DNA of 47,376 bases from an uncultured Desulfobulbaceae bacterium (GTDB lineage Bacteria; Desulfobacterota; Desulfobulbia; Desulfobulbales; Desulfocapsaceae). Below the pieces are notes generated by a model, which was given only the letters and a program-made list of their open reading frames with translations, ran no database searches and was not told where the DNA came from. Below, one piece after another: positions 1 through 47,376 of this stretch. The stretch lies in NCBI GenBank assembly GCA_903887485.1, contig CAISPV010000055.1, positions 1 to 47,376 on the forward strand, read 5' to 3'. Each line of letters opens with the position of its first letter. Positions within the stretch are counted from its first letter, which is position 1. Made by a program: the position numbers and the translations under genes.

Positions 1-95
1 GCAGGCAAGCATGTGGTCTGCCGTTTTGTTTTTTTTATTGAGTTGTTTGCGTTCGTTGCGCTGGTTTCATCTATAAGCGGGAGTCGAAAAAGATA

Positions 96-1337
96 ATGGC
101 CTTAATCGTTCAAAAATTTGGCGGGACCTCAGTGGGGAGTCCTGCGAAGATAAAAGCAGTTGCGGAGCGGGTGCTCAGAAATAAAAGCCAGGGCAATCAG
201 ATGGTGGTGGTCTTGTCGGCCATGTCGGGTGAGACCAATCGTCTGGTCGATCTGGCCTCGCAGATGCAGGAACTGCCCGATACCCGGGAGATGGACATGC
301 TGCTGTCCACCGGTGAGCAGGTGACTGTTTCCTTGTTTGCCATGGCCGTGAAACAGGCTGGGGGGGATGCCGTATCTTTCCTCGGTGATCAGGTGAAGAT
401 TAACACCGATTCGGTGCACACTAAGGCCCGGATCGAGTCCATTGATTCGGAAAAGATCATGGCCGAGCTGAATCAGGGTAGGGTGGTTGTCATTGCCGGT
501 TTTCAAGGGGTCAATGAAAAGGGCGATATCACTACGCTGGGACGCGGCGGGTCCGACACCACGGCCGTGGCCCTGGCGGCTGCGCTCAAGGCGGATTCCT
601 GTGAGATCTTTACCGATGTTGAGGGTGTTTATACCACTGATCCGAATATCTGCTCCAAGGCCAGAAAGATTGACCGGATCTCCTACGATGAAATGCTGGA
701 GCTTGCCAGTCTGGGGGCCAAGGTCCTTGATATCCGGTCTGTGACTTTAGCAAAACGTTATAAAGTTCCAATCCATGTTCGCTCCACGTTCACTGAAACG
801 GAAGGCACCTGGGTTATTGAGGAGGATGTGCAAATGGAAGGATTGATCGTCTCTGGTGTTACCTATAATAAAAACGAAGCCAGGATCACGGTCTCAGGCG
901 TGCCGAATCAGCCGGGTATTGCGGCCAAGATCTTCACCCCGATCTCTGATGCGAATATCATTGTTGATATGATCATCCAGAATCAGGATGCGGGAAAAGG
1001 CAAGGCGGACATGACCTTTACGGTTGTGCGCACCGATTATGAACGCACTCTCAATCTGCTGCAGGACGTTGTTGCCAAGATCGGGGCCGAAAAAGTGCAG
1101 GGGGATACCAATATTGCCAAGGTCTCCGTCGTTGGCGTCGGCATGCGCAATCATTCCGGCATTGCCTCCACCATGTTCAGCGTCCTGGCCAAGGAAGGGA
1201 TCAATATCTCAATGATCTCCACCTCCGAGATCAAGGTCTCCTGCGTCATTGAAGAGAAATACACCGAACTTGCGGTCAGGGCTCTGCACGATGCCTTTGA
1301 GCTTGACAAGACCAATCTTCCTAGTGAGGAAAAATAG
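96..1337 (+). CDS. lysC: Aspartate kinase
   Basis: Phosphorylates L-aspartate to aspartyl-4-phosphate, the first step towards lysine, threonine, methionine and diaminopimelate; cytosolic. The 413-residue protein begins with the amino-acid kinase signature KFGGTS (residues 7-12). The kinase domain fills roughly residues 1-245, and two ACT regulatory domains follow (about 265-405), so feedback inhibition by lysine and/or threonine is expected. Length matches the monofunctional ACT-type family (about 400-420). The ATG at 96 overlaps a TAA in another frame. An internal in-frame ATG at 834 has its own strong ribosome binding site (separate entry), suggesting an alpha/beta subunit arrangement. The next gene, cimA, supplies another branched pathway, but a 74-86 base gap separates them. 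Very sure of function. Confidence 0.97.
819..836 (+). promoter_or_regulatory. Internal ribosome binding site and start codon for a lysC beta subunit
   Basis: Inside lysC the sequence GAGGAGG (819-825) lies 8 bases before an in-frame ATG at 834 (residue Met247). Starting there would give a 167-residue protein with only the ACT regulatory domains. Bacillus and Corynebacterium aspartokinases make a beta subunit of this size from an in-frame internal start at about the same residue, forming alpha2beta2 enzymes. The motif and spacing are seen directly; its use is inference. Confidence 0.6.
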
Positions 1338-1423
1338 TCTTCTGTATGGATAGGCTCGCTGTAATAAGGTGTTAGCTGGTATCGTTAATTTGTAACATTA
1401 ACCTCTCTCCCGTGAATTATGCT

Positions 1424-3022
1424 ATGTCCAGACAAGTAGAGATTTATGATACCACGTTGCGTGATGGGACTCAGGCCGAGAATTTCAACCTGTCAGTCAA
1501 TGACAAGGTGCGGATCAGCCACCAGCTTGATGAAATGGGTGTTGATTTCATCGAGGGTGGCTGGCCGGGTTCCAACCCCCAGGCGGTTGAGTTCTTCAAA
1601 ACCATGCATGGGCATATCCTGAAGCACGCCCGGTTGTCGGCATTTGGCTCCACCCGGATGTTTGCCAATCCGGCTGACAAGGACGCCAACCTGCAGGCCC
1701 TGATCGAAGCCAGGACGCCCGTTATCACCATCTTCGGCAAATCCTGGGATATCCATGTATTTGATGCCCTGCGGATCAAACTTGAAGACAACCTGCTGAT
1801 CATCGAGGAGTCGCTGCGCTATCTGCGCCCCCATGTGGGAAAACTTTTTTATGATGCCGAGCATTTTTTTGATGGGTTCAAAAAAAACTCCGAATATGCC
1901 CTGACCACCCTTGGCAAGGCCATTGATGGCGGCGCCGATTGCCTGATCCTCTGTGACACCAATGGCGGCATGCTGCCGCAGGAGGTTCAGCCCATCATCG
2001 AGCGGGTCCAGCTTTTTGTCTGGGAGCGGGGGGCCAAGGTGGAACTGGGGATCCATGCCCATAATGATTCGGAAACAGCGGTTGCCAATTCCTTGCTGGC
2101 CTTGAGCCTTGGGGTCCGTCAGGTGCAGGGTACCATGAACGGCTATGGTGAGCGGTGCGGCAATGCTAACCTGACCTCCATTATCCCCGCCCTGGCCCTG
2201 AAGATGGACTACGATTGCGAGGCCGTGCGCAGGGTCGGCAGGCTCACCGAGACCTCCAGGCTGGTGGATGAGCTGGCCAACTTGCCATCGAACAAATATC
2301 AACCCTATGTGGGCCGTTCCGCCTTTGCCCACAAGGGCGGCATCCATGTCTCGGCGGTCAAGCGCAATCCGCTGACCTATGAGCATATCGAGCCGGAAAA
2401 GGTGGGCAATATCCGCCGCATCCTGATTTCTGATCAGTCCGGCAAGAGTAATGTCCTGCACAAGGCCAAGAAATTTGGGATCAATCTTGAGGATGACAGC
2501 CCGATTGTCGCTGCCATCGTCAAGGAATTGAAAGAGCTTGAGAATGAAGGCTTCCAATATGAAGGGGCTGAGGCCTCATTTGAGCTCCTTATGCGCCGTG
2601 CACTCGGCACCCAGAGAAATTATTTTCAACTCAGGGGATTCCGGGCCATCAACAGCAAGCGTTCCATGGATCTGCCGCCTGAGACCGAGGCCACGATCCG
2701 CCTTGAGGTTGGAGGCGAAGAGGTGCATACCGCCGCCATGGGCAATGGTCCTGTCAACGCCCTGGATAACGCCTTGCGCAAGGCCCTGATCCATTTTTAT
2801 CCCAATCTGCAGGAGGTTGATCTCGTGGATTACAAGGTGCGGGTACTTTCCGGCGAACATGGCACCGGGGCCAAGGTGCGCGTCCTTATTGAATCCCGTG
2901 ACCAGCATGAACAGTGGGGGACGGTGGGCGTTTCTCTGAATATCATTGAGGCCTCCTGGCAGGCGCTGGTGGATTCCATGAACTATAAATTGATGCGTGA
3001 TGAGCAGAGACAGGCAAAATAG
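1424..3022 (+). CDS. cimA: (R)-citramalate synthase
   Basis: Condenses pyruvate and acetyl-CoA to (R)-citramalate, the threonine-independent entry to isoleucine. The protein (532 residues from the ATG at 1424) has the DRE-TIM metallolyase signature DTTLRDGTQ near residue 9, a metal-binding HAHND around residues 209-213, and a C-terminal regulatory (LeuA dimerisation-type) domain containing GTGAKVRVL. Length and the start of the catalytic domain fit the CimA/long isopropylmalate-synthase-like family (about 520-540) rather than homocitrate synthase. A GTG at 1412 would add four residues; neither start has an obvious Shine-Dalgarno, and I chose the ATG because homologues begin just before the catalytic motif. 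Its 3' end overlaps the next gene by about 23 bases. Confidence 0.93.
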   Translation: MSRQVEIYDTTLRDGTQAENFNLSVNDKVRISHQLDEMGVDFIEGGWPGSNPQAVEFFKTMHGHILKHARLSAFGSTRMFANPADKDANLQALIEARTPVITIFGKSWDIHVFDALRIKLEDNLLIIEESLRYLRPHVGKLFYDAEHFFDGFKKNSEYALTTLGKAIDGGADCLILCDTNGGMLPQEVQPIIERVQLFVWERGAKVELGIHAHNDSETAVANSLLALSLGVRQVQGTMNGYGERCGNANLTSIIPALALKMDYDCEAVRRVGRLTETSRLVDELANLPSNKYQPYVGRSAFAHKGGIHVSAVKRNPLTYEHIEPEKVGNIRRILISDQSGKSNVLHKAKKFGINLEDDSPIVAAIVKELKELENEGFQYEGAEASFELLMRRALGTQRNYFQLRGFRAINSKRSMDLPPETEATIRLEVGGEEVHTAAMGNGPVNALDNALRKALIHFYPNLQEVDLVDYKVRVLSGEHGTGAKVRVLIESRDQHEQWGTVGVSLNIIEASWQALVDSMNYKLMRDEQRQAK

Positions 3023-3485
3023 CAGGCCCGGACCACAACAGGCGCCACATATTGAATACGATGCCCGGGTAGAGATTCTTCTCTTCCTGGGCATCGTCTT
3101 TTGGTGCTGGATGCTGGTTTTGTTTTTTCAGGGAAGGTTTGCGAAGAGTCCCGAGCATATTTTGACCTTGTATTGGGATGGAAAAGCGCTGCAAACAAAG
3201 GAGACCCAGATGATTGCCTCGGCAGGAGGGCAGGGTGAAATTGCTAAGACCGCACCTGCGGCCGTGACCCCCTTCCTTTTTTTGCCAATTCCCATTAATT
3301 TCGCAGATTCGGAACTCCTGGCAACCATATCAGGAATAGGCCCCGAATTGTCCGCCCAGATCGTCAAGACCCGTAACAGCAAAGGTTTTTTTACTCAACC
3401 GGAAGACCTGATTGCCGTTCCTGGTATTGGCCGTGCCCGGATGAACCAGTTTGCTCCCCAATTTTCCTTTGCAGTAAGCCAATGA
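3000..3485 (+). CDS. Membrane-anchored ComEA-like helix-hairpin-helix protein
   Basis: About 161 residues. One hydrophobic segment near residues 27-48 (VEILLFLGIVFWCWMLVLFF) suggests an N-in membrane anchor. A linker follows, then a C-terminal double helix-hairpin-helix region with the motifs ISGIGPELSAQIV and VPGIGRARMNQF, as in ComEA-type DNA-binding domains. HhH pairs bind the DNA backbone without sequence specificity, so a membrane-tethered DNA-binding role (uptake or nucleoid tethering) is possible but unproven. The gene starts inside the end of cimA (GTG 2997 or ATG 3000), and its stop overlaps the miaA start (ATGA), so translation is probably coupled. No other competence genes are in the window. 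Confidence 0.75.
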   Translation: MSRDRQNSRPGPQQAPHIEYDARVEILLFLGIVFWCWMLVLFFQGRFAKSPEHILTLYWDGKALQTKETQMIASAGGQGEIAKTAPAAVTPFLFLPIPINFADSELLATISGIGPELSAQIVKTRNSKGFFTQPEDLIAVPGIGRARMNQFAPQFSFAVSQ

Positions 3486-4429
3486 GCCAGTCACAAACAA
3501 TAGATGCCCCGGTGTTGGTGCTGGTCGGGCCAACGGCGATTGGCAAGACTGAATTGTCGCTGCAGCTTGCCGAGCAATTTCATTGTGAGATCGTCAGTGT
3601 TGATTCCATGCAGGTCTATCGATTCATGGATATCGGCACCGCCAAGGTCAGTGTTGAGGAACGAGCGCGGATTCCGCATCACCTCATTGATGTGGTCGAT
3701 CCGAACGAGGAATATGACGCGGCCTGTTTTGTCCGTGACGCCATGCGCGCCATTGAAGATATTCATGGCCGGGGCAGGGTGCCGCTGCTTACCGGTGGAA
3801 CCGGCTTGTATCTGCGGGCGCTCATTGATGGACTTTCTGCAGGGATTGGACAGTTTCCCGAGATACGAGAGCAGCTTCAGCAACGGTTAACCTCTGCAGG
3901 ATCTGATAAATTGCATGATGAATTATGCGGATGTGACCGTGTTTCTGCAGAAAGAATCAATAAAAATGACACACACCGTTTGCTGCGGGCACTGGAGATC
4001 TTCCAGGCAACCGGCAGGCCATGGTCTGAACATATTGCCTTGCACCAGCAACAAAAAACAACCAGATTTTCCAATATGCTGCAGATTGGCCTAACCTGTA
4101 GCCGGGAACTTTTGTACCGACGGATTGATATGCGAACCAGTTTGATGCTGGGCAGCGGTCTTGAGCAGGAGGTGAGGGGGTTGATTGCCAGAGGATACAG
4201 TCCAGAATTAAAATCGATGCAGGCAATCGGTTATCGTCACATGAGTAATTACCTGAATAAAGAATGGGATCTTCCTGAAACTGAGCGATTACTCGCCAGG
4301 GACACCAGGCGATACGCCAAGCGTCAATACACCTGGTTCGCTGCAAATCCTGCCCTGGTATGGCTTGAGGTACAGGATCATAAAAGAATCAGAGAGAGAA
4401 TCGTCGGCTGGATGGGGCGGTCATTGTAA
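3482..4429 (+). CDS. miaA: tRNA dimethylallyltransferase
   Basis: Transfers a dimethylallyl group to N6 of adenosine 37 in tRNAs reading UNN codons. The 315-residue protein has the P-loop GPTAIGKT (residues 16-23), the DSMQVYR motif after it, and the C-terminal DTRRYAKRQYTWF motif of the family; length is typical. The ATG overlaps the stop of the upstream HhH gene by 4 bases. The next enzyme on the same nucleotide, MiaB, is encoded about 4 kb downstream, so the window carries both steps of ms2i6A37 synthesis. Confidence 0.97.
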   Translation: MSQSQTIDAPVLVLVGPTAIGKTELSLQLAEQFHCEIVSVDSMQVYRFMDIGTAKVSVEERARIPHHLIDVVDPNEEYDAACFVRDAMRAIEDIHGRGRVPLLTGGTGLYLRALIDGLSAGIGQFPEIREQLQQRLTSAGSDKLHDELCGCDRVSAERINKNDTHRLLRALEIFQATGRPWSEHIALHQQQKTTRFSNMLQIGLTCSRELLYRRIDMRTSLMLGSGLEQEVRGLIARGYSPELKSMQAIGYRHMSNYLNKEWDLPETERLLARDTRRYAKRQYTWFAANPALVWLEVQDHKRIRERIVGWMGRSL

Positions 4430-4473
4430 GTTGTAAATAAATTGTAATTTCATAAAGATGGAATAAATAGTTA

Positions 4474-6297
4474 ATGTTAAGTCGAGACAGAAAAACACAG
4501 GTAGAATGGAGGTTAACACCACCAGTTACTCCCAGCCTGGAATTGCAACAACTGGCAAAAAAGAGAAATCTTCATCCTGTTATCGTCAAGCTCCTGGCGC
4601 AGCGAGGTTTACAGGATCTGGCCAGCATAGAAAATTTTCTGGAACCACGGCTTGCGGACCTTCCTCATCCCCTGGAAATGGGTGGCATGAAAGAGGCGGC
4701 CGCCCTTGCTGGACAGGCAGTGATTGCAGGTGTGCCTATTGTGATATGGGGTGATTATGACGTGGACGGCACCACCGGCACCGCGCTTCTTGTCTCATTT
4801 TTTCAAGAACTTGGCGTTGAGGCGACATACATAATTCCCAACCGGATAACGCATGGCTATGGTCTGCATGTTGACCTCCTGTACGCCTTAGCGCCGCCCA
4901 GCAAATCAGAAGCACAGAAAATGCTGCTGATAACCGTTGATTGCGGCATATCGGCAAACGCAGAAATCGTTGTCGCCCAAAAGCTGGGCTTTCAGGTCAT
5001 TGTGACCGATCATCATGAACCTCCGGCCGGGGGTTCATCTGCCGATGCTGTACTGAACCCGAAACAATCAACCTGTACCTTTCCCACTAAAGAGTTGGCT
5101 GGCGTTGGCGTTGCCTTTTATCTTGCCTGCGGAATCCGTCAATACATGCGGGAAGAGGGGTTTTTCAATGAAAAAAGGCGTGAGCCGGATGTCCGGAATT
5201 TGCTGGACCTGGTGGCCCTGGGAACGATCGCTGATATGGTTCCTCTGGAAAAGATAAACAGAATCCTGGTAAAAGAGGGAATGCGAAGGATCGAACAGCA
5301 AAAAAGACCTGGAATCAGCGCGATGATGGCCGTAGGTGGATTGCTGAATAGTCAAAAGGGCTTGATCGGTGCGGTCAGCTCGGAAGATATTGGATTTGTT
5401 CTCGCGCCTATGATCAATGCCGCCGGAAGGCTTGCAGAGGCAAGGCTGGCTGTTCAGTTGCTGATGAGCAAAAACCTTGAGGAGGCCATGCCGCTTGCTC
5501 GGGAGATCCTGTCCTTAAACAACAGCAGAAAAAAGATTGGCCAGGATGTCTATGTACGTGCCGTTAGTTTATTGGAGGAGAAAAATAAAAAGGGCAACTG
5601 TCTGATATTAAATGGTGATTTTCATCATGGGGTCATTGGGATTGTTGCTTCAAGGCTGGTAGAAGCCTTTCATCTTCCAACGATTCTTTTTAGCCAAGAG
5701 ACGGATCGCCAGGGTAGAAAAGTGTTCAAAGGGTCAGGGCGCTCCGTAGCAGGGGTGAATCTTCATACCGCCTTGGAAGGATGCGCGGAGACGATGATTC
5801 GCTATGGTGGGCATGCCATGGCCGCCGGCATGTCTGTTTTCGAGGAATTTTTCGACCTGTTTCGTACAAGGATAAATGAAGAAATCGGTAAACAGGTGCA
5901 AGAAGGTCATCCTGCAGCAACACTGGCCATAGATGTTGAGGCAGAGATAGGCGAAATCTTTTCCCCTGAAGGCGGAAAGCAATTTGTTAAGCAATTGCAG
6001 TTACTTGAACCGTTTGGGCCAGGAAACAAAAGTCCGGTGTTTTCTGCGAAAAGAGCCCAGTTGGTTGAAGTTAAGCCTATTGGTGTGGACAAAGCGCATT
6101 TGAAGATTTCGTTTCAATGTAATGGTGCTGTCCAAAAAGGTGTCGGTTTTGGACTCGGTTCGTATCTGTCAGATCTTTCTCAAGAGAATAAGCCATTCAT
6201 TGCCTATAGTCCCATGGCAAACAGGTATCGTGATGTTTTGAGTTGGGACGTAAGGGTTATAGGCATTCAATTCCAGCAAGCGCCAGAAGGGCAGTAG
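4474..6297 (+). CDS. recJ: Single-stranded-DNA-specific 5'-3' exonuclease RecJ
   Basis: Degrades single-stranded DNA 5' to 3' in recombination and mismatch/base-excision repair. 607 residues, normal for RecJ. The DHH-phosphoesterase motifs are visible: GDYDVDGTTGTA near residues 92-103 (metal-binding Asp), a second acidic VDCG, and TDHHEPP near residues 178-184 (the DHH motif). DHHA1-type motifs HHGVIGIVASRL and GRSVAGVNLH follow, then a C-terminal OB-fold region (about 470-600). A 44-base AT-rich gap follows miaA, so it may be read from the same transcript. Confidence 0.96.
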   Translation: MLSRDRKTQVEWRLTPPVTPSLELQQLAKKRNLHPVIVKLLAQRGLQDLASIENFLEPRLADLPHPLEMGGMKEAAALAGQAVIAGVPIVIWGDYDVDGTTGTALLVSFFQELGVEATYIIPNRITHGYGLHVDLLYALAPPSKSEAQKMLLITVDCGISANAEIVVAQKLGFQVIVTDHHEPPAGGSSADAVLNPKQSTCTFPTKELAGVGVAFYLACGIRQYMREEGFFNEKRREPDVRNLLDLVALGTIADMVPLEKINRILVKEGMRRIEQQKRPGISAMMAVGGLLNSQKGLIGAVSSEDIGFVLAPMINAAGRLAEARLAVQLLMSKNLEEAMPLAREILSLNNSRKKIGQDVYVRAVSLLEEKNKKGNCLILNGDFHHGVIGIVASRLVEAFHLPTILFSQETDRQGRKVFKGSGRSVAGVNLHTALEGCAETMIRYGGHAMAAGMSVFEEFFDLFRTRINEEIGKQVQEGHPAATLAIDVEAEIGEIFSPEGGKQFVKQLQLLEPFGPGNKSPVFSAKRAQLVEVKPIGVDKAHLKISFQCNGAVQKGVGFGLGSYLSDLSQENKPFIAYSPMANRYRDVLSWDVRVIGIQFQQAPEGQ

Positions 6298-6685
6298 CAA
6301 ATAATCTCGAATCAACCGTAACGATACGCTTCAACATACTAATTTAATGAATAAACGTATAATTAAACATAATATACATTATGCGACATTGTTTAAGTTT
6401 TGCTTTTTGACCCCAGTTTCAAGGTGTTCTGTGATGGCAATAAATTGAAGCTGTCTTTGGGGTTTGAGAACATCTTCTTTAGTTTTTGTATCTAGAGCTG
6501 AGGCAACGGAGCTCTGCAGAAAGTACTTGTTCTTTCTCTTTTGCTGAATCCGTGGTATCAATAGCTGCTGAAAAAACTTTATTCGTCGTATTGCTGTATT
6601 GTTGTTTAATTATGTAAATCGCTTGCGGGATCGAAACATTTCCTGGCAATCGTAATATATGTATCTGTTTATTTAGGAGTATTTC
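6298..6685. other. Intergenic region recJ-purB
   Basis: 388 bases, clearly more AT-rich than the flanking genes. No convincing gene. A 60-codon minus-strand reading frame (6379-6561) has no recognisable domain and no convincing ribosome binding site. The purB Shine-Dalgarno (AGGAG) is at the right end. A promoter for purB is expected here, but I see no -35/-10 pair with good spacing. Confidence 0.5.
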
Positions 6686-8131
6686 ATGAATAGGGATATT
6701 TACCAAGAACCTTTGGTGAGCCGCTACACCAGCCGAGATATGCAGGAGCTCTTTTCGGAAAAAACCAAATTTACTTCTTGGCGACGATGCTGGGTTGCCT
6801 TGGCTGAGGCCCAGTATGAACTGGGTCTGACTGATATCGTTAAGCCGGAGATGCTTGCCCAGATGCGGGCTAATGTCGAGAATATTGATTACGATCTGGC
6901 GGCGGCTAAGGAGAAAGAGATCCGTCATGATGTTATGGCCCATGTCTTTGAATTTGGGACAAAATGTCCACTTGCTGAAGGAATTATTCATCTTGGCGCC
7001 ACCTCGCAATTTGTAGTCTGTAATACCGACCTGATCCTCCAGAAGAAGGCCTTCGCCCTAATAAGGGCTGCCTTGCTTCAGGTCATTCAAAACCTTGCGG
7101 AATTTGCCCTGAAATATAAAGATCTGCCAACCTTGGGATTTACCCATTATCAGCCCGCCCAGCCGACAACGGTTGGTAAGAGAAATACTCTTTATATTCA
7201 GGATCTTGTTATGGATCTTGAGTATATTGATTCGTTTCTGGATCAGGTAAAGGCCCGAGGGGCAAAAGGTACTGTCGGCACCCAGGCAACATTTACTGAG
7301 CTCTTTAAGGGAGATAATCAAAAGGTTCGGGATCTGGATCTGTTAGTTTCCAGGAAGCTTGGCTTTGATGAGGCCTTTGCGGTGACAGGTCAGACCTATC
7401 CTCGAAAACTTGACATGAAACTGGCTGAAACGCTCGCTGGTATAGGGAGTTCTGCTCATAAGTTCGCAGTTGACTTGAGGTTGCTTTCCAACCTCAAGGT
7501 GCAGGAGGAGCCTTTTGCCAAGAATCAAACCGGCTCCTCAGCCATGGCCTACAAGCGAAATCCTATGCGCTCTGAGCGCATGACCGGCCTTGCCCGTAAG
7601 CTCATGGGTCTGCCCGCTGATTTTGCCGCAACCTTTGCTAATCAGTGGTTTGAGCGCACCCTTGATGACTCTGCTATTCGGCGGATGGATATCCCCCAAG
7701 CCTTCCTGCTGACAGATGCAATTCTCAAGCTTTACATTAATATTACGTCGCAAATGGTTGTCTTTCCAAAACAGATAGAGCGGCATCTGCGGATGGAGCT
7801 GCCCTTTATGTCTACTGAAAAGATCCTGATGGAGGCCGTGGAGAAAGGCGAGAGTCGTCAGGAGATGCATGAAGTGATCAAGGAGCACTCCCTGGCCGCC
7901 GGCAAGGTCGTCAAGGAAGAAGGCGGTGACAATGATCTGCTGCAACGCCTGGCCAGTGACCCACGGATCCCCTTTACTCTTGAGGATATTCAGGCCCTGG
8001 TTGGCGATTATACCCAGTTTACCGGCCGGGCCGCTGCCCAGACCAGTGAGTATATTGAAGAGATTGTCGCTCCCCTGCTTGCTGCTCGCAAGGACCAGAT
8101 GGGCATAATCGACTCCTCGCTCTCAGTGTAG
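6686..8131 (+). CDS. purB: Adenylosuccinate lyase
   Basis: Catalyses two fumarate-releasing steps of purine synthesis (SAICAR to AICAR, and adenylosuccinate to AMP). 481 residues, matching the longer, eukaryote-like PurB type rather than the roughly 430-residue Bacillus type. The fumarase/aspartase superfamily signature reads SSAMAYKRNPMRSE near residue 285, containing the catalytic loop serine. The substrate-binding motif GFTHYQPAQPTTVGKR is near residue 152. The ATG is preceded by TTTAGGAG with good spacing. A small DUF4911-like gene starts 5 bases after the stop. Confidence 0.97.
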   Translation: MNRDIYQEPLVSRYTSRDMQELFSEKTKFTSWRRCWVALAEAQYELGLTDIVKPEMLAQMRANVENIDYDLAAAKEKEIRHDVMAHVFEFGTKCPLAEGIIHLGATSQFVVCNTDLILQKKAFALIRAALLQVIQNLAEFALKYKDLPTLGFTHYQPAQPTTVGKRNTLYIQDLVMDLEYIDSFLDQVKARGAKGTVGTQATFTELFKGDNQKVRDLDLLVSRKLGFDEAFAVTGQTYPRKLDMKLAETLAGIGSSAHKFAVDLRLLSNLKVQEEPFAKNQTGSSAMAYKRNPMRSERMTGLARKLMGLPADFAATFANQWFERTLDDSAIRRMDIPQAFLLTDAILKLYINITSQMVVFPKQIERHLRMELPFMSTEKILMEAVEKGESRQEMHEVIKEHSLAAGKVVKEEGGDNDLLQRLASDPRIPFTLEDIQALVGDYTQFTGRAAAQTSEYIEEIVAPLLAARKDQMGIIDSSLSV

Positions 8132-8136
8132 CAATC

Positions 8137-8367
8137 ATGCTTATTGTGGATGTGCCTACATTCAAAGAGCTCTATCTCGGTATTGTCCCTGGCAGATTTC
8201 ATTTTCTCAAGTCTATTCTGGAGGGCTATGATGGCCTGGCAATCCTTTCCAGTGTTGATGGAAAAATAGGAACGGTGCGTCTTCGTTATCCGGCTGAATC
8301 AGAACCCCTGCTCTTTGAGCTTTTGTCGGCGTTGGCCCCTGGACTCAGCAAATACGCGTTACATTAA
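8137..8367 (+). CDS. Small DUF4911-like protein
   Basis: 76 residues, no signal peptide or membrane segment. The sequence (LGIVPGRFHFLKSILEGYDGLAI, then VRLRYP) resembles DUF4911, a short domain of unknown function common in Desulfobacterota; this is from memory of the family, not a search. It starts 5 bases after purB and ends 52 bases before miaB, so it sits in the same transcription unit. The two beta-rich halves and the acidic/hydrophobic pattern suggest a compact alpha/beta fold. No function should be assigned. Confidence 0.7.
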   Translation: MLIVDVPTFKELYLGIVPGRFHFLKSILEGYDGLAILSSVDGKIGTVRLRYPAESEPLLFELLSALAPGLSKYALH

Positions 8368-8419
8368 TGTTAAATATAGATATCGTGGCCATCTCATTAT
8401 TGAATGGCAATAAAATACA

Positions 8420-9808
8420 ATGAAACAGCTTTCGTTTAGTATCAAAACATTTGGTTGTCAGATGAACGATCGTGATTCTGAGATCATGGCCCAGTTGCTT
8501 GTTGAGAAGGGTTATGTTGAGTCCATGGAACTGGAAGATGCCGATGTCGTGATCCTCAACACCTGCTCTATCCGGGCCAAGGCTGAACAAAAGGCGATGA
8601 GCCTGCTCGGGGTTTTGCGGAAGGTCAAAAAAAGACGTCCGGGTATGAAGATCTGCGTTGCCGGGTGTGTCGCCCAGCAGGAAGGCGAGGAGCTTTGCGA
8701 GCGCATGCCCCATGTGGATCTGGTGATCGGCACTCAGAATATATATGAATTGGCTGAACTGCTCGAGACCACACGTGGGACGAGTAAGGTAGCAATCTCC
8801 ATGTCAGATGCTTACGAGATCCCGGCTTTCATCCCGGTCCTTCCCAAGTTGATCTCGGAAGGAGAGTTGCAACCTCCCTTCCCTGCCCGTCCTTTCAGGA
8901 AGTTTCTCACCATTATGCAAGGGTGCAATAATTACTGTACCTATTGCGTTGTCCCTTACACCAGAGGGCGCGAGATATCGCGAAAAGTTGAAGACATAAT
9001 TAACGAAGCTCATGTTCTTGTTGACGCTGGAATTCGGGAGATTACTCTTCTTGGCCAGAACGTTAATTCTTATGGCCGCACCAATCCGGTCACAACGGAC
9101 GGGAGCGGATACTCTTTTTCGCAGCTCCTGCGTGAGGTCGCTGCCATTCAAGGATTAAAACGGTTGCGCTTCACTACTTCTAATCCCAAAGATCTTTCTC
9201 TGGAGCTTATGCTCTGCTTTGACGAGATCGAGATCCTTTGTCCCCAGTTTCATCTTCCAGTGCAGTCTGGCTCCAATGCCGTTTTGAGTAAAATGAACCG
9301 GAAGTACACCAGGGAATTGTATCTGCAAAGGGTGGCGGAACTGCGATCATTCCGTCCTGATATTGCCCTCAGCACCGATGTAATCGTTGGATTTCCTGGG
9401 GAGACTGATGCTGATTTCGAAGAGACGATGGAGCTTCTGGAGAATGTCCGTTTCCACAGTTCCTTTTCTTTCAAGTATTCAGATCGCCCCGGTACCAGGT
9501 CTGCTGATTTTGATGACAAGGTCGATGAGCAGGTGAAATCGGAACGATTAACCAGGTTTCAAAAACGCCAGGACGAGATTTGTCTGGAGCAGAACAATCT
9601 GTATGTGGGTAAATGCCTGCCTATCATGATTGAAAAAGTCACCGAGAATGGCATGGTGGGCCGGACTGAAACCAACCATATCGTCCATATTGAAGAAAAA
9701 ATTGAATGTCGCCCAGGTGATATCGTCAATATCACCATTCACCATGCGGGTCAGCATTCACTTAACGGCAGGTTAGATTTCACTCACACAATAGGTTTAT
9801 CATCATGA
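8420..9808 (+). CDS. miaB: tRNA-2-methylthio-N6-dimethylallyladenosine synthase
   Basis: Radical SAM methylthiotransferase that converts i6A37 to ms2i6A37 in tRNA, acting after MiaA. 462 residues. The N-terminal UPF0004 domain holds three cysteines for the auxiliary 4Fe-4S cluster (Cys13 in FGCQMND, Cys49 in NTCSIR, Cys83 in AGCVAQQ). The radical SAM CxxxCxxC lies in GCNNYCTYC near residue 170. A C-terminal TRAM domain begins near LYVGKCLPIMIE. FGCQMND is the MiaB form of the motif, distinguishing it from MtaB and RimO. The stop overlaps the next gene's ATG (ATGA). Confidence 0.96.
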   Translation: MKQLSFSIKTFGCQMNDRDSEIMAQLLVEKGYVESMELEDADVVILNTCSIRAKAEQKAMSLLGVLRKVKKRRPGMKICVAGCVAQQEGEELCERMPHVDLVIGTQNIYELAELLETTRGTSKVAISMSDAYEIPAFIPVLPKLISEGELQPPFPARPFRKFLTIMQGCNNYCTYCVVPYTRGREISRKVEDIINEAHVLVDAGIREITLLGQNVNSYGRTNPVTTDGSGYSFSQLLREVAAIQGLKRLRFTTSNPKDLSLELMLCFDEIEILCPQFHLPVQSGSNAVLSKMNRKYTRELYLQRVAELRSFRPDIALSTDVIVGFPGETDADFEETMELLENVRFHSSFSFKYSDRPGTRSADFDDKVDEQVKSERLTRFQKRQDEICLEQNNLYVGKCLPIMIEKVTENGMVGRTETNHIVHIEEKIECRPGDIVNITIHHAGQHSLNGRLDFTHTIGLSS

Positions 9809-10461
9809 TTGATCTCCACACCCATACTTTTTTCAGTGACGGGGCCCTGGTTCCTGCCGAACATCTGCGGCGTGTTGAAGTCCTTGGCTATAAAGCGGTC
9901 GCCATTACCGATCATGCCGACAGTTCCAATATGGATTTCATCATTCCGCGCATGATTCAGGCGGCAAGAGATCTCAACCCCTTCTCCAGAACCAGACTTC
10001 TGCCGGGTATCGAGCTGACCCATGTCCCCCCTGCCCTCGTCGCTCCGCTGATCCGCAAGGCACGCGAACTGGGAGCGCAGGTGGTGGTTGTGCATGGCGA
10101 GACCATTGTCGAACCTGTTGCTCCCGGCACCAATATGGCGGCCATTGAGGCTGGGGCTGACATCTTGTCGCATCCCGGCTTTATCAATGAAGCGGAGGCG
10201 CTTTTGGCGGCGCAAAAAGGGGTTTTCCTGGAACTTTCCGGCCGAAAAGGCCATTCCTTGACCAATGGTCATGTCGCGAAAATGGCGTTACGAGCTGGGG
10301 CCAGACTCGTGGTCAATGCCGACGCTCATACCCCCGGAGATTTTCTCACTGCTGATATGGCCCGGATGGTGGCTATAGGTGCGGGGCTTACTGAAGAAGA
10401 ATACCGGCAGGTGCAAATAAACATACAGGCCTTTGTTGATGGATTGCCGCTTATTGGATAA
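9805..10461 (+). CDS. PHP-domain phosphoesterase (histidinol-phosphatase-like)
   Basis: 218 residues, translationally coupled to miaB by a 4-base overlap. The PHP metal-binding motifs are present: HTHTFFSDG (residues 5-13), AITDHAD, and a late NADAHTPGD motif. The short length fits stand-alone PHP phosphatases of the YcdX/HisK superfamily. The substrate cannot be deduced; it is not near his genes, so histidinol phosphate is only one possibility. A nucleotide or sugar phosphate is as likely. Confidence 0.85.
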   Translation: MIDLHTHTFFSDGALVPAEHLRRVEVLGYKAVAITDHADSSNMDFIIPRMIQAARDLNPFSRTRLLPGIELTHVPPALVAPLIRKARELGAQVVVVHGETIVEPVAPGTNMAAIEAGADILSHPGFINEAEALLAAQKGVFLELSGRKGHSLTNGHVAKMALRAGARLVVNADAHTPGDFLTADMARMVAIGAGLTEEEYRQVQINIQAFVDGLPLIG

Positions 10462-10825
10462 TTCTCAGGTGGATATAAACGGGTCGTTCATCCAGCTATC
10501 AAGGACGAACTGGCAAAAAAAGAGGGCAGAGGAGGCTGAGATGCAAAGAGGAACACATTAGCTTCCTACTCTACGCTTATTTCGCCGCCGGGAACAAATT
10601 ATTATCCAAATGGTAGCCAGTTAGCGTAAGATAGAATGAGGGGCGTTGAGTCCTCAGACCATCTTACGCTAACTGGCTGTTATTATAATATTAAATTTTC
10701 ATTTTAGGAAATATTGGCGATACATTGAGCTAACAAGCCATCGGCGGGAAAGTCTACACAACTAAGCGCCAATCCTAATTACATTACTATATTTCAAGAC
10801 CTGCCCCGGTGTCTGTGGAGGTGCA
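10462..10825. other. Intergenic region with a long inverted repeat
   Basis: 364 bases between the PHP gene and the convergent secreted-protein gene. The only structure I see is the perfect 18-bp inverted repeat at 10615-10678 (separate entry). No gene; the longest frames are a few codons. Confidence 0.6.
10615..10678. repeat. Perfect 18-bp inverted repeat (hairpin)
   Basis: AGCCAGTTAGCGTAAGAT at 10615-10632 is repeated as its exact reverse complement at 10661-10678, enclosing 28 bases. The loop has a minor internal pairing TGAG/CTCA. No T-run follows on either strand, so a classical rho-independent terminator is unlikely. It lies between two convergent genes. It could be a cruciform, a bidirectional transcript-end structure, or the fused ends of a small mobile element. 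Confidence 0.8.
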
Positions 10826-11527
10826 TTATTTACCACCAACGATCGGGAAGAAGACTGTACTCTTGGTTGCCGATATGGGTGCATAATACATGACGCGCAA
10901 TCCACATACCTTCAGCGCTGAGCCTGTGGCGTTCAGTCTCGCGTGTAAGACGTAGCTCCAGTCATACGTGTCAACAGTATGAGTAAGGTTGCCGTAATTG
11001 CTTCCGGGGCCTGCCGAACCGGTGGAGGGAGCATAGACCAGATCCTCGTGGCCCGTGCCGGCCGCATTGTAGCGTGTAATCCAACCACCTATGTCGTCGG
11101 AAGCAGATGTGTCGTCGTAGTATAGACGCAATAGGACAATATTTGAGCCGTCCGGTATTTCAAGTGGAGCGACAAGGAGATACGAGGCACCTGCGGTCGC
11201 ATGAACACAGCCATTGCCATCATATGAAAGAGCCGTTATGCTGTCGACCGGTTTGAGTACCGATCCCGGAATGTGATAGAAGCTTGCAGTTGTCTGCAAC
11301 GGAACGGTCTGTGGGGTGCTTATCTGCGCTTTGGCTATCTGGTCGGGCTCGTCCAAAGGCTTGCCACGATCAGGCATTATCTTCGTCTCAGTTCCTTGCG
11401 AGCTGTTGAGTTGAACGCCAAGAGCAGCTTGCTCGCTTGCTGCCGAATGCTCACTTCTTAACAAAACGACCGAAAAAAACACGATACCAAAACAAACAAT
11501 AGAACTTTTCCTGATCGAGAGATTCAT
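10826..11527 (-). CDS. Secreted protein of unknown function
   Basis: 233 residues. A clear Sec signal peptide covers residues 1-30 (Arg/Lys at 6-7, hydrophobic core IVCFGIVFFSVVLL, likely cleavage near HSAAS). A Ser/Gln/Thr-rich linker follows, then a domain from about residue 80 rich in Tyr, Gly and short beta-strand patterns, with two cysteines (CVHATAG and KVCGLRVMYY) that could form a disulfide in the periplasm. The start has an excellent Shine-Dalgarno (AAAGGAG). I do not recognise the domain; it looks like a beta-sandwich. Both neighbouring spacers are unusually long, so it may be a later insertion. Confidence 0.75.
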   Translation of the reverse strand: MNLSIRKSSIVCFGIVFFSVVLLRSEHSAASEQAALGVQLNSSQGTETKIMPDRGKPLDEPDQIAKAQISTPQTVPLQTTASFYHIPGSVLKPVDSITALSYDGNGCVHATAGASYLLVAPLEIPDGSNIVLLRLYYDDTSASDDIGGWITRYNAAGTGHEDLVYAPSTGSAGPGSNYGNLTHTVDTYDWSYVLHARLNATGSALKVCGLRVMYYAPISATKSTVFFPIVGGK

Positions 11528-12098
11528 TGTGGGCTCCTTTCGTTTTTTGATTTTTTAATAACCAAACATCCTCATACAACCTTTTTTTTCGTTTTTAATA
11601 TAGTCAACCCATCCCGCTTATGGGATAGGTTGTTATTTTGAAGGTTTTATAGGGTTGAAAGCGTTTGATGAATAATTCGCCATTACTGGTATTTGAAAGT
11701 CATAATCCAATGTTTTCTTCGAAATGCATAGCTGACTTGCAGCGGGGTTGTTCCCGCTGTCAGTGTTGAGCGTTTTGTGTACGCCCGGCCCAAGCGTGAT
11801 CTAAACAGGGTGTAAGTCCCTGCATGTAAATCCGGAATTGTTATGATAATAGAATCATAAATACTAGACGAAAGCAAGGGCGCTCTCGCGAAAGTTTGTC
11901 ATACTTGTCTTCCATGGCCACCAAGCGCCCCTGCGGGTGATTGGTGGTTTATCAAGACAAGAAATGAATGGATGATCTCCATTCAAGGAATGAGAGAATT
12001 TTGTTTCACAGAGAGACAGAAAAAAGACAAATAAGTTTTTATCTGGCCCAAAGTCACCAGATGGGAGCCAGATGAATCATCCATTGTAAAGCTGAAAA
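11528..12098. other. Intergenic region upstream of the secreted-protein gene
   Basis: 571 bases. A 64-codon minus-strand frame (11683-11877) contains ITIPDLHAGTYTLF, which looks like the last strands of a secreted beta-domain, but it has no credible start and may be a remnant. Weak hairpins occur at 11918-11947 (CCACCAA...TTGGTGG) and 12041-12073 (ATCTGGC...GCCAGAT), neither followed by a T-run. Nothing else identified. Confidence 0.45.
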
Positions 12099-14141
12099 TT
12101 ATTCCTTTTTATTTTCTTCATCTCCGCCCCTGCCTTTTTGGCTGTCATCCTCTTGAGATGCAGCCAGCAGATCAAGCAAGGGCATCTTCTGCCTCTGGGG
12201 CCTTGGCGCGGCCTTGCCGGTGGAATCTGCCACCTTTCTTACCACCCGGGCCGCAATCCGTTTTCCTTTGGCGTTTGGATTTTTGAGCAGATATTCATCA
12301 AAATAGACCTCCATGGTATTGCTCTTGGCACGCGCGGAAGGTGCGAGGCTGACATGGGCGCTGGCGCCCTCCCCCATCAGCATCAGCAGAATCCTTGAAC
12401 GCTTGTCTTCGGGAAAAAGCCGGTACTCCTTTTCCAGGATAAATTTTGGGGTGGTAAAACGCTTGGCGTAGGTCAGATTCTCCTGGCCGTCCCGATACAG
12501 GATATTAAAGATCAGGCCCTCTTCGACCACTCCGATCCAGGCCAGTTCATGGCCGACAAAGAGTTTGTCGGTCACCGGGATTACCTTGTACAGACCGTCA
12601 CTGAAAATCAATAATAATCGGTCATACTCAGAACAGTTCAGGGTGAAATCCTGCTTTTCATCCTCGGCCTTTATGTTGTGGCCCAGGAATCCAGTGGAGC
12701 GCTGATACCCGACCACCAGATTGGCCAAGGCCACGCTTCGGGCGCTGACCTCCTCAAATTCGCAGAGTTCGGTCTGCCGCGGGTAGAGGTGGCCATATTT
12801 TTTCAGCAGATCGCCAAGAAAGGATATGGTATAGCCAACCATATCCTTGAGGTGATGGGTGATCGTCTTGATTTCGCTGCGGATCTCCTTGATCTCTTTC
12901 TGTTGCTTATTGATATCATAGCGGGAGATGCGCTTGATCTTGATCTCCAGCAGCCGCTCGATATCTTCATTGGTAACTGATCGGAGAAGCTCTCCGGTAA
13001 AGGGTTGCAGGGCAAGGTCAACGCTCTTGATCACCGCCTTGTAGCTGGTCTCCTCCTCAATCTGCTTGTAGAGCCGTTCCTCGATAAAGATCTGCTCGAG
13101 AAGCCGGGCGTGCAGTCTTTCCTGGAGCCGGGCGAGATCAATCTCCAACTCCTTGGTCAGGTCGCGGACCAGTTTCTGTGTGTTGTGCTCCAGCACCTCT
13201 TCGACCGTACAGGTCAGCGGCTGATTGTCTTTGATCAGGGTGAGATTGGGGGTTATGGCAACCTCACAATCGGTGAAGGCGTAGAGGGCCTCAATGGTCT
13301 CCTTGGCATAGACACCGCGGGCGAGATTGATCTCGACCTCAACATTTTCCGCCGTATAGTCATTGATGGAGAGGATCTTGATCTTCCCGGCCTTGGCCGC
13401 CTTTTCCACCGATTCAATCAGGGACTGGGTTGTTGTCCCGTGCGGAATATCCTTGATCGTGATGGTCTTTTCGTTCAGTTCCTCAATCCGGGCCCGACAA
13501 AGGATCCGGCCATTGCCATGATCATAGTCGGAGACATCCACCAACCCTTTCTTCTGAAAATCCGGGTACAGGGTGACTTCCTCATTACCGAGAATCTTGA
13601 TCTGGGCCTCAAGGAGTTCACAGAAATTATGGGGCATGATCTTGGTGGCCATGCCCACCGCAATCCCATCAGCCCCGAGCAGCAGCAGCAGGGGAATTTT
13701 GGCCGGCAGGGTTACCGGTTCCAGCATCCTGCTGTCATACGATTCAACATATTCGGTCAGATCCTTGTTGAACAGGATCTCCTTGGCCAGCGGCGTGAGC
13801 CGGCACTCGATATAACGGGCGGCCGAGGCCTGATCGCCGGTATAGATATTGCCAAAGTTCCCCTGCCGTTCAATCAGGTATTCCTTGTTGGCAAGATTCA
13901 CCAGGGCGGAAAAGATGGAGGCGTCGCCATGGGGGTGGAGCTTCATGGTCTCACCCACCACATTGGCCACCTTGTGGAAACGGCCGTCATCCATATTGAA
14001 CAAGGTTTGGAGGATGCGGCGTTGTACCGGCTTCAGGCCATCGTGGATGTCGGGAATGGCCCGTTCCCTGATGACATAGGAAGAGTATTCAAGGAAATTC
14101 TGTTCAAAGAGGTGGTGAAGTCTGCCGTACTGTGAGTTCAT
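12099..14141 (-). CDS. parC: DNA topoisomerase IV subunit A (ParC-like)
   Basis: Breakage-reunion subunit of a type IIA topoisomerase. 680 residues, shorter than GyrA (over 800). The winged-helix region contains [11 protein letters not shown] (residues 34-44), the HPHGDAS motif (69-75) and the catalytic tyrosine at residue 110 in AARYIE. A coiled coil (about 330-440) follows, and the C-terminal region is short with no evident GyrA box, so topoisomerase IV (decatenation) is more likely than gyrase. The Ser and Asp/Glu positions important for quinolone binding are Ala74 and Ser78 here. It lies 32 bases downstream of parE in the same operon. Confidence 0.9.
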
Positions 14142-14173
14142 AAAGATGATTATCGCATGATGGTGAAAAGGAG

Positions 14174-16009
14174 TTAGATCGTGGTTACCAGATGCTCCAT
14201 AATGTACTGCTTGCGTTCCGGGGTGTTTTTACCCATGTAAAAGGACAGGATTTTACTCACCTCGCTGACCGTCCCCATATTGACCTGCTGCAGGCGGATA
14301 TCAGGGCCGATGAACTGCTTGAATTCCTTGGGGGAGATCTCGCCCAGTCCTTTAAAACGGGTCATCTCGACATTGCCGGCCTTGGCGCCTGTCCCCTGCA
14401 GTTTCTTGACGGCGGCAATCTTTTCCTTTTCCGAATAGCAGTAAAAGGTCTCTTTCTTGTTACGGACTCGAAACAGCGGGGTCTCGAGGATATAGACATA
14501 ACCGAGCTTGACCAGCGGTTCAAAGTAGTGGAGAAAGAAGGTCAGGAGCAGATTTCTGATGTGCAGTCCATCCACATCGGCGTCGGTGGCCAGGATCACC
14601 TTGTCAAAGCGCAGGTCGGCAACGGATTCTTCAATATCGAGGGCCCGCATCAGGGAGTACATCTCTTCATTCTTGTACAACAGTGCCAGCTTCTGCCCCA
14701 GGACATTCATGGGCTTGCCCTTCAGGGAAAAGACCGCCTGGATCAGCGGGTCGCGGGAGGAGACAATAGAGCCTGCCGCCGACTGCCCTTCGGTGATAAA
14801 GACCATATTGGCGTGGCCGTCAGGCGAAGGTTTCTTCCGTGAGGGATGATGCTTGCAGTCTTTCAGCTGGGGGATCTTAAAGGCTATTTTCTTTGATTTT
14901 GCCTTGGCCTCCAGGCGCACGCTCTGCAGTTCCTTCCTCACCTTTTCATTGCGCTGGATCTTCTCCAGCAGCCTTTCCGCAGCCTCACTATTTTTATAGA
15001 GGGCGCTGGAGACCGCGTCTTTCACCGTATTAACGACCCAGGAACGGATATCGCCATTGCCCAGTTTGTTCTTGGTCTGGGACTCAAACAGAGGGTCTTT
15101 GATCTTGATTGCCAGGGTTCCGACAATGCCGTCCCGCACATCCTGGCCGATAAAGTTTTTTTTAGAAAACTCATTAACCCCTTTCAGTATTCCCTCGCGG
15201 AAGGCGGAAAGATGGGTGCCGCCTTCGCTGGTATAGGTGCCGTTGACAAAGGAGTAATAGGTGTCGCCATAGCCGTCGGTATGGGAAAAGGCAAATTCTA
15301 AAGTGGCATCACGATAATAGATGGGGTCATAGATATTCTGGTCATCCAGCTCCTTGGCCAGCAGATCAAGCAGGCCGTTGGTGGAATAATAACAGCTTTT
15401 GTCCAGATAAAGTTTGAGTCCGGCATTCAGGTAGGCATACCGCCAGAGACGTTCTTCGATAAAACCACGGTCAAAGGTATAGTCGGTAAACATCTCCCGG
15501 TCAGGGATAAACTCTACCAGGGTGCCATTGGCCTCGGTGCTCATTCCCTCTTCCTGGCTGATCATCTCCCCTTTGGCAAAAATCGCGCTGGCGAATTTCC
15601 CCTCCCGAAAGGCCGTGACCTTGAAGTGTGATGACATGGCGTTTACCGCCTTCGTGCCCACACCGTTGAGGCCAACGGAGAACTGAAAGACCTCGGTATT
15701 GTACTTGGCACCGGTATTGATGGTGGAGACGCAGTCAACGATCTTGCCCAAGGGAATGCCCCGGCCAAAGTCGCGCACTGTGATCATTCCGTCCTCGCCG
15801 ATACGGACATTGACCCGCTTGCCCGCCCCCATGATATATTCATCCACGGCATTATCCACCACCTCCTTGAGCAGGATGTAGATACCGTCATCGGGGTGTG
15901 TGCCGCTGCCAAGGCGGCCGATATACATCCCCGGCCGTTTGCGGATATGCTCAAGGGAGCTGAGGGTCTTGATCTTGCTTTCGTCGTAGTCGTGCTGAGA
16001 TGCTATCAT
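14174..16009 (-). CDS. parE: DNA topoisomerase IV subunit B (ParE-like)
   Basis: ATPase subunit partnering ParC. 611 residues. The GHKL ATPase begins with KRPGMYIGRLG near residue 25; DNAVDEYIMG carries the Mg-binding Asn region, and GVGTKAVNA follows. The TOPRIM domain has EGQSAAGS (family form EGxSAxGS) and ILATDADVDGLHIRNLLLTFF with the metal-binding DxD. SLKGKPMN is in place of the gyrase-type LRGKILN. The order parE-parC with a 32-base gap indicates one transcript. Family-level assignment is secure; separation from gyrase rests on ParC length and motif details. Confidence 0.92.
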   Translation of the reverse strand: MIASQHDYDESKIKTLSSLEHIRKRPGMYIGRLGSGTHPDDGIYILLKEVVDNAVDEYIMGAGKRVNVRIGEDGMITVRDFGRGIPLGKIVDCVSTINTGAKYNTEVFQFSVGLNGVGTKAVNAMSSHFKVTAFREGKFASAIFAKGEMISQEEGMSTEANGTLVEFIPDREMFTDYTFDRGFIEERLWRYAYLNAGLKLYLDKSCYYSTNGLLDLLAKELDDQNIYDPIYYRDATLEFAFSHTDGYGDTYYSFVNGTYTSEGGTHLSAFREGILKGVNEFSKKNFIGQDVRDGIVGTLAIKIKDPLFESQTKNKLGNGDIRSWVVNTVKDAVSSALYKNSEAAERLLEKIQRNEKVRKELQSVRLEAKAKSKKIAFKIPQLKDCKHHPSRKKPSPDGHANMVFITEGQSAAGSIVSSRDPLIQAVFSLKGKPMNVLGQKLALLYKNEEMYSLMRALDIEESVADLRFDKVILATDADVDGLHIRNLLLTFFLHYFEPLVKLGYVYILETPLFRVRNKKETFYCYSEKEKIAAVKKLQGTGAKAGNVEMTRFKGLGEISPKEFKQFIGPDIRLQQVNMGTVSEVSKILSFYMGKNTPERKQYIMEHLVTTI

Positions 16010-16068
16010 AATGTAATGTTATGAATGATATTTTTCCTGATGGACTTTTTTGCACTTTGATTGAAGCC

Positions 16069-16096
16069 TTGCAATACTATTGTATTTCACTATATT
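16069..16096 (+). promoter_or_regulatory. Possible sigma-70 promoter for thiD
   Basis: TTGCAA (16069-16074) and TATATT (16091-16096) are separated by 16 bases in the parE-thiD divergent spacer, about 120 bases before the chosen thiD start. Weak but the best pair in this spacer. Confidence 0.35.
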
Positions 16097-16122
16097 AAGC
16101 AACACTGATGGCAAAGAGACTG

Positions 16123-16187
16123 ATCTCGCGCCGAGACGCAGAGATGGTTGCGGGTATAACGGTTTTCTTAGCGTCTCCGCGCGAGAT
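16123..16187. repeat. Inverted repeat in the thiD leader (17-bp arms, one mismatch)
   Basis: ATCTCGCGCCGAGACGC (16123-16139) pairs with GCGTCTCCGCGCGAGAT (16171-16187) with a single mismatch; the loop is 31 bases. The GCGTCTC...GCGCGAGA wording resembles palindromic repeats dispersed between genes in many environmental Proteobacteria (recollection, not a search). It sits between the possible promoter and the thiD start, so it would be part of the thiD mRNA leader. Confidence 0.75.
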
Positions 16188-16215
16188 AAAGCCCTTTTTT
16201 TATTCTGGTATCTCC

Positions 16216-17043
16216 ATGAATTGCATTCCACCTCAATTATCACCAACTGTGTTGACGATTGCCGGTTCAGACCCTACGGGTGGGGCTGGTATTCAGGCGG
16301 ATCTCAAGACCATGACCGCCATCGGCGTTTATGGCGCAGCGGCAATCACCTGTATTACCGTCCAGAATTCCAGAGGCGTTACCGAGTCTGTTCCCCTTGA
16401 TGGCGGGCTGGTGGTCAGGCAAGTCCAAGCGGTGCTGACTGACCATTATGTGACCCATATCAAGATTGGCATGGTTGGCACAATTGAGATAGCGAGCGCC
16501 TTGGGGAAACTCCTGGCCAGCTATCAAGGTGAGGTGATCTACGACCCAGTGCTCGCATCAACAACCGGCCAGTCCCTGCTCAGTTGTGGCAGCCTCGCGG
16601 AACTGAGCGATCAGCTTATCAGCAAGGTCACTGTCCTTACCCCTAATTGCTCGGAGCTCGAACAACTGTGCCGGCAGAAAATAGCGACCCCGAAAGAGGC
16701 CCTGGCCTGCGCCGGAACCATCCTGGCCAGACATGAGCATCTGCGGGCGGTGATCGTCAAGGGAGGACACCTGGAACCAGAGAGACCAGATATTCACGAT
16801 TATCTGGTCATGAAAAATCAGGAGATCAAAACAAGTAAACGAATACGTATCAGAAGCGCCAATCTGCACGGAACCGGCTGCACTTACGCCTCCGCCTTTG
16901 CCGCCTTTCATTGCCGGGAAAACGATTATCATAAGGCTTTTTGCCTTACCGCTGCCTATATGGACAGCATTATCAGCAAAAGCAGTTCTCTTTCACTGGT
17001 AAAAAGCGGCACCAACGGACCCCTTGTTCATGCCCTGCAGTAA
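16216..17043 (+). CDS. thiD: Hydroxymethylpyrimidine/phosphomethylpyrimidine kinase
   Basis: Phosphorylates HMP and then HMP-P in thiamine synthesis or salvage. The ribokinase-fold protein is 275 residues from the ATG at 16216, matching the usual 260-275. An upstream frame to 16108 would add 36 residues encoded by the inverted repeat and is unlikely. GSDPTGGAGIQAD (residues 17-29) is the ThiD N-terminal motif. The C-terminal anion-hole/catalytic motif GTGCTYASAFAA is near residue 218. There is no thiE or thiC next to it and no TPP-riboswitch motif was seen upstream. Confidence 0.95.
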   Translation: MNCIPPQLSPTVLTIAGSDPTGGAGIQADLKTMTAIGVYGAAAITCITVQNSRGVTESVPLDGGLVVRQVQAVLTDHYVTHIKIGMVGTIEIASALGKLLASYQGEVIYDPVLASTTGQSLLSCGSLAELSDQLISKVTVLTPNCSELEQLCRQKIATPKEALACAGTILARHEHLRAVIVKGGHLEPERPDIHDYLVMKNQEIKTSKRIRIRSANLHGTGCTYASAFAAFHCRENDYHKAFCLTAAYMDSIISKSSSLSLVKSGTNGPLVHALQ

Positions 17044-17187
17044 CCAAGTCCAGGTTTAATGGCCGCGGCCTGAGACTGGCATTGGCCGCAGGGATCATGC
17101 GTTCACATCATGGATTCTGGTGCAAAGTGCAAAAGATGAGGGGGCGTCGCTATAAATATTGCCGCCTGAAGGATAACGGCTGAGGTG

Positions 17188-18123
17188 CTACAGTCCGGCT
17201 TCCTGCAAACTGAGAACCAACAGGGTCTGTTCATCGGAAAGATGCTCAGGAACCTGAACACCAAGCTTCACATAGATATCACCACGACTTCCCAATGGGC
17301 CGCTGGGCAGGCCGTGTCCTTTGATGCGCAACCTGGCATCCGGCTGGATACCGGAAGGGACAGTGACCATAAACTTCTTTCCTTCCAGGGTTTCAACAGC
17401 CACCTTTGTTCCCAGGCAGGCATCACTGTAGGAAATCCATTTGTCGCAAATCAGATCGTCTCCATCTCTGACAAAGCGATCATGTTTGCTTACCTCTACT
17501 TTCAGATAGAGGTCACCAGGGGCGCCGCCTTGTGGAGAGGCTCCGCCCTTCCCTTTCAGCCGTAGTTTTTTCCCCGCCTCGATCCCCTTTGGAATCTTGA
17601 CCGTAACGTTCTGGGGCGTGCCATTGGTGCGCAGGGTGATGTTCTTTTCAGCGCCATGCATGACCTCATCCAGGGTCACTGAAATCTGATACGTCAGGTC
17701 CTGGCCTTTTGCGGGTTGATGACAGCCCCCGGTCCCGCAACCACCGCCCATTCTGCCAGTACCACCGCCCTGCCCGAAAAATGATTGGTAATGGGCCCCG
17801 TTACCGCCCATATTGTTGCTAAATTTTGCAGAACTGCCGCCGCCAAACTGACGAAGGATGTCATTCAAATCAAAGTTACGAAAGATGTCTTCCTGCGAAT
17901 AACGCTGATGAAAACCGGTGGAACCATAGGTGTCATACTGTTTTTTCTTCTCCGCATCCGACAGGACTGCATAGGCCTCATTGATCTCTTTAAACTTGTC
18001 CTCGGCGGTCTTATTTCCCTGGTTTTTATCTGGATGATACTTCAAGGCCAACTGACGGTATGCTTTTTTGATCTCGGTAGCGGAAGCGGTCTTGGACACG
18101 CCTAAGGTTTCGTAATATTCCAT
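17188..18123 (-). CDS. CbpA-like J-domain co-chaperone
   Basis: 311 residues from the ATG at 18123; a longer frame to 18192 adds an unrelated N-terminus. The J-domain (1-70) has the HPD tripeptide at 30-32, which stimulates DnaK ATPase. A Gly/Phe-rich linker follows (about 90-130), then two DnaJ C-terminal beta domains ([18 protein letters not shown] onward; [17 protein letters not shown]). It lacks the four CxxCxGxG zinc repeats of DnaJ, so it is a type II/CbpA J-protein. The linker carries an unusual short Cys/His cluster, [10 protein letters not shown]. Convergent with thiD. Confidence 0.9.
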
Positions 18124-18250
18124 TGTTGATTTATGATGAAACAGATTGGAGGTAATAAAAATATGTGTATGAATGTTCGATATCAGCAACAATATGAATG
18201 CATTGCCTGTCAGTCAAGTCTGTCAGCGACAATGACAATCGTTGCCCGAC

Positions 18251-18292
18251 AAAAACAACGAGGCGGAATCATGAAAGATTCCGCCTCGTTGT
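18251..18292 (-). terminator. Rho-independent terminator of ssb
   Basis: Perfect 16-bp stem: ACAACGAGGCGGAATC (18255-18270) and its complement at 18277-18292, with a 6-base loop. Read on the minus strand it is followed by a T-run (18251-18255). It lies about 130 bases past the ssb stop, beyond hairpin repeat copy 1. Confidence 0.92.
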
Positions 18293-18324
18293 GTCAACAA
18301 CCTGTTCTGTCTTATAAAAGATTT

Positions 18325-18420
18325 AGGAGCCGTTACGAAATAGCCATTATATTAAAAATGTTTTCGTTACGGCTCCTTATGCCGGTCACGACATTCCAAA
18401 GTTACAATTATTTTTGAAAA
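18325..18420. repeat. GCCGTWACG hairpin repeat, copy 1
   Basis: AGGAGCCGTTACGAAA (18325-18340) faces its near-complement at 18361-18377 (one mismatch). A tail follows (TATGCCGGTCACGACATTCC, then ATTATTTTTGAAAACGGC) that is shared in part with the copy at 32149. The tail ends at the ssb stop codon. It is the most complete copy, with both arms and the tail. Confidence 0.75.
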
Positions 18421-18423
18421 CGG

Positions 18424-18864
18424 CTAAAACGGCACCTCGTCTCGTCCCCCACCACCCATCATCCCTTGAGGTGGCTCTGAGTAGGCGTGCTCCTGTGAAC
18501 CGCCGCCTGCGCCGTATGATGTGTCGTCCCCTGCCCCACCACGCGGGCTGAGCATCTTCATCTCACGGGCGACGATCTCCGTGGTAAACTTATCATTGCC
18601 ATTCTGGTCCTGCCATTTTCTGGTCTGGAGCTTGCCCTCAATGTACACCTTTGAGCCCTTGTGCAGGTATTCGCCGCAGGTCTCAGCCAGCTTCGCCCAA
18701 GCGACAACACGATGCCATTCGGTCGTCTCTTGCTGTTGCCCATCTTTATCTTTGTATCGTTCAGTGGTGGCAACATTGAAAGTGGCAACGGCAGTGCCGC
18801 TCTGGGTATAGCGAATTTCAGGATCTTTTCCAAGATTGCCAATCAGCATAACTTTGTTCAGCAT
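18424..18864 (-). CDS. ssb: Single-stranded DNA-binding protein
   Basis: 146 residues. The OB-fold spans about residues 1-105, with [16 protein letters not shown] at the start and the [12 protein letters not shown] strand typical of bacterial SSB. A Gly-rich flexible linker follows, then the acidic C-terminal tip DEVPF, which binds RecJ, RecO, PriA and other partners. The ATG has an AGGAG Shine-Dalgarno. RecJ, a known SSB partner, is encoded elsewhere in the window. Monocistronic by appearance, with a strong terminator downstream. Confidence 0.97.
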
Positions 18865-19028
18865 AATTTCTCCTGCACCTATGAGGAATGTATTGATGTA
18901 TCAATAAAAGACAGGAAGCTCCAAAAAAACAACATCCTCTGTCTGACTTCAGTCACTGCTCTTCTTACCACAGAGCAGGCGTTTTCTTCCAGAAGAAAAT
19001 TGATAGACCTTGCTTCGCGGCAAGAGTT

Positions 19029-20213
19029 TCATCCCCGGACTGTCTGGTCCAGCATCTGGGGGATCCCCCCTCTTTCCCCAGGGGTATAGCCCATAACTTC
19101 CTGCCAAATCTCGTCGCTCTCCATGCAGAAATAGATACAGGTCCTGGGATGCGCCCTGCTTTTGAGCAGATCATAGATGTATCGATACAACTCCACCCGA
19201 TGAGGGCGGAAGTAACGGCTCTTGCCGTCAAGTCCTTCAATGAATTCCTGGTAATAGATCTGGGATTGGGGAAAACGTCTGATGCCAATGTCCTTGAGAG
19301 CCGGCAGATAGCGCAGCGCCCCCATGGAGATCCAGGCAATGTTTTCTGCCGGCACCACAGCAAAGAGACGGGTGATGGTTTCTGCATATCCTTGCTGCCA
19401 ACCTGGATGTTCGATGATCGGATCGAAATGAAAGGCCAGTTTATAGCCCCAGTTGGCGCACTGCCTGGCGGCCTCAAGCCTCTGTTCAAGTGTGGCAGTC
19501 CGGATCTCTTCTCTGGCCATAATGGGGGTGCTGTTCAGAGACCAGGAGACAACGGTGCGGCCCTTGTGCTCAAGTCCCTCCAGATTCCGGATAACTGCAC
19601 TCTTGGTTTTGAGTTCCAGTACTGCCTGCTGTTGCCCGGACATGAAGTTTACCAGGGTCTTGCTGAGTTGGGTAAGCCGGTCGAGGGCCAGGGAATCGGT
19701 AAATTCGCCGGTGCCGATTCGGAAAAATCGGTCAGGTTCAGCCGTAAAGGCCGCGGTCATCTCCGCGAGCAGGTCGTCAACATTGACAAAAAAAGTGAGC
19801 CATGGCTTGTTGAGGTAGGCCTGGAGGATACAATACACACAGTCCATTGGGCAGTTCATGCCGATATTCAAGACCTGGTATTCACAGCAGCGATACTCGC
19901 GGGTGGCTGGACAGGGTTTAAAAAAATGACCCCTGTTGCGGCATAGCAACAGATGCTGTTTGCCGGCAGTGAGATTATCAGGATAGTGCCCGGGAACCGC
20001 CTTCAGATCCTCATAATCAGGAATAACCGTATAGGGCAGCCGAGCCCTTGCCAGAATTGCCTGGGTATAAGGAAGCTCCAGACAGGATTCTTCCACATGG
20101 ATCTGTTTGACAAAAAGTGAGGGGTCGGCCCATGATTGGTTTTGCGACATTGACATTACGGCCAGACCAGGCCTAACCTTCTCATAAATATTGGGGAACA
20201 TTGAAGACGACAC
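19029..20213 (-). CDS. SPL-family radical SAM protein
   Basis: Related to spore photoproduct lyase (SplB), 394 residues from a GTG at 20213; ATGs at 20201 and 20156 are alternative starts and none has a strong ribosome binding site. The radical SAM CxxxCxxC is Cys121-Cys125-Cys128 in NCPMDCVYC, followed by a TIM-barrel with RIGTGEFTDSLALD (165-178) and FHFDPIIEHPGW. Two more cysteine groups occur at 101 and 109-110. In a by-eye alignment with Bacillus SplB, the H-donor Cys141 position is Glu170. No sporulation genes are present, so classic spore photoproduct repair is unlikely; a different DNA or nucleic acid repair or modification reaction is possible. Divergent from rng, beside ssb. Confidence 0.85.
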   Translation of the reverse strand: MSSSMFPNIYEKVRPGLAVMSMSQNQSWADPSLFVKQIHVEESCLELPYTQAILARARLPYTVIPDYEDLKAVPGHYPDNLTAGKQHLLLCRNRGHFFKPCPATREYRCCEYQVLNIGMNCPMDCVYCILQAYLNKPWLTFFVNVDDLLAEMTAAFTAEPDRFFRIGTGEFTDSLALDRLTQLSKTLVNFMSGQQQAVLELKTKSAVIRNLEGLEHKGRTVVSWSLNSTPIMAREEIRTATLEQRLEAARQCANWGYKLAFHFDPIIEHPGWQQGYAETITRLFAVVPAENIAWISMGALRYLPALKDIGIRRFPQSQIYYQEFIEGLDGKSRYFRPHRVELYRYIYDLLKSRAHPRTCIYFCMESDEIWQEVMGYTPGERGGIPQMLDQTVRG

Positions 20214-20222
20214 AAAAGGAAG

Positions 20223-20252
20223 TGGCTTTTTTTATCTGAAGTACTGTATAAT
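20223..20252 (+). promoter_or_regulatory. Possible promoter of rng
   Basis: A perfect -10 TATAAT (20247-20252) lies 87 bases before the rng ATG. The -35 (TGGCTT at 20223, 18-base spacer) is a poor match, so it is either a weak or an activator-dependent promoter. Confidence 0.4.
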
Positions 20253-20338
20253 CGAAATTTTATCAAGAGTCTCCACGCCCATCCTCATACTCATAAGGCT
20301 GTAGCCTTTCTCTTTAACATCTTCCCGAAATCCATAAA

Positions 20339-21874
20339 ATGAGCACAGAAATACTTATAAATTCAGAAAGTTATGAAACAAGAATCGCCCTCGTTGAAAA
20401 TAACCATCTCGTTGAATTTCATATTCAGCGACCATTGGAAAAAGGACTGATTGGCAATATCTACAAAGGTCGGGTGGTGCGTGTCTTGCCAGGCATGCAA
20501 GCGGCGTTTATAGATATCGGCCTGGAGAGAACCGGGTTTTTGTATGTGGATGATGTCTATATCTCCATGACTGAGCTTGAGCAGAGATTACTTGGCCAGG
20601 AACAGCAACCCTGCGGAAAATACAATTTCACATCCTTTTCCCCTGACAATGAGATCCGCCGTGTCTCGGGAATGAATATCGAAGATCTGTTACGTGAGGG
20701 GCAGGATATCACTGTCCAGGTGGGCAAGGAGCCTATGGGCACTAAAGGAGCTCGTCTCACCTGCCATATCACCCTGCCTTGCCGCAATCTTGTCTTTATG
20801 CCCCTCACTGACCATATCGGCATCTCCAGAAAGATTGAAGATGAGACCCTGCGGCAGACCCTGCGGGCGCGTATCGAAGAACTTCGTCCCACCGGAACCG
20901 GCTTTATTGTTCGTACTGTTGCCGAATATGCCGATATGGAAGAGCTGGAAGCAGATATGGAATTTCTGTTGCATCTGTGGAATGAAGTTCAGGATAGCGC
21001 TTCCAGTTTACCGTCCCCCTCGCTTGTCTATGAAGACCTTGATATCACCTTTCGTTCAGTGCGTGATCTGTTTACCGCAGATGTGAATACCCTGGTGGTT
21101 GACGACAAGAAAACGTATGAAAAGTTGTTGCATTTTATTAAAATTTTTGCCCCTGACCTGCAACATCGTATCGTCTATTACCAGGAATCAGCGCCACTTT
21201 TTGAGGCCCATGGCATAGAGATGGAGATCAGCAGGGTCATCGAAAAAAAGGTCTGGCTCCGCTCAGGGGGGTATATTATCATCGAAACGACAGAGGCCCT
21301 GACAGTCATTGATGTTAATACCGGACGTTTTGTGGGTAAAAATGACCTGGAAGAGACCATATTTAAAACTAATATGGAGGCGGTCAAAGAGATTGCCTAT
21401 CAACTGCGGTTACGCAATATTGGCGGGATCATCATCATTGATTTTATTGATATGGAGGATGAGTTGCACCGCGAAGAGTTATTTACCTCATTCAAGGAGG
21501 CGGTTAAAAAAGATAAAAGCAGGATCAATATCTTAAAACTTACTGAATTTGGTCTGGTGCAGATGACCCGGAAGCGGAGCTGTGAAAATTTGAATCAACT
21601 GCTTTGCGAGCCGTGTCACTATTGCGCAGGCGAAGGCCGGCTAAAATCGCGCCGGACGATCTGTTATGAAATCTTTCGTAAAATATCAAGAGATGCCCAA
21701 AAATATAAGGGGAACATGATCACCCTCACTGTCCATCCTCGAATTGCTGATATGCTGTTGAAAGAAGAGGAACATGTTACCCTGGAGTTGGAACGCAACA
21801 TTAACAAACGATTGACCATTATACCGGCCAATAATTTGCATATTGAGAAATATGAACTTACTTGGCAAAACTAA
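20339..21874 (+). CDS. rng: Ribonuclease G
   Basis: Endoribonuclease that matures the 16S rRNA 5' end and decays some mRNAs. 511 residues, right for RNase G and much shorter than RNase E, with no C-terminal degradosome scaffold. The S1 domain starts near residue 37 (GNIYKGRVVRVLPGMQAAFIDIG). Catalytic Asp residues lie in VIDVNTGRF and IIIIDFIDME. The zinc-link region reads CEPCHYCAGEG. The ATG at 20339 lies downstream of a TATAAT. Confidence 0.95.
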   Translation: MSTEILINSESYETRIALVENNHLVEFHIQRPLEKGLIGNIYKGRVVRVLPGMQAAFIDIGLERTGFLYVDDVYISMTELEQRLLGQEQQPCGKYNFTSFSPDNEIRRVSGMNIEDLLREGQDITVQVGKEPMGTKGARLTCHITLPCRNLVFMPLTDHIGISRKIEDETLRQTLRARIEELRPTGTGFIVRTVAEYADMEELEADMEFLLHLWNEVQDSASSLPSPSLVYEDLDITFRSVRDLFTADVNTLVVDDKKTYEKLLHFIKIFAPDLQHRIVYYQESAPLFEAHGIEMEISRVIEKKVWLRSGGYIIIETTEALTVIDVNTGRFVGKNDLEETIFKTNMEAVKEIAYQLRLRNIGGIIIIDFIDMEDELHREELFTSFKEAVKKDKSRINILKLTEFGLVQMTRKRSCENLNQLLCEPCHYCAGEGRLKSRRTICYEIFRKISRDAQKYKGNMITLTVHPRIADMLLKEEEHVTLELERNINKRLTIIPANNLHIEKYELTWQN

Positions 21875-21940
21875 CGGGAAGCATTATTCCGGCAAAATGC
21901 CGTGATCAAGATCCATTAAAGAAAAGGAGTAACTGTTTTT

Positions 21941-23326
21941 ATGGCGAAACAACAAATTAAAAAAATGGGCAACAACAGAAAGTTGCTGCGACCATTCTTT
22001 CTCCTGCTTCTTGTGGCATTGCTGGCGGTTGCAGGTTTTGGAGCGCTGACCATTTTTGAAAGCGAAAAGCCCGTCATTGCCATGGGTGAAATTCCTGAAT
22101 ATATCGGCACAGACACCACCCTGGATTTAACCCTGTCAGATGCAAAAAGTGGATTACGCAGTATCCGTATCGCTATTAAACAGGGAAACCAGGAAAAAGA
22201 AGTTCTTCATACTGACTACCCCAGGCAGGGATATTGGAGGAAGGCCGGCCCAACTGAGGTCAAAGAAAAACAACTGGTTGATCTCAAAAAATTAGGATTG
22301 AAAGACGGTCCAGCGGAAATCACTCTTGAGGTTCGTGATTATTCTTTCTGGGGATTCTTTCAAGGCAACCTGACTCGTGTTGTCAAGAATATTACCATTG
22401 ATACCAAGCCACCAAAGATTAATCTCCTCCATGCCACCCGCTATTTAAAACAAGGCGGCGCCGGCATTGTTATCTATCAGACATCGGAAGATGTCGTGCA
22501 TCATGGCGCCCAGATCAACGGGAATTTCCATCCGGGATTTCCGTTGAGTGGCCGTGAACACACCTATATCGCCTATATAGCCCTACCCTATGAGGCGACC
22601 GCCATTGTTGATGCCAAGGTCATGGCAGAAGATCTAGCCGGTAATAAAACGGCGATTGGTTTTACCAGCACCTATAAAAGAGCAAATCAGAAGCATGATA
22701 CCATTGCCTTGAGTGATAGTTTTCTTGCCACAAAAATCCCTGAATTTGAAGAACATTACCCGGAAATGAAGGGGGATGTGATCGAAAAATATCTGTACAC
22801 GAATCGCAATCTTCGCGATATCAACAATAAAAAGATCCATGATCTGTGTAAGAACCCGGCACCGGAAAGATTCTGGAAGGGTGTGTTTCAGCGTATGCCC
22901 GGCAGTCCGCGCGCCGGTTTTGCCGATCATCGCACCTATGATTACAAAGGGAAACCCATCGACGAACAGGTTCATCTGGGGGTGGATATCGCATCCACGG
23001 AGCGAGCTGAAGTCAAGGCTGCCGAGGCTGGCAAGGTTGTCTTTACCGGATACAACGGGATTTATGGCGAGATGGTTGTCCTCGATCACGGCCAAGGGAT
23101 TTTCAGCCTCTATTCCCATCTCAGCCAGATCAATGTGACCGTAGAAAGCCTGGTGGATCAGAATACGGTTCTTGGTTTAACCGGAACGACCGGAATGGCT
23201 GGAGGCGATCATCTGCACTATTCCATGTTGATTAATGGCGTATTTGTCAATCCTGTGGAATGGTGGGATCCGCATTGGATCGGGGTTACCATTACCGAAC
23301 CATTGGCAAGTTCTAACTCCCATTAA
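21941..23326 (+). CDS. M23 family metallopeptidase (membrane-anchored)
   Basis: 461 residues. A basic N-terminus and one hydrophobic segment (about residues 20-43, FFLLLLVALLAVAGFGALTI) anchor it with the bulk in the periplasm. A beta-rich middle with Ig-like features follows, then the LytM/M23 domain from about residue 335. Zinc ligands are visible: HLGVD (His and Asp near 346-350) and HLHYS (HxH near 422-424), so catalytic capacity looks intact. A peptidoglycan endopeptidase role is expected. The ATG at 21941 has AGGAG 11 bases upstream. Confidence 0.92.
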   Translation: MAKQQIKKMGNNRKLLRPFFLLLLVALLAVAGFGALTIFESEKPVIAMGEIPEYIGTDTTLDLTLSDAKSGLRSIRIAIKQGNQEKEVLHTDYPRQGYWRKAGPTEVKEKQLVDLKKLGLKDGPAEITLEVRDYSFWGFFQGNLTRVVKNITIDTKPPKINLLHATRYLKQGGAGIVIYQTSEDVVHHGAQINGNFHPGFPLSGREHTYIAYIALPYEATAIVDAKVMAEDLAGNKTAIGFTSTYKRANQKHDTIALSDSFLATKIPEFEEHYPEMKGDVIEKYLYTNRNLRDINNKKIHDLCKNPAPERFWKGVFQRMPGSPRAGFADHRTYDYKGKPIDEQVHLGVDIASTERAEVKAAEAGKVVFTGYNGIYGEMVVLDHGQGIFSLYSHLSQINVTVESLVDQNTVLGLTGTTGMAGGDHLHYSMLINGVFVNPVEWWDPHWIGVTITEPLASSNSH

Positions 23327-23330
23327 AACA

Positions 23331-23379
23331 ACAGCAGCTCATCTCTCTGCTTAAATTTAACAGAGAAATGAGCTGCTGT
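23331..23379. terminator. Hairpin terminator between convergent genes
   Basis: ACAGCAGCTCATCTCTCTG (23331-23349) pairs with 23361-23379 with one mismatch, loop 11 bases. On the minus strand it is followed by TTGTTTTAA, which would end the EndoQ/zinc-ribbon transcript. It also lies directly after the M23 gene and may act in both directions. Confidence 0.75.
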
Positions 23380-23395
23380 CGTGGTGACAAGAAGA

Positions 23396-23563
23396 TCAAT
23401 CTTCTACTTCATAATCGCCCTGACCGCAGAAACTGCACCGCAACATGGGATTATCCTTGTCAAAGAGGTACTCCCATTTTTTTTCTTCAATCAACTTGGC
23501 CTGTTCCTGGCCGCAGGGGACACAGACCCATCTGTCACCCTCTTCTGTTTCAAATAAATGCAT
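23396..23563 (-). CDS. 55-residue double-CxxC (zinc ribbon) protein
   Basis: A short gene read on the minus strand: 55 codons starting MHLFETEEGDRW. Two CxxC pairs, CVPC (14-17) and CSFC (43-46), are 25 residues apart, as expected of a zinc ribbon; the rest is acidic and aromatic. The start lies 24 bases after the EndoQ-like stop, and a GAGG-like ribosome binding site precedes it. A terminator follows 17 bases after its stop. Position in a two-gene unit suggests it works with, or regulates, the EndoQ-like enzyme. No family recognised. Confidence 0.72.
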   Translation of the reverse strand: MHLFETEEGDRWVCVPCGQEQAKLIEEKKWEYLFDKDNPMLRCSFCGQGDYEVED

Positions 23564-23587
23564 ACCCTTCTACCTCGCTCTCTTTTT

Positions 23588-24853
23588 TTATAAATCAACC
23601 TTGATGGTGCCAAAAACACCATCAAAACCTGCTTTTTTGTGAACCAAATTCTGTCTGACGCGACGAACCGCCTCGGCAAGAGAGGGGAAATCCCCTGAAG
23701 CGAGATCGGCAATCGGCATTTCGGTCAGGATCGTTAATTCGGGGCCAAATTGTTGAATAAGTTGCCAATACTTACTCATAACGGTCTTTGTCCCTGGCCC
23801 CACCCCAAGAAGTTCAGCCAGGATCTCCTGGAGAGGGATCAGACTGTAAACATCAGGCGATCCTGGAGGATAGACTGGGGCCAACCGGTCAGCCAGATCA
23901 AGAACCCGGGAGAGGACACCTATGGTCAACGGCTTGCCACAGACCGGGCACAGGCCATGCAGTTCTTTGCTCTTATAGGGATCACAACAGAAATCACAAA
24001 GGCGATGTCCATCATGATGATATTTTCCTTCTTCCGGATAAAATTCAATGGTCGCGGCCAGATGGCGATGTCCGGCTGCATCGCATGGGGTTTGCAGGGC
24101 AGCCTTCATAGCAAAAAAATCAAACGTGGTATCAAAGACCGTGGCCTCACGGCCAATTTTCTCCGGTGAGTGACAATCGGAGTTTGATATAAGGCTAAAA
24201 CGGTCAAGGGCTGAAACCAGCCGATTCATTGCCGGATCAGAAGACAGGCCAGTTTCAAGAGCAAAGATATGGGACGCGAGATCGCCAAAGCACTCTTCAA
24301 CGGTATCAAATCCCGACCGTGAACCAAACAGGGAAAACCAGGGTGTCCAGATATGGGCGGGAACGAGAAACCCTTCAGGGGCGTTTTCGAGAACGATCTC
24401 CAGAAGATCATGGACATCAAGCCCCAGGATTGGCCGGCCATCTGCTGCAAGATTACCAATAACGGCCAAGGCACTCTTGATCCGTTCTGCCGATGCAAAA
24501 TCAGGGACAAAGATCAGACTATGCACCTTTCTGACCTTGCCATGACGTTTGTAGATGGAACTTATCTCAGTACTCAGAATAAAGCGAGCAGGAACGCACT
24601 CAGAGGACGGGACGCAAGGAAATGGCAAGACAGAATCGGGGAGGATCGATCCTTTCAACCGGAAAAAACCAGGTTCAGCGGGCTCCAGTGTTTCCTGGAG
24701 TTCACGAAACCATAAGGGATGGGTAAAATCTCCTGTTCCCAGGAGATGCACCCCCTTGATCTGGGACCAAGCAGCCAGAGAACGGATATGCGATCTCTGG
24801 CTGGTGGCCCGTGAATACAGGGAATGGATATGAAGATCGGCAATAAAACGCAT
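23588..24853 (-). CDS. Endonuclease Q-like PHP-domain protein
   Basis: 421 residues. The PHP domain starts DLHIHSLYS (residues 6-14), with GTGDFTHP (39-46), VPAHIWTPWFS (164-174) and SNSDCHSP (223-230) metal motifs. A zinc-finger module follows (Cys286-Cys289 and Cys302-Cys305 in LCDFCC and CPVCGKPLT), then a C-terminal helical region. This architecture is that of EndoQ, first described in Thermococcales and found in some bacteria, which cuts 5' of deaminated bases (hypoxanthine, uracil, xanthine) and AP sites. The alternative name is the TIGR00375 family. The bacterial function is not proved here. Followed by the 55-residue zinc ribbon. Confidence 0.85.
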   Translation of the reverse strand: MRFIADLHIHSLYSRATSQRSHIRSLAAWSQIKGVHLLGTGDFTHPLWFRELQETLEPAEPGFFRLKGSILPDSVLPFPCVPSSECVPARFILSTEISSIYKRHGKVRKVHSLIFVPDFASAERIKSALAVIGNLAADGRPILGLDVHDLLEIVLENAPEGFLVPAHIWTPWFSLFGSRSGFDTVEECFGDLASHIFALETGLSSDPAMNRLVSALDRFSLISNSDCHSPEKIGREATVFDTTFDFFAMKAALQTPCDAAGHRHLAATIEFYPEEGKYHHDGHRLCDFCCDPYKSKELHGLCPVCGKPLTIGVLSRVLDLADRLAPVYPPGSPDVYSLIPLQEILAELLGVGPGTKTVMSKYWQLIQQFGPELTILTEMPIADLASGDFPSLAEAVRRVRQNLVHKKAGFDGVFGTIKVDL

Positions 24854-24951
24854 GTTATTTCAGGCAGTCAGCATGATCAGAACAGACTTTGGCTCTCCTG
24901 GATGGGAAGAAGACCTGCTGCCGGTAAATCCACAAAGATAAATCTTAAATC

Positions 24952-25314
24952 TTATAAGTACTTGGTCTTGATATAGGAGCAAAGCATATTAAAATCATCT
25001 TCATAGATATTAAGAAATTGAACACCCAGCTTAAAGGTAGGGGCTGAAGATAATTGTTTTACCCATATCACCTTACCCATAACCTTGACATTGATATCAT
25101 CAAGGAGGACATGCAATCTCAATAGAGAGTGTAATGGATATAAATTTATTGAATAAAATGAAATTCCACCACTACTGATATCTCGGCACTTGCAGCGAAC
25201 ACTGCCCTCAATACATTGCATGTTGTCTGACAAGACTTGACTCACCTCTATATCCAGGTCAATCGGTATACGAGGATGTTGCCTGTTTTCAGAAAAGCCT
25301 GTTTTTTCTTCCAT
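24952..25314 (-). CDS. PilZ domain protein
   Basis: 120 residues, essentially a single PilZ domain. The cyclic-di-GMP motifs are both intact: RQHPR (Arg11 and Arg15, RxxxR) and DISSGG (residues 45-50, D/NxSxxG). Ligand binding is therefore expected. ATG at 25314 has a GAGGAG ribosome binding site 11 bases upstream. It lies just downstream of the CheB-like gene on the same strand, with a gap of about 97 bases. Confidence 0.9.
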   Translation of the reverse strand: MEEKTGFSENRQHPRIPIDLDIEVSQVLSDNMQCIEGSVRCKCRDISSGGISFYSINLYPLHSLLRLHVLLDDINVKVMGKVIWVKQLSSAPTFKLGVQFLNIYEDDFNMLCSYIKTKYL

Positions 25315-25411
25315 AAAGTATAGATCTCCTCTTAATCCAAAATAGATTGGTTTTGTTGTCGATCTTACTGCGGACAGTTACGCTTTGATAGTCTGCGAGC
25401 CATCATGGTCG

Positions 25412-26632
25412 CTATGCCGTTACGACTTGTTTTTTATTTTGACGTCCCATCGTTTTTATCAATTCGACTATTTCTTGTTCATTGACAATCAAGGCGCCAG
25501 GATACTTGCGCATAAGCCTTTTACTCATATCTTTACAGAGACATCGGCGGAGTTCCAAGGCAATGACGGTACCATGGTGTTTACGAATTGCCTCCATCCC
25601 TTTTACACCGTCATTTTCAGATCCAGAAAGCAGGATTCCCGCAACCCGTTCTTTTAGCAGTGGCGCTATTGATGTCAATATCGTATTGAGCGCTGCTTGT
25701 TTCATGGCAGTTGGGTCCTTTGTTGCCCGAATGGTATAATGACCACTATACGGCGACAAGGTCACTCGTTCAGCACCAGAGAAGATATAACAGGATCCGC
25801 CTTCTAAGGTCAGTCCATCCTGACCTCGAACCACTGTCATAGCACTGATTGACGCAAGATAGTCCACAAAGGAAGAGACATTCTCCGGTTCATCGTGGAT
25901 AACGACAATCACAGCCACACCCATTTCAGAACCAAGAGAGGGTATGATTTGCAGGAGATTGCCATATCCGCCCTCTCCCGCGCCCATCACCACGACGTAA
26001 GAAAGACGGCGGGATCTCTCGTATGTATCTAATTTTAAATCATCACCGCAGTGACAACATTGCACACTTCCATGTGATAAATATGTTTCCATATCCACAA
26101 CATTTCTGGTTCCACATTCTTCACAAAAAACCAGATGCTGTGCGTCCTGATTCTCACATTTGCCGACTGCAGGCTGCATGGGATCAATGGGTTTGACTGA
26201 AACAGTTGATGCCTGGATTACTTTCTTGATAATCAGATCGTTATCGGCTGCCATATCACTTCCCTTAAAAAAGGAGGATTTGGCCACAAAATCAACCGCA
26301 CCATACTTGAGCGCGTCAAAAGACCTGGCTGTTCCATTCTGACTTAAACTGGAAAAGATGATGGTCGGAGTCGGGGTATGAATCATCAGATGTTGCAAGG
26401 TTGTTATCCCATCCATGATCGGCATTTCCATATCCAGAATGAGGACATCAGGCTTGAGCTTGATAATCTGCTCAAGAGTCTCTATACCATTTGCGGCATC
26501 CTCCATTACCTGAATATGTTGTATTTTTTTGAATATATCACGCAATATCCCGCGAAAAACCCAGGAATCATCGGCGATAAGGACTTTGATTAAAGAAGAT
26601 GGCGCAGTTATTTTGGTAGTGTGGTGAGTCAA
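25412..26632 (-). CDS. CheB-like response regulator with inserted zinc ribbon and degenerate esterase domain
   Basis: 406 residues, starting at a TTG preceded by AAGGAAG (6-7 bases). An N-terminal receiver domain (15-140) has phospho-acceptor Asp67 in VLILDMEMPIMDG and the lysine of the FVAKSS motif. Between the domains sits a Cys4 zinc ribbon: Cys170-Cys173 and Cys192-Cys195. A CheB methylesterase-fold domain follows (210-395). The catalytic Ser motif GASTGG is GAGEGG (217-222) here, so Ser becomes Gly219, while His246 and Asp341 are kept. The esterase is probably dead, and the protein may act as a signalling or binding module. No che genes, MCP or CheR are in the window, and a PilZ gene lies downstream. 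Confidence 0.85.
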   Translation of the reverse strand: MTHHTTKITAPSSLIKVLIADDSWVFRGILRDIFKKIQHIQVMEDAANGIETLEQIIKLKPDVLILDMEMPIMDGITTLQHLMIHTPTPTIIFSSLSQNGTARSFDALKYGAVDFVAKSSFFKGSDMAADNDLIIKKVIQASTVSVKPIDPMQPAVGKCENQDAQHLVFCEECGTRNVVDMETYLSHGSVQCCHCGDDLKLDTYERSRRLSYVVVMGAGEGGYGNLLQIIPSLGSEMGVAVIVVIHDEPENVSSFVDYLASISAMTVVRGQDGLTLEGGSCYIFSGAERVTLSPYSGHYTIRATKDPTAMKQAALNTILTSIAPLLKERVAGILLSGSENDGVKGMEAIRKHHGTVIALELRRCLCKDMSKRLMRKYPGALIVNEQEIVELIKTMGRQNKKQVVTA

Positions 26633-26715
26633 GACTTTCTTCCTTCACAAAAATATTTTTTTGATTGGATCATCCATGGATACTTAAGCAAGTACAACAA
26701 TGTCGAAACATTTTT

Positions 26716-26746
26716 ATTATAACATGATTAAAAGGGAAGCTGTCAA
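26716..26746 (-). promoter_or_regulatory. Promoter of the CheB-like gene
   Basis: On the minus strand: -35 TTGACA (26741-26746), a 19-base spacer, and an extended -10 TGTTATAAT (TATAAT at 26716-26721). Both hexamers are perfect and the TGn extension compensates for the long spacer. It leaves a leader of about 78 bases before the TTG start. Confidence 0.75.
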
Positions 26747-26773
26747 GGGCACACGCATCACATCAATAATAAA

Positions 26774-26928
26774 TTAGGTGCTGTTACGAAATACCTCTAC
26801 TATTCCTGACCATTTTTTTACAACTGCCACGAATGGGCATAGGGTCGCTCACAAAGTGGACGCCCCGCAGGAGAAGTGCCATTCGGGTTCGGATGAAGAG
26901 TGACCGGATTCTTATACCGTTCTTGCCG
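26774..26928. repeat. GCCGTWACG hairpin repeat, copy 2
   Basis: Begins TTAGGTGCTGTTACGAAAT (26775 on) and ends with GATGAAGAGTGACCGGATTC, then TTATACC, closely matching the tail of the copy at 32149. The right hairpin arm is not recognisable. It extends to the nadD stop codon. Confidence 0.6.
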
Positions 26929-27582
26929 TCAGACATAAAGGCTGTGCGTTTGGATATAATCAAGGACAGCAACCGGCACAGCCCAGGCAGCCAGCCTCTT
27001 CTCCTTGATGCCTTGACGAATATCAGAGGAGGAAATATTAACAATTGACATTGTCGGAAAAAGGGGGAAGAAAATCTTTTTCTGGAAGGATGAATGATAC
27101 CAGATTTGAGAAGATTCGTCCGGCTCATAGCCAAGCATCTTTATAAGTTCCTTCACTTCCGAAGAATCGTATCCAGCTCGGTCCAAGACCACAAAATGAG
27201 CAGCCTGGAGAACATCTCGGTATGACTTCCAGGTTGTGATATCAAGAAATGCATCTGCGCCAATGATGAAAAAAAAATCCGTGGTGCACCCGGCATGGGT
27301 ATGAAAATATTGTAAGGTGTCAATCGTATAAGACGGTTCAGGCAGACTTGCCTCTATGGTGGATAGCTTGAAATCAGGTTTTCCGGCCAAGGCCAGTTGA
27401 ATCATGTGAGCGCGATGGCTGAAACTGGCGAGCGCTTGCAGATTTTTATGAGGCGGCACAGCTGTAGGGATAAACCTGACCTCCTCCAGATCACAAAAAT
27501 CCTGGGCAATCTCGGCAATCTGGAGATGTCCATTGTGGACAGGATCAAAGGTGCCGCCCAGAAGCCCTACGCGTGGATTCAA
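26929..27582 (-). CDS. nadD: Nicotinate-nucleotide adenylyltransferase
   Basis: Adenylates nicotinate mononucleotide in NAD synthesis. 217 residues. Class I nucleotidyltransferase motif GGTFDPVHNGH (residues 9-19), VPPHK shortly after, and a C-terminal SSSDIRQGI (ISSTxxR motif). The start is a TTG that overlaps the proA stop, so translation is coupled. The order obgE-proB-proA-nadD is common in Desulfobacterota and some Firmicutes (often followed by rsfS, not seen here). Confidence 0.94.
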   Translation of the reverse strand: MNPRVGLLGGTFDPVHNGHLQIAEIAQDFCDLEEVRFIPTAVPPHKNLQALASFSHRAHMIQLALAGKPDFKLSTIEASLPEPSYTIDTLQYFHTHAGCTTDFFFIIGADAFLDITTWKSYRDVLQAAHFVVLDRAGYDSSEVKELIKMLGYEPDESSQIWYHSSFQKKIFFPLFPTMSIVNISSSDIRQGIKEKRLAAWAVPVAVLDYIQTHSLYV

Positions 27583-28847
27583 CTCCGTACCTGTCCGGCG
27601 CCATAGACGATAAATTTTTTGCTCGTCAGTTCTTCGAGTCCCATTGGGCCATAGGCGTGCAACTTCGTGGTGCTGATTCCGATCTCGGCCCCCAGGCCAA
27701 GCTGGCCACCATCGTTGAACCGAGTCGAGGCATTGACCATGACGGCTGAGGCATCCACTTCGGCCAGAAAACGCTGGGCATTGCTGTAATCTTCAGTAAT
27801 GATCACCTCGGTATGTTGTGAACCGTATTCAGCCATATAGGTCATGGCCTCATCGAGCGATCCAACGACCTTCACGCAGAGGATCAACCCCAGAAATTCA
27901 GTTCCCCAGTCACTTGGCAAGGCAGGAGTGATTGTGGAATCCAGGGCAACGCTTTCAGGGCAACCACGAAGCTCCACCCCGGCCGCACGAAGTTCTTTGG
28001 CAATGACGGGAAGATAACTGGCGGCGATGTCGCGGTGAATGAGCAGCCCCTCAAGGGCATTGCAGACACCAGGACGTTGGGTCTTCGAGTTCATGATAAT
28101 CGGTGTGGCCTTGACGAGGTCGGCAGTGCTGTCTACAAAGATATGACAGACCCCTTTGTAGTGCTTGAGTACCGGAATCCGTGAAGTCTCGCTGACAAAG
28201 CGAATCAATCCTTCGCCACCGCGCGGAATGATCAGATCGATGAATGCTTCCTGGGCCAGAAGCACGGTGACGGCTGCACGATCCGTTATCGGAACCACCT
28301 GGATGGCCGCTGGATCTATACCATGGGCGGCGAGGACTCCCTGTAAAACTTCAGCCAGGGCCAGATTGGAATGAATGGCCTCGGAGCCGCCCCTTAAGAT
28401 AATGGCATTACCGGCCTTCAGGCAAAGCGCCGCTGCATCGACGGTCACATTGGGACGGGATTCATAAATCATCCCGATCACCCCCAGGGGTATCCGCATC
28501 CTCCCCACCATCAAGCCATTGGGTCTTTTGGTGAGATTCAGGATCTCACCCACGGGATCAGGCAAGGCGACAACTTCTCGCAGACCGGCAATCATTGAGG
28601 CCATCACCTTATCTGACAGCTCCAGGCGGTCCAACATAGCCGCGGACAGCCCTTTCTGTTTCCCTGCCGCCAGATCTTTCTGGTTTTCCTGCTGGATAAA
28701 TGGCCGTTTTTCTTCCAAGGCCTCAGCCATCTGCCGGAGAAGGGTATTTTTGGTCTCAGTGGATAAAGAGATCAGGCTGCGGGCCGCCTTTTTCGCCTTT
28801 TGGGCCATTATGCGGATGCTCTTCTCAATTTCTTGATTGTGTGACAT
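27579..28847 (-). CDS. proA: Gamma-glutamyl phosphate reductase
   Basis: NADPH-dependent reduction of glutamyl-5-phosphate to the semialdehyde in proline synthesis. 422 residues, standard length. The aldehyde dehydrogenase-fold motif VGRMRIPLGVIGMIYESRP and the cysteine in MNSKTQRPGVCNALEG (catalytic Cys) are present, as is FNDGGQLGLGAEIGIST near the C-terminus. It lies 14 bases after proB and overlaps nadD by 4 bases. Confidence 0.97.
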   Translation of the reverse strand: MSHNQEIEKSIRIMAQKAKKAARSLISLSTETKNTLLRQMAEALEEKRPFIQQENQKDLAAGKQKGLSAAMLDRLELSDKVMASMIAGLREVVALPDPVGEILNLTKRPNGLMVGRMRIPLGVIGMIYESRPNVTVDAAALCLKAGNAIILRGGSEAIHSNLALAEVLQGVLAAHGIDPAAIQVVPITDRAAVTVLLAQEAFIDLIIPRGGEGLIRFVSETSRIPVLKHYKGVCHIFVDSTADLVKATPIIMNSKTQRPGVCNALEGLLIHRDIAASYLPVIAKELRAAGVELRGCPESVALDSTITPALPSDWGTEFLGLILCVKVVGSLDEAMTYMAEYGSQHTEVIITEDYSNAQRFLAEVDASAVMVNASTRFNDGGQLGLGAEIGISTTKLHAYGPMGLEELTSKKFIVYGAGQVRS

Positions 28848-28861
28848 TTTTTATTATACTC

Positions 28862-30019
28862 CTACAAGAGAACCAGATTATCCCGATGGATAACTTCATC
28901 GCAATCCTTAAAGCCAAGCAGGGACTCAATCACATCAGAATGATGGCCCTTGATGATATCCAGATTGACCGAGCTGTAATTCACCAGTCCCGCCGCGATG
29001 GGCTGATTGTTGCTGTCAAGACAATGGACAGCCTCCCCTACCCCGAACTCACCTCGGACCTCAAGGATACCGGAAGAAAGAAGGCTTTTTCCATGTTGAC
29101 AAAGGGCCGTGCAGGCTCCGGTATCAAGGACTAAATATCCTTTAGGGCGGAGCACATAGGCTATCCAGTGTTTTCGGCGCTGGATTTTGTCTTCGGCCGG
29201 GAGAAAGAAGGTGCCGATCATCTCCCCGCTGAATAATTTTTGCAAGATAGTGCTTTCGCGACCAGGCCCGATAAAAGAGCTGCCGCCACCCGCTGCCACC
29301 ATCTTGGCGGCGCGAATCTTCGATTGCATACCGCCGGTGCCAAGGGTGCTTTTCACATTGCCAGCCATGGCCTCAATCTCCGGGGTAACGCGGGCCACGG
29401 TATAAACAGGGCGGGCCGAGGGGTCAGACAGAGGGTTGCCGGTATAAAGACAGTCGACATCAGTGAGACAGATAAACATATCGGCCTCGATGAGATTGGT
29501 AATCAGGGCCCCAAGGGTATCATTGTCCCCAAAACGGAGCTCTTCGCCGGAGACAGGATCGTTTTCGTTGATAATGGGAATGGCCCCAAAACGGAACAGG
29601 GTGAGGATGGTATTGCGGACATTGAGATACCGATCCCGGCTGGCAAGATCGGCGTGGGTCAAAAGGAGTTGACTGATGATTTTGCCATGGCGTTGAAAGG
29701 CCTCGTCATAGGTCTGCATCAGACAGGACTGACCAATGGCGGCCAAGGCCTGTTTTTCCTTGAGGCCGACCTTCAGGGTATCACTGAGGACAATTTTTTT
29801 TCTGCCGGCGGCTACAGCCCCGGAGGTAACGAGAATAACCTCACGTCCGCTGTCCTTGAGGAAAGACAATTCCCGGGCAATATTTTCCACCACATTCTGA
29901 TTGATGCCCGACTCGGTGGTGAGGACGGCGCTGCCAACCTTGATAACAATACGTTTGGCCTTATCAAAAAGAGTCTGACGATAGTAAAGGCCATCCTCTC
30001 TGCTTATCTGAGTGGTCAT
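28862..30019 (-). CDS. proB: Glutamate 5-kinase (with PUA domain)
   Basis: Phosphorylates glutamate, the first and proline-inhibited step. 385 residues: an amino-acid kinase domain with IVIKVGSAVLT (residues 24-34), VTSGAVAAG and FGDNDTLGALI, plus a C-terminal PUA domain (about 290-370) as in long-form ProB. An N-terminal extension of about 20 residues precedes the kinase core. Operon with proA (14-base gap); obgE ends 55 bases upstream. Confidence 0.97.
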   Translation of the reverse strand: MTTQISREDGLYYRQTLFDKAKRIVIKVGSAVLTTESGINQNVVENIARELSFLKDSGREVILVTSGAVAAGRKKIVLSDTLKVGLKEKQALAAIGQSCLMQTYDEAFQRHGKIISQLLLTHADLASRDRYLNVRNTILTLFRFGAIPIINENDPVSGEELRFGDNDTLGALITNLIEADMFICLTDVDCLYTGNPLSDPSARPVYTVARVTPEIEAMAGNVKSTLGTGGMQSKIRAAKMVAAGGGSSFIGPGRESTILQKLFSGEMIGTFFLPAEDKIQRRKHWIAYVLRPKGYLVLDTGACTALCQHGKSLLSSGILEVRGEFGVGEAVHCLDSNNQPIAAGLVNYSSVNLDIIKGHHSDVIESLLGFKDCDEVIHRDNLVLL

Positions 30020-30074
30020 AATTAGATATAATCAAATAAACTCAATATGTTATTCGATGTTGTCGTTGCAGGAA

Positions 30075-31136
<1,062 letters not shown>

Positions 31137-31244
31137 TTATCTCATCCCCATCAAAAACAACATGAAACCGTCTGTTAAGAATAACCATATACATCGATAT
31201 ATTCCATATTATGGCATCTTGTATGGTATTTGCAAGACGCCACT

Positions 31245-31280
31245 CCAAGAAACAGCCGGAAAAGATTGGCTGCTTCTTGG
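31245..31280. repeat. Hairpin, 13-bp arms, in the rpmA-obgE spacer
   Basis: CCAAGAAACAGCC (31245-31257) and GGCTGCTTCTTGG (31268-31280) pair with one mismatch around a 10-base loop. No T-run, so it does not look like a terminator. It abuts hairpin repeat copy 3. Confidence 0.6.
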
Positions 31281-31347
31281 AAGCGGCATAAGGTGCCGTA
31301 AAAGGATTTGAGCAAAAAAGCCTTGCGCAAATCTTTAACGGCACCTA
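31281..31347. repeat. GCCGTWACG hairpin repeat, copy 3 (divergent)
   Basis: AGGTGCCGTAAAAGGATTT (from 31291) faces AAATCTTTAACGGCACCT (31330-31347). It is preceded by GCGGCATA, exactly as in copy 5. Arms are diverged from the others (GTAAAAGG for GTAACGAA). Confidence 0.55.
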
Positions 31348-31391
31348 AAAAAAAAGCTCGACTATCAATAACGATCATTGAAGTCGAGCTT
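31346..31391 (-). terminator. Rho-independent terminator of rplU-rpmA
   Basis: On the minus strand a stem of 10 bp (AAGCTCGACT, 31354-31363, with 31382-31391) is extended by TCAAT/ATTGA, loop 7, and followed by a run of 9-10 T (31346-31355). It lies about 60 bases after the rpmA stop and separates rpmA from obgE. Confidence 0.93.
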
Positions 31392-31450
31392 AAGCCTGTT
31401 CTGAAGCCATGTCTTTTACAATGACTCCAGGAAGGTAACTAAAGCAATAA

Positions 31451-31708
31451 TCAGGCTGCTGGATAGACGCTGACCCGTTTTTTGTTCCGACCAAATTCTT
31501 CAAAGGTAACGATGCCATCCACCTTGGCAAACAGGGTATAATCTCTACCGCAGCCAACATTGGTACCAGGATGGATTTTGGTACCAACCTGACGAACAAG
31601 AATATTCCCGGCCGTGACATTCTGGCCACCGAATTTTTTTACTCCCCGTCTCTGTCCTGCACTGTCGCGACCGTTTCTGGAACTGCCGCCCGCCTTTTTA
31701 TGCGCCAT
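31451..31708 (-). CDS. rpmA: 50S ribosomal protein L27
   Basis: 85 residues starting [16 protein letters not shown], the conserved mature-type N-terminus (no cleavable Firmicute-type prosequence), with [20 protein letters not shown] in the core. The flexible N-terminus reaches the peptidyl transferase centre. ATG preceded by GGGAG. Downstream of rplU by 94 bases, in the universal rplU-rpmA pair. Confidence 0.98.
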
Positions 31709-31802
31709 GATCTACTCCCTTTTCACCAGGTTGTGTGTCAATCTGGTCGTCTACTTTTTATTTTTTATATAAAATGCCGCACAACACAACTTTTATGAGT
31801 TG

Positions 31803-32114
31803 TTATGCGTTGATTTCCTGAATCTGCAAAGCGGTAAAAAGCTGCCTGTGGCCATTTTTGACCTGATAGCCCTGACGTCTCTTTTTCTTGAAGACGAGAA
31901 CCTTCTTGGCCTTCCCCTGCTCGGCGATCTTGGCTACGACTTTGGCATTTTCCAGAACCGGACGGCCAATCTGGGCATTGTCTCCATCAACCACCATCAG
32001 GACATCATTCAACTCAATGATGTCGCCCACGTTTCCATTTATTTTCTCTACTCGCAGTTGGTCTCCACAAGCTACCTGATACTGCTTTCCACCGGTGCGT
32101 ACTATTGCATACAT
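31803..32114 (-). CDS. rplU: 50S ribosomal protein L21
   Basis: 103 residues, the normal length. MYAIVRTGGKQYQV at the N-terminus and KKRRQGYQVKNGHRQ near the C-terminus (L21 signature) bind 23S rRNA. ATG preceded by AGAGGAA. First gene of the rplU-rpmA unit; its upstream spacer holds hairpin repeat copy 4. Confidence 0.98.
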   Translation of the reverse strand: MYAIVRTGGKQYQVACGDQLRVEKINGNVGDIIELNDVLMVVDGDNAQIGRPVLENAKVVAKIAEQGKAKKVLVFKKKRRQGYQVKNGHRQLFTALQIQEINA

Positions 32115-32527
32115 TATTCATTCCTCTTTGGAAAAAACCTGAACATATTAGGAGCCGTTACGAAACAACTATTATATTTTTAACCAGTTCGTTACGACGG
32201 CCATGAACAGCACAGTGTCAATCGCTCCATAAACAGATGAGGAGCAACCGGATCTTTATGCCAGTCACGGCATTCCCGTGTTACGATTATTATTGAACGA
32301 CGGGTCACCATTCATGACTACGAGAAACAGTACAGAAAACACTTTTTTTCGATAAATGTCAACATATTTTCCTCTATTTGTTCAATATGTTTGCAGGGCC
32401 AATGGATAAAAAGAATGGGCACTTTCCAGAGAACCACTTATAGTATAAGCAATGTTCTTTGTGATAGACGGAATAATGATGTCAGGTTTACATACAATCA
32501 GAACAACCACCAGATAGATTCAATGAT
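32115..32527. other. Divergent spacer rplU-mlaE
   Basis: 413 bases. It carries hairpin repeat copy 4 (32149-32304). A minus-strand TTGACA (32357-32362) might be the rplU -35, but the matching -10 is poor. No promoter for mlaE with good spacing was found. No gene. Confidence 0.5.
32149..32304. repeat. GCCGTWACG hairpin repeat, copy 4
   Basis: Starts TTAGGAGCCGTTACGAAAC, with a second partial arm GTTCGTTACGACGGCC (32188-32203). It then has GATGAGGAGCAACCGGATC and TTTATGCCAGTCACGGCATTCC, ending ATTATTATTGAACGACGGG. The tail joins features of copies 1 and 2, so it may be close to the full-length element (about 155 bases). It would lie in the rplU leader or promoter region. Confidence 0.65.
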
Positions 32528-33652
32528 ATGGAAAGAAGAGGCACTGTCGAAGCAGAAAAGAAAGAATCTGACCTTTGCCTGCATTTTAAGGGGCAATGGA
32601 TAATCGGCAGCGCATTTCCGACTTTTATTGAAATCAAGGCTCTTTTTTCTGGCTCCATCGACTCCATCAGTTTTGACACCAAAGAACTGCAAGACTGGGA
32701 CAGTCGTTTTCTGATTGTTTTGAGCGATATCAAAAATCATGCCACCCTGAACACTCTCCTGTTTGTGGCAGATGGCCTGCCGGCAGGAGTGCAGCGTCTC
32801 TTGACCCTGGCCTCTGCGTCCCCTGAGAGACCCCCTTTCAAACCCGAAGATAGAAATCAATCCTTCCTTGAGACTGTCGGCAGCAAAACTTCCCATCTGA
32901 TCGAGGACAGCCGTGATATCCTTTCCTTTACCGGCACGATCACCCTGAGCTACCTCCGGCTTTTTTCGGGCAAGGCCCAGTTCCTCAGGTCAGATTTCCT
33001 CTATTTTCTTGAGGAGTGCGGTCCGATGGCGCTGCCCATTGTGTCGCTTATCTCGGTCCTGGTGGGCGTCATCCTGGCCTTTGTGGGAGCGGTACAGCTA
33101 CAGATGTTCGGGGCAGAGATCTATATCGCCAATCTGGTCGGCCTGGGTATGACCAGGGAGATGGGGGCGATGATGGCCGCTATCATCATGGCCGGCAGAA
33201 CCGGCGCCGCCTTTGCTGCCCAGCTTGGCACCATGCAGGTGAATGAAGAGGTTGATGCCCTCCAGACCATGGGGATTGATCCGACGGATTTTCTGGTCCT
33301 GCCTCGCCTGTCAGCCCTGCTGCTCATGATGCCCTTACTGGCCCTCTGGGCCGATCTGCTTGGCATAGGCGGTGGTTTTATCATTGCCAGGCTCACCCTT
33401 GATATCAGCATGGTTGAATATTATAATCAGACCATTGCCGCCGTTACCCTCAGACATTTTGGCGTCGGCCTGTTCAAGGCGATCATCTTTGGCTATCTGG
33501 TGGCCTTTTCCGGTTGCCTCAGGGGGATGCAGTGCGGCCGCAGCGCTTCGGCCGTGGGCAACGCGGCCACGTCGGCGGTGGTCACGGCCATTGTCCTGAT
33601 TGTGGTCTCTGATGCGGTCATGACGGTTATCTTTAATATCCTGCACATCTAA
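32528..33652 (+). CDS. mlaE: MlaE-type lipid ABC permease with N-terminal STAS-like region
   Basis: 374 residues; plain MlaE is about 260. The C-terminal 250 residues are the permease: helices with LVGVILAFVGAVQLQMFGAE, the ETRELGAMMAAIIMAGRTGAAF-like region (here MTREMGAMMAAIIMAGRTG) and LQTMGIDP. The first 110 residues form a soluble region of MlaB/STAS-like pattern (LCLHFKGQWIIGS, IKNHATLNTLLFVADG), so MlaB appears to be fused. With MlaF and MlaD it moves phospholipids between inner and outer membrane. The start is the ATG at 32528; no strong ribosome binding site was seen. Confidence 0.92.
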   Translation: MERRGTVEAEKKESDLCLHFKGQWIIGSAFPTFIEIKALFSGSIDSISFDTKELQDWDSRFLIVLSDIKNHATLNTLLFVADGLPAGVQRLLTLASASPERPPFKPEDRNQSFLETVGSKTSHLIEDSRDILSFTGTITLSYLRLFSGKAQFLRSDFLYFLEECGPMALPIVSLISVLVGVILAFVGAVQLQMFGAEIYIANLVGLGMTREMGAMMAAIIMAGRTGAAFAAQLGTMQVNEEVDALQTMGIDPTDFLVLPRLSALLLMMPLLALWADLLGIGGGFIIARLTLDISMVEYYNQTIAAVTLRHFGVGLFKAIIFGYLVAFSGCLRGMQCGRSASAVGNAATSAVVTAIVLIVVSDAVMTVIFNILHI

Positions 33653-33668
33653 GTCGCGTCGGCATCCC

Positions 33669-34433
33669 ATGAAAAATACTCCCCCCCAACCCCTGATAAC
33701 GGTCACAAACCTGACTATGGCTTATGACTCATTTGTCCTCCAGCGAGATCTGAATTTTACCATCCAGCGAGGGGATATCTTTGTGATTATGGGAAATTCA
33801 GGGTGTGGCAAGTCCACCCTGCTCAGGCATATGATCGGCCTGAAAGAACCGGCAGCCGGGACAATTCATTTCCGGGACGCCGACTTCTGGGCGGCATCCG
33901 AGGGACAACGCAGTCAGATTATGCGCCGCTGCGGAATCCTCTATCAAAGCAGCGCCCTGCTCAGCTCCATGACCCTGGCTGAGAATGTCGCCCTCCCCTT
34001 GCGCCAGCATACAACCCTGGCCCCGGATGAGATTGCCGATCTTGTCTCGCTGAAATTGCGCCTGGTTGGCCTTGCCGGATTTGATGGCTTCTACCCTTCA
34101 GAGATCAGCGGCGGCATGAAAAAACGGGCAGGACTGGCAAGGGCCATCGCGCTCGACCCGGAGATCCTTTTTTTTGATGAACCCTCTGCCGGTCTTGATC
34201 CCATCAGCGCCAGACTCCTCGATGACCTGATCCTTGAGTTGCGTGACAGCCTGGGGGCCACCATTGTGATTGTCACCCACGAACTGGCCTCAATCTTTGC
34301 CATTGGCAGCGATTCGATCTTTCTTGACGCTGATTCACATACCATGATTGCTCAAGGGGCTCCGCAAGCCCTGCTGGCATCGACAACGAATCGGAAAGTT
34401 AAACAATTTCTGACCCGTGGCGGCAGTGTATAA
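33669..34433 (+). CDS. mlaF: MlaF-type ABC ATPase
   Basis: 254 residues. Walker A GNSGCGKST (42-50), the signature SGGMKKRAGLARAIA (SGGM in place of SGGQ, typical of the Mla/MCE ATPases), Walker B ILFFDEPSAGLDP, and H-loop IVTHEL. Powers the MlaE permease. It follows mlaE by 16 bases. Confidence 0.95.
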   Translation: MKNTPPQPLITVTNLTMAYDSFVLQRDLNFTIQRGDIFVIMGNSGCGKSTLLRHMIGLKEPAAGTIHFRDADFWAASEGQRSQIMRRCGILYQSSALLSSMTLAENVALPLRQHTTLAPDEIADLVSLKLRLVGLAGFDGFYPSEISGGMKKRAGLARAIALDPEILFFDEPSAGLDPISARLLDDLILELRDSLGATIVIVTHELASIFAIGSDSIFLDADSHTMIAQGAPQALLASTTNRKVKQFLTRGGSV

Positions 34434-34490
34434 GACTGGTATTAGACCCCATTCTCCTTGCAAAGAATACGATAAGGACACACCCATTTC

Positions 34491-35534
34491 ATGAGCAAAA
34501 AAGCAAATTCTACCCGTATCGGCGCCTTTGTCGTCCTCTCCTTTCTGCTTCTGGTAACTGGGATCGTCATCTTTGGCGGAGGTCGCCTGTTCAGTAACAA
34601 AGATACCGCCATCGTTTATCTTGAGGGATCTTTGCAGGGCCTGAATGTCGGCGCCCCTGTTGCCTATCGGGGGGTCACCATTGGCGAGATAAAAGAGATC
34701 CAGATAGATGTTGATGCCGCCACTTATCAGATCACAGTACCGGTGCTGATCAGCCTTATCCCTGATAAGGTTATCAAGGTCGCAGGAAAAAACAACAAAG
34801 AGCAAACCCACGACATCAATACCTTTCTAAAAACCATGTGTGACCGGGGGCTGAGAGCCACCCTGAAGACCCAGAGCCTGCTTACCGGCAAGCTCTATAT
34901 TGATCTGGCCATCCACGAGAATACTGAGGCGATCTACCATGATAAAAACGGGAAGTACCTGGAAATTCCGGCGGTCCCTTCCGAGATGCAACAGATGACC
35001 CAGGCCATGCAATCCCTTAATTTTCCAGAGCTTGCCACCAAATTTTCCAATACCATGGCTGCCCTGGAAAAGATGAGTACCAGCCTGGAGCAGGCCTTGA
35101 ACTCCGAGTCCTCCCAAAAAAACCTTGCCATCTTTTTTGCCAGTCTCGACCGTTTTCATTCTATCCTGTCCACGTTTGACGAAAATCTGTTACCATTGAT
35201 GAACAAACTCGACACCAGCCTGGACAAGGTTTCTCAGCTTTCCAGCAGCACCAATCAGATGATCGGCCATATTGATGGTCAGGTTGAACCTTTTTTTATG
35301 ACCATGAATACCACTGTGCGTGATATGGGCGTGGCCATGCGAACCACCGAGGCGCTTATGACTGACCTGAAACAAACCACGGCAACCGACTCCCCGCTTT
35401 ATTATCAACTCACGGAGAGTATCAGCGAACTGGGCAAGGCGGCTAAATCCATGCGCGCTTTTACGGAACATCTTGATCGTAACCCGCAAGGGCTCATCTT
35501 CGGGACAGAACAACAGGGAGAACCCGCCAAATGA
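34491..35534 (+). CDS. mlaD: MlaD-type MCE domain protein
   Basis: 347 residues. A single N-terminal membrane helix (about 9-30, IGAFVVLSFLLLVTGIVIFG) and one MCE domain (about 37-120, including LQGLNVGAPVAYRGVTIGE) are followed by a long helical/coiled region to the C-terminus, longer than E. coli MlaD (183 residues) and closer to PqiB/YebT-like tails. Forms the periplasmic hexameric channel of the transporter. The stop overlaps the lipoprotein start by 4 bases (ATGA). Confidence 0.93.
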   Translation: MSKKANSTRIGAFVVLSFLLLVTGIVIFGGGRLFSNKDTAIVYLEGSLQGLNVGAPVAYRGVTIGEIKEIQIDVDAATYQITVPVLISLIPDKVIKVAGKNNKEQTHDINTFLKTMCDRGLRATLKTQSLLTGKLYIDLAIHENTEAIYHDKNGKYLEIPAVPSEMQQMTQAMQSLNFPELATKFSNTMAALEKMSTSLEQALNSESSQKNLAIFFASLDRFHSILSTFDENLLPLMNKLDTSLDKVSQLSSSTNQMIGHIDGQVEPFFMTMNTTVRDMGVAMRTTEALMTDLKQTTATDSPLYYQLTESISELGKAAKSMRAFTEHLDRNPQGLIFGTEQQGEPAK

Positions 35535-36142
35535 ACACCAAGACAACTGCCTCTTTATCCATTTTCATAGTCACCAGTCTTCTTCTTTGTACCCTTGTCG
35601 GCTGCTTTCAGGCACAACCGGTGCGACAATACACCCTGACCACAGAGCCTCCCCTGCAAGCCCTGTCCCAGAAGGCTGTGCCCACGACCATTCTCATAGG
35701 CCCGGTAAAACTGGCCAGTTATCTTGACCAGCCCCGGATGGTCAGGCGTCACAGCACCACCTTGATTAATTCCGTTGCCGGCCATCAATGGGCCGGCAAT
35801 CTGACAGAGATGATCAGCAATAAACTGGTGGCAGAGATGGGCGCTCTGCTCCAACCCTCCCCGGTCTTTGCCTATCCCGGCACCGCCATTTTTACCCAGG
35901 GAAGAAGAGTCGCTCTGGAGATCCTCCGGTTTGAAGGGACAGAGGACAAGACCGCCATTATTGAGGCCCGCTGGACCCTCTTTGATCTGACGGATAAATC
36001 AATTCTCAAAACGCAATCCTCTCTTATCCATACTCCCCTCACCGACGACAGCTATGAGGCCTTGGCCACCGCCTTGAGCCAGGGCCTGACCAAGATCAGC
36101 CAGGAGATTGCGGCATCGATCAGGCCTGGAAAGAGCGAGTAG
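35531..36142 (+). CDS. PqiC-type auxiliary lipoprotein (ABC_trans_aux)
   Basis: 203 residues. Lipoprotein signal with lipobox LVGC (Cys25). The rest fits the ABC-type transport auxiliary lipoprotein family (PqiC/YmbA): RQYTLTTEP near the start, a YLDQPRMVRR strand, WAGNLTEMISNKLVAEM, and a QGRRVALEILRFEG strand. In E. coli, PqiC is the outer-membrane partner of the PqiAB MCE pathway. Here it is coupled to mlaEFD, with no mlaC in the window. Anchoring in the outer membrane is inferred. Confidence 0.88.
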   Translation: MNTKTTASLSIFIVTSLLLCTLVGCFQAQPVRQYTLTTEPPLQALSQKAVPTTILIGPVKLASYLDQPRMVRRHSTTLINSVAGHQWAGNLTEMISNKLVAEMGALLQPSPVFAYPGTAIFTQGRRVALEILRFEGTEDKTAIIEARWTLFDLTDKSILKTQSSLIHTPLTDDSYEALATALSQGLTKISQEIAASIRPGKSE

Positions 36143-36155
36143 AGAAGAAAAAGCC

Positions 36156-36959
36156 ATGAACATCCCCAAAAAAATTACTGAAAGATGCTTTGTCAATGCC
36201 CCTTGGCAGCTACTGAAGACAGACTATCTGGATCTCTTTGTTGAACACGGGATTCAGCCGGAAATCGGCCTGGAAGGCACCTGTCTGTACGATGAAGACC
36301 CGGCGGAATTTCAGCGCGTTGCCGCCATCCTCCACAGCCACAAGTTGGCCTGCACCCTGCACGCCCCTTTTTTTGATCTGGCACCAGGCGCCCTTGATCC
36401 CTATATTCTGGCCGCCAGTCGCGATAAATTGCGGCGCGCCTTTGATCTGCTTGCAGTCTTCAGGCCGCGCTCCATCGTCTGCCATCTCCAGTTTGAGGAG
36501 AATAAACAGGGCTACAAACTGGGGGAGTGGACAGCCGCAGCCCTGGCCACCTGGCAGCAACTTCTGCAAACGGCCGCCAGACTGAAGGTGCCGATCATGC
36601 TGGAAAACACCTATGAGCGGTCCGCCACCACCCATCAGAATATCCTGACCCAGCTCAATTCTCCTTATGCCGGTTTCTGCCTCGATGTGGGCCATCTGTT
36701 AAGCTTCGCCCAATCTTCCTGGCAGAATTGGCTGCCAACCCTGTCGCCCTGGCTGGGGCAATTGCATCTGCACGACAATCATGGCGAGCAGGACGAGCAT
36801 CTGGCGCCGGGACGGGGCAATTTTGATTTTCCCGGTCTTTTTCAGTTTCTGCGTCACAACAATCTCCACCCCCTTATTACCCTGGAACCCCATAGCCCTG
36901 AGGATTTGTGGCAGGCCTTTGCCTATCTGGAAGAAATGGAACTGTTCGCCGGGGTCTGA
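36156..36959 (+). CDS. Sugar phosphate isomerase/epimerase family TIM-barrel protein
   Basis: 267 residues from the ATG at 36156 (an upstream TTG would add 16 residues reading through the previous gene's end). AP-endonuclease-2/xylose isomerase-like TIM barrel: metal-ligand patterns LHAPFFDLAPG, MLENTYE (Glu), FCLDVGH (Asp/His), LHLHDNHGEQDEH and a late TLEPHS. It lies 13 bases after the lipoprotein gene, so it is probably the last gene of the mla operon. Substrate unknown. Confidence 0.85.
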   Translation: MNIPKKITERCFVNAPWQLLKTDYLDLFVEHGIQPEIGLEGTCLYDEDPAEFQRVAAILHSHKLACTLHAPFFDLAPGALDPYILAASRDKLRRAFDLLAVFRPRSIVCHLQFEENKQGYKLGEWTAAALATWQQLLQTAARLKVPIMLENTYERSATTHQNILTQLNSPYAGFCLDVGHLLSFAQSSWQNWLPTLSPWLGQLHLHDNHGEQDEHLAPGRGNFDFPGLFQFLRHNNLHPLITLEPHSPEDLWQAFAYLEEMELFAGV

Positions 36960-36991
36960 AACTGGAGCAATCAATGGATATTTTTTTAACT

Positions 36992-37167
36992 GCAGAGCCT
37001 CTTGCAAAACTCTTCCAGATATGTCCCCCCTCCCTTGACGGGAGGGGGTTAGGGGGAGGGTGAAGCATGCAACATGATAATTTCATGGCTACTTCCCCCC
37101 CACCCTAACCCTCCCCCTCCAGAGGGGAGGGAATTTAATGGTACTTTACTTTTGCAAGATCCTCTGC
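36992..37167. repeat. MITE-like element with terminal inverted repeats
   Basis: Left end GCAGAGCCTCTTGCAAAA (36992-37009) and right end at 37150-37167 (complement GCAGAGGATCTTGCAAAA) form 18-bp terminal inverted repeats with two mismatches. The core is two large G/C-rich blocks in inverted orientation (37025-37062 and 37100-37132), themselves palindromic. Two potential G-quadruplexes lie in it: plus strand 37040-37060 and minus strand 37095-37117. No coding capacity; 176 bases in total. Confidence 0.72.
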
Positions 37168-37246
37168 GGCGTGAGGATTCAGAACGTATCCTGCGCACCA
37201 TTGCCGATTTCTCCCCTTGGCAGCCATCTGTTAGAATGAACCAATC

Positions 37247-38065
37247 ATGACTGAGATCAAAAATCCCCTGGAAATATACAAGGCCCTGCCTCAAACAAAC
37301 TGCGGCCACTGTGGCGTCCCTTCCTGTATGGCCTTTGCCGCCTCACTGCTGCAAGGCCTGAAGACCTTAAACGGCTGCCCCTATCTGGAAAAGATCATCA
37401 TTGAGCAGTTAAGCCCCAGGATTATCCGACGACGATCCATGGATGATGATCACATGGAGGTGATCAGGCAACTGCAACAGCAGGTACAGCTTCTTGATTT
37501 TGTCGAGGTTGCCCCGAGAATCGGGGCGCAATTGATCAACGGGAAGCTGGCGATCAACTGCCTGAGCCGCGATTTTTTTATTGATCAGAACGGAGAGATG
37601 ACTTCTGCCTGCCATGTCAATCACTGGCTCTTTGTTCCCCTGCTGCATTATATTATAGAATGCCAAGGCGCAGAACAGCGTAACGATTGGGTTCCCTTTG
37701 GGGAGCTGCCCGGCGCTGGGCAATGGAGCCAGTATTTCTCCCATCGCTGCGAACAAGCGTTGCGGCAACTGGCAGATGCCCACCGGGAGCTGGTCTTTGA
37801 GATGTTCTTACTTTTCGGGGCGCAATCGGTGACGGCAACCGGCGGCGCCGATCATTCCCTGGTTGTCATGCCCCTGCCCAAAGTGCCGTTTCTCATCAAT
37901 TATTGGCAGCCCGATGACGGCTTCCCTTCAGAACTGAACATCCTTTTGGACCGATCTGCCGGGCAGAATATTAACGCCCACTCCATCACCCTGCTTGCCC
38001 GTGGCATCGTCGAGATGTTTCGTCAGCTTATCGTCTCGCATAGCAGAGACGGTAAGTTGTTTTAA
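37247..38065 (+). CDS. 4Fe-4S cluster domain plus DUF3786 protein
   Basis: 272 residues. The N-terminus carries a four-cysteine cluster, Cys19-Cys22-Cys27-Cys44 (NCGHCGVPSC...GCP), of the type in PF04060, found in RnfB and corrinoid/CO-dehydrogenase proteins, and probably binds a 4Fe-4S cluster. A globular domain of DUF3786 type (about 85-265) follows. The family is mostly found in anaerobes and often lies near corrinoid or acetyl-CoA pathway genes; here the context is not informative. Function unknown. Confidence 0.8.
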   Translation: MTEIKNPLEIYKALPQTNCGHCGVPSCMAFAASLLQGLKTLNGCPYLEKIIIEQLSPRIIRRRSMDDDHMEVIRQLQQQVQLLDFVEVAPRIGAQLINGKLAINCLSRDFFIDQNGEMTSACHVNHWLFVPLLHYIIECQGAEQRNDWVPFGELPGAGQWSQYFSHRCEQALRQLADAHRELVFEMFLLFGAQSVTATGGADHSLVVMPLPKVPFLINYWQPDDGFPSELNILLDRSAGQNINAHSITLLARGIVEMFRQLIVSHSRDGKLF

Positions 38066-38083
38066 GGGTGGTGTTTCAGCAAT

Positions 38084-38112
38084 TTGACAGGAGTATGAGC
38101 GTGCGATAGGAT
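38084..38112 (+). promoter_or_regulatory. Sigma-70 promoter of the PhnD-like/hybrid kinase operon
   Basis: TTGACA (38084-38089), a 17-base spacer and TAGGAT (38107-38112). A perfect -35, four of six matches at -10 and ideal spacing. It lies 117 bases before the lipoprotein start. The best-formed promoter in the window. Confidence 0.82.
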
Positions 38113-38228
38113 TAATTTGGCGATTAGGAAGTGAAATGCACATAAAATGTGTCAATCTTCCAATATGCCTGCATGTGATAAAGATCATGAAGAATAGTGC
38201 AGCATCACTACGTCAACAGGGAGATCAC

Positions 38229-39173
38229 ATGATAGACGGGCATTCCGGAAAATCCACCGCATTCATCAAGGCAAACCTGCCTTCCCTGACCATCTGGCTT
38301 GCCGTTTTCTTGCTGCCGTTTTTTCTTTTCGCCTGTGACTCCCGGAAGAAAGAGAGCTACACCCCAGTTTATGCAACCGCGCCAGCCGGCAAACAGGCTG
38401 TCCTGGTCTTTGGGGTTCTTCCGTTCCACAACCCCCAGCATCTTTATGAAATTTACAATCCTCTGGTCGAGTATCTGAACCGGAATCTTCCCGGCATCAC
38501 CATCACTTTTGAGGCTTCGCGTTCTTATGAGGAGTTTGAGAAAAAACTGGACAGCCGTCACTTCGCCTTCGCCCTGCCCAATCCTTACCAGACCATCAAC
38601 TCTCTGCAGCACGGTTACCACGTCTTTGCCAAGATGGGCGAGGATGACAAGTTCCGAGGCCTCATCATCGTCAGAAAGGACAGTGGCATCAAAACGGTTG
38701 ACGATCTGAAGGGAAAGATCGTCAGCTTTCCTGCCCCCACCGCCCTGGCTGCCACTATGATGCCCCTCTACTACCTCCACACCCACGGTCTTGATGTGAA
38801 TCAAGATATCAAACGCCTTTTCTCCGGCTCCCAGGAATCGTCCCTCATGAATGTCTATCTCGGGAAAAGCGCTGCTGGTGCTACCTGGGCGCCTCCCTGG
38901 CAGACCTTTGTCGAACGAAATCCACAGATTGCCGCTGAACTTGAGGTAAAGTGGGAAACTCCACCCTTGCTTAACAATGGCCTGGTGGCCCGGGATGATG
39001 TCCCGCCGCAGGTGGTGGACAAGGTAAAAGCCCTCCTCGTGACCCTGCACACTCATGAAGAAGGACGTCAACTCCTGGCCGCTTTCCCTTTGGCGCGTTT
39101 CGAGAGTGCAACCAATGCAACCTACCAATCGGTTCGTGATTTCATGAAAAAGTATTCCGAGGTTGTCCACTGA
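38229..39173 (+). CDS. PhnD-like substrate-binding lipoprotein
   Basis: 314 residues from the ATG at 38229, which has AGGGAG upstream; longer in-frame starts lie at 38136 and 38220. Lipoprotein signal peptide with lipobox LFAC (Cys36). The periplasmic binding-protein type 2 domain follows, with the phosphate/phosphite/phosphonate (PhnD) family pattern GVLPFHNPQHLYEIYNPLVEYL and IVRKDSGIKTVDDLKGK. No PhnC/E permease or ATPase gene is nearby. The stop lies one base before the ATG of a hybrid sensor kinase, suggesting a ligand receptor for that kinase. Ligand unknown. Confidence 0.88.
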   Translation: MIDGHSGKSTAFIKANLPSLTIWLAVFLLPFFLFACDSRKKESYTPVYATAPAGKQAVLVFGVLPFHNPQHLYEIYNPLVEYLNRNLPGITITFEASRSYEEFEKKLDSRHFAFALPNPYQTINSLQHGYHVFAKMGEDDKFRGLIIVRKDSGIKTVDDLKGKIVSFPAPTALAATMMPLYYLHTHGLDVNQDIKRLFSGSQESSLMNVYLGKSAAGATWAPPWQTFVERNPQIAAELEVKWETPPLLNNGLVARDDVPPQVVDKVKALLVTLHTHEEGRQLLAAFPLARFESATNATYQSVRDFMKKYSEVVH

Positions 39174-39174
39174 T

Positions 39175-42100
39175 ATGAGAAACAGAATGGCATCACTGCG
39201 CAAGATTATAAACGGGATCTGGCCCTCGAAGATCCGAACCCAGCTGATCTGTGGGGTGGCCCTTGTTAACCTGCTGCTGATGAGCTTCTTTGTCTTTGAT
39301 CTGGTCGGGCGGCAACGGGATTTCCTGGGACAGCAAAGCCTGGAACAGACAACTAGCCGGGCCGAGTCCCTGGCCATCAACAGCAGTTCCTGGGTCTTGG
39401 CCAATGATGTGATGGGGCTGGAGGAGATCGTTCTTTCTATCGGCAAGTATCCCGGCCTACGCTATGCCATGGTCATTGACAGCGACGGCCAGGTGCTGGC
39501 CCACACCGACAGATCTCACCTCGGACAGCACCTGACCGACGAGAAAAGCCGCGTACTTCTTGGTGTCGAGCCAAAATTACAGATTATCCATAGCGATCGG
39601 GATCTCCTCGACATTGCCGCTCCCGTCCTGACCAGCACCGGCAAAATGATCGGCTGGGCGCGCATAGCCATGGACCAGAAGAAAATTGAGGATAATCTTG
39701 AGATCATTTCCCGCAACGGCATCCTTTACACCCTGATGGCCATTGTTGCGGGCTCACTTCTGGCCATACTCCTCGGCAACCGTTTAACCTCGGGTCTCAA
39801 CAGACTGCTCATTGTTGCCAATCAGGTCCGGGATGGCCGCCGGGATCTACGGATGGAAATATCCCGCCATGATGAAATCGCTCTTCTCGGGGAAGGATTC
39901 AATAAGATGCTTGAGGCGATCGTTGCCAATGAACATCTCATCCTCCTTAATCAACTGCGCCTTGAAAGCCTCGCCAATATCTTCGAGTTCCAGGCCGTAA
40001 ATGAACAGGAACTGCTGGATTATGCCCTGGAACAGTCGCTCAGCCTCACTGACAGCAAGATCGGCTATATCTGTTACTACGATGAGGAAAAGCAAGAGTT
40101 TACCTTCAACAGCTGGTCCAGGGAAGCGATGAAGGAGTGTGCTATTGTCGGGCCGCCAACCCGCTTTCAGCTCGACAAAACCGGCCTGTGGGGAGAAGCG
40201 GTGCGGCAACGGGGACCAATTCTTGTCAATAACTTTCAGGCCGAAAATCCCTTGAAAAAGGGATGCCCCCAAGGTCATGTCGCCTTCCATAACTACCTGA
40301 CTATTCCGGTTTTCCAGGAGAAGCGCATTGTTGCCGTGGTCGGCGTGGCCAACAAGGAAGAGGACTACAACCAGGGGGATATCACCAGGCTCACCCTGTT
40401 AATGGACGCAGCATGGAAGCTTGTTGAACGCAGGCACGCCGAGGAGGCCCTGCAAGAAAACCGCACCATGCTCCAGCAGATCCTGGACACCATCCCCCAG
40501 GCCATCTTCTGGAAGGATAGCGCCCTCTCCTATCTGGGCTGCAACCGGATTTTCGCTCAAGCCGCCGGTCTGGATGATTCCGGGCAGATCCAGGGCCAGA
40601 CCGATTTCGACCTGCCCTGGCCAAAGGAGGAGGCCGAGGCCTATCGAACCGATGACAGGGAGGTGATCGATGACAAACAGATAAAAAGGCATATCATTGA
40701 ACCGCTGCAGCAGGCGGATGGAAGCAGGATCTGGATCGACACCACCAAGGTGCCGCTGCGGGACGGAGAGGGAAAGGTCTATGGCGTCCTTGGAATTTTT
40801 GAGGATATCACCGAGCGCAAGAAGGTGGAGCAGGCCCTGGAGCAGGCGGCCAGGGAATGGTCTGCCGCCATGGACGCCTCTGATGATGTTATCTATCTAC
40901 TGAACCTCCAGCGCCATGTCGTCCGGGCAAACAAGGCCTTTTATCTGGCCACAGGCACCACCCCGGAAACCGCCATCGGCCGGCATATTGTCGAGATTAT
41001 TCATCCCCATGGAGAGGTAATACCCTGCCCCGTATGTCGTGCGCAGGAAGAGAAACGTGACCTGCAGATTGTCATGGAAGCGGAGCGTCTTGATAATCCT
41101 GTCGCCCGGCCGCTCGAAATCACCGTGAAAATAGTCCGCGACCAGGAAAAGCGGCCCATCAGCATTCTCATGACCCTTCATGATCTCAGCGCCTCCCGCA
41201 AAGAAATGGAGGAAAAGACAATCCTGGAAAGACAGCTGCATCAAGCCCAGAAGATGGAGTTGGTTGGGCGCCTGGCGGGTGGCGTGGCGCACGATTTCAA
41301 CAACATGCTGGGTGTGATTATCGGCTACACCGAAATTGCCATGGACCAGGTGGACCCAGCCCAGCCGCTCTATGATTCCCTTGCTGAAATCTACACGGCG
41401 GCCCAGCGCTCTGCCGACCTTACCCGCCAACTGCTGGCCTTTGCCCGCAAGCAGACGGTTGAGCCCAAGGTTTTGAACCTGAACGAGACCGTGGCCGGAA
41501 TGCTCAACATGCTCCGTCGGCTTATCGGTGAACATATTCTTCTTAACTGGCAGCCGGGAGCGAATCTGTGGTTGATCAAGATGGATCCTTCCCAGATCGA
41601 TCAGATCCTCGCCAACCTGTGCATCAACGCCCGGGATGCCATCGCCGAGGTCGGCAAGCTCACCATCGAGACGGGAAACCGTATCTTCGACGATGCCTAC
41701 TGCGCCACCCACCCAGGTTCTGTGCCTGGAGAGTATGTGCAGCTCACCGTGAGCGACAGCGGCTGCGGCATGGATAAGGCAACGCTGGCCCAGGTCTTCG
41801 AACCGTTCTTCACAACGAAAGGTGTCGGCGAGGGAACCGGCCTTGGCCTGGCCACGGTGTACGGCGCTATCAAGCAGAACAACGGCTTCATCAACGTCTA
41901 CAGCGAACCGGGCCAGGGAACGACGTTCACGATCTATCTGCCCCGGCACAGAGGGCAAGCCGAGCAGGCGCGGACAGAAGGTGTAACGGAACCATCCACG
42001 GGCGGTCAGGAGACTATCCTGCTGGTGGAGGACGAACCGGCCATCCTGCAAATGACCAGGATAATGCTTGAAGGGCTGGGCTACATCGTACTGGCGGCAA

Positions 42101-42375
42101 ACACCCCGGCTGAGGCCATTCGCCTGGCCCATGAGCACGCCGGGAAGATCCGCCTGCTCATGACCGACGTGGTCATGCCCGAGACAAACGGTCGAGACCT
42201 GGCCGAAAAGCTGCTGTCCCTCCATCCGCATCTCAAAAGCCTGTTCATGTCGGGATATACGGCCGACATCATCGGCCATCATGGCATATTGGACGAAGGG
42301 GCGCACTTTATCCAGAAACCTTTCTCAACGAATGAACTGGCCATCAAGGTGCGGGAAGCTCTGGACAGTGAATAG
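39175..42375 (+). CDS. Hybrid sensor histidine kinase with GAF and PAS domains
   Basis: 1066 residues from the ATG at 39175. Two membrane helices (about 24-46 and 185-205) enclose a periplasmic sensor region. Then come HAMP (about 205-260), GAF (270-430), two PAS segments (about 440-560 and 565-685), a HisKA domain with His706 in GGVAHDFNN, and HATPase_c (about 770-930; FEPFFTTK and GTGLGLATVYG). A C-terminal receiver has the phospho-acceptor Asp in LLMTDVVMPETNG. There is no output domain, so phosphate is probably passed to an unlinked regulator, or the receiver tunes the kinase. The start sits next to the lipoprotein stop. Confidence 0.92.
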   Translation: MRNRMASLRKIINGIWPSKIRTQLICGVALVNLLLMSFFVFDLVGRQRDFLGQQSLEQTTSRAESLAINSSSWVLANDVMGLEEIVLSIGKYPGLRYAMVIDSDGQVLAHTDRSHLGQHLTDEKSRVLLGVEPKLQIIHSDRDLLDIAAPVLTSTGKMIGWARIAMDQKKIEDNLEIISRNGILYTLMAIVAGSLLAILLGNRLTSGLNRLLIVANQVRDGRRDLRMEISRHDEIALLGEGFNKMLEAIVANEHLILLNQLRLESLANIFEFQAVNEQELLDYALEQSLSLTDSKIGYICYYDEEKQEFTFNSWSREAMKECAIVGPPTRFQLDKTGLWGEAVRQRGPILVNNFQAENPLKKGCPQGHVAFHNYLTIPVFQEKRIVAVVGVANKEEDYNQGDITRLTLLMDAAWKLVERRHAEEALQENRTMLQQILDTIPQAIFWKDSALSYLGCNRIFAQAAGLDDSGQIQGQTDFDLPWPKEEAEAYRTDDREVIDDKQIKRHIIEPLQQADGSRIWIDTTKVPLRDGEGKVYGVLGIFEDITERKKVEQALEQAAREWSAAMDASDDVIYLLNLQRHVVRANKAFYLATGTTPETAIGRHIVEIIHPHGEVIPCPVCRAQEEKRDLQIVMEAERLDNPVARPLEITVKIVRDQEKRPISILMTLHDLSASRKEMEEKTILERQLHQAQKMELVGRLAGGVAHDFNNMLGVIIGYTEIAMDQVDPAQPLYDSLAEIYTAAQRSADLTRQLLAFARKQTVEPKVLNLNETVAGMLNMLRRLIGEHILLNWQPGANLWLIKMDPSQIDQILANLCINARDAIAEVGKLTIETGNRIFDDAYCATHPGSVPGEYVQLTVSDSGCGMDKATLAQVFEPFFTTKGVGEGTGLGLATVYGAIKQNNGFINVYSEPGQGTTFTIYLPRHRGQAEQARTEGVTEPSTGGQETILLVEDEPAILQMTRIMLEGLGYIVLAANTPAEAIRLAHEHAGKIRLLMTDVVMPETNGRDLAEKLLSLHPHLKSLFMSGYTADIIGHHGILDEGAHFIQKPFSTNELAIKVREALDSE

Positions 42376-42785
42376 GAAGAAGGAAAGCGAGGGCGGGATA
42401 TTTATACTTGAACCTAAAAACGTCAGTTGAAGAAGATTTGTTTTCGTGCAGCATGCCTCAATAATGATAAATATCCATCTTTTTCATCTGTCGAGGTGTT
42501 CACCAAATGGGTGAGCAACAATCCCTAATGTTTCCAGCCGATTCCAAGGGTGTCGGCATTTCCAGCTTATTTTTCCCGACAGGCATTCCGTTGCCTTTGG
42601 GGGGGAAATGCATCGACAATACAATTTTTCCCCACCCTTTTGACAGGGTAACTGCCGTTTTCAAGATTAAGCCGCTGTAAAAAAATAATATGGCTGTTGA
42701 GTTGGTTGGAGCGGCATAAGGAGCCGTAACGAAATAGATATAAATGGCCATGTTATTTCGTAACGGCTCCTAATGTTTCATCAAT
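42376..42785. other. Intergenic region between the hybrid kinase and kdpE
   Basis: 410 bases between convergent genes. The right third is hairpin repeat copy 5. An 83-codon minus-strand frame (42500-42751) runs through the repeat and has no recognisable domain, so I do not call it a gene. No terminator with a T-run was found for either neighbour. Confidence 0.5.
42661..42773. repeat. GCCGTWACG hairpin repeat, copy 5
   Basis: AGGAGCCGTAACGAAATA (42719-42736) pairs with TATTTCGTAACGGCTCCT (42754-42771) with one mismatch, loop 17 bases. The preceding GCGGCATA is shared with copy 3. The left tail, read on the minus strand (TATGCCGCTCC, then ATATTATTTTTTTACAGCGG), aligns loosely with the tail of copy 1. 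It begins 12 bases after the kdpE stop and would be transcribed with it. Confidence 0.72.
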
Positions 42786-43478
42786 TCATGATTGCCCTTT
42801 AAAGCGATATCCCACTCCTGATTCGGTTACAATATAGCAAGGTCGCGAGGCATCTTTTTCAAGTTTATGACGGAGATTGCTGACATTGACCCGCAGGATA
42901 TGGGGCTGTTCCAGATAGGCAGAGCCCCATATCTGTTTGAGAATCTGACGGTGCGTCAGCACCTTTCCGGCATTGGTGACCAATAGTCGCAATAGGTCAT
43001 ATTCCGTGGGGGTCAATGATATTTCTTCGCCTCGCATCAGCACCCGCCGCCGGGCCAGATCCACTTCCAGTTCATCGATTCGATAGACAGGCTCCGGAGC
43101 CTGTTGCAAGGAACGCCGTAATGCAACCCGGATGCGTGCCAGCAGCTCACCGACGCCGAAGGGCTTGGTCAGGTAGTCATCGGCACCTGCGTCCAAGGCC
43201 TTGACCTTGTCGTCTTCCCGGTCGCGTACGGAGAGAACGATAATCGGTACCTGCGACCACTGCCGTATCCGGCCAATCACCTCCACCCCGTCCATGTCCG
43301 GCAGTCCCAGATCCAGCAGGATGAGCTCCGGCTTCGTGTTCACGGCCGCCGCCAGCGCGGCACGGCCGTTTTCGGCCTGATACAGGGAAAATTCGCCGTT
43401 GTCGAGCGCTGTATGCAGGAAACGCTGGATCGCCGGCTCGTCATCAACAATGAGTATGCGTGGCAGATTATTTCCCAT
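42786..43478 (-). CDS. kdpE: KDP operon response regulator KdpE
   Basis: 230 residues from the ATG at 43478 (Shine-Dalgarno AAGGAG); a longer frame to 43586 is an artefact of overlap with kdpD. Receiver domain with acceptor Asp56 in ILLDLGLPDMDG, and an OmpR-type winged helix (from about 130) with LTPTEYDLLRLLVTN. Activates kdpFABC when phosphorylated by KdpD under low potassium or osmotic stress. Start overlaps the kdpD end by 11 bases. Confidence 0.95.
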   Translation of the reverse strand: MGNNLPRILIVDDEPAIQRFLHTALDNGEFSLYQAENGRAALAAAVNTKPELILLDLGLPDMDGVEVIGRIRQWSQVPIIVLSVRDREDDKVKALDAGADDYLTKPFGVGELLARIRVALRRSLQQAPEPVYRIDELEVDLARRRVLMRGEEISLTPTEYDLLRLLVTNAGKVLTHRQILKQIWGSAYLEQPHILRVNVSNLRHKLEKDASRPCYIVTESGVGYRFKGQS

Positions 43479-46170
43479 CAACACTCCTTGTTTCCTGCTC
43501 TCGTTGTAATGGCAAGCGGAGCGCGATCCGCAGTCCGCCGCCAGATCGGTTTTCAGCCCATATGATGCCACCATGGGCCTCGACAATCCCCCGGCAGATA
43601 GAAAGTCCCAAGCCAGTGCCGCCGCCTTTCCCTTCCGGGACCGGTATGCGGTAAAACTTATCGAACACCCGCTTCAGGTCGTGGTCGGGAATACCGGGGC
43701 CACGATCAAGGACCTCGATGGTCAGCCAATTCTCATCGATCCGTGCTCGTATCTCCAAGGAACTCTCCACCGGCGAATATTTCAAGGCGTTATCAAGCAG
43801 ATTGACCATGACCTGGGTCATAAGCACCATATCCATGGGAACCAATGGCAGATCGGGGGCAAGTGTCACCGTCACGCCCCTGCCATTCAGCCGCTGGTCG
43901 AGTGCGGCCAGCGAACAGCCCACCAAATCCTGCACATCGCAAAGTTCAAACTGCAATTTTAACTCGCCAGCCTCCAATCTCGTCATGTCGAGCAGGTTGC
44001 CGACAAAGCGATTCAGCCGTTCCGCTTCGTCCCAGGCGCCACTCAAAAGCTCCTGACGTTGCTTGTCACTTACCTGCAGGTTCTCGTCACGGAGGCTGCT
44101 CAAGGCGCCGATAATTGACACCAGGGGCGTCCGTAGGTCGTGGGAGATGGAGTTGAGCAGTGCCCGCTCAAGGCTCTCCCTGGCTTGCAGGATCTGGGCC
44201 TGCTCTGCCTGCAGGGAGAGATGGACCCGTTCCATGGCCAGTGAGATATGGGTGACAAAGGCGTCGAGGAGACGGCGATTTTGCGGCGAGCGATAGTCGG
44301 CAGCCTGTTCCAATTTGACCCCCAACACGCCGAGAAAAGAGGCCGTCGTATAGAGCGGCAGATAGAGAAGGGCCGCCGAACTGAGCGTCTCGGTCCCCAC
44401 TCCGGCGGGCTGCCAGTTTCGGAAGGCCCAGTCGGCCACCGCCAATTCCTTCATGTCGAGGAAGAGGTCCTGGCTGATAGCCATGATCTTCATCTGTTCC
44501 CCTTCCGGAACCAGAAGGGCAAGTTGCGCGTTCAGGGCCTCGCTGATATTTTTGAGCACGGCGTCCATGATGGCGTCCATATCGACGGCCGCAGCCAGAT
44601 CGCGGCTCAGGGCGTAGAGGCTTTCGGTCTGCACCTCGCGCTCCCGCACGACCTCCAGCCGTTCATTGGACTTTGCCACCAGGGTGCTGATGACCACCCC
44701 GACCGTGAACAGTCCCAAAAAGGTGAAAATGTACTCCGAGTCGGCAACAGAAAAAGTGAAACGGGGAGTAACAAAGAAAAAATCAAAGGCCATGACGCCT
44801 AGAGTTGAAGTAAGAATGGCAGGTTTCAGGCCAAGGCGGACGGCGGCCAGCACTACCGCCAACAGGTAGATCATGGCTGTGTTGGTCGGTGACAACAGTG
44901 GTCTCAGCAGGGTGGCGAGCACGGTTGTCGCGCTCACCAGCGCCAGGCTTGCCAGGAACCCGGACCAAGGGAGTTGCTGCTTGGCCTTGGTAATCTGGCT
45001 GCCAGGTTTTATAGGCGCCGGCTCGATGCTGACGACATGGACCTGGATGGCCCCGCTCAGGCGGATAAGCTGATCGACAATGGGAGGACGCAGAAACTCA
45101 CGCCAGCGCGGCTTGGTAGGTTTACCGACCACGATGCGGGTGACGTTATGGCGCACGGCGTAGTCGATGATCGTCTCGGCGACCTTGGCGCCGGTCACGG
45201 TCGCCACCTGGGCGCCAAGGCGTTCAGCCAGTCGCAGGTCGCGCCAGATCCGTTCCCGGTTTTCCTGCTGCTGAGCGCCAAGGCTCGGGGTCTCAATATA
45301 AATTGTAAACCAATCCGCCTTCAGCTCATCGGCTAGACGGCGGGTGGTGCGGATCAGTTTTTCGCTGAAAGGACTGCCGCTGGCGCAGACCAGAAGCCGC
45401 TCAGCCACTGGCCAGGGACCGGGGATGGACTGCGTCTCCATGTAGGCCCGCATCTCGGTGTCAACCCTTGAGGCGGCGCGCCGGAGCGACAACTCACGGA
45501 GGGCGATGAGGTTTCCGGCTTTGAAAAATTTTTCCGTGGCAAGAGCTGCCTGCTCCGGGATATAGACCTTGCCCTCGCGCAGGCGCTGCAGAAGGTCATC
45601 CGGCGGGATGTCCACCAGACGGATTTCCGCCGCCAGATCGAGCAGGCGATCGGGCACGGTCTCGCGGACAACGACGCCGGTAATCTGGGCCACGACATCG
45701 TTGAGGCTCTCAAAGTGCTGGACGTTGACCGTGGTATAGACGTCGATGCCGGCGGCCAGTAGTTCTTCAATATCCTGCCAGCGCTTTTCGTGCCGGGAGC
45801 CGGGGACATTGGTATGGGCCAGCTCGTCCACCAGCGCGATCTGCGGCTTTCGAGCCAGCACCGCATCGATATCCAGTTCCGGCAGCCGCACCCCCTGATA
45901 TTCGATGGCGGCCTTGGCCATGACCTCCAGGCCAACGAGAAGCGCATCGGTCTCGCTGCGGCCATGGGACTCCACATAGGCCGCCACTACATCCCGGCCA
46001 TCCCGCCGCCGCTGGTGGGCTGCCTCCAGCATGGTGTAGGTTTTGCCGACTCCGGGGGCGTAGCCCAGAAACAATTGCAGTCTGCCCAGCCCGCTGTTGC
46101 CAGCCTCTTCGGCATTGGCCAGTTTCAGCATGGTCTCGGGAGATGGACGGCTGTCGTTCTCAGTGTTCAT
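43468..46170 (-). CDS. kdpD: Sensor histidine kinase KdpD
   Basis: 900 residues. The N-terminal KdpD domain has a Walker A-like GYAPGVGKT (36-44) and DELAHTNVPGSRHEKRWQD. A universal stress protein-type domain follows (about 250-370), then four membrane helices near 400-500, a GAF-like region (510-640), HisKA with the phospho-acceptor His in SISHDLRTPLVS near 675, and HATPase_c (RVFDKFYRIP, GTGLGLSICRGIV). The ATG overlaps the kdpC stop (ATGA). Senses potassium and phosphorylates KdpE. Confidence 0.96.
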   Translation of the reverse strand: MNTENDSRPSPETMLKLANAEEAGNSGLGRLQLFLGYAPGVGKTYTMLEAAHQRRRDGRDVVAAYVESHGRSETDALLVGLEVMAKAAIEYQGVRLPELDIDAVLARKPQIALVDELAHTNVPGSRHEKRWQDIEELLAAGIDVYTTVNVQHFESLNDVVAQITGVVVRETVPDRLLDLAAEIRLVDIPPDDLLQRLREGKVYIPEQAALATEKFFKAGNLIALRELSLRRAASRVDTEMRAYMETQSIPGPWPVAERLLVCASGSPFSEKLIRTTRRLADELKADWFTIYIETPSLGAQQQENRERIWRDLRLAERLGAQVATVTGAKVAETIIDYAVRHNVTRIVVGKPTKPRWREFLRPPIVDQLIRLSGAIQVHVVSIEPAPIKPGSQITKAKQQLPWSGFLASLALVSATTVLATLLRPLLSPTNTAMIYLLAVVLAAVRLGLKPAILTSTLGVMAFDFFFVTPRFTFSVADSEYIFTFLGLFTVGVVISTLVAKSNERLEVVREREVQTESLYALSRDLAAAVDMDAIMDAVLKNISEALNAQLALLVPEGEQMKIMAISQDLFLDMKELAVADWAFRNWQPAGVGTETLSSAALLYLPLYTTASFLGVLGVKLEQAADYRSPQNRRLLDAFVTHISLAMERVHLSLQAEQAQILQARESLERALLNSISHDLRTPLVSIIGALSSLRDENLQVSDKQRQELLSGAWDEAERLNRFVGNLLDMTRLEAGELKLQFELCDVQDLVGCSLAALDQRLNGRGVTVTLAPDLPLVPMDMVLMTQVMVNLLDNALKYSPVESSLEIRARIDENWLTIEVLDRGPGIPDHDLKRVFDKFYRIPVPEGKGGGTGLGLSICRGIVEAHGGIIWAENRSGGGLRIALRLPLQREQETRSVDGK

Positions 46171-46736
46171 GGCTTCATTGTATCTAACTCCAGGTTTATG
46201 GCAAGGACATTTACCCGGGGTGCGCCTATAAAGCCGAATTGGCGGTCTTCGGTGTGAGCGGTGATGACGCGGTCGACCGTCTCCTCACTCAGCCCGCGCT
46301 CAGTAGCGATGCGGCCTACCTGGTGGCTTGCGGCCTGCGGCGAGATATGGGGGTCGAGGCCGCTGGCTGAGGCCTGCACCAGGTCGGCGGCAACTGGCCC
46401 GGTTACCCCGGCAGCACGCAGCCCTTGCAGGCGTTCGTCAACCGTCTTCAGGTAGGCGGGATTGGTGGGCCCGGCATTGGAGCCGCCGGAAGCCAGCGGG
46501 TTGTAGCCAAAATCAGTGGTGGCTGAGGGTCGTGGCCACAGGTATTTCGGCTCGGAAAACGGCTGGCCGATGAGGGTGGAGCCGACCACCTTGCCCGCAG
46601 GGTCGGTGATCAAGCTGCCTGCAGCCTGTCTCGGAAAGATGACCTGGGCGAGGCCGGTAACCACGGCGGGGTAAATGCCGCCGCAGATGATGGTGAACAG
46701 GATGAGCATGAGCAGGGCTGGTTTTATCTCTTTCAT
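46167..46736 (-). CDS. kdpC: Potassium-transporting ATPase subunit KdpC
   Basis: 189 residues from the ATG at 46736 (AAGGAAT upstream); a longer frame to 46811 is unsupported. One N-terminal membrane helix (ALLMLILFTIICGGIYPAVVTGL) and a periplasmic region with GSTLIGQPFSEPKYLWPRPSA and the conserved SASGLDPHISPQAA. Assembles with KdpA, KdpB and KdpF in the inner membrane. kdpB lies 28 bases upstream and kdpD overlaps downstream. Confidence 0.96.
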   Translation of the reverse strand: MKEIKPALLMLILFTIICGGIYPAVVTGLAQVIFPRQAAGSLITDPAGKVVGSTLIGQPFSEPKYLWPRPSATTDFGYNPLASGGSNAGPTNPAYLKTVDERLQGLRAAGVTGPVAADLVQASASGLDPHISPQAASHQVGRIATERGLSEETVDRVITAHTEDRQFGFIGAPRVNVLAINLELDTMKP

Positions 46737-46764
46737 GGTGGAATTCCTTAGTCGTTGGTTGTGA

Positions 46765-47376
46765 TCAGATGAACAGGCCGAGACCGAGATCAATGACCTT
46801 GATCCCGACAAATGGGGCGATGATGCCGCCGACCCCGTAAACGAGCAGGTTGTAGATCAACATTTTCTCGGCCGGCATGGGGCGGAACTTGGTGCCCTTC
46901 AGCGCCAATGGCACCAACATCGGGATCACGATGGCGTTGAAAATGACCGCCGACAGGATGGCGCTGTATGGGCTGGCCAGATGCATGACGTTCAGCGCTC
47001 CCAATTGCGGATAGATGGAAAGGAGCGCCGCCGGGATTATAGCGAAATATTTGGCAATATCATTCGATATGCTGAAGGTGGTCAGGTTGCCGCGGGTCAT
47101 CAGGATCTGTTTGCCGATCTCGACGATATCGAGCAACTTGGTCGGGTTGCTGTCCAGATCGATGATGTTGGCGGCCTCGCGGGCCGGCTGGGTGCCGGTG
47201 TTCATGGCGACCGCCACGTCAGCCTGGGCCAGGGCCGGGGCATCGTTGGTGCCGTCGCCGGTCATGGCCACCATGAAACCGGCATCCTGATAATCCTTGA
47301 TCATGCGCAGCTTGTCCTCCGGTTTGGCCTGGGCCAGGAAGTCATCGACCTGGGCCTCGGCGGCGATGGCGGCGGC
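46765..47376 (-). CDS. kdpB: Potassium-transporting ATPase KdpB (3' part; runs off the right edge)
   Basis: The C-terminal 203 residues of the P-type ATPase subunit; the gene enters from beyond position 47376, so no start is given. [10 protein letters not shown] in [19 protein letters not shown] is the conserved P-type hinge motif, preceded by [18 protein letters not shown]. The last membrane helices follow ([41 protein letters not shown]). The phosphorylation DKTGT motif must lie outside the window. First visible gene of a kdpB-C-D-E unit. Confidence 0.95.

Follow-up and report, generated by a model that had tools for sequence, protein, structure and literature searches.

The window, i.e., the whole stretch of 47,376 nucleotides of Desulfocapsaceae DNA that was analysed, encodes a response regulator that we read, with a probability of roughly 0.7, as a pseudoenzyme derived from CheB: a phosphorylation-controlled binder in which a four-cysteine ribbon would serve in structure or docking. 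CheB itself, the standard example of a response regulator with an enzymatic output, has its C-terminal domain released by phosphorylation. The open reading frame runs from 26632 to 25412 on the minus strand, as do all features of the protein given below, starts with TTG and encodes 406 amino acids; the plus-strand reading of 25412–26632 is broken by many stops. Pfam analysis identified a response-regulator receiver (PF00072, residues 17–119, E=8e-19) followed by a CheB methylesterase domain (PF01339, residues 214–390, E=3e-28). The receiver domain, which we place at residues 15–142 (26207–26590) with the aid of the predicted model, contains the residues checked for this fold (D21/D22, D67 and K118), including the phospho-acceptor Asp67 (26432–26434). 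The degenerate methylesterase-fold domain spans residues 212–392 (25457–25999), and its GAGEGG motif begins at residue 217, so that Gly219 (25976–25978) replaces the serine of the GASTGG motif of CheB. The other two triad positions are occupied by His246 (25895–25897) and Asp341 (25610–25612), and the domain also contains Cys281 (25790–25792) and Cys364 (25541–25543). A zinc-ribbon insert (residues 165–205; 26018–26140) with Cys170, Cys173, Cys192 and Cys195 in a CxxC-x18-CxxC spacing lies between the two domains. An earlier note, made from the letters of the DNA, had described a CheB-like frame at 25412–26632 with an intact receiver, a lost esterase nucleophile and a Cys4 ribbon at these four positions, and each of these descriptions proved correct.

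The AlphaFold2 model, built from a 60-row alignment, reached a pLDDT of 87.4 and a pTM of 0.83. When the model was compared using Foldseek, the top matches were CheB structures, including 6ymz (E 2.4e-27) and 1a2o, and among the catalytic domains 3sft aligned with a TMt of 0.92 (rmsd 1.8) and 1chd with a TMt of 0.85; across all four structures TMt ranged from 0.73 to 0.92. The predicted fold of the C-terminal domain is therefore that of CheB. The window protein shares with these proteins the receiver residues and the order of receiver followed by CheB-fold domain, but differs from them in the glycine at the serine position, a histidine that is not conserved, the linker ribbon, Cys281, and a genome in which the chemosensory core was not found.

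The ribbon gave no match above the cut-off with the generic Pfam ribbon models, and a sequence search for a solved structure returned nothing significant (best E 0.72). Profile comparison using hhalign aligned it with the N-terminal ribbons of eight related regulators (probability 98.2 over 37 columns). The same CxxC...CxxC pattern is found in the zinc-ribbon domains PF13717 and PF13719, which match the relatives with N-terminal ribbons below the cut-off and an ATPase of locus L180 above it; unlike these domains, the ribbon of the window protein is internal, in the order receiver, ribbon, output domain. Judging by its cysteine pattern, the ribbon most likely binds zinc.

Based on homology searches, the protein is widespread among related bacteria. 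A search with the single protein as query hit 39 of 58 related genomes (E≤1e-20), in the weakest case over the receiver only, and with a profile, matches at E≤1e-40 were detected in 76 of the 93 genomes of the window's family, some of them fragments at contig edges. The named orthologue carriers are Desulfocapsa, Desulfofustis, Desulforhopalus, Desulfopila and their kin, i.e., Desulfocapsaceae within Desulfobulbales. The gene is dispensable, since the profile search returned no match in 17 of the 93 genomes, seven of which are at least 90% complete. Conservation was scored in an alignment of the window protein and 60 loci, which included the truncated L052 and was made without the fragments L053, L097 and L109, the row L111 and the eight rows with an N-terminal ribbon; five weak matches among 77 loci (L113–L117) were left out of the locus comparison, the gene-context and the PilZ counts. 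The four ribbon cysteines and Gly219 are invariant (61/61 each), and Asp67 and Lys118 are each kept in 60 of the 61 rows. His246 is present in 29 rows, Asp341 in 53 and both jointly in 27, and with Gly219 in every row, none of the 61 has the Ser-His-Asp triad of CheB. The statement that His and Asp remain thus holds for the window and its genus, where both are present in 14 of 14 sequences, which accounts for the earlier impression, but not for the family. A survey of homologues for a conserved loss of serine and conserved Cys4 had been proposed; both are conserved, and no orthologue with an active GASTGG motif and without the cysteines was found among the 61. Two single rows deviate in the receiver: L106 retains the ribbon and has lost the Asp residues of its receiver, and L111 retains Asp67 in an otherwise atypical receiver.

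Upstream of the gene and on the same strand lies an obgE-proB-proA-nadD block (26929–31133; gene names assigned by eye). Of 72 loci, 56 have a nadD match upstream in the same orientation, mostly with proA, proB and obgE in the same order, although it lies nearly 4 kb away in two of them (L049 and L109). Eight of the 16 loci that lack an upstream nadD are those with N-terminal ribbons, and several have only short upstream sequence. We considered whether the protein is a decaying relic retained solely through its position beside this block, a view to which the absence of a match from 17 of the 93 family genomes and the receiver of L106 without its Asp residues lend something. Nei–Gojobori analysis of 12 genus sequences (66 pairs) gave median dN/dS values of 0.054 for the receiver, 0.135 for the degenerate CheB domain, 0.234 for the ribbon and 0.288 for the linker, excluding pairs with saturated dS (21, 8, 13 and 10 of the 66, respectively), and the receiver is thus the most constrained part of the protein. 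The low ratios of the two large domains, the invariant ribbon cysteines and the detection of the protein, partly as fragments at contig edges, in 76 of the family's 93 genomes make the decaying relic very unlikely. The protein is maintained under purifying selection and the loss of the serine is fixed in the family.

The earlier note had found no chemotaxis genes nearby, and this extends to the entire genome for three markers: in the window's genome, which is 97.7% complete, matches to the CheA dimerization domain (PF02895), CheW and MCP are all absent. Two CheR matches and a second CheB do exist there. The latter (L182, 9224–9861 of G000:C81) is without a receiver, lies in two overlapping frames and adjoins an ORF that resembles CheR by eye, in this same genome without MCP, CheW or CheA-dimer matches. 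PF02895 is present in most genus relatives and absent from 16 of the 76 family genomes that carry the protein. Eleven of these 16 were searched for CheW and MCP; ten have neither, eight of them being at least 90% complete. CheR remains in some of the genomes without CheW and MCP (G025, G018 and G191; the copy of our protein in G018 is a fragment). The one exception, G019, and the CheA-positive controls G021 and G036 have both CheW and MCP, and PF02895 was accordingly rejected as a sole chemosensory marker. The CheB-like protein thus persists where the chemosensory core was not found.

These results bear on one alternative, an ordinary CheB methylesterase that serves chemoreceptors from outside a chemotaxis locus. 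The fold and domain order are those of CheB, CheB is also the best-ranked NCBIfam model, and matches to the CheA dimerization domain do occur in most relatives within the genus. However, the score against that model (NF001965) is 205.6 bits, below the curated cut-off of 293, all 61 orthologues have Gly in place of Ser, and His is lost in 32 of them. Moreover, since the window's genome has no MCP match, no receptor was found there on which an esterase could act, and CheW and CheA-dimer matches are missing as well. Taken together, we consider an ordinary esterase extremely improbable.

To place the protein among other CheB-like regulators, we used a phylum sample of 395 genomes, in which the best 30 loci and five further stretches were inspected. 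Many REC-CheB proteins with altered triads were present, some of them arranged in tandem and others linked to DUF4388. In a midpoint-rooted tree of 72 hand-picked rows, the window protein, 16 orthologues and L111 form an 18-row group (support 100/100) that is nested in a 37-row group (99/95), separate from the canonical GASTGG rows. The complete Ser-His-Asp triad is found in 14 of the 72 rows, i.e., nine canonical rows and five rows (L149–L153) of the wider group, which is thus not uniformly dead; the remaining 32 of its 37 rows are without a complete triad. Farther relatives retain the serine: the serine position in the 37 rows is occupied by Ser in 10, Ala in 9 and Gly in 18, the last being the window's family and L111. 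The same ribbon occurs at the N-terminus, ahead of a receiver and a degenerate CheB domain, in eight relatives, five of which carry GSSYGG (L098, L099, L100, L102 and L110) and three Ala (L101, L103 and L112), so that the loss of serine does not extend to all regulators with an N-terminal ribbon. These rows do not form one clade, and the ribbon label requires four changes on the tree.

Could the domain retain some chemistry with another nucleophile, e.g., Cys281 or Cys364, or could the two cysteines form a redox switch? In the orthologue family Cys281 is present in 60 of 61 rows and Cys364 in all 60 rows that have a residue there, one row being truncated, and Asp341, kept in 53 of 61, could together with a conserved cysteine support another chemistry. 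Cys281 occurs in 35 of the 37 rows of the wider group and in 12 of 26 other non-canonical rows, as compared to none of the nine canonical CheB rows, whereas Cys364 is present in 36 of 37, 25 of 26 and 3 of 9 rows, respectively, and aligns with a cysteine of 1a2o. Only Cys281 therefore marks the group, and the two residues were rejected as a marking pair. Since Cys364 is as frequent in the other non-canonical rows, and with His246 in only 29 of 61 rows, we regard a cysteine-based chemistry as unlikely.

Within the 37-row group (99/95), the window protein is accompanied by regulators that we refer to as EGGY-type CheB-like regulators, a name coined in this analysis (L099, L102, L103, L110, L112, L178, L180 and L181). 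Both have Cys281, and a comparison of two profiles showed the degenerate CheB domains of the window's family and of the EGGY-type to be 31% identical over 179 columns. The EGGY-type regulators are encoded, where inspected, with MCP, CheW, CheY-like or CheA genes, in contrast to the window and family loci, which adjoin obgE-proBA-nadD. Their ribbon is N-terminal, absent or replaced by a receiver–DUF4388 extension, while that of the window protein is internal, and the serine position outside the window's family is S or A instead of Gly. Pfam analysis of the L110 neighbourhood revealed MCP, the ribbon-bearing regulator itself, CheW, a CheY-like protein and CheA; those of L103, L178, L180 and L181 contain MCP, CheW or CheA, and chemosensory genes were recognized by eye around L099, L102 and L112. 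No CheR was noticed in the inspected chemosensory stretches, which are partly annotated. By its sequence relationships, the window protein is a variant of the CheB-type response regulators and kin to the degenerate CheB-like regulators of chemosensory operons.

This result bears on an earlier proposal, in which the protein may be a new kind of phosphorylation-controlled effector. The computed evidence supports a derivative of CheB that retains its receiver and has lost the CheB nucleophile, in a genome without detectable chemoreceptors; the novelty was not borne out, as the phylum sample is rich in kindred CheB-like regulators with degenerate domains. The operons of the chemosensory relatives, with CheA and CheY-like genes, and the strong constraint on the receiver would also agree with a phosphate sink, in which the receiver would merely take up phosphate from a histidine kinase, with the remainder of the protein as a scaffold. 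We consider such a sink improbable, given that CheA was not found in the window's genome and that a sink would need neither an invariant ribbon nor a conserved CheB-fold domain.

The gene had also been credited with a strong promoter of its own. An exact TTGACA-N19-TATAAT is present on the minus strand at 26716–26746 (0.01 expected by chance). Of 13 genus relatives, 7 have it as well, in one case with TATGAT; it is absent from the other six, and a standard scan with 16–18 nt spacers returned no minus-strand promoter there. The predicted PilZ gene downstream was confirmed on the same strand (24952–25314; PF07238, E=2e-13), with RQHPR and DISSGG motifs. Among the 72 loci examined, nine with fewer than 700 bases downstream were set aside (L050, one of these, does show PilZ), and 15 of the 63 testable loci, among them 8 of the 10 testable ones of the genus, have a PilZ gene no more than 900 bases downstream. 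Fourteen of these 15 genes match both RxxxR and [DN]xSxxG, the motifs of PilZ domains. All 15 belong to the window's genus or to Desulfocapsa-like loci, and PilZ as a partner throughout the family was rejected.

In the window, the PilZ gene and a gene for an endonuclease Q-like protein (23588–24853, minus strand; PfuEndoQ, E=7e-46) occupy the downstream place that ung holds in the other genera tested. An ung-like ORF lies downstream in five of eight listed loci and was confirmed in L060, and ung was at the adjacent position in all six genomes tested outside the genus. An exchange of ung for the endonuclease Q-like gene in the genus was rejected, as ung is located elsewhere in seven of the eight genus genomes tested, including the window's; the eighth, G014, had none. 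Elsewhere in the window, a 233-residue ORF (10826–11527, minus strand) has no Pfam or NCBIfam match.

A regulator from another locus of the same family (L181) combines ribbon, receiver, degenerate CheB domain and PilZ in one chain, and among 252 genomes of the class, full-length matches to this arrangement were detected in 3, which represent three families. The fusions (L181, L184 and L185) have the same four building blocks as the two adjacent genes of the window, but are distant paralogues on the tree, form a single chain and have the ribbon at the N-terminus, and L181 lies near a CheA gene. Since they are distant paralogues, the fusions demonstrate that cooperation among the four modules is possible, but do not demonstrate it for the two genes of the window. 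Besides CheA, the L181 stretch (G031:C74:1-17000) also encodes two further regulators of the CheB-like type, a PilZ protein of its own, a MinD-like ATPase with a ribbon, and an NMT1-like protein; across the clusters of L181 and L180 (G152:C38:5000-21804) we observed CheA, several degenerate CheB-like regulators, DUF4388, a zinc-ribbon MinD/ParA-like ATPase, PilZ and an NMT1-type transporter. The window's genome has 21 GGDEF matches, which makes c-di-GMP signalling plausible there. The suggested link of the protein to c-di-GMP thus gains from the PilZ neighbours and the fusions, while the adjacency is restricted to certain lineages and the fusions are distant. A PilZ link in two lineages, i.e., the window's genus and some Desulfocapsa-like relatives, is plausible, and the PilZ protein as a partner of the window protein is speculative.

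For the phosphorylation-controlled binder, we infer phosphorylation, zinc binding, opening and partner binding. A histidine kinase or a small-molecule phosphodonor would phosphorylate Asp67, and the phosphorylated receiver would open against the C-terminal CheB-fold domain, as in CheB. Because this domain is without the CheB serine, the opened protein would act by binding a partner rather than by hydrolysis. The linker ribbon, likely zinc-bound, may be a rigid hinge or a docking surface, and in the window's genus and some Desulfocapsa-like relatives the adjacent PilZ protein, and hence c-di-GMP, may belong to the partner's pathway. One CheB study reports that CheB with a phospho-mimic and a Ser-to-Ala change binds its receptor with an equilibrium constant unaltered within error (PMC8609364); a CheB without the serine is therefore expected to be a phosphorylation-controlled binder. 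Elsewhere, two proteins are named CheB in the genome description of Desulfocapsa sulfexigens (PMC3739170), and an archaeal census includes REC-CheB and mentions a zinc ribbon for another domain (PMC5847659). Titles and abstracts among the matches listed from the open-access literature contained no CheB without serine, no CheB with a zinc ribbon and no CheB with DUF4388, which is weak evidence of absence.

A bolder reading, which we regard as possible but doubtful, is that CheB was domesticated across most of the family into a dead zinc-ribbon phospho-switch outside chemotaxis that relays a histidine-kinase signal via PilZ to c-di-GMP, and that it belongs, as a single branch, to a phylum-wide diversification of degenerate CheB regulators. 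If so, some members of that diversification sit in operons with CheA, PilZ, a MinD-like ATPase that carries a ribbon, and a transporter of the NMT1 type. With the catalytic serine gone and the receiver and fold under purifying selection, the family would offer a clean system for non-hydrolytic roles of the CheB fold. Given the many altered triads in the phylum sample, automatic naming as "CheB methylesterase" may mislead for many such proteins.
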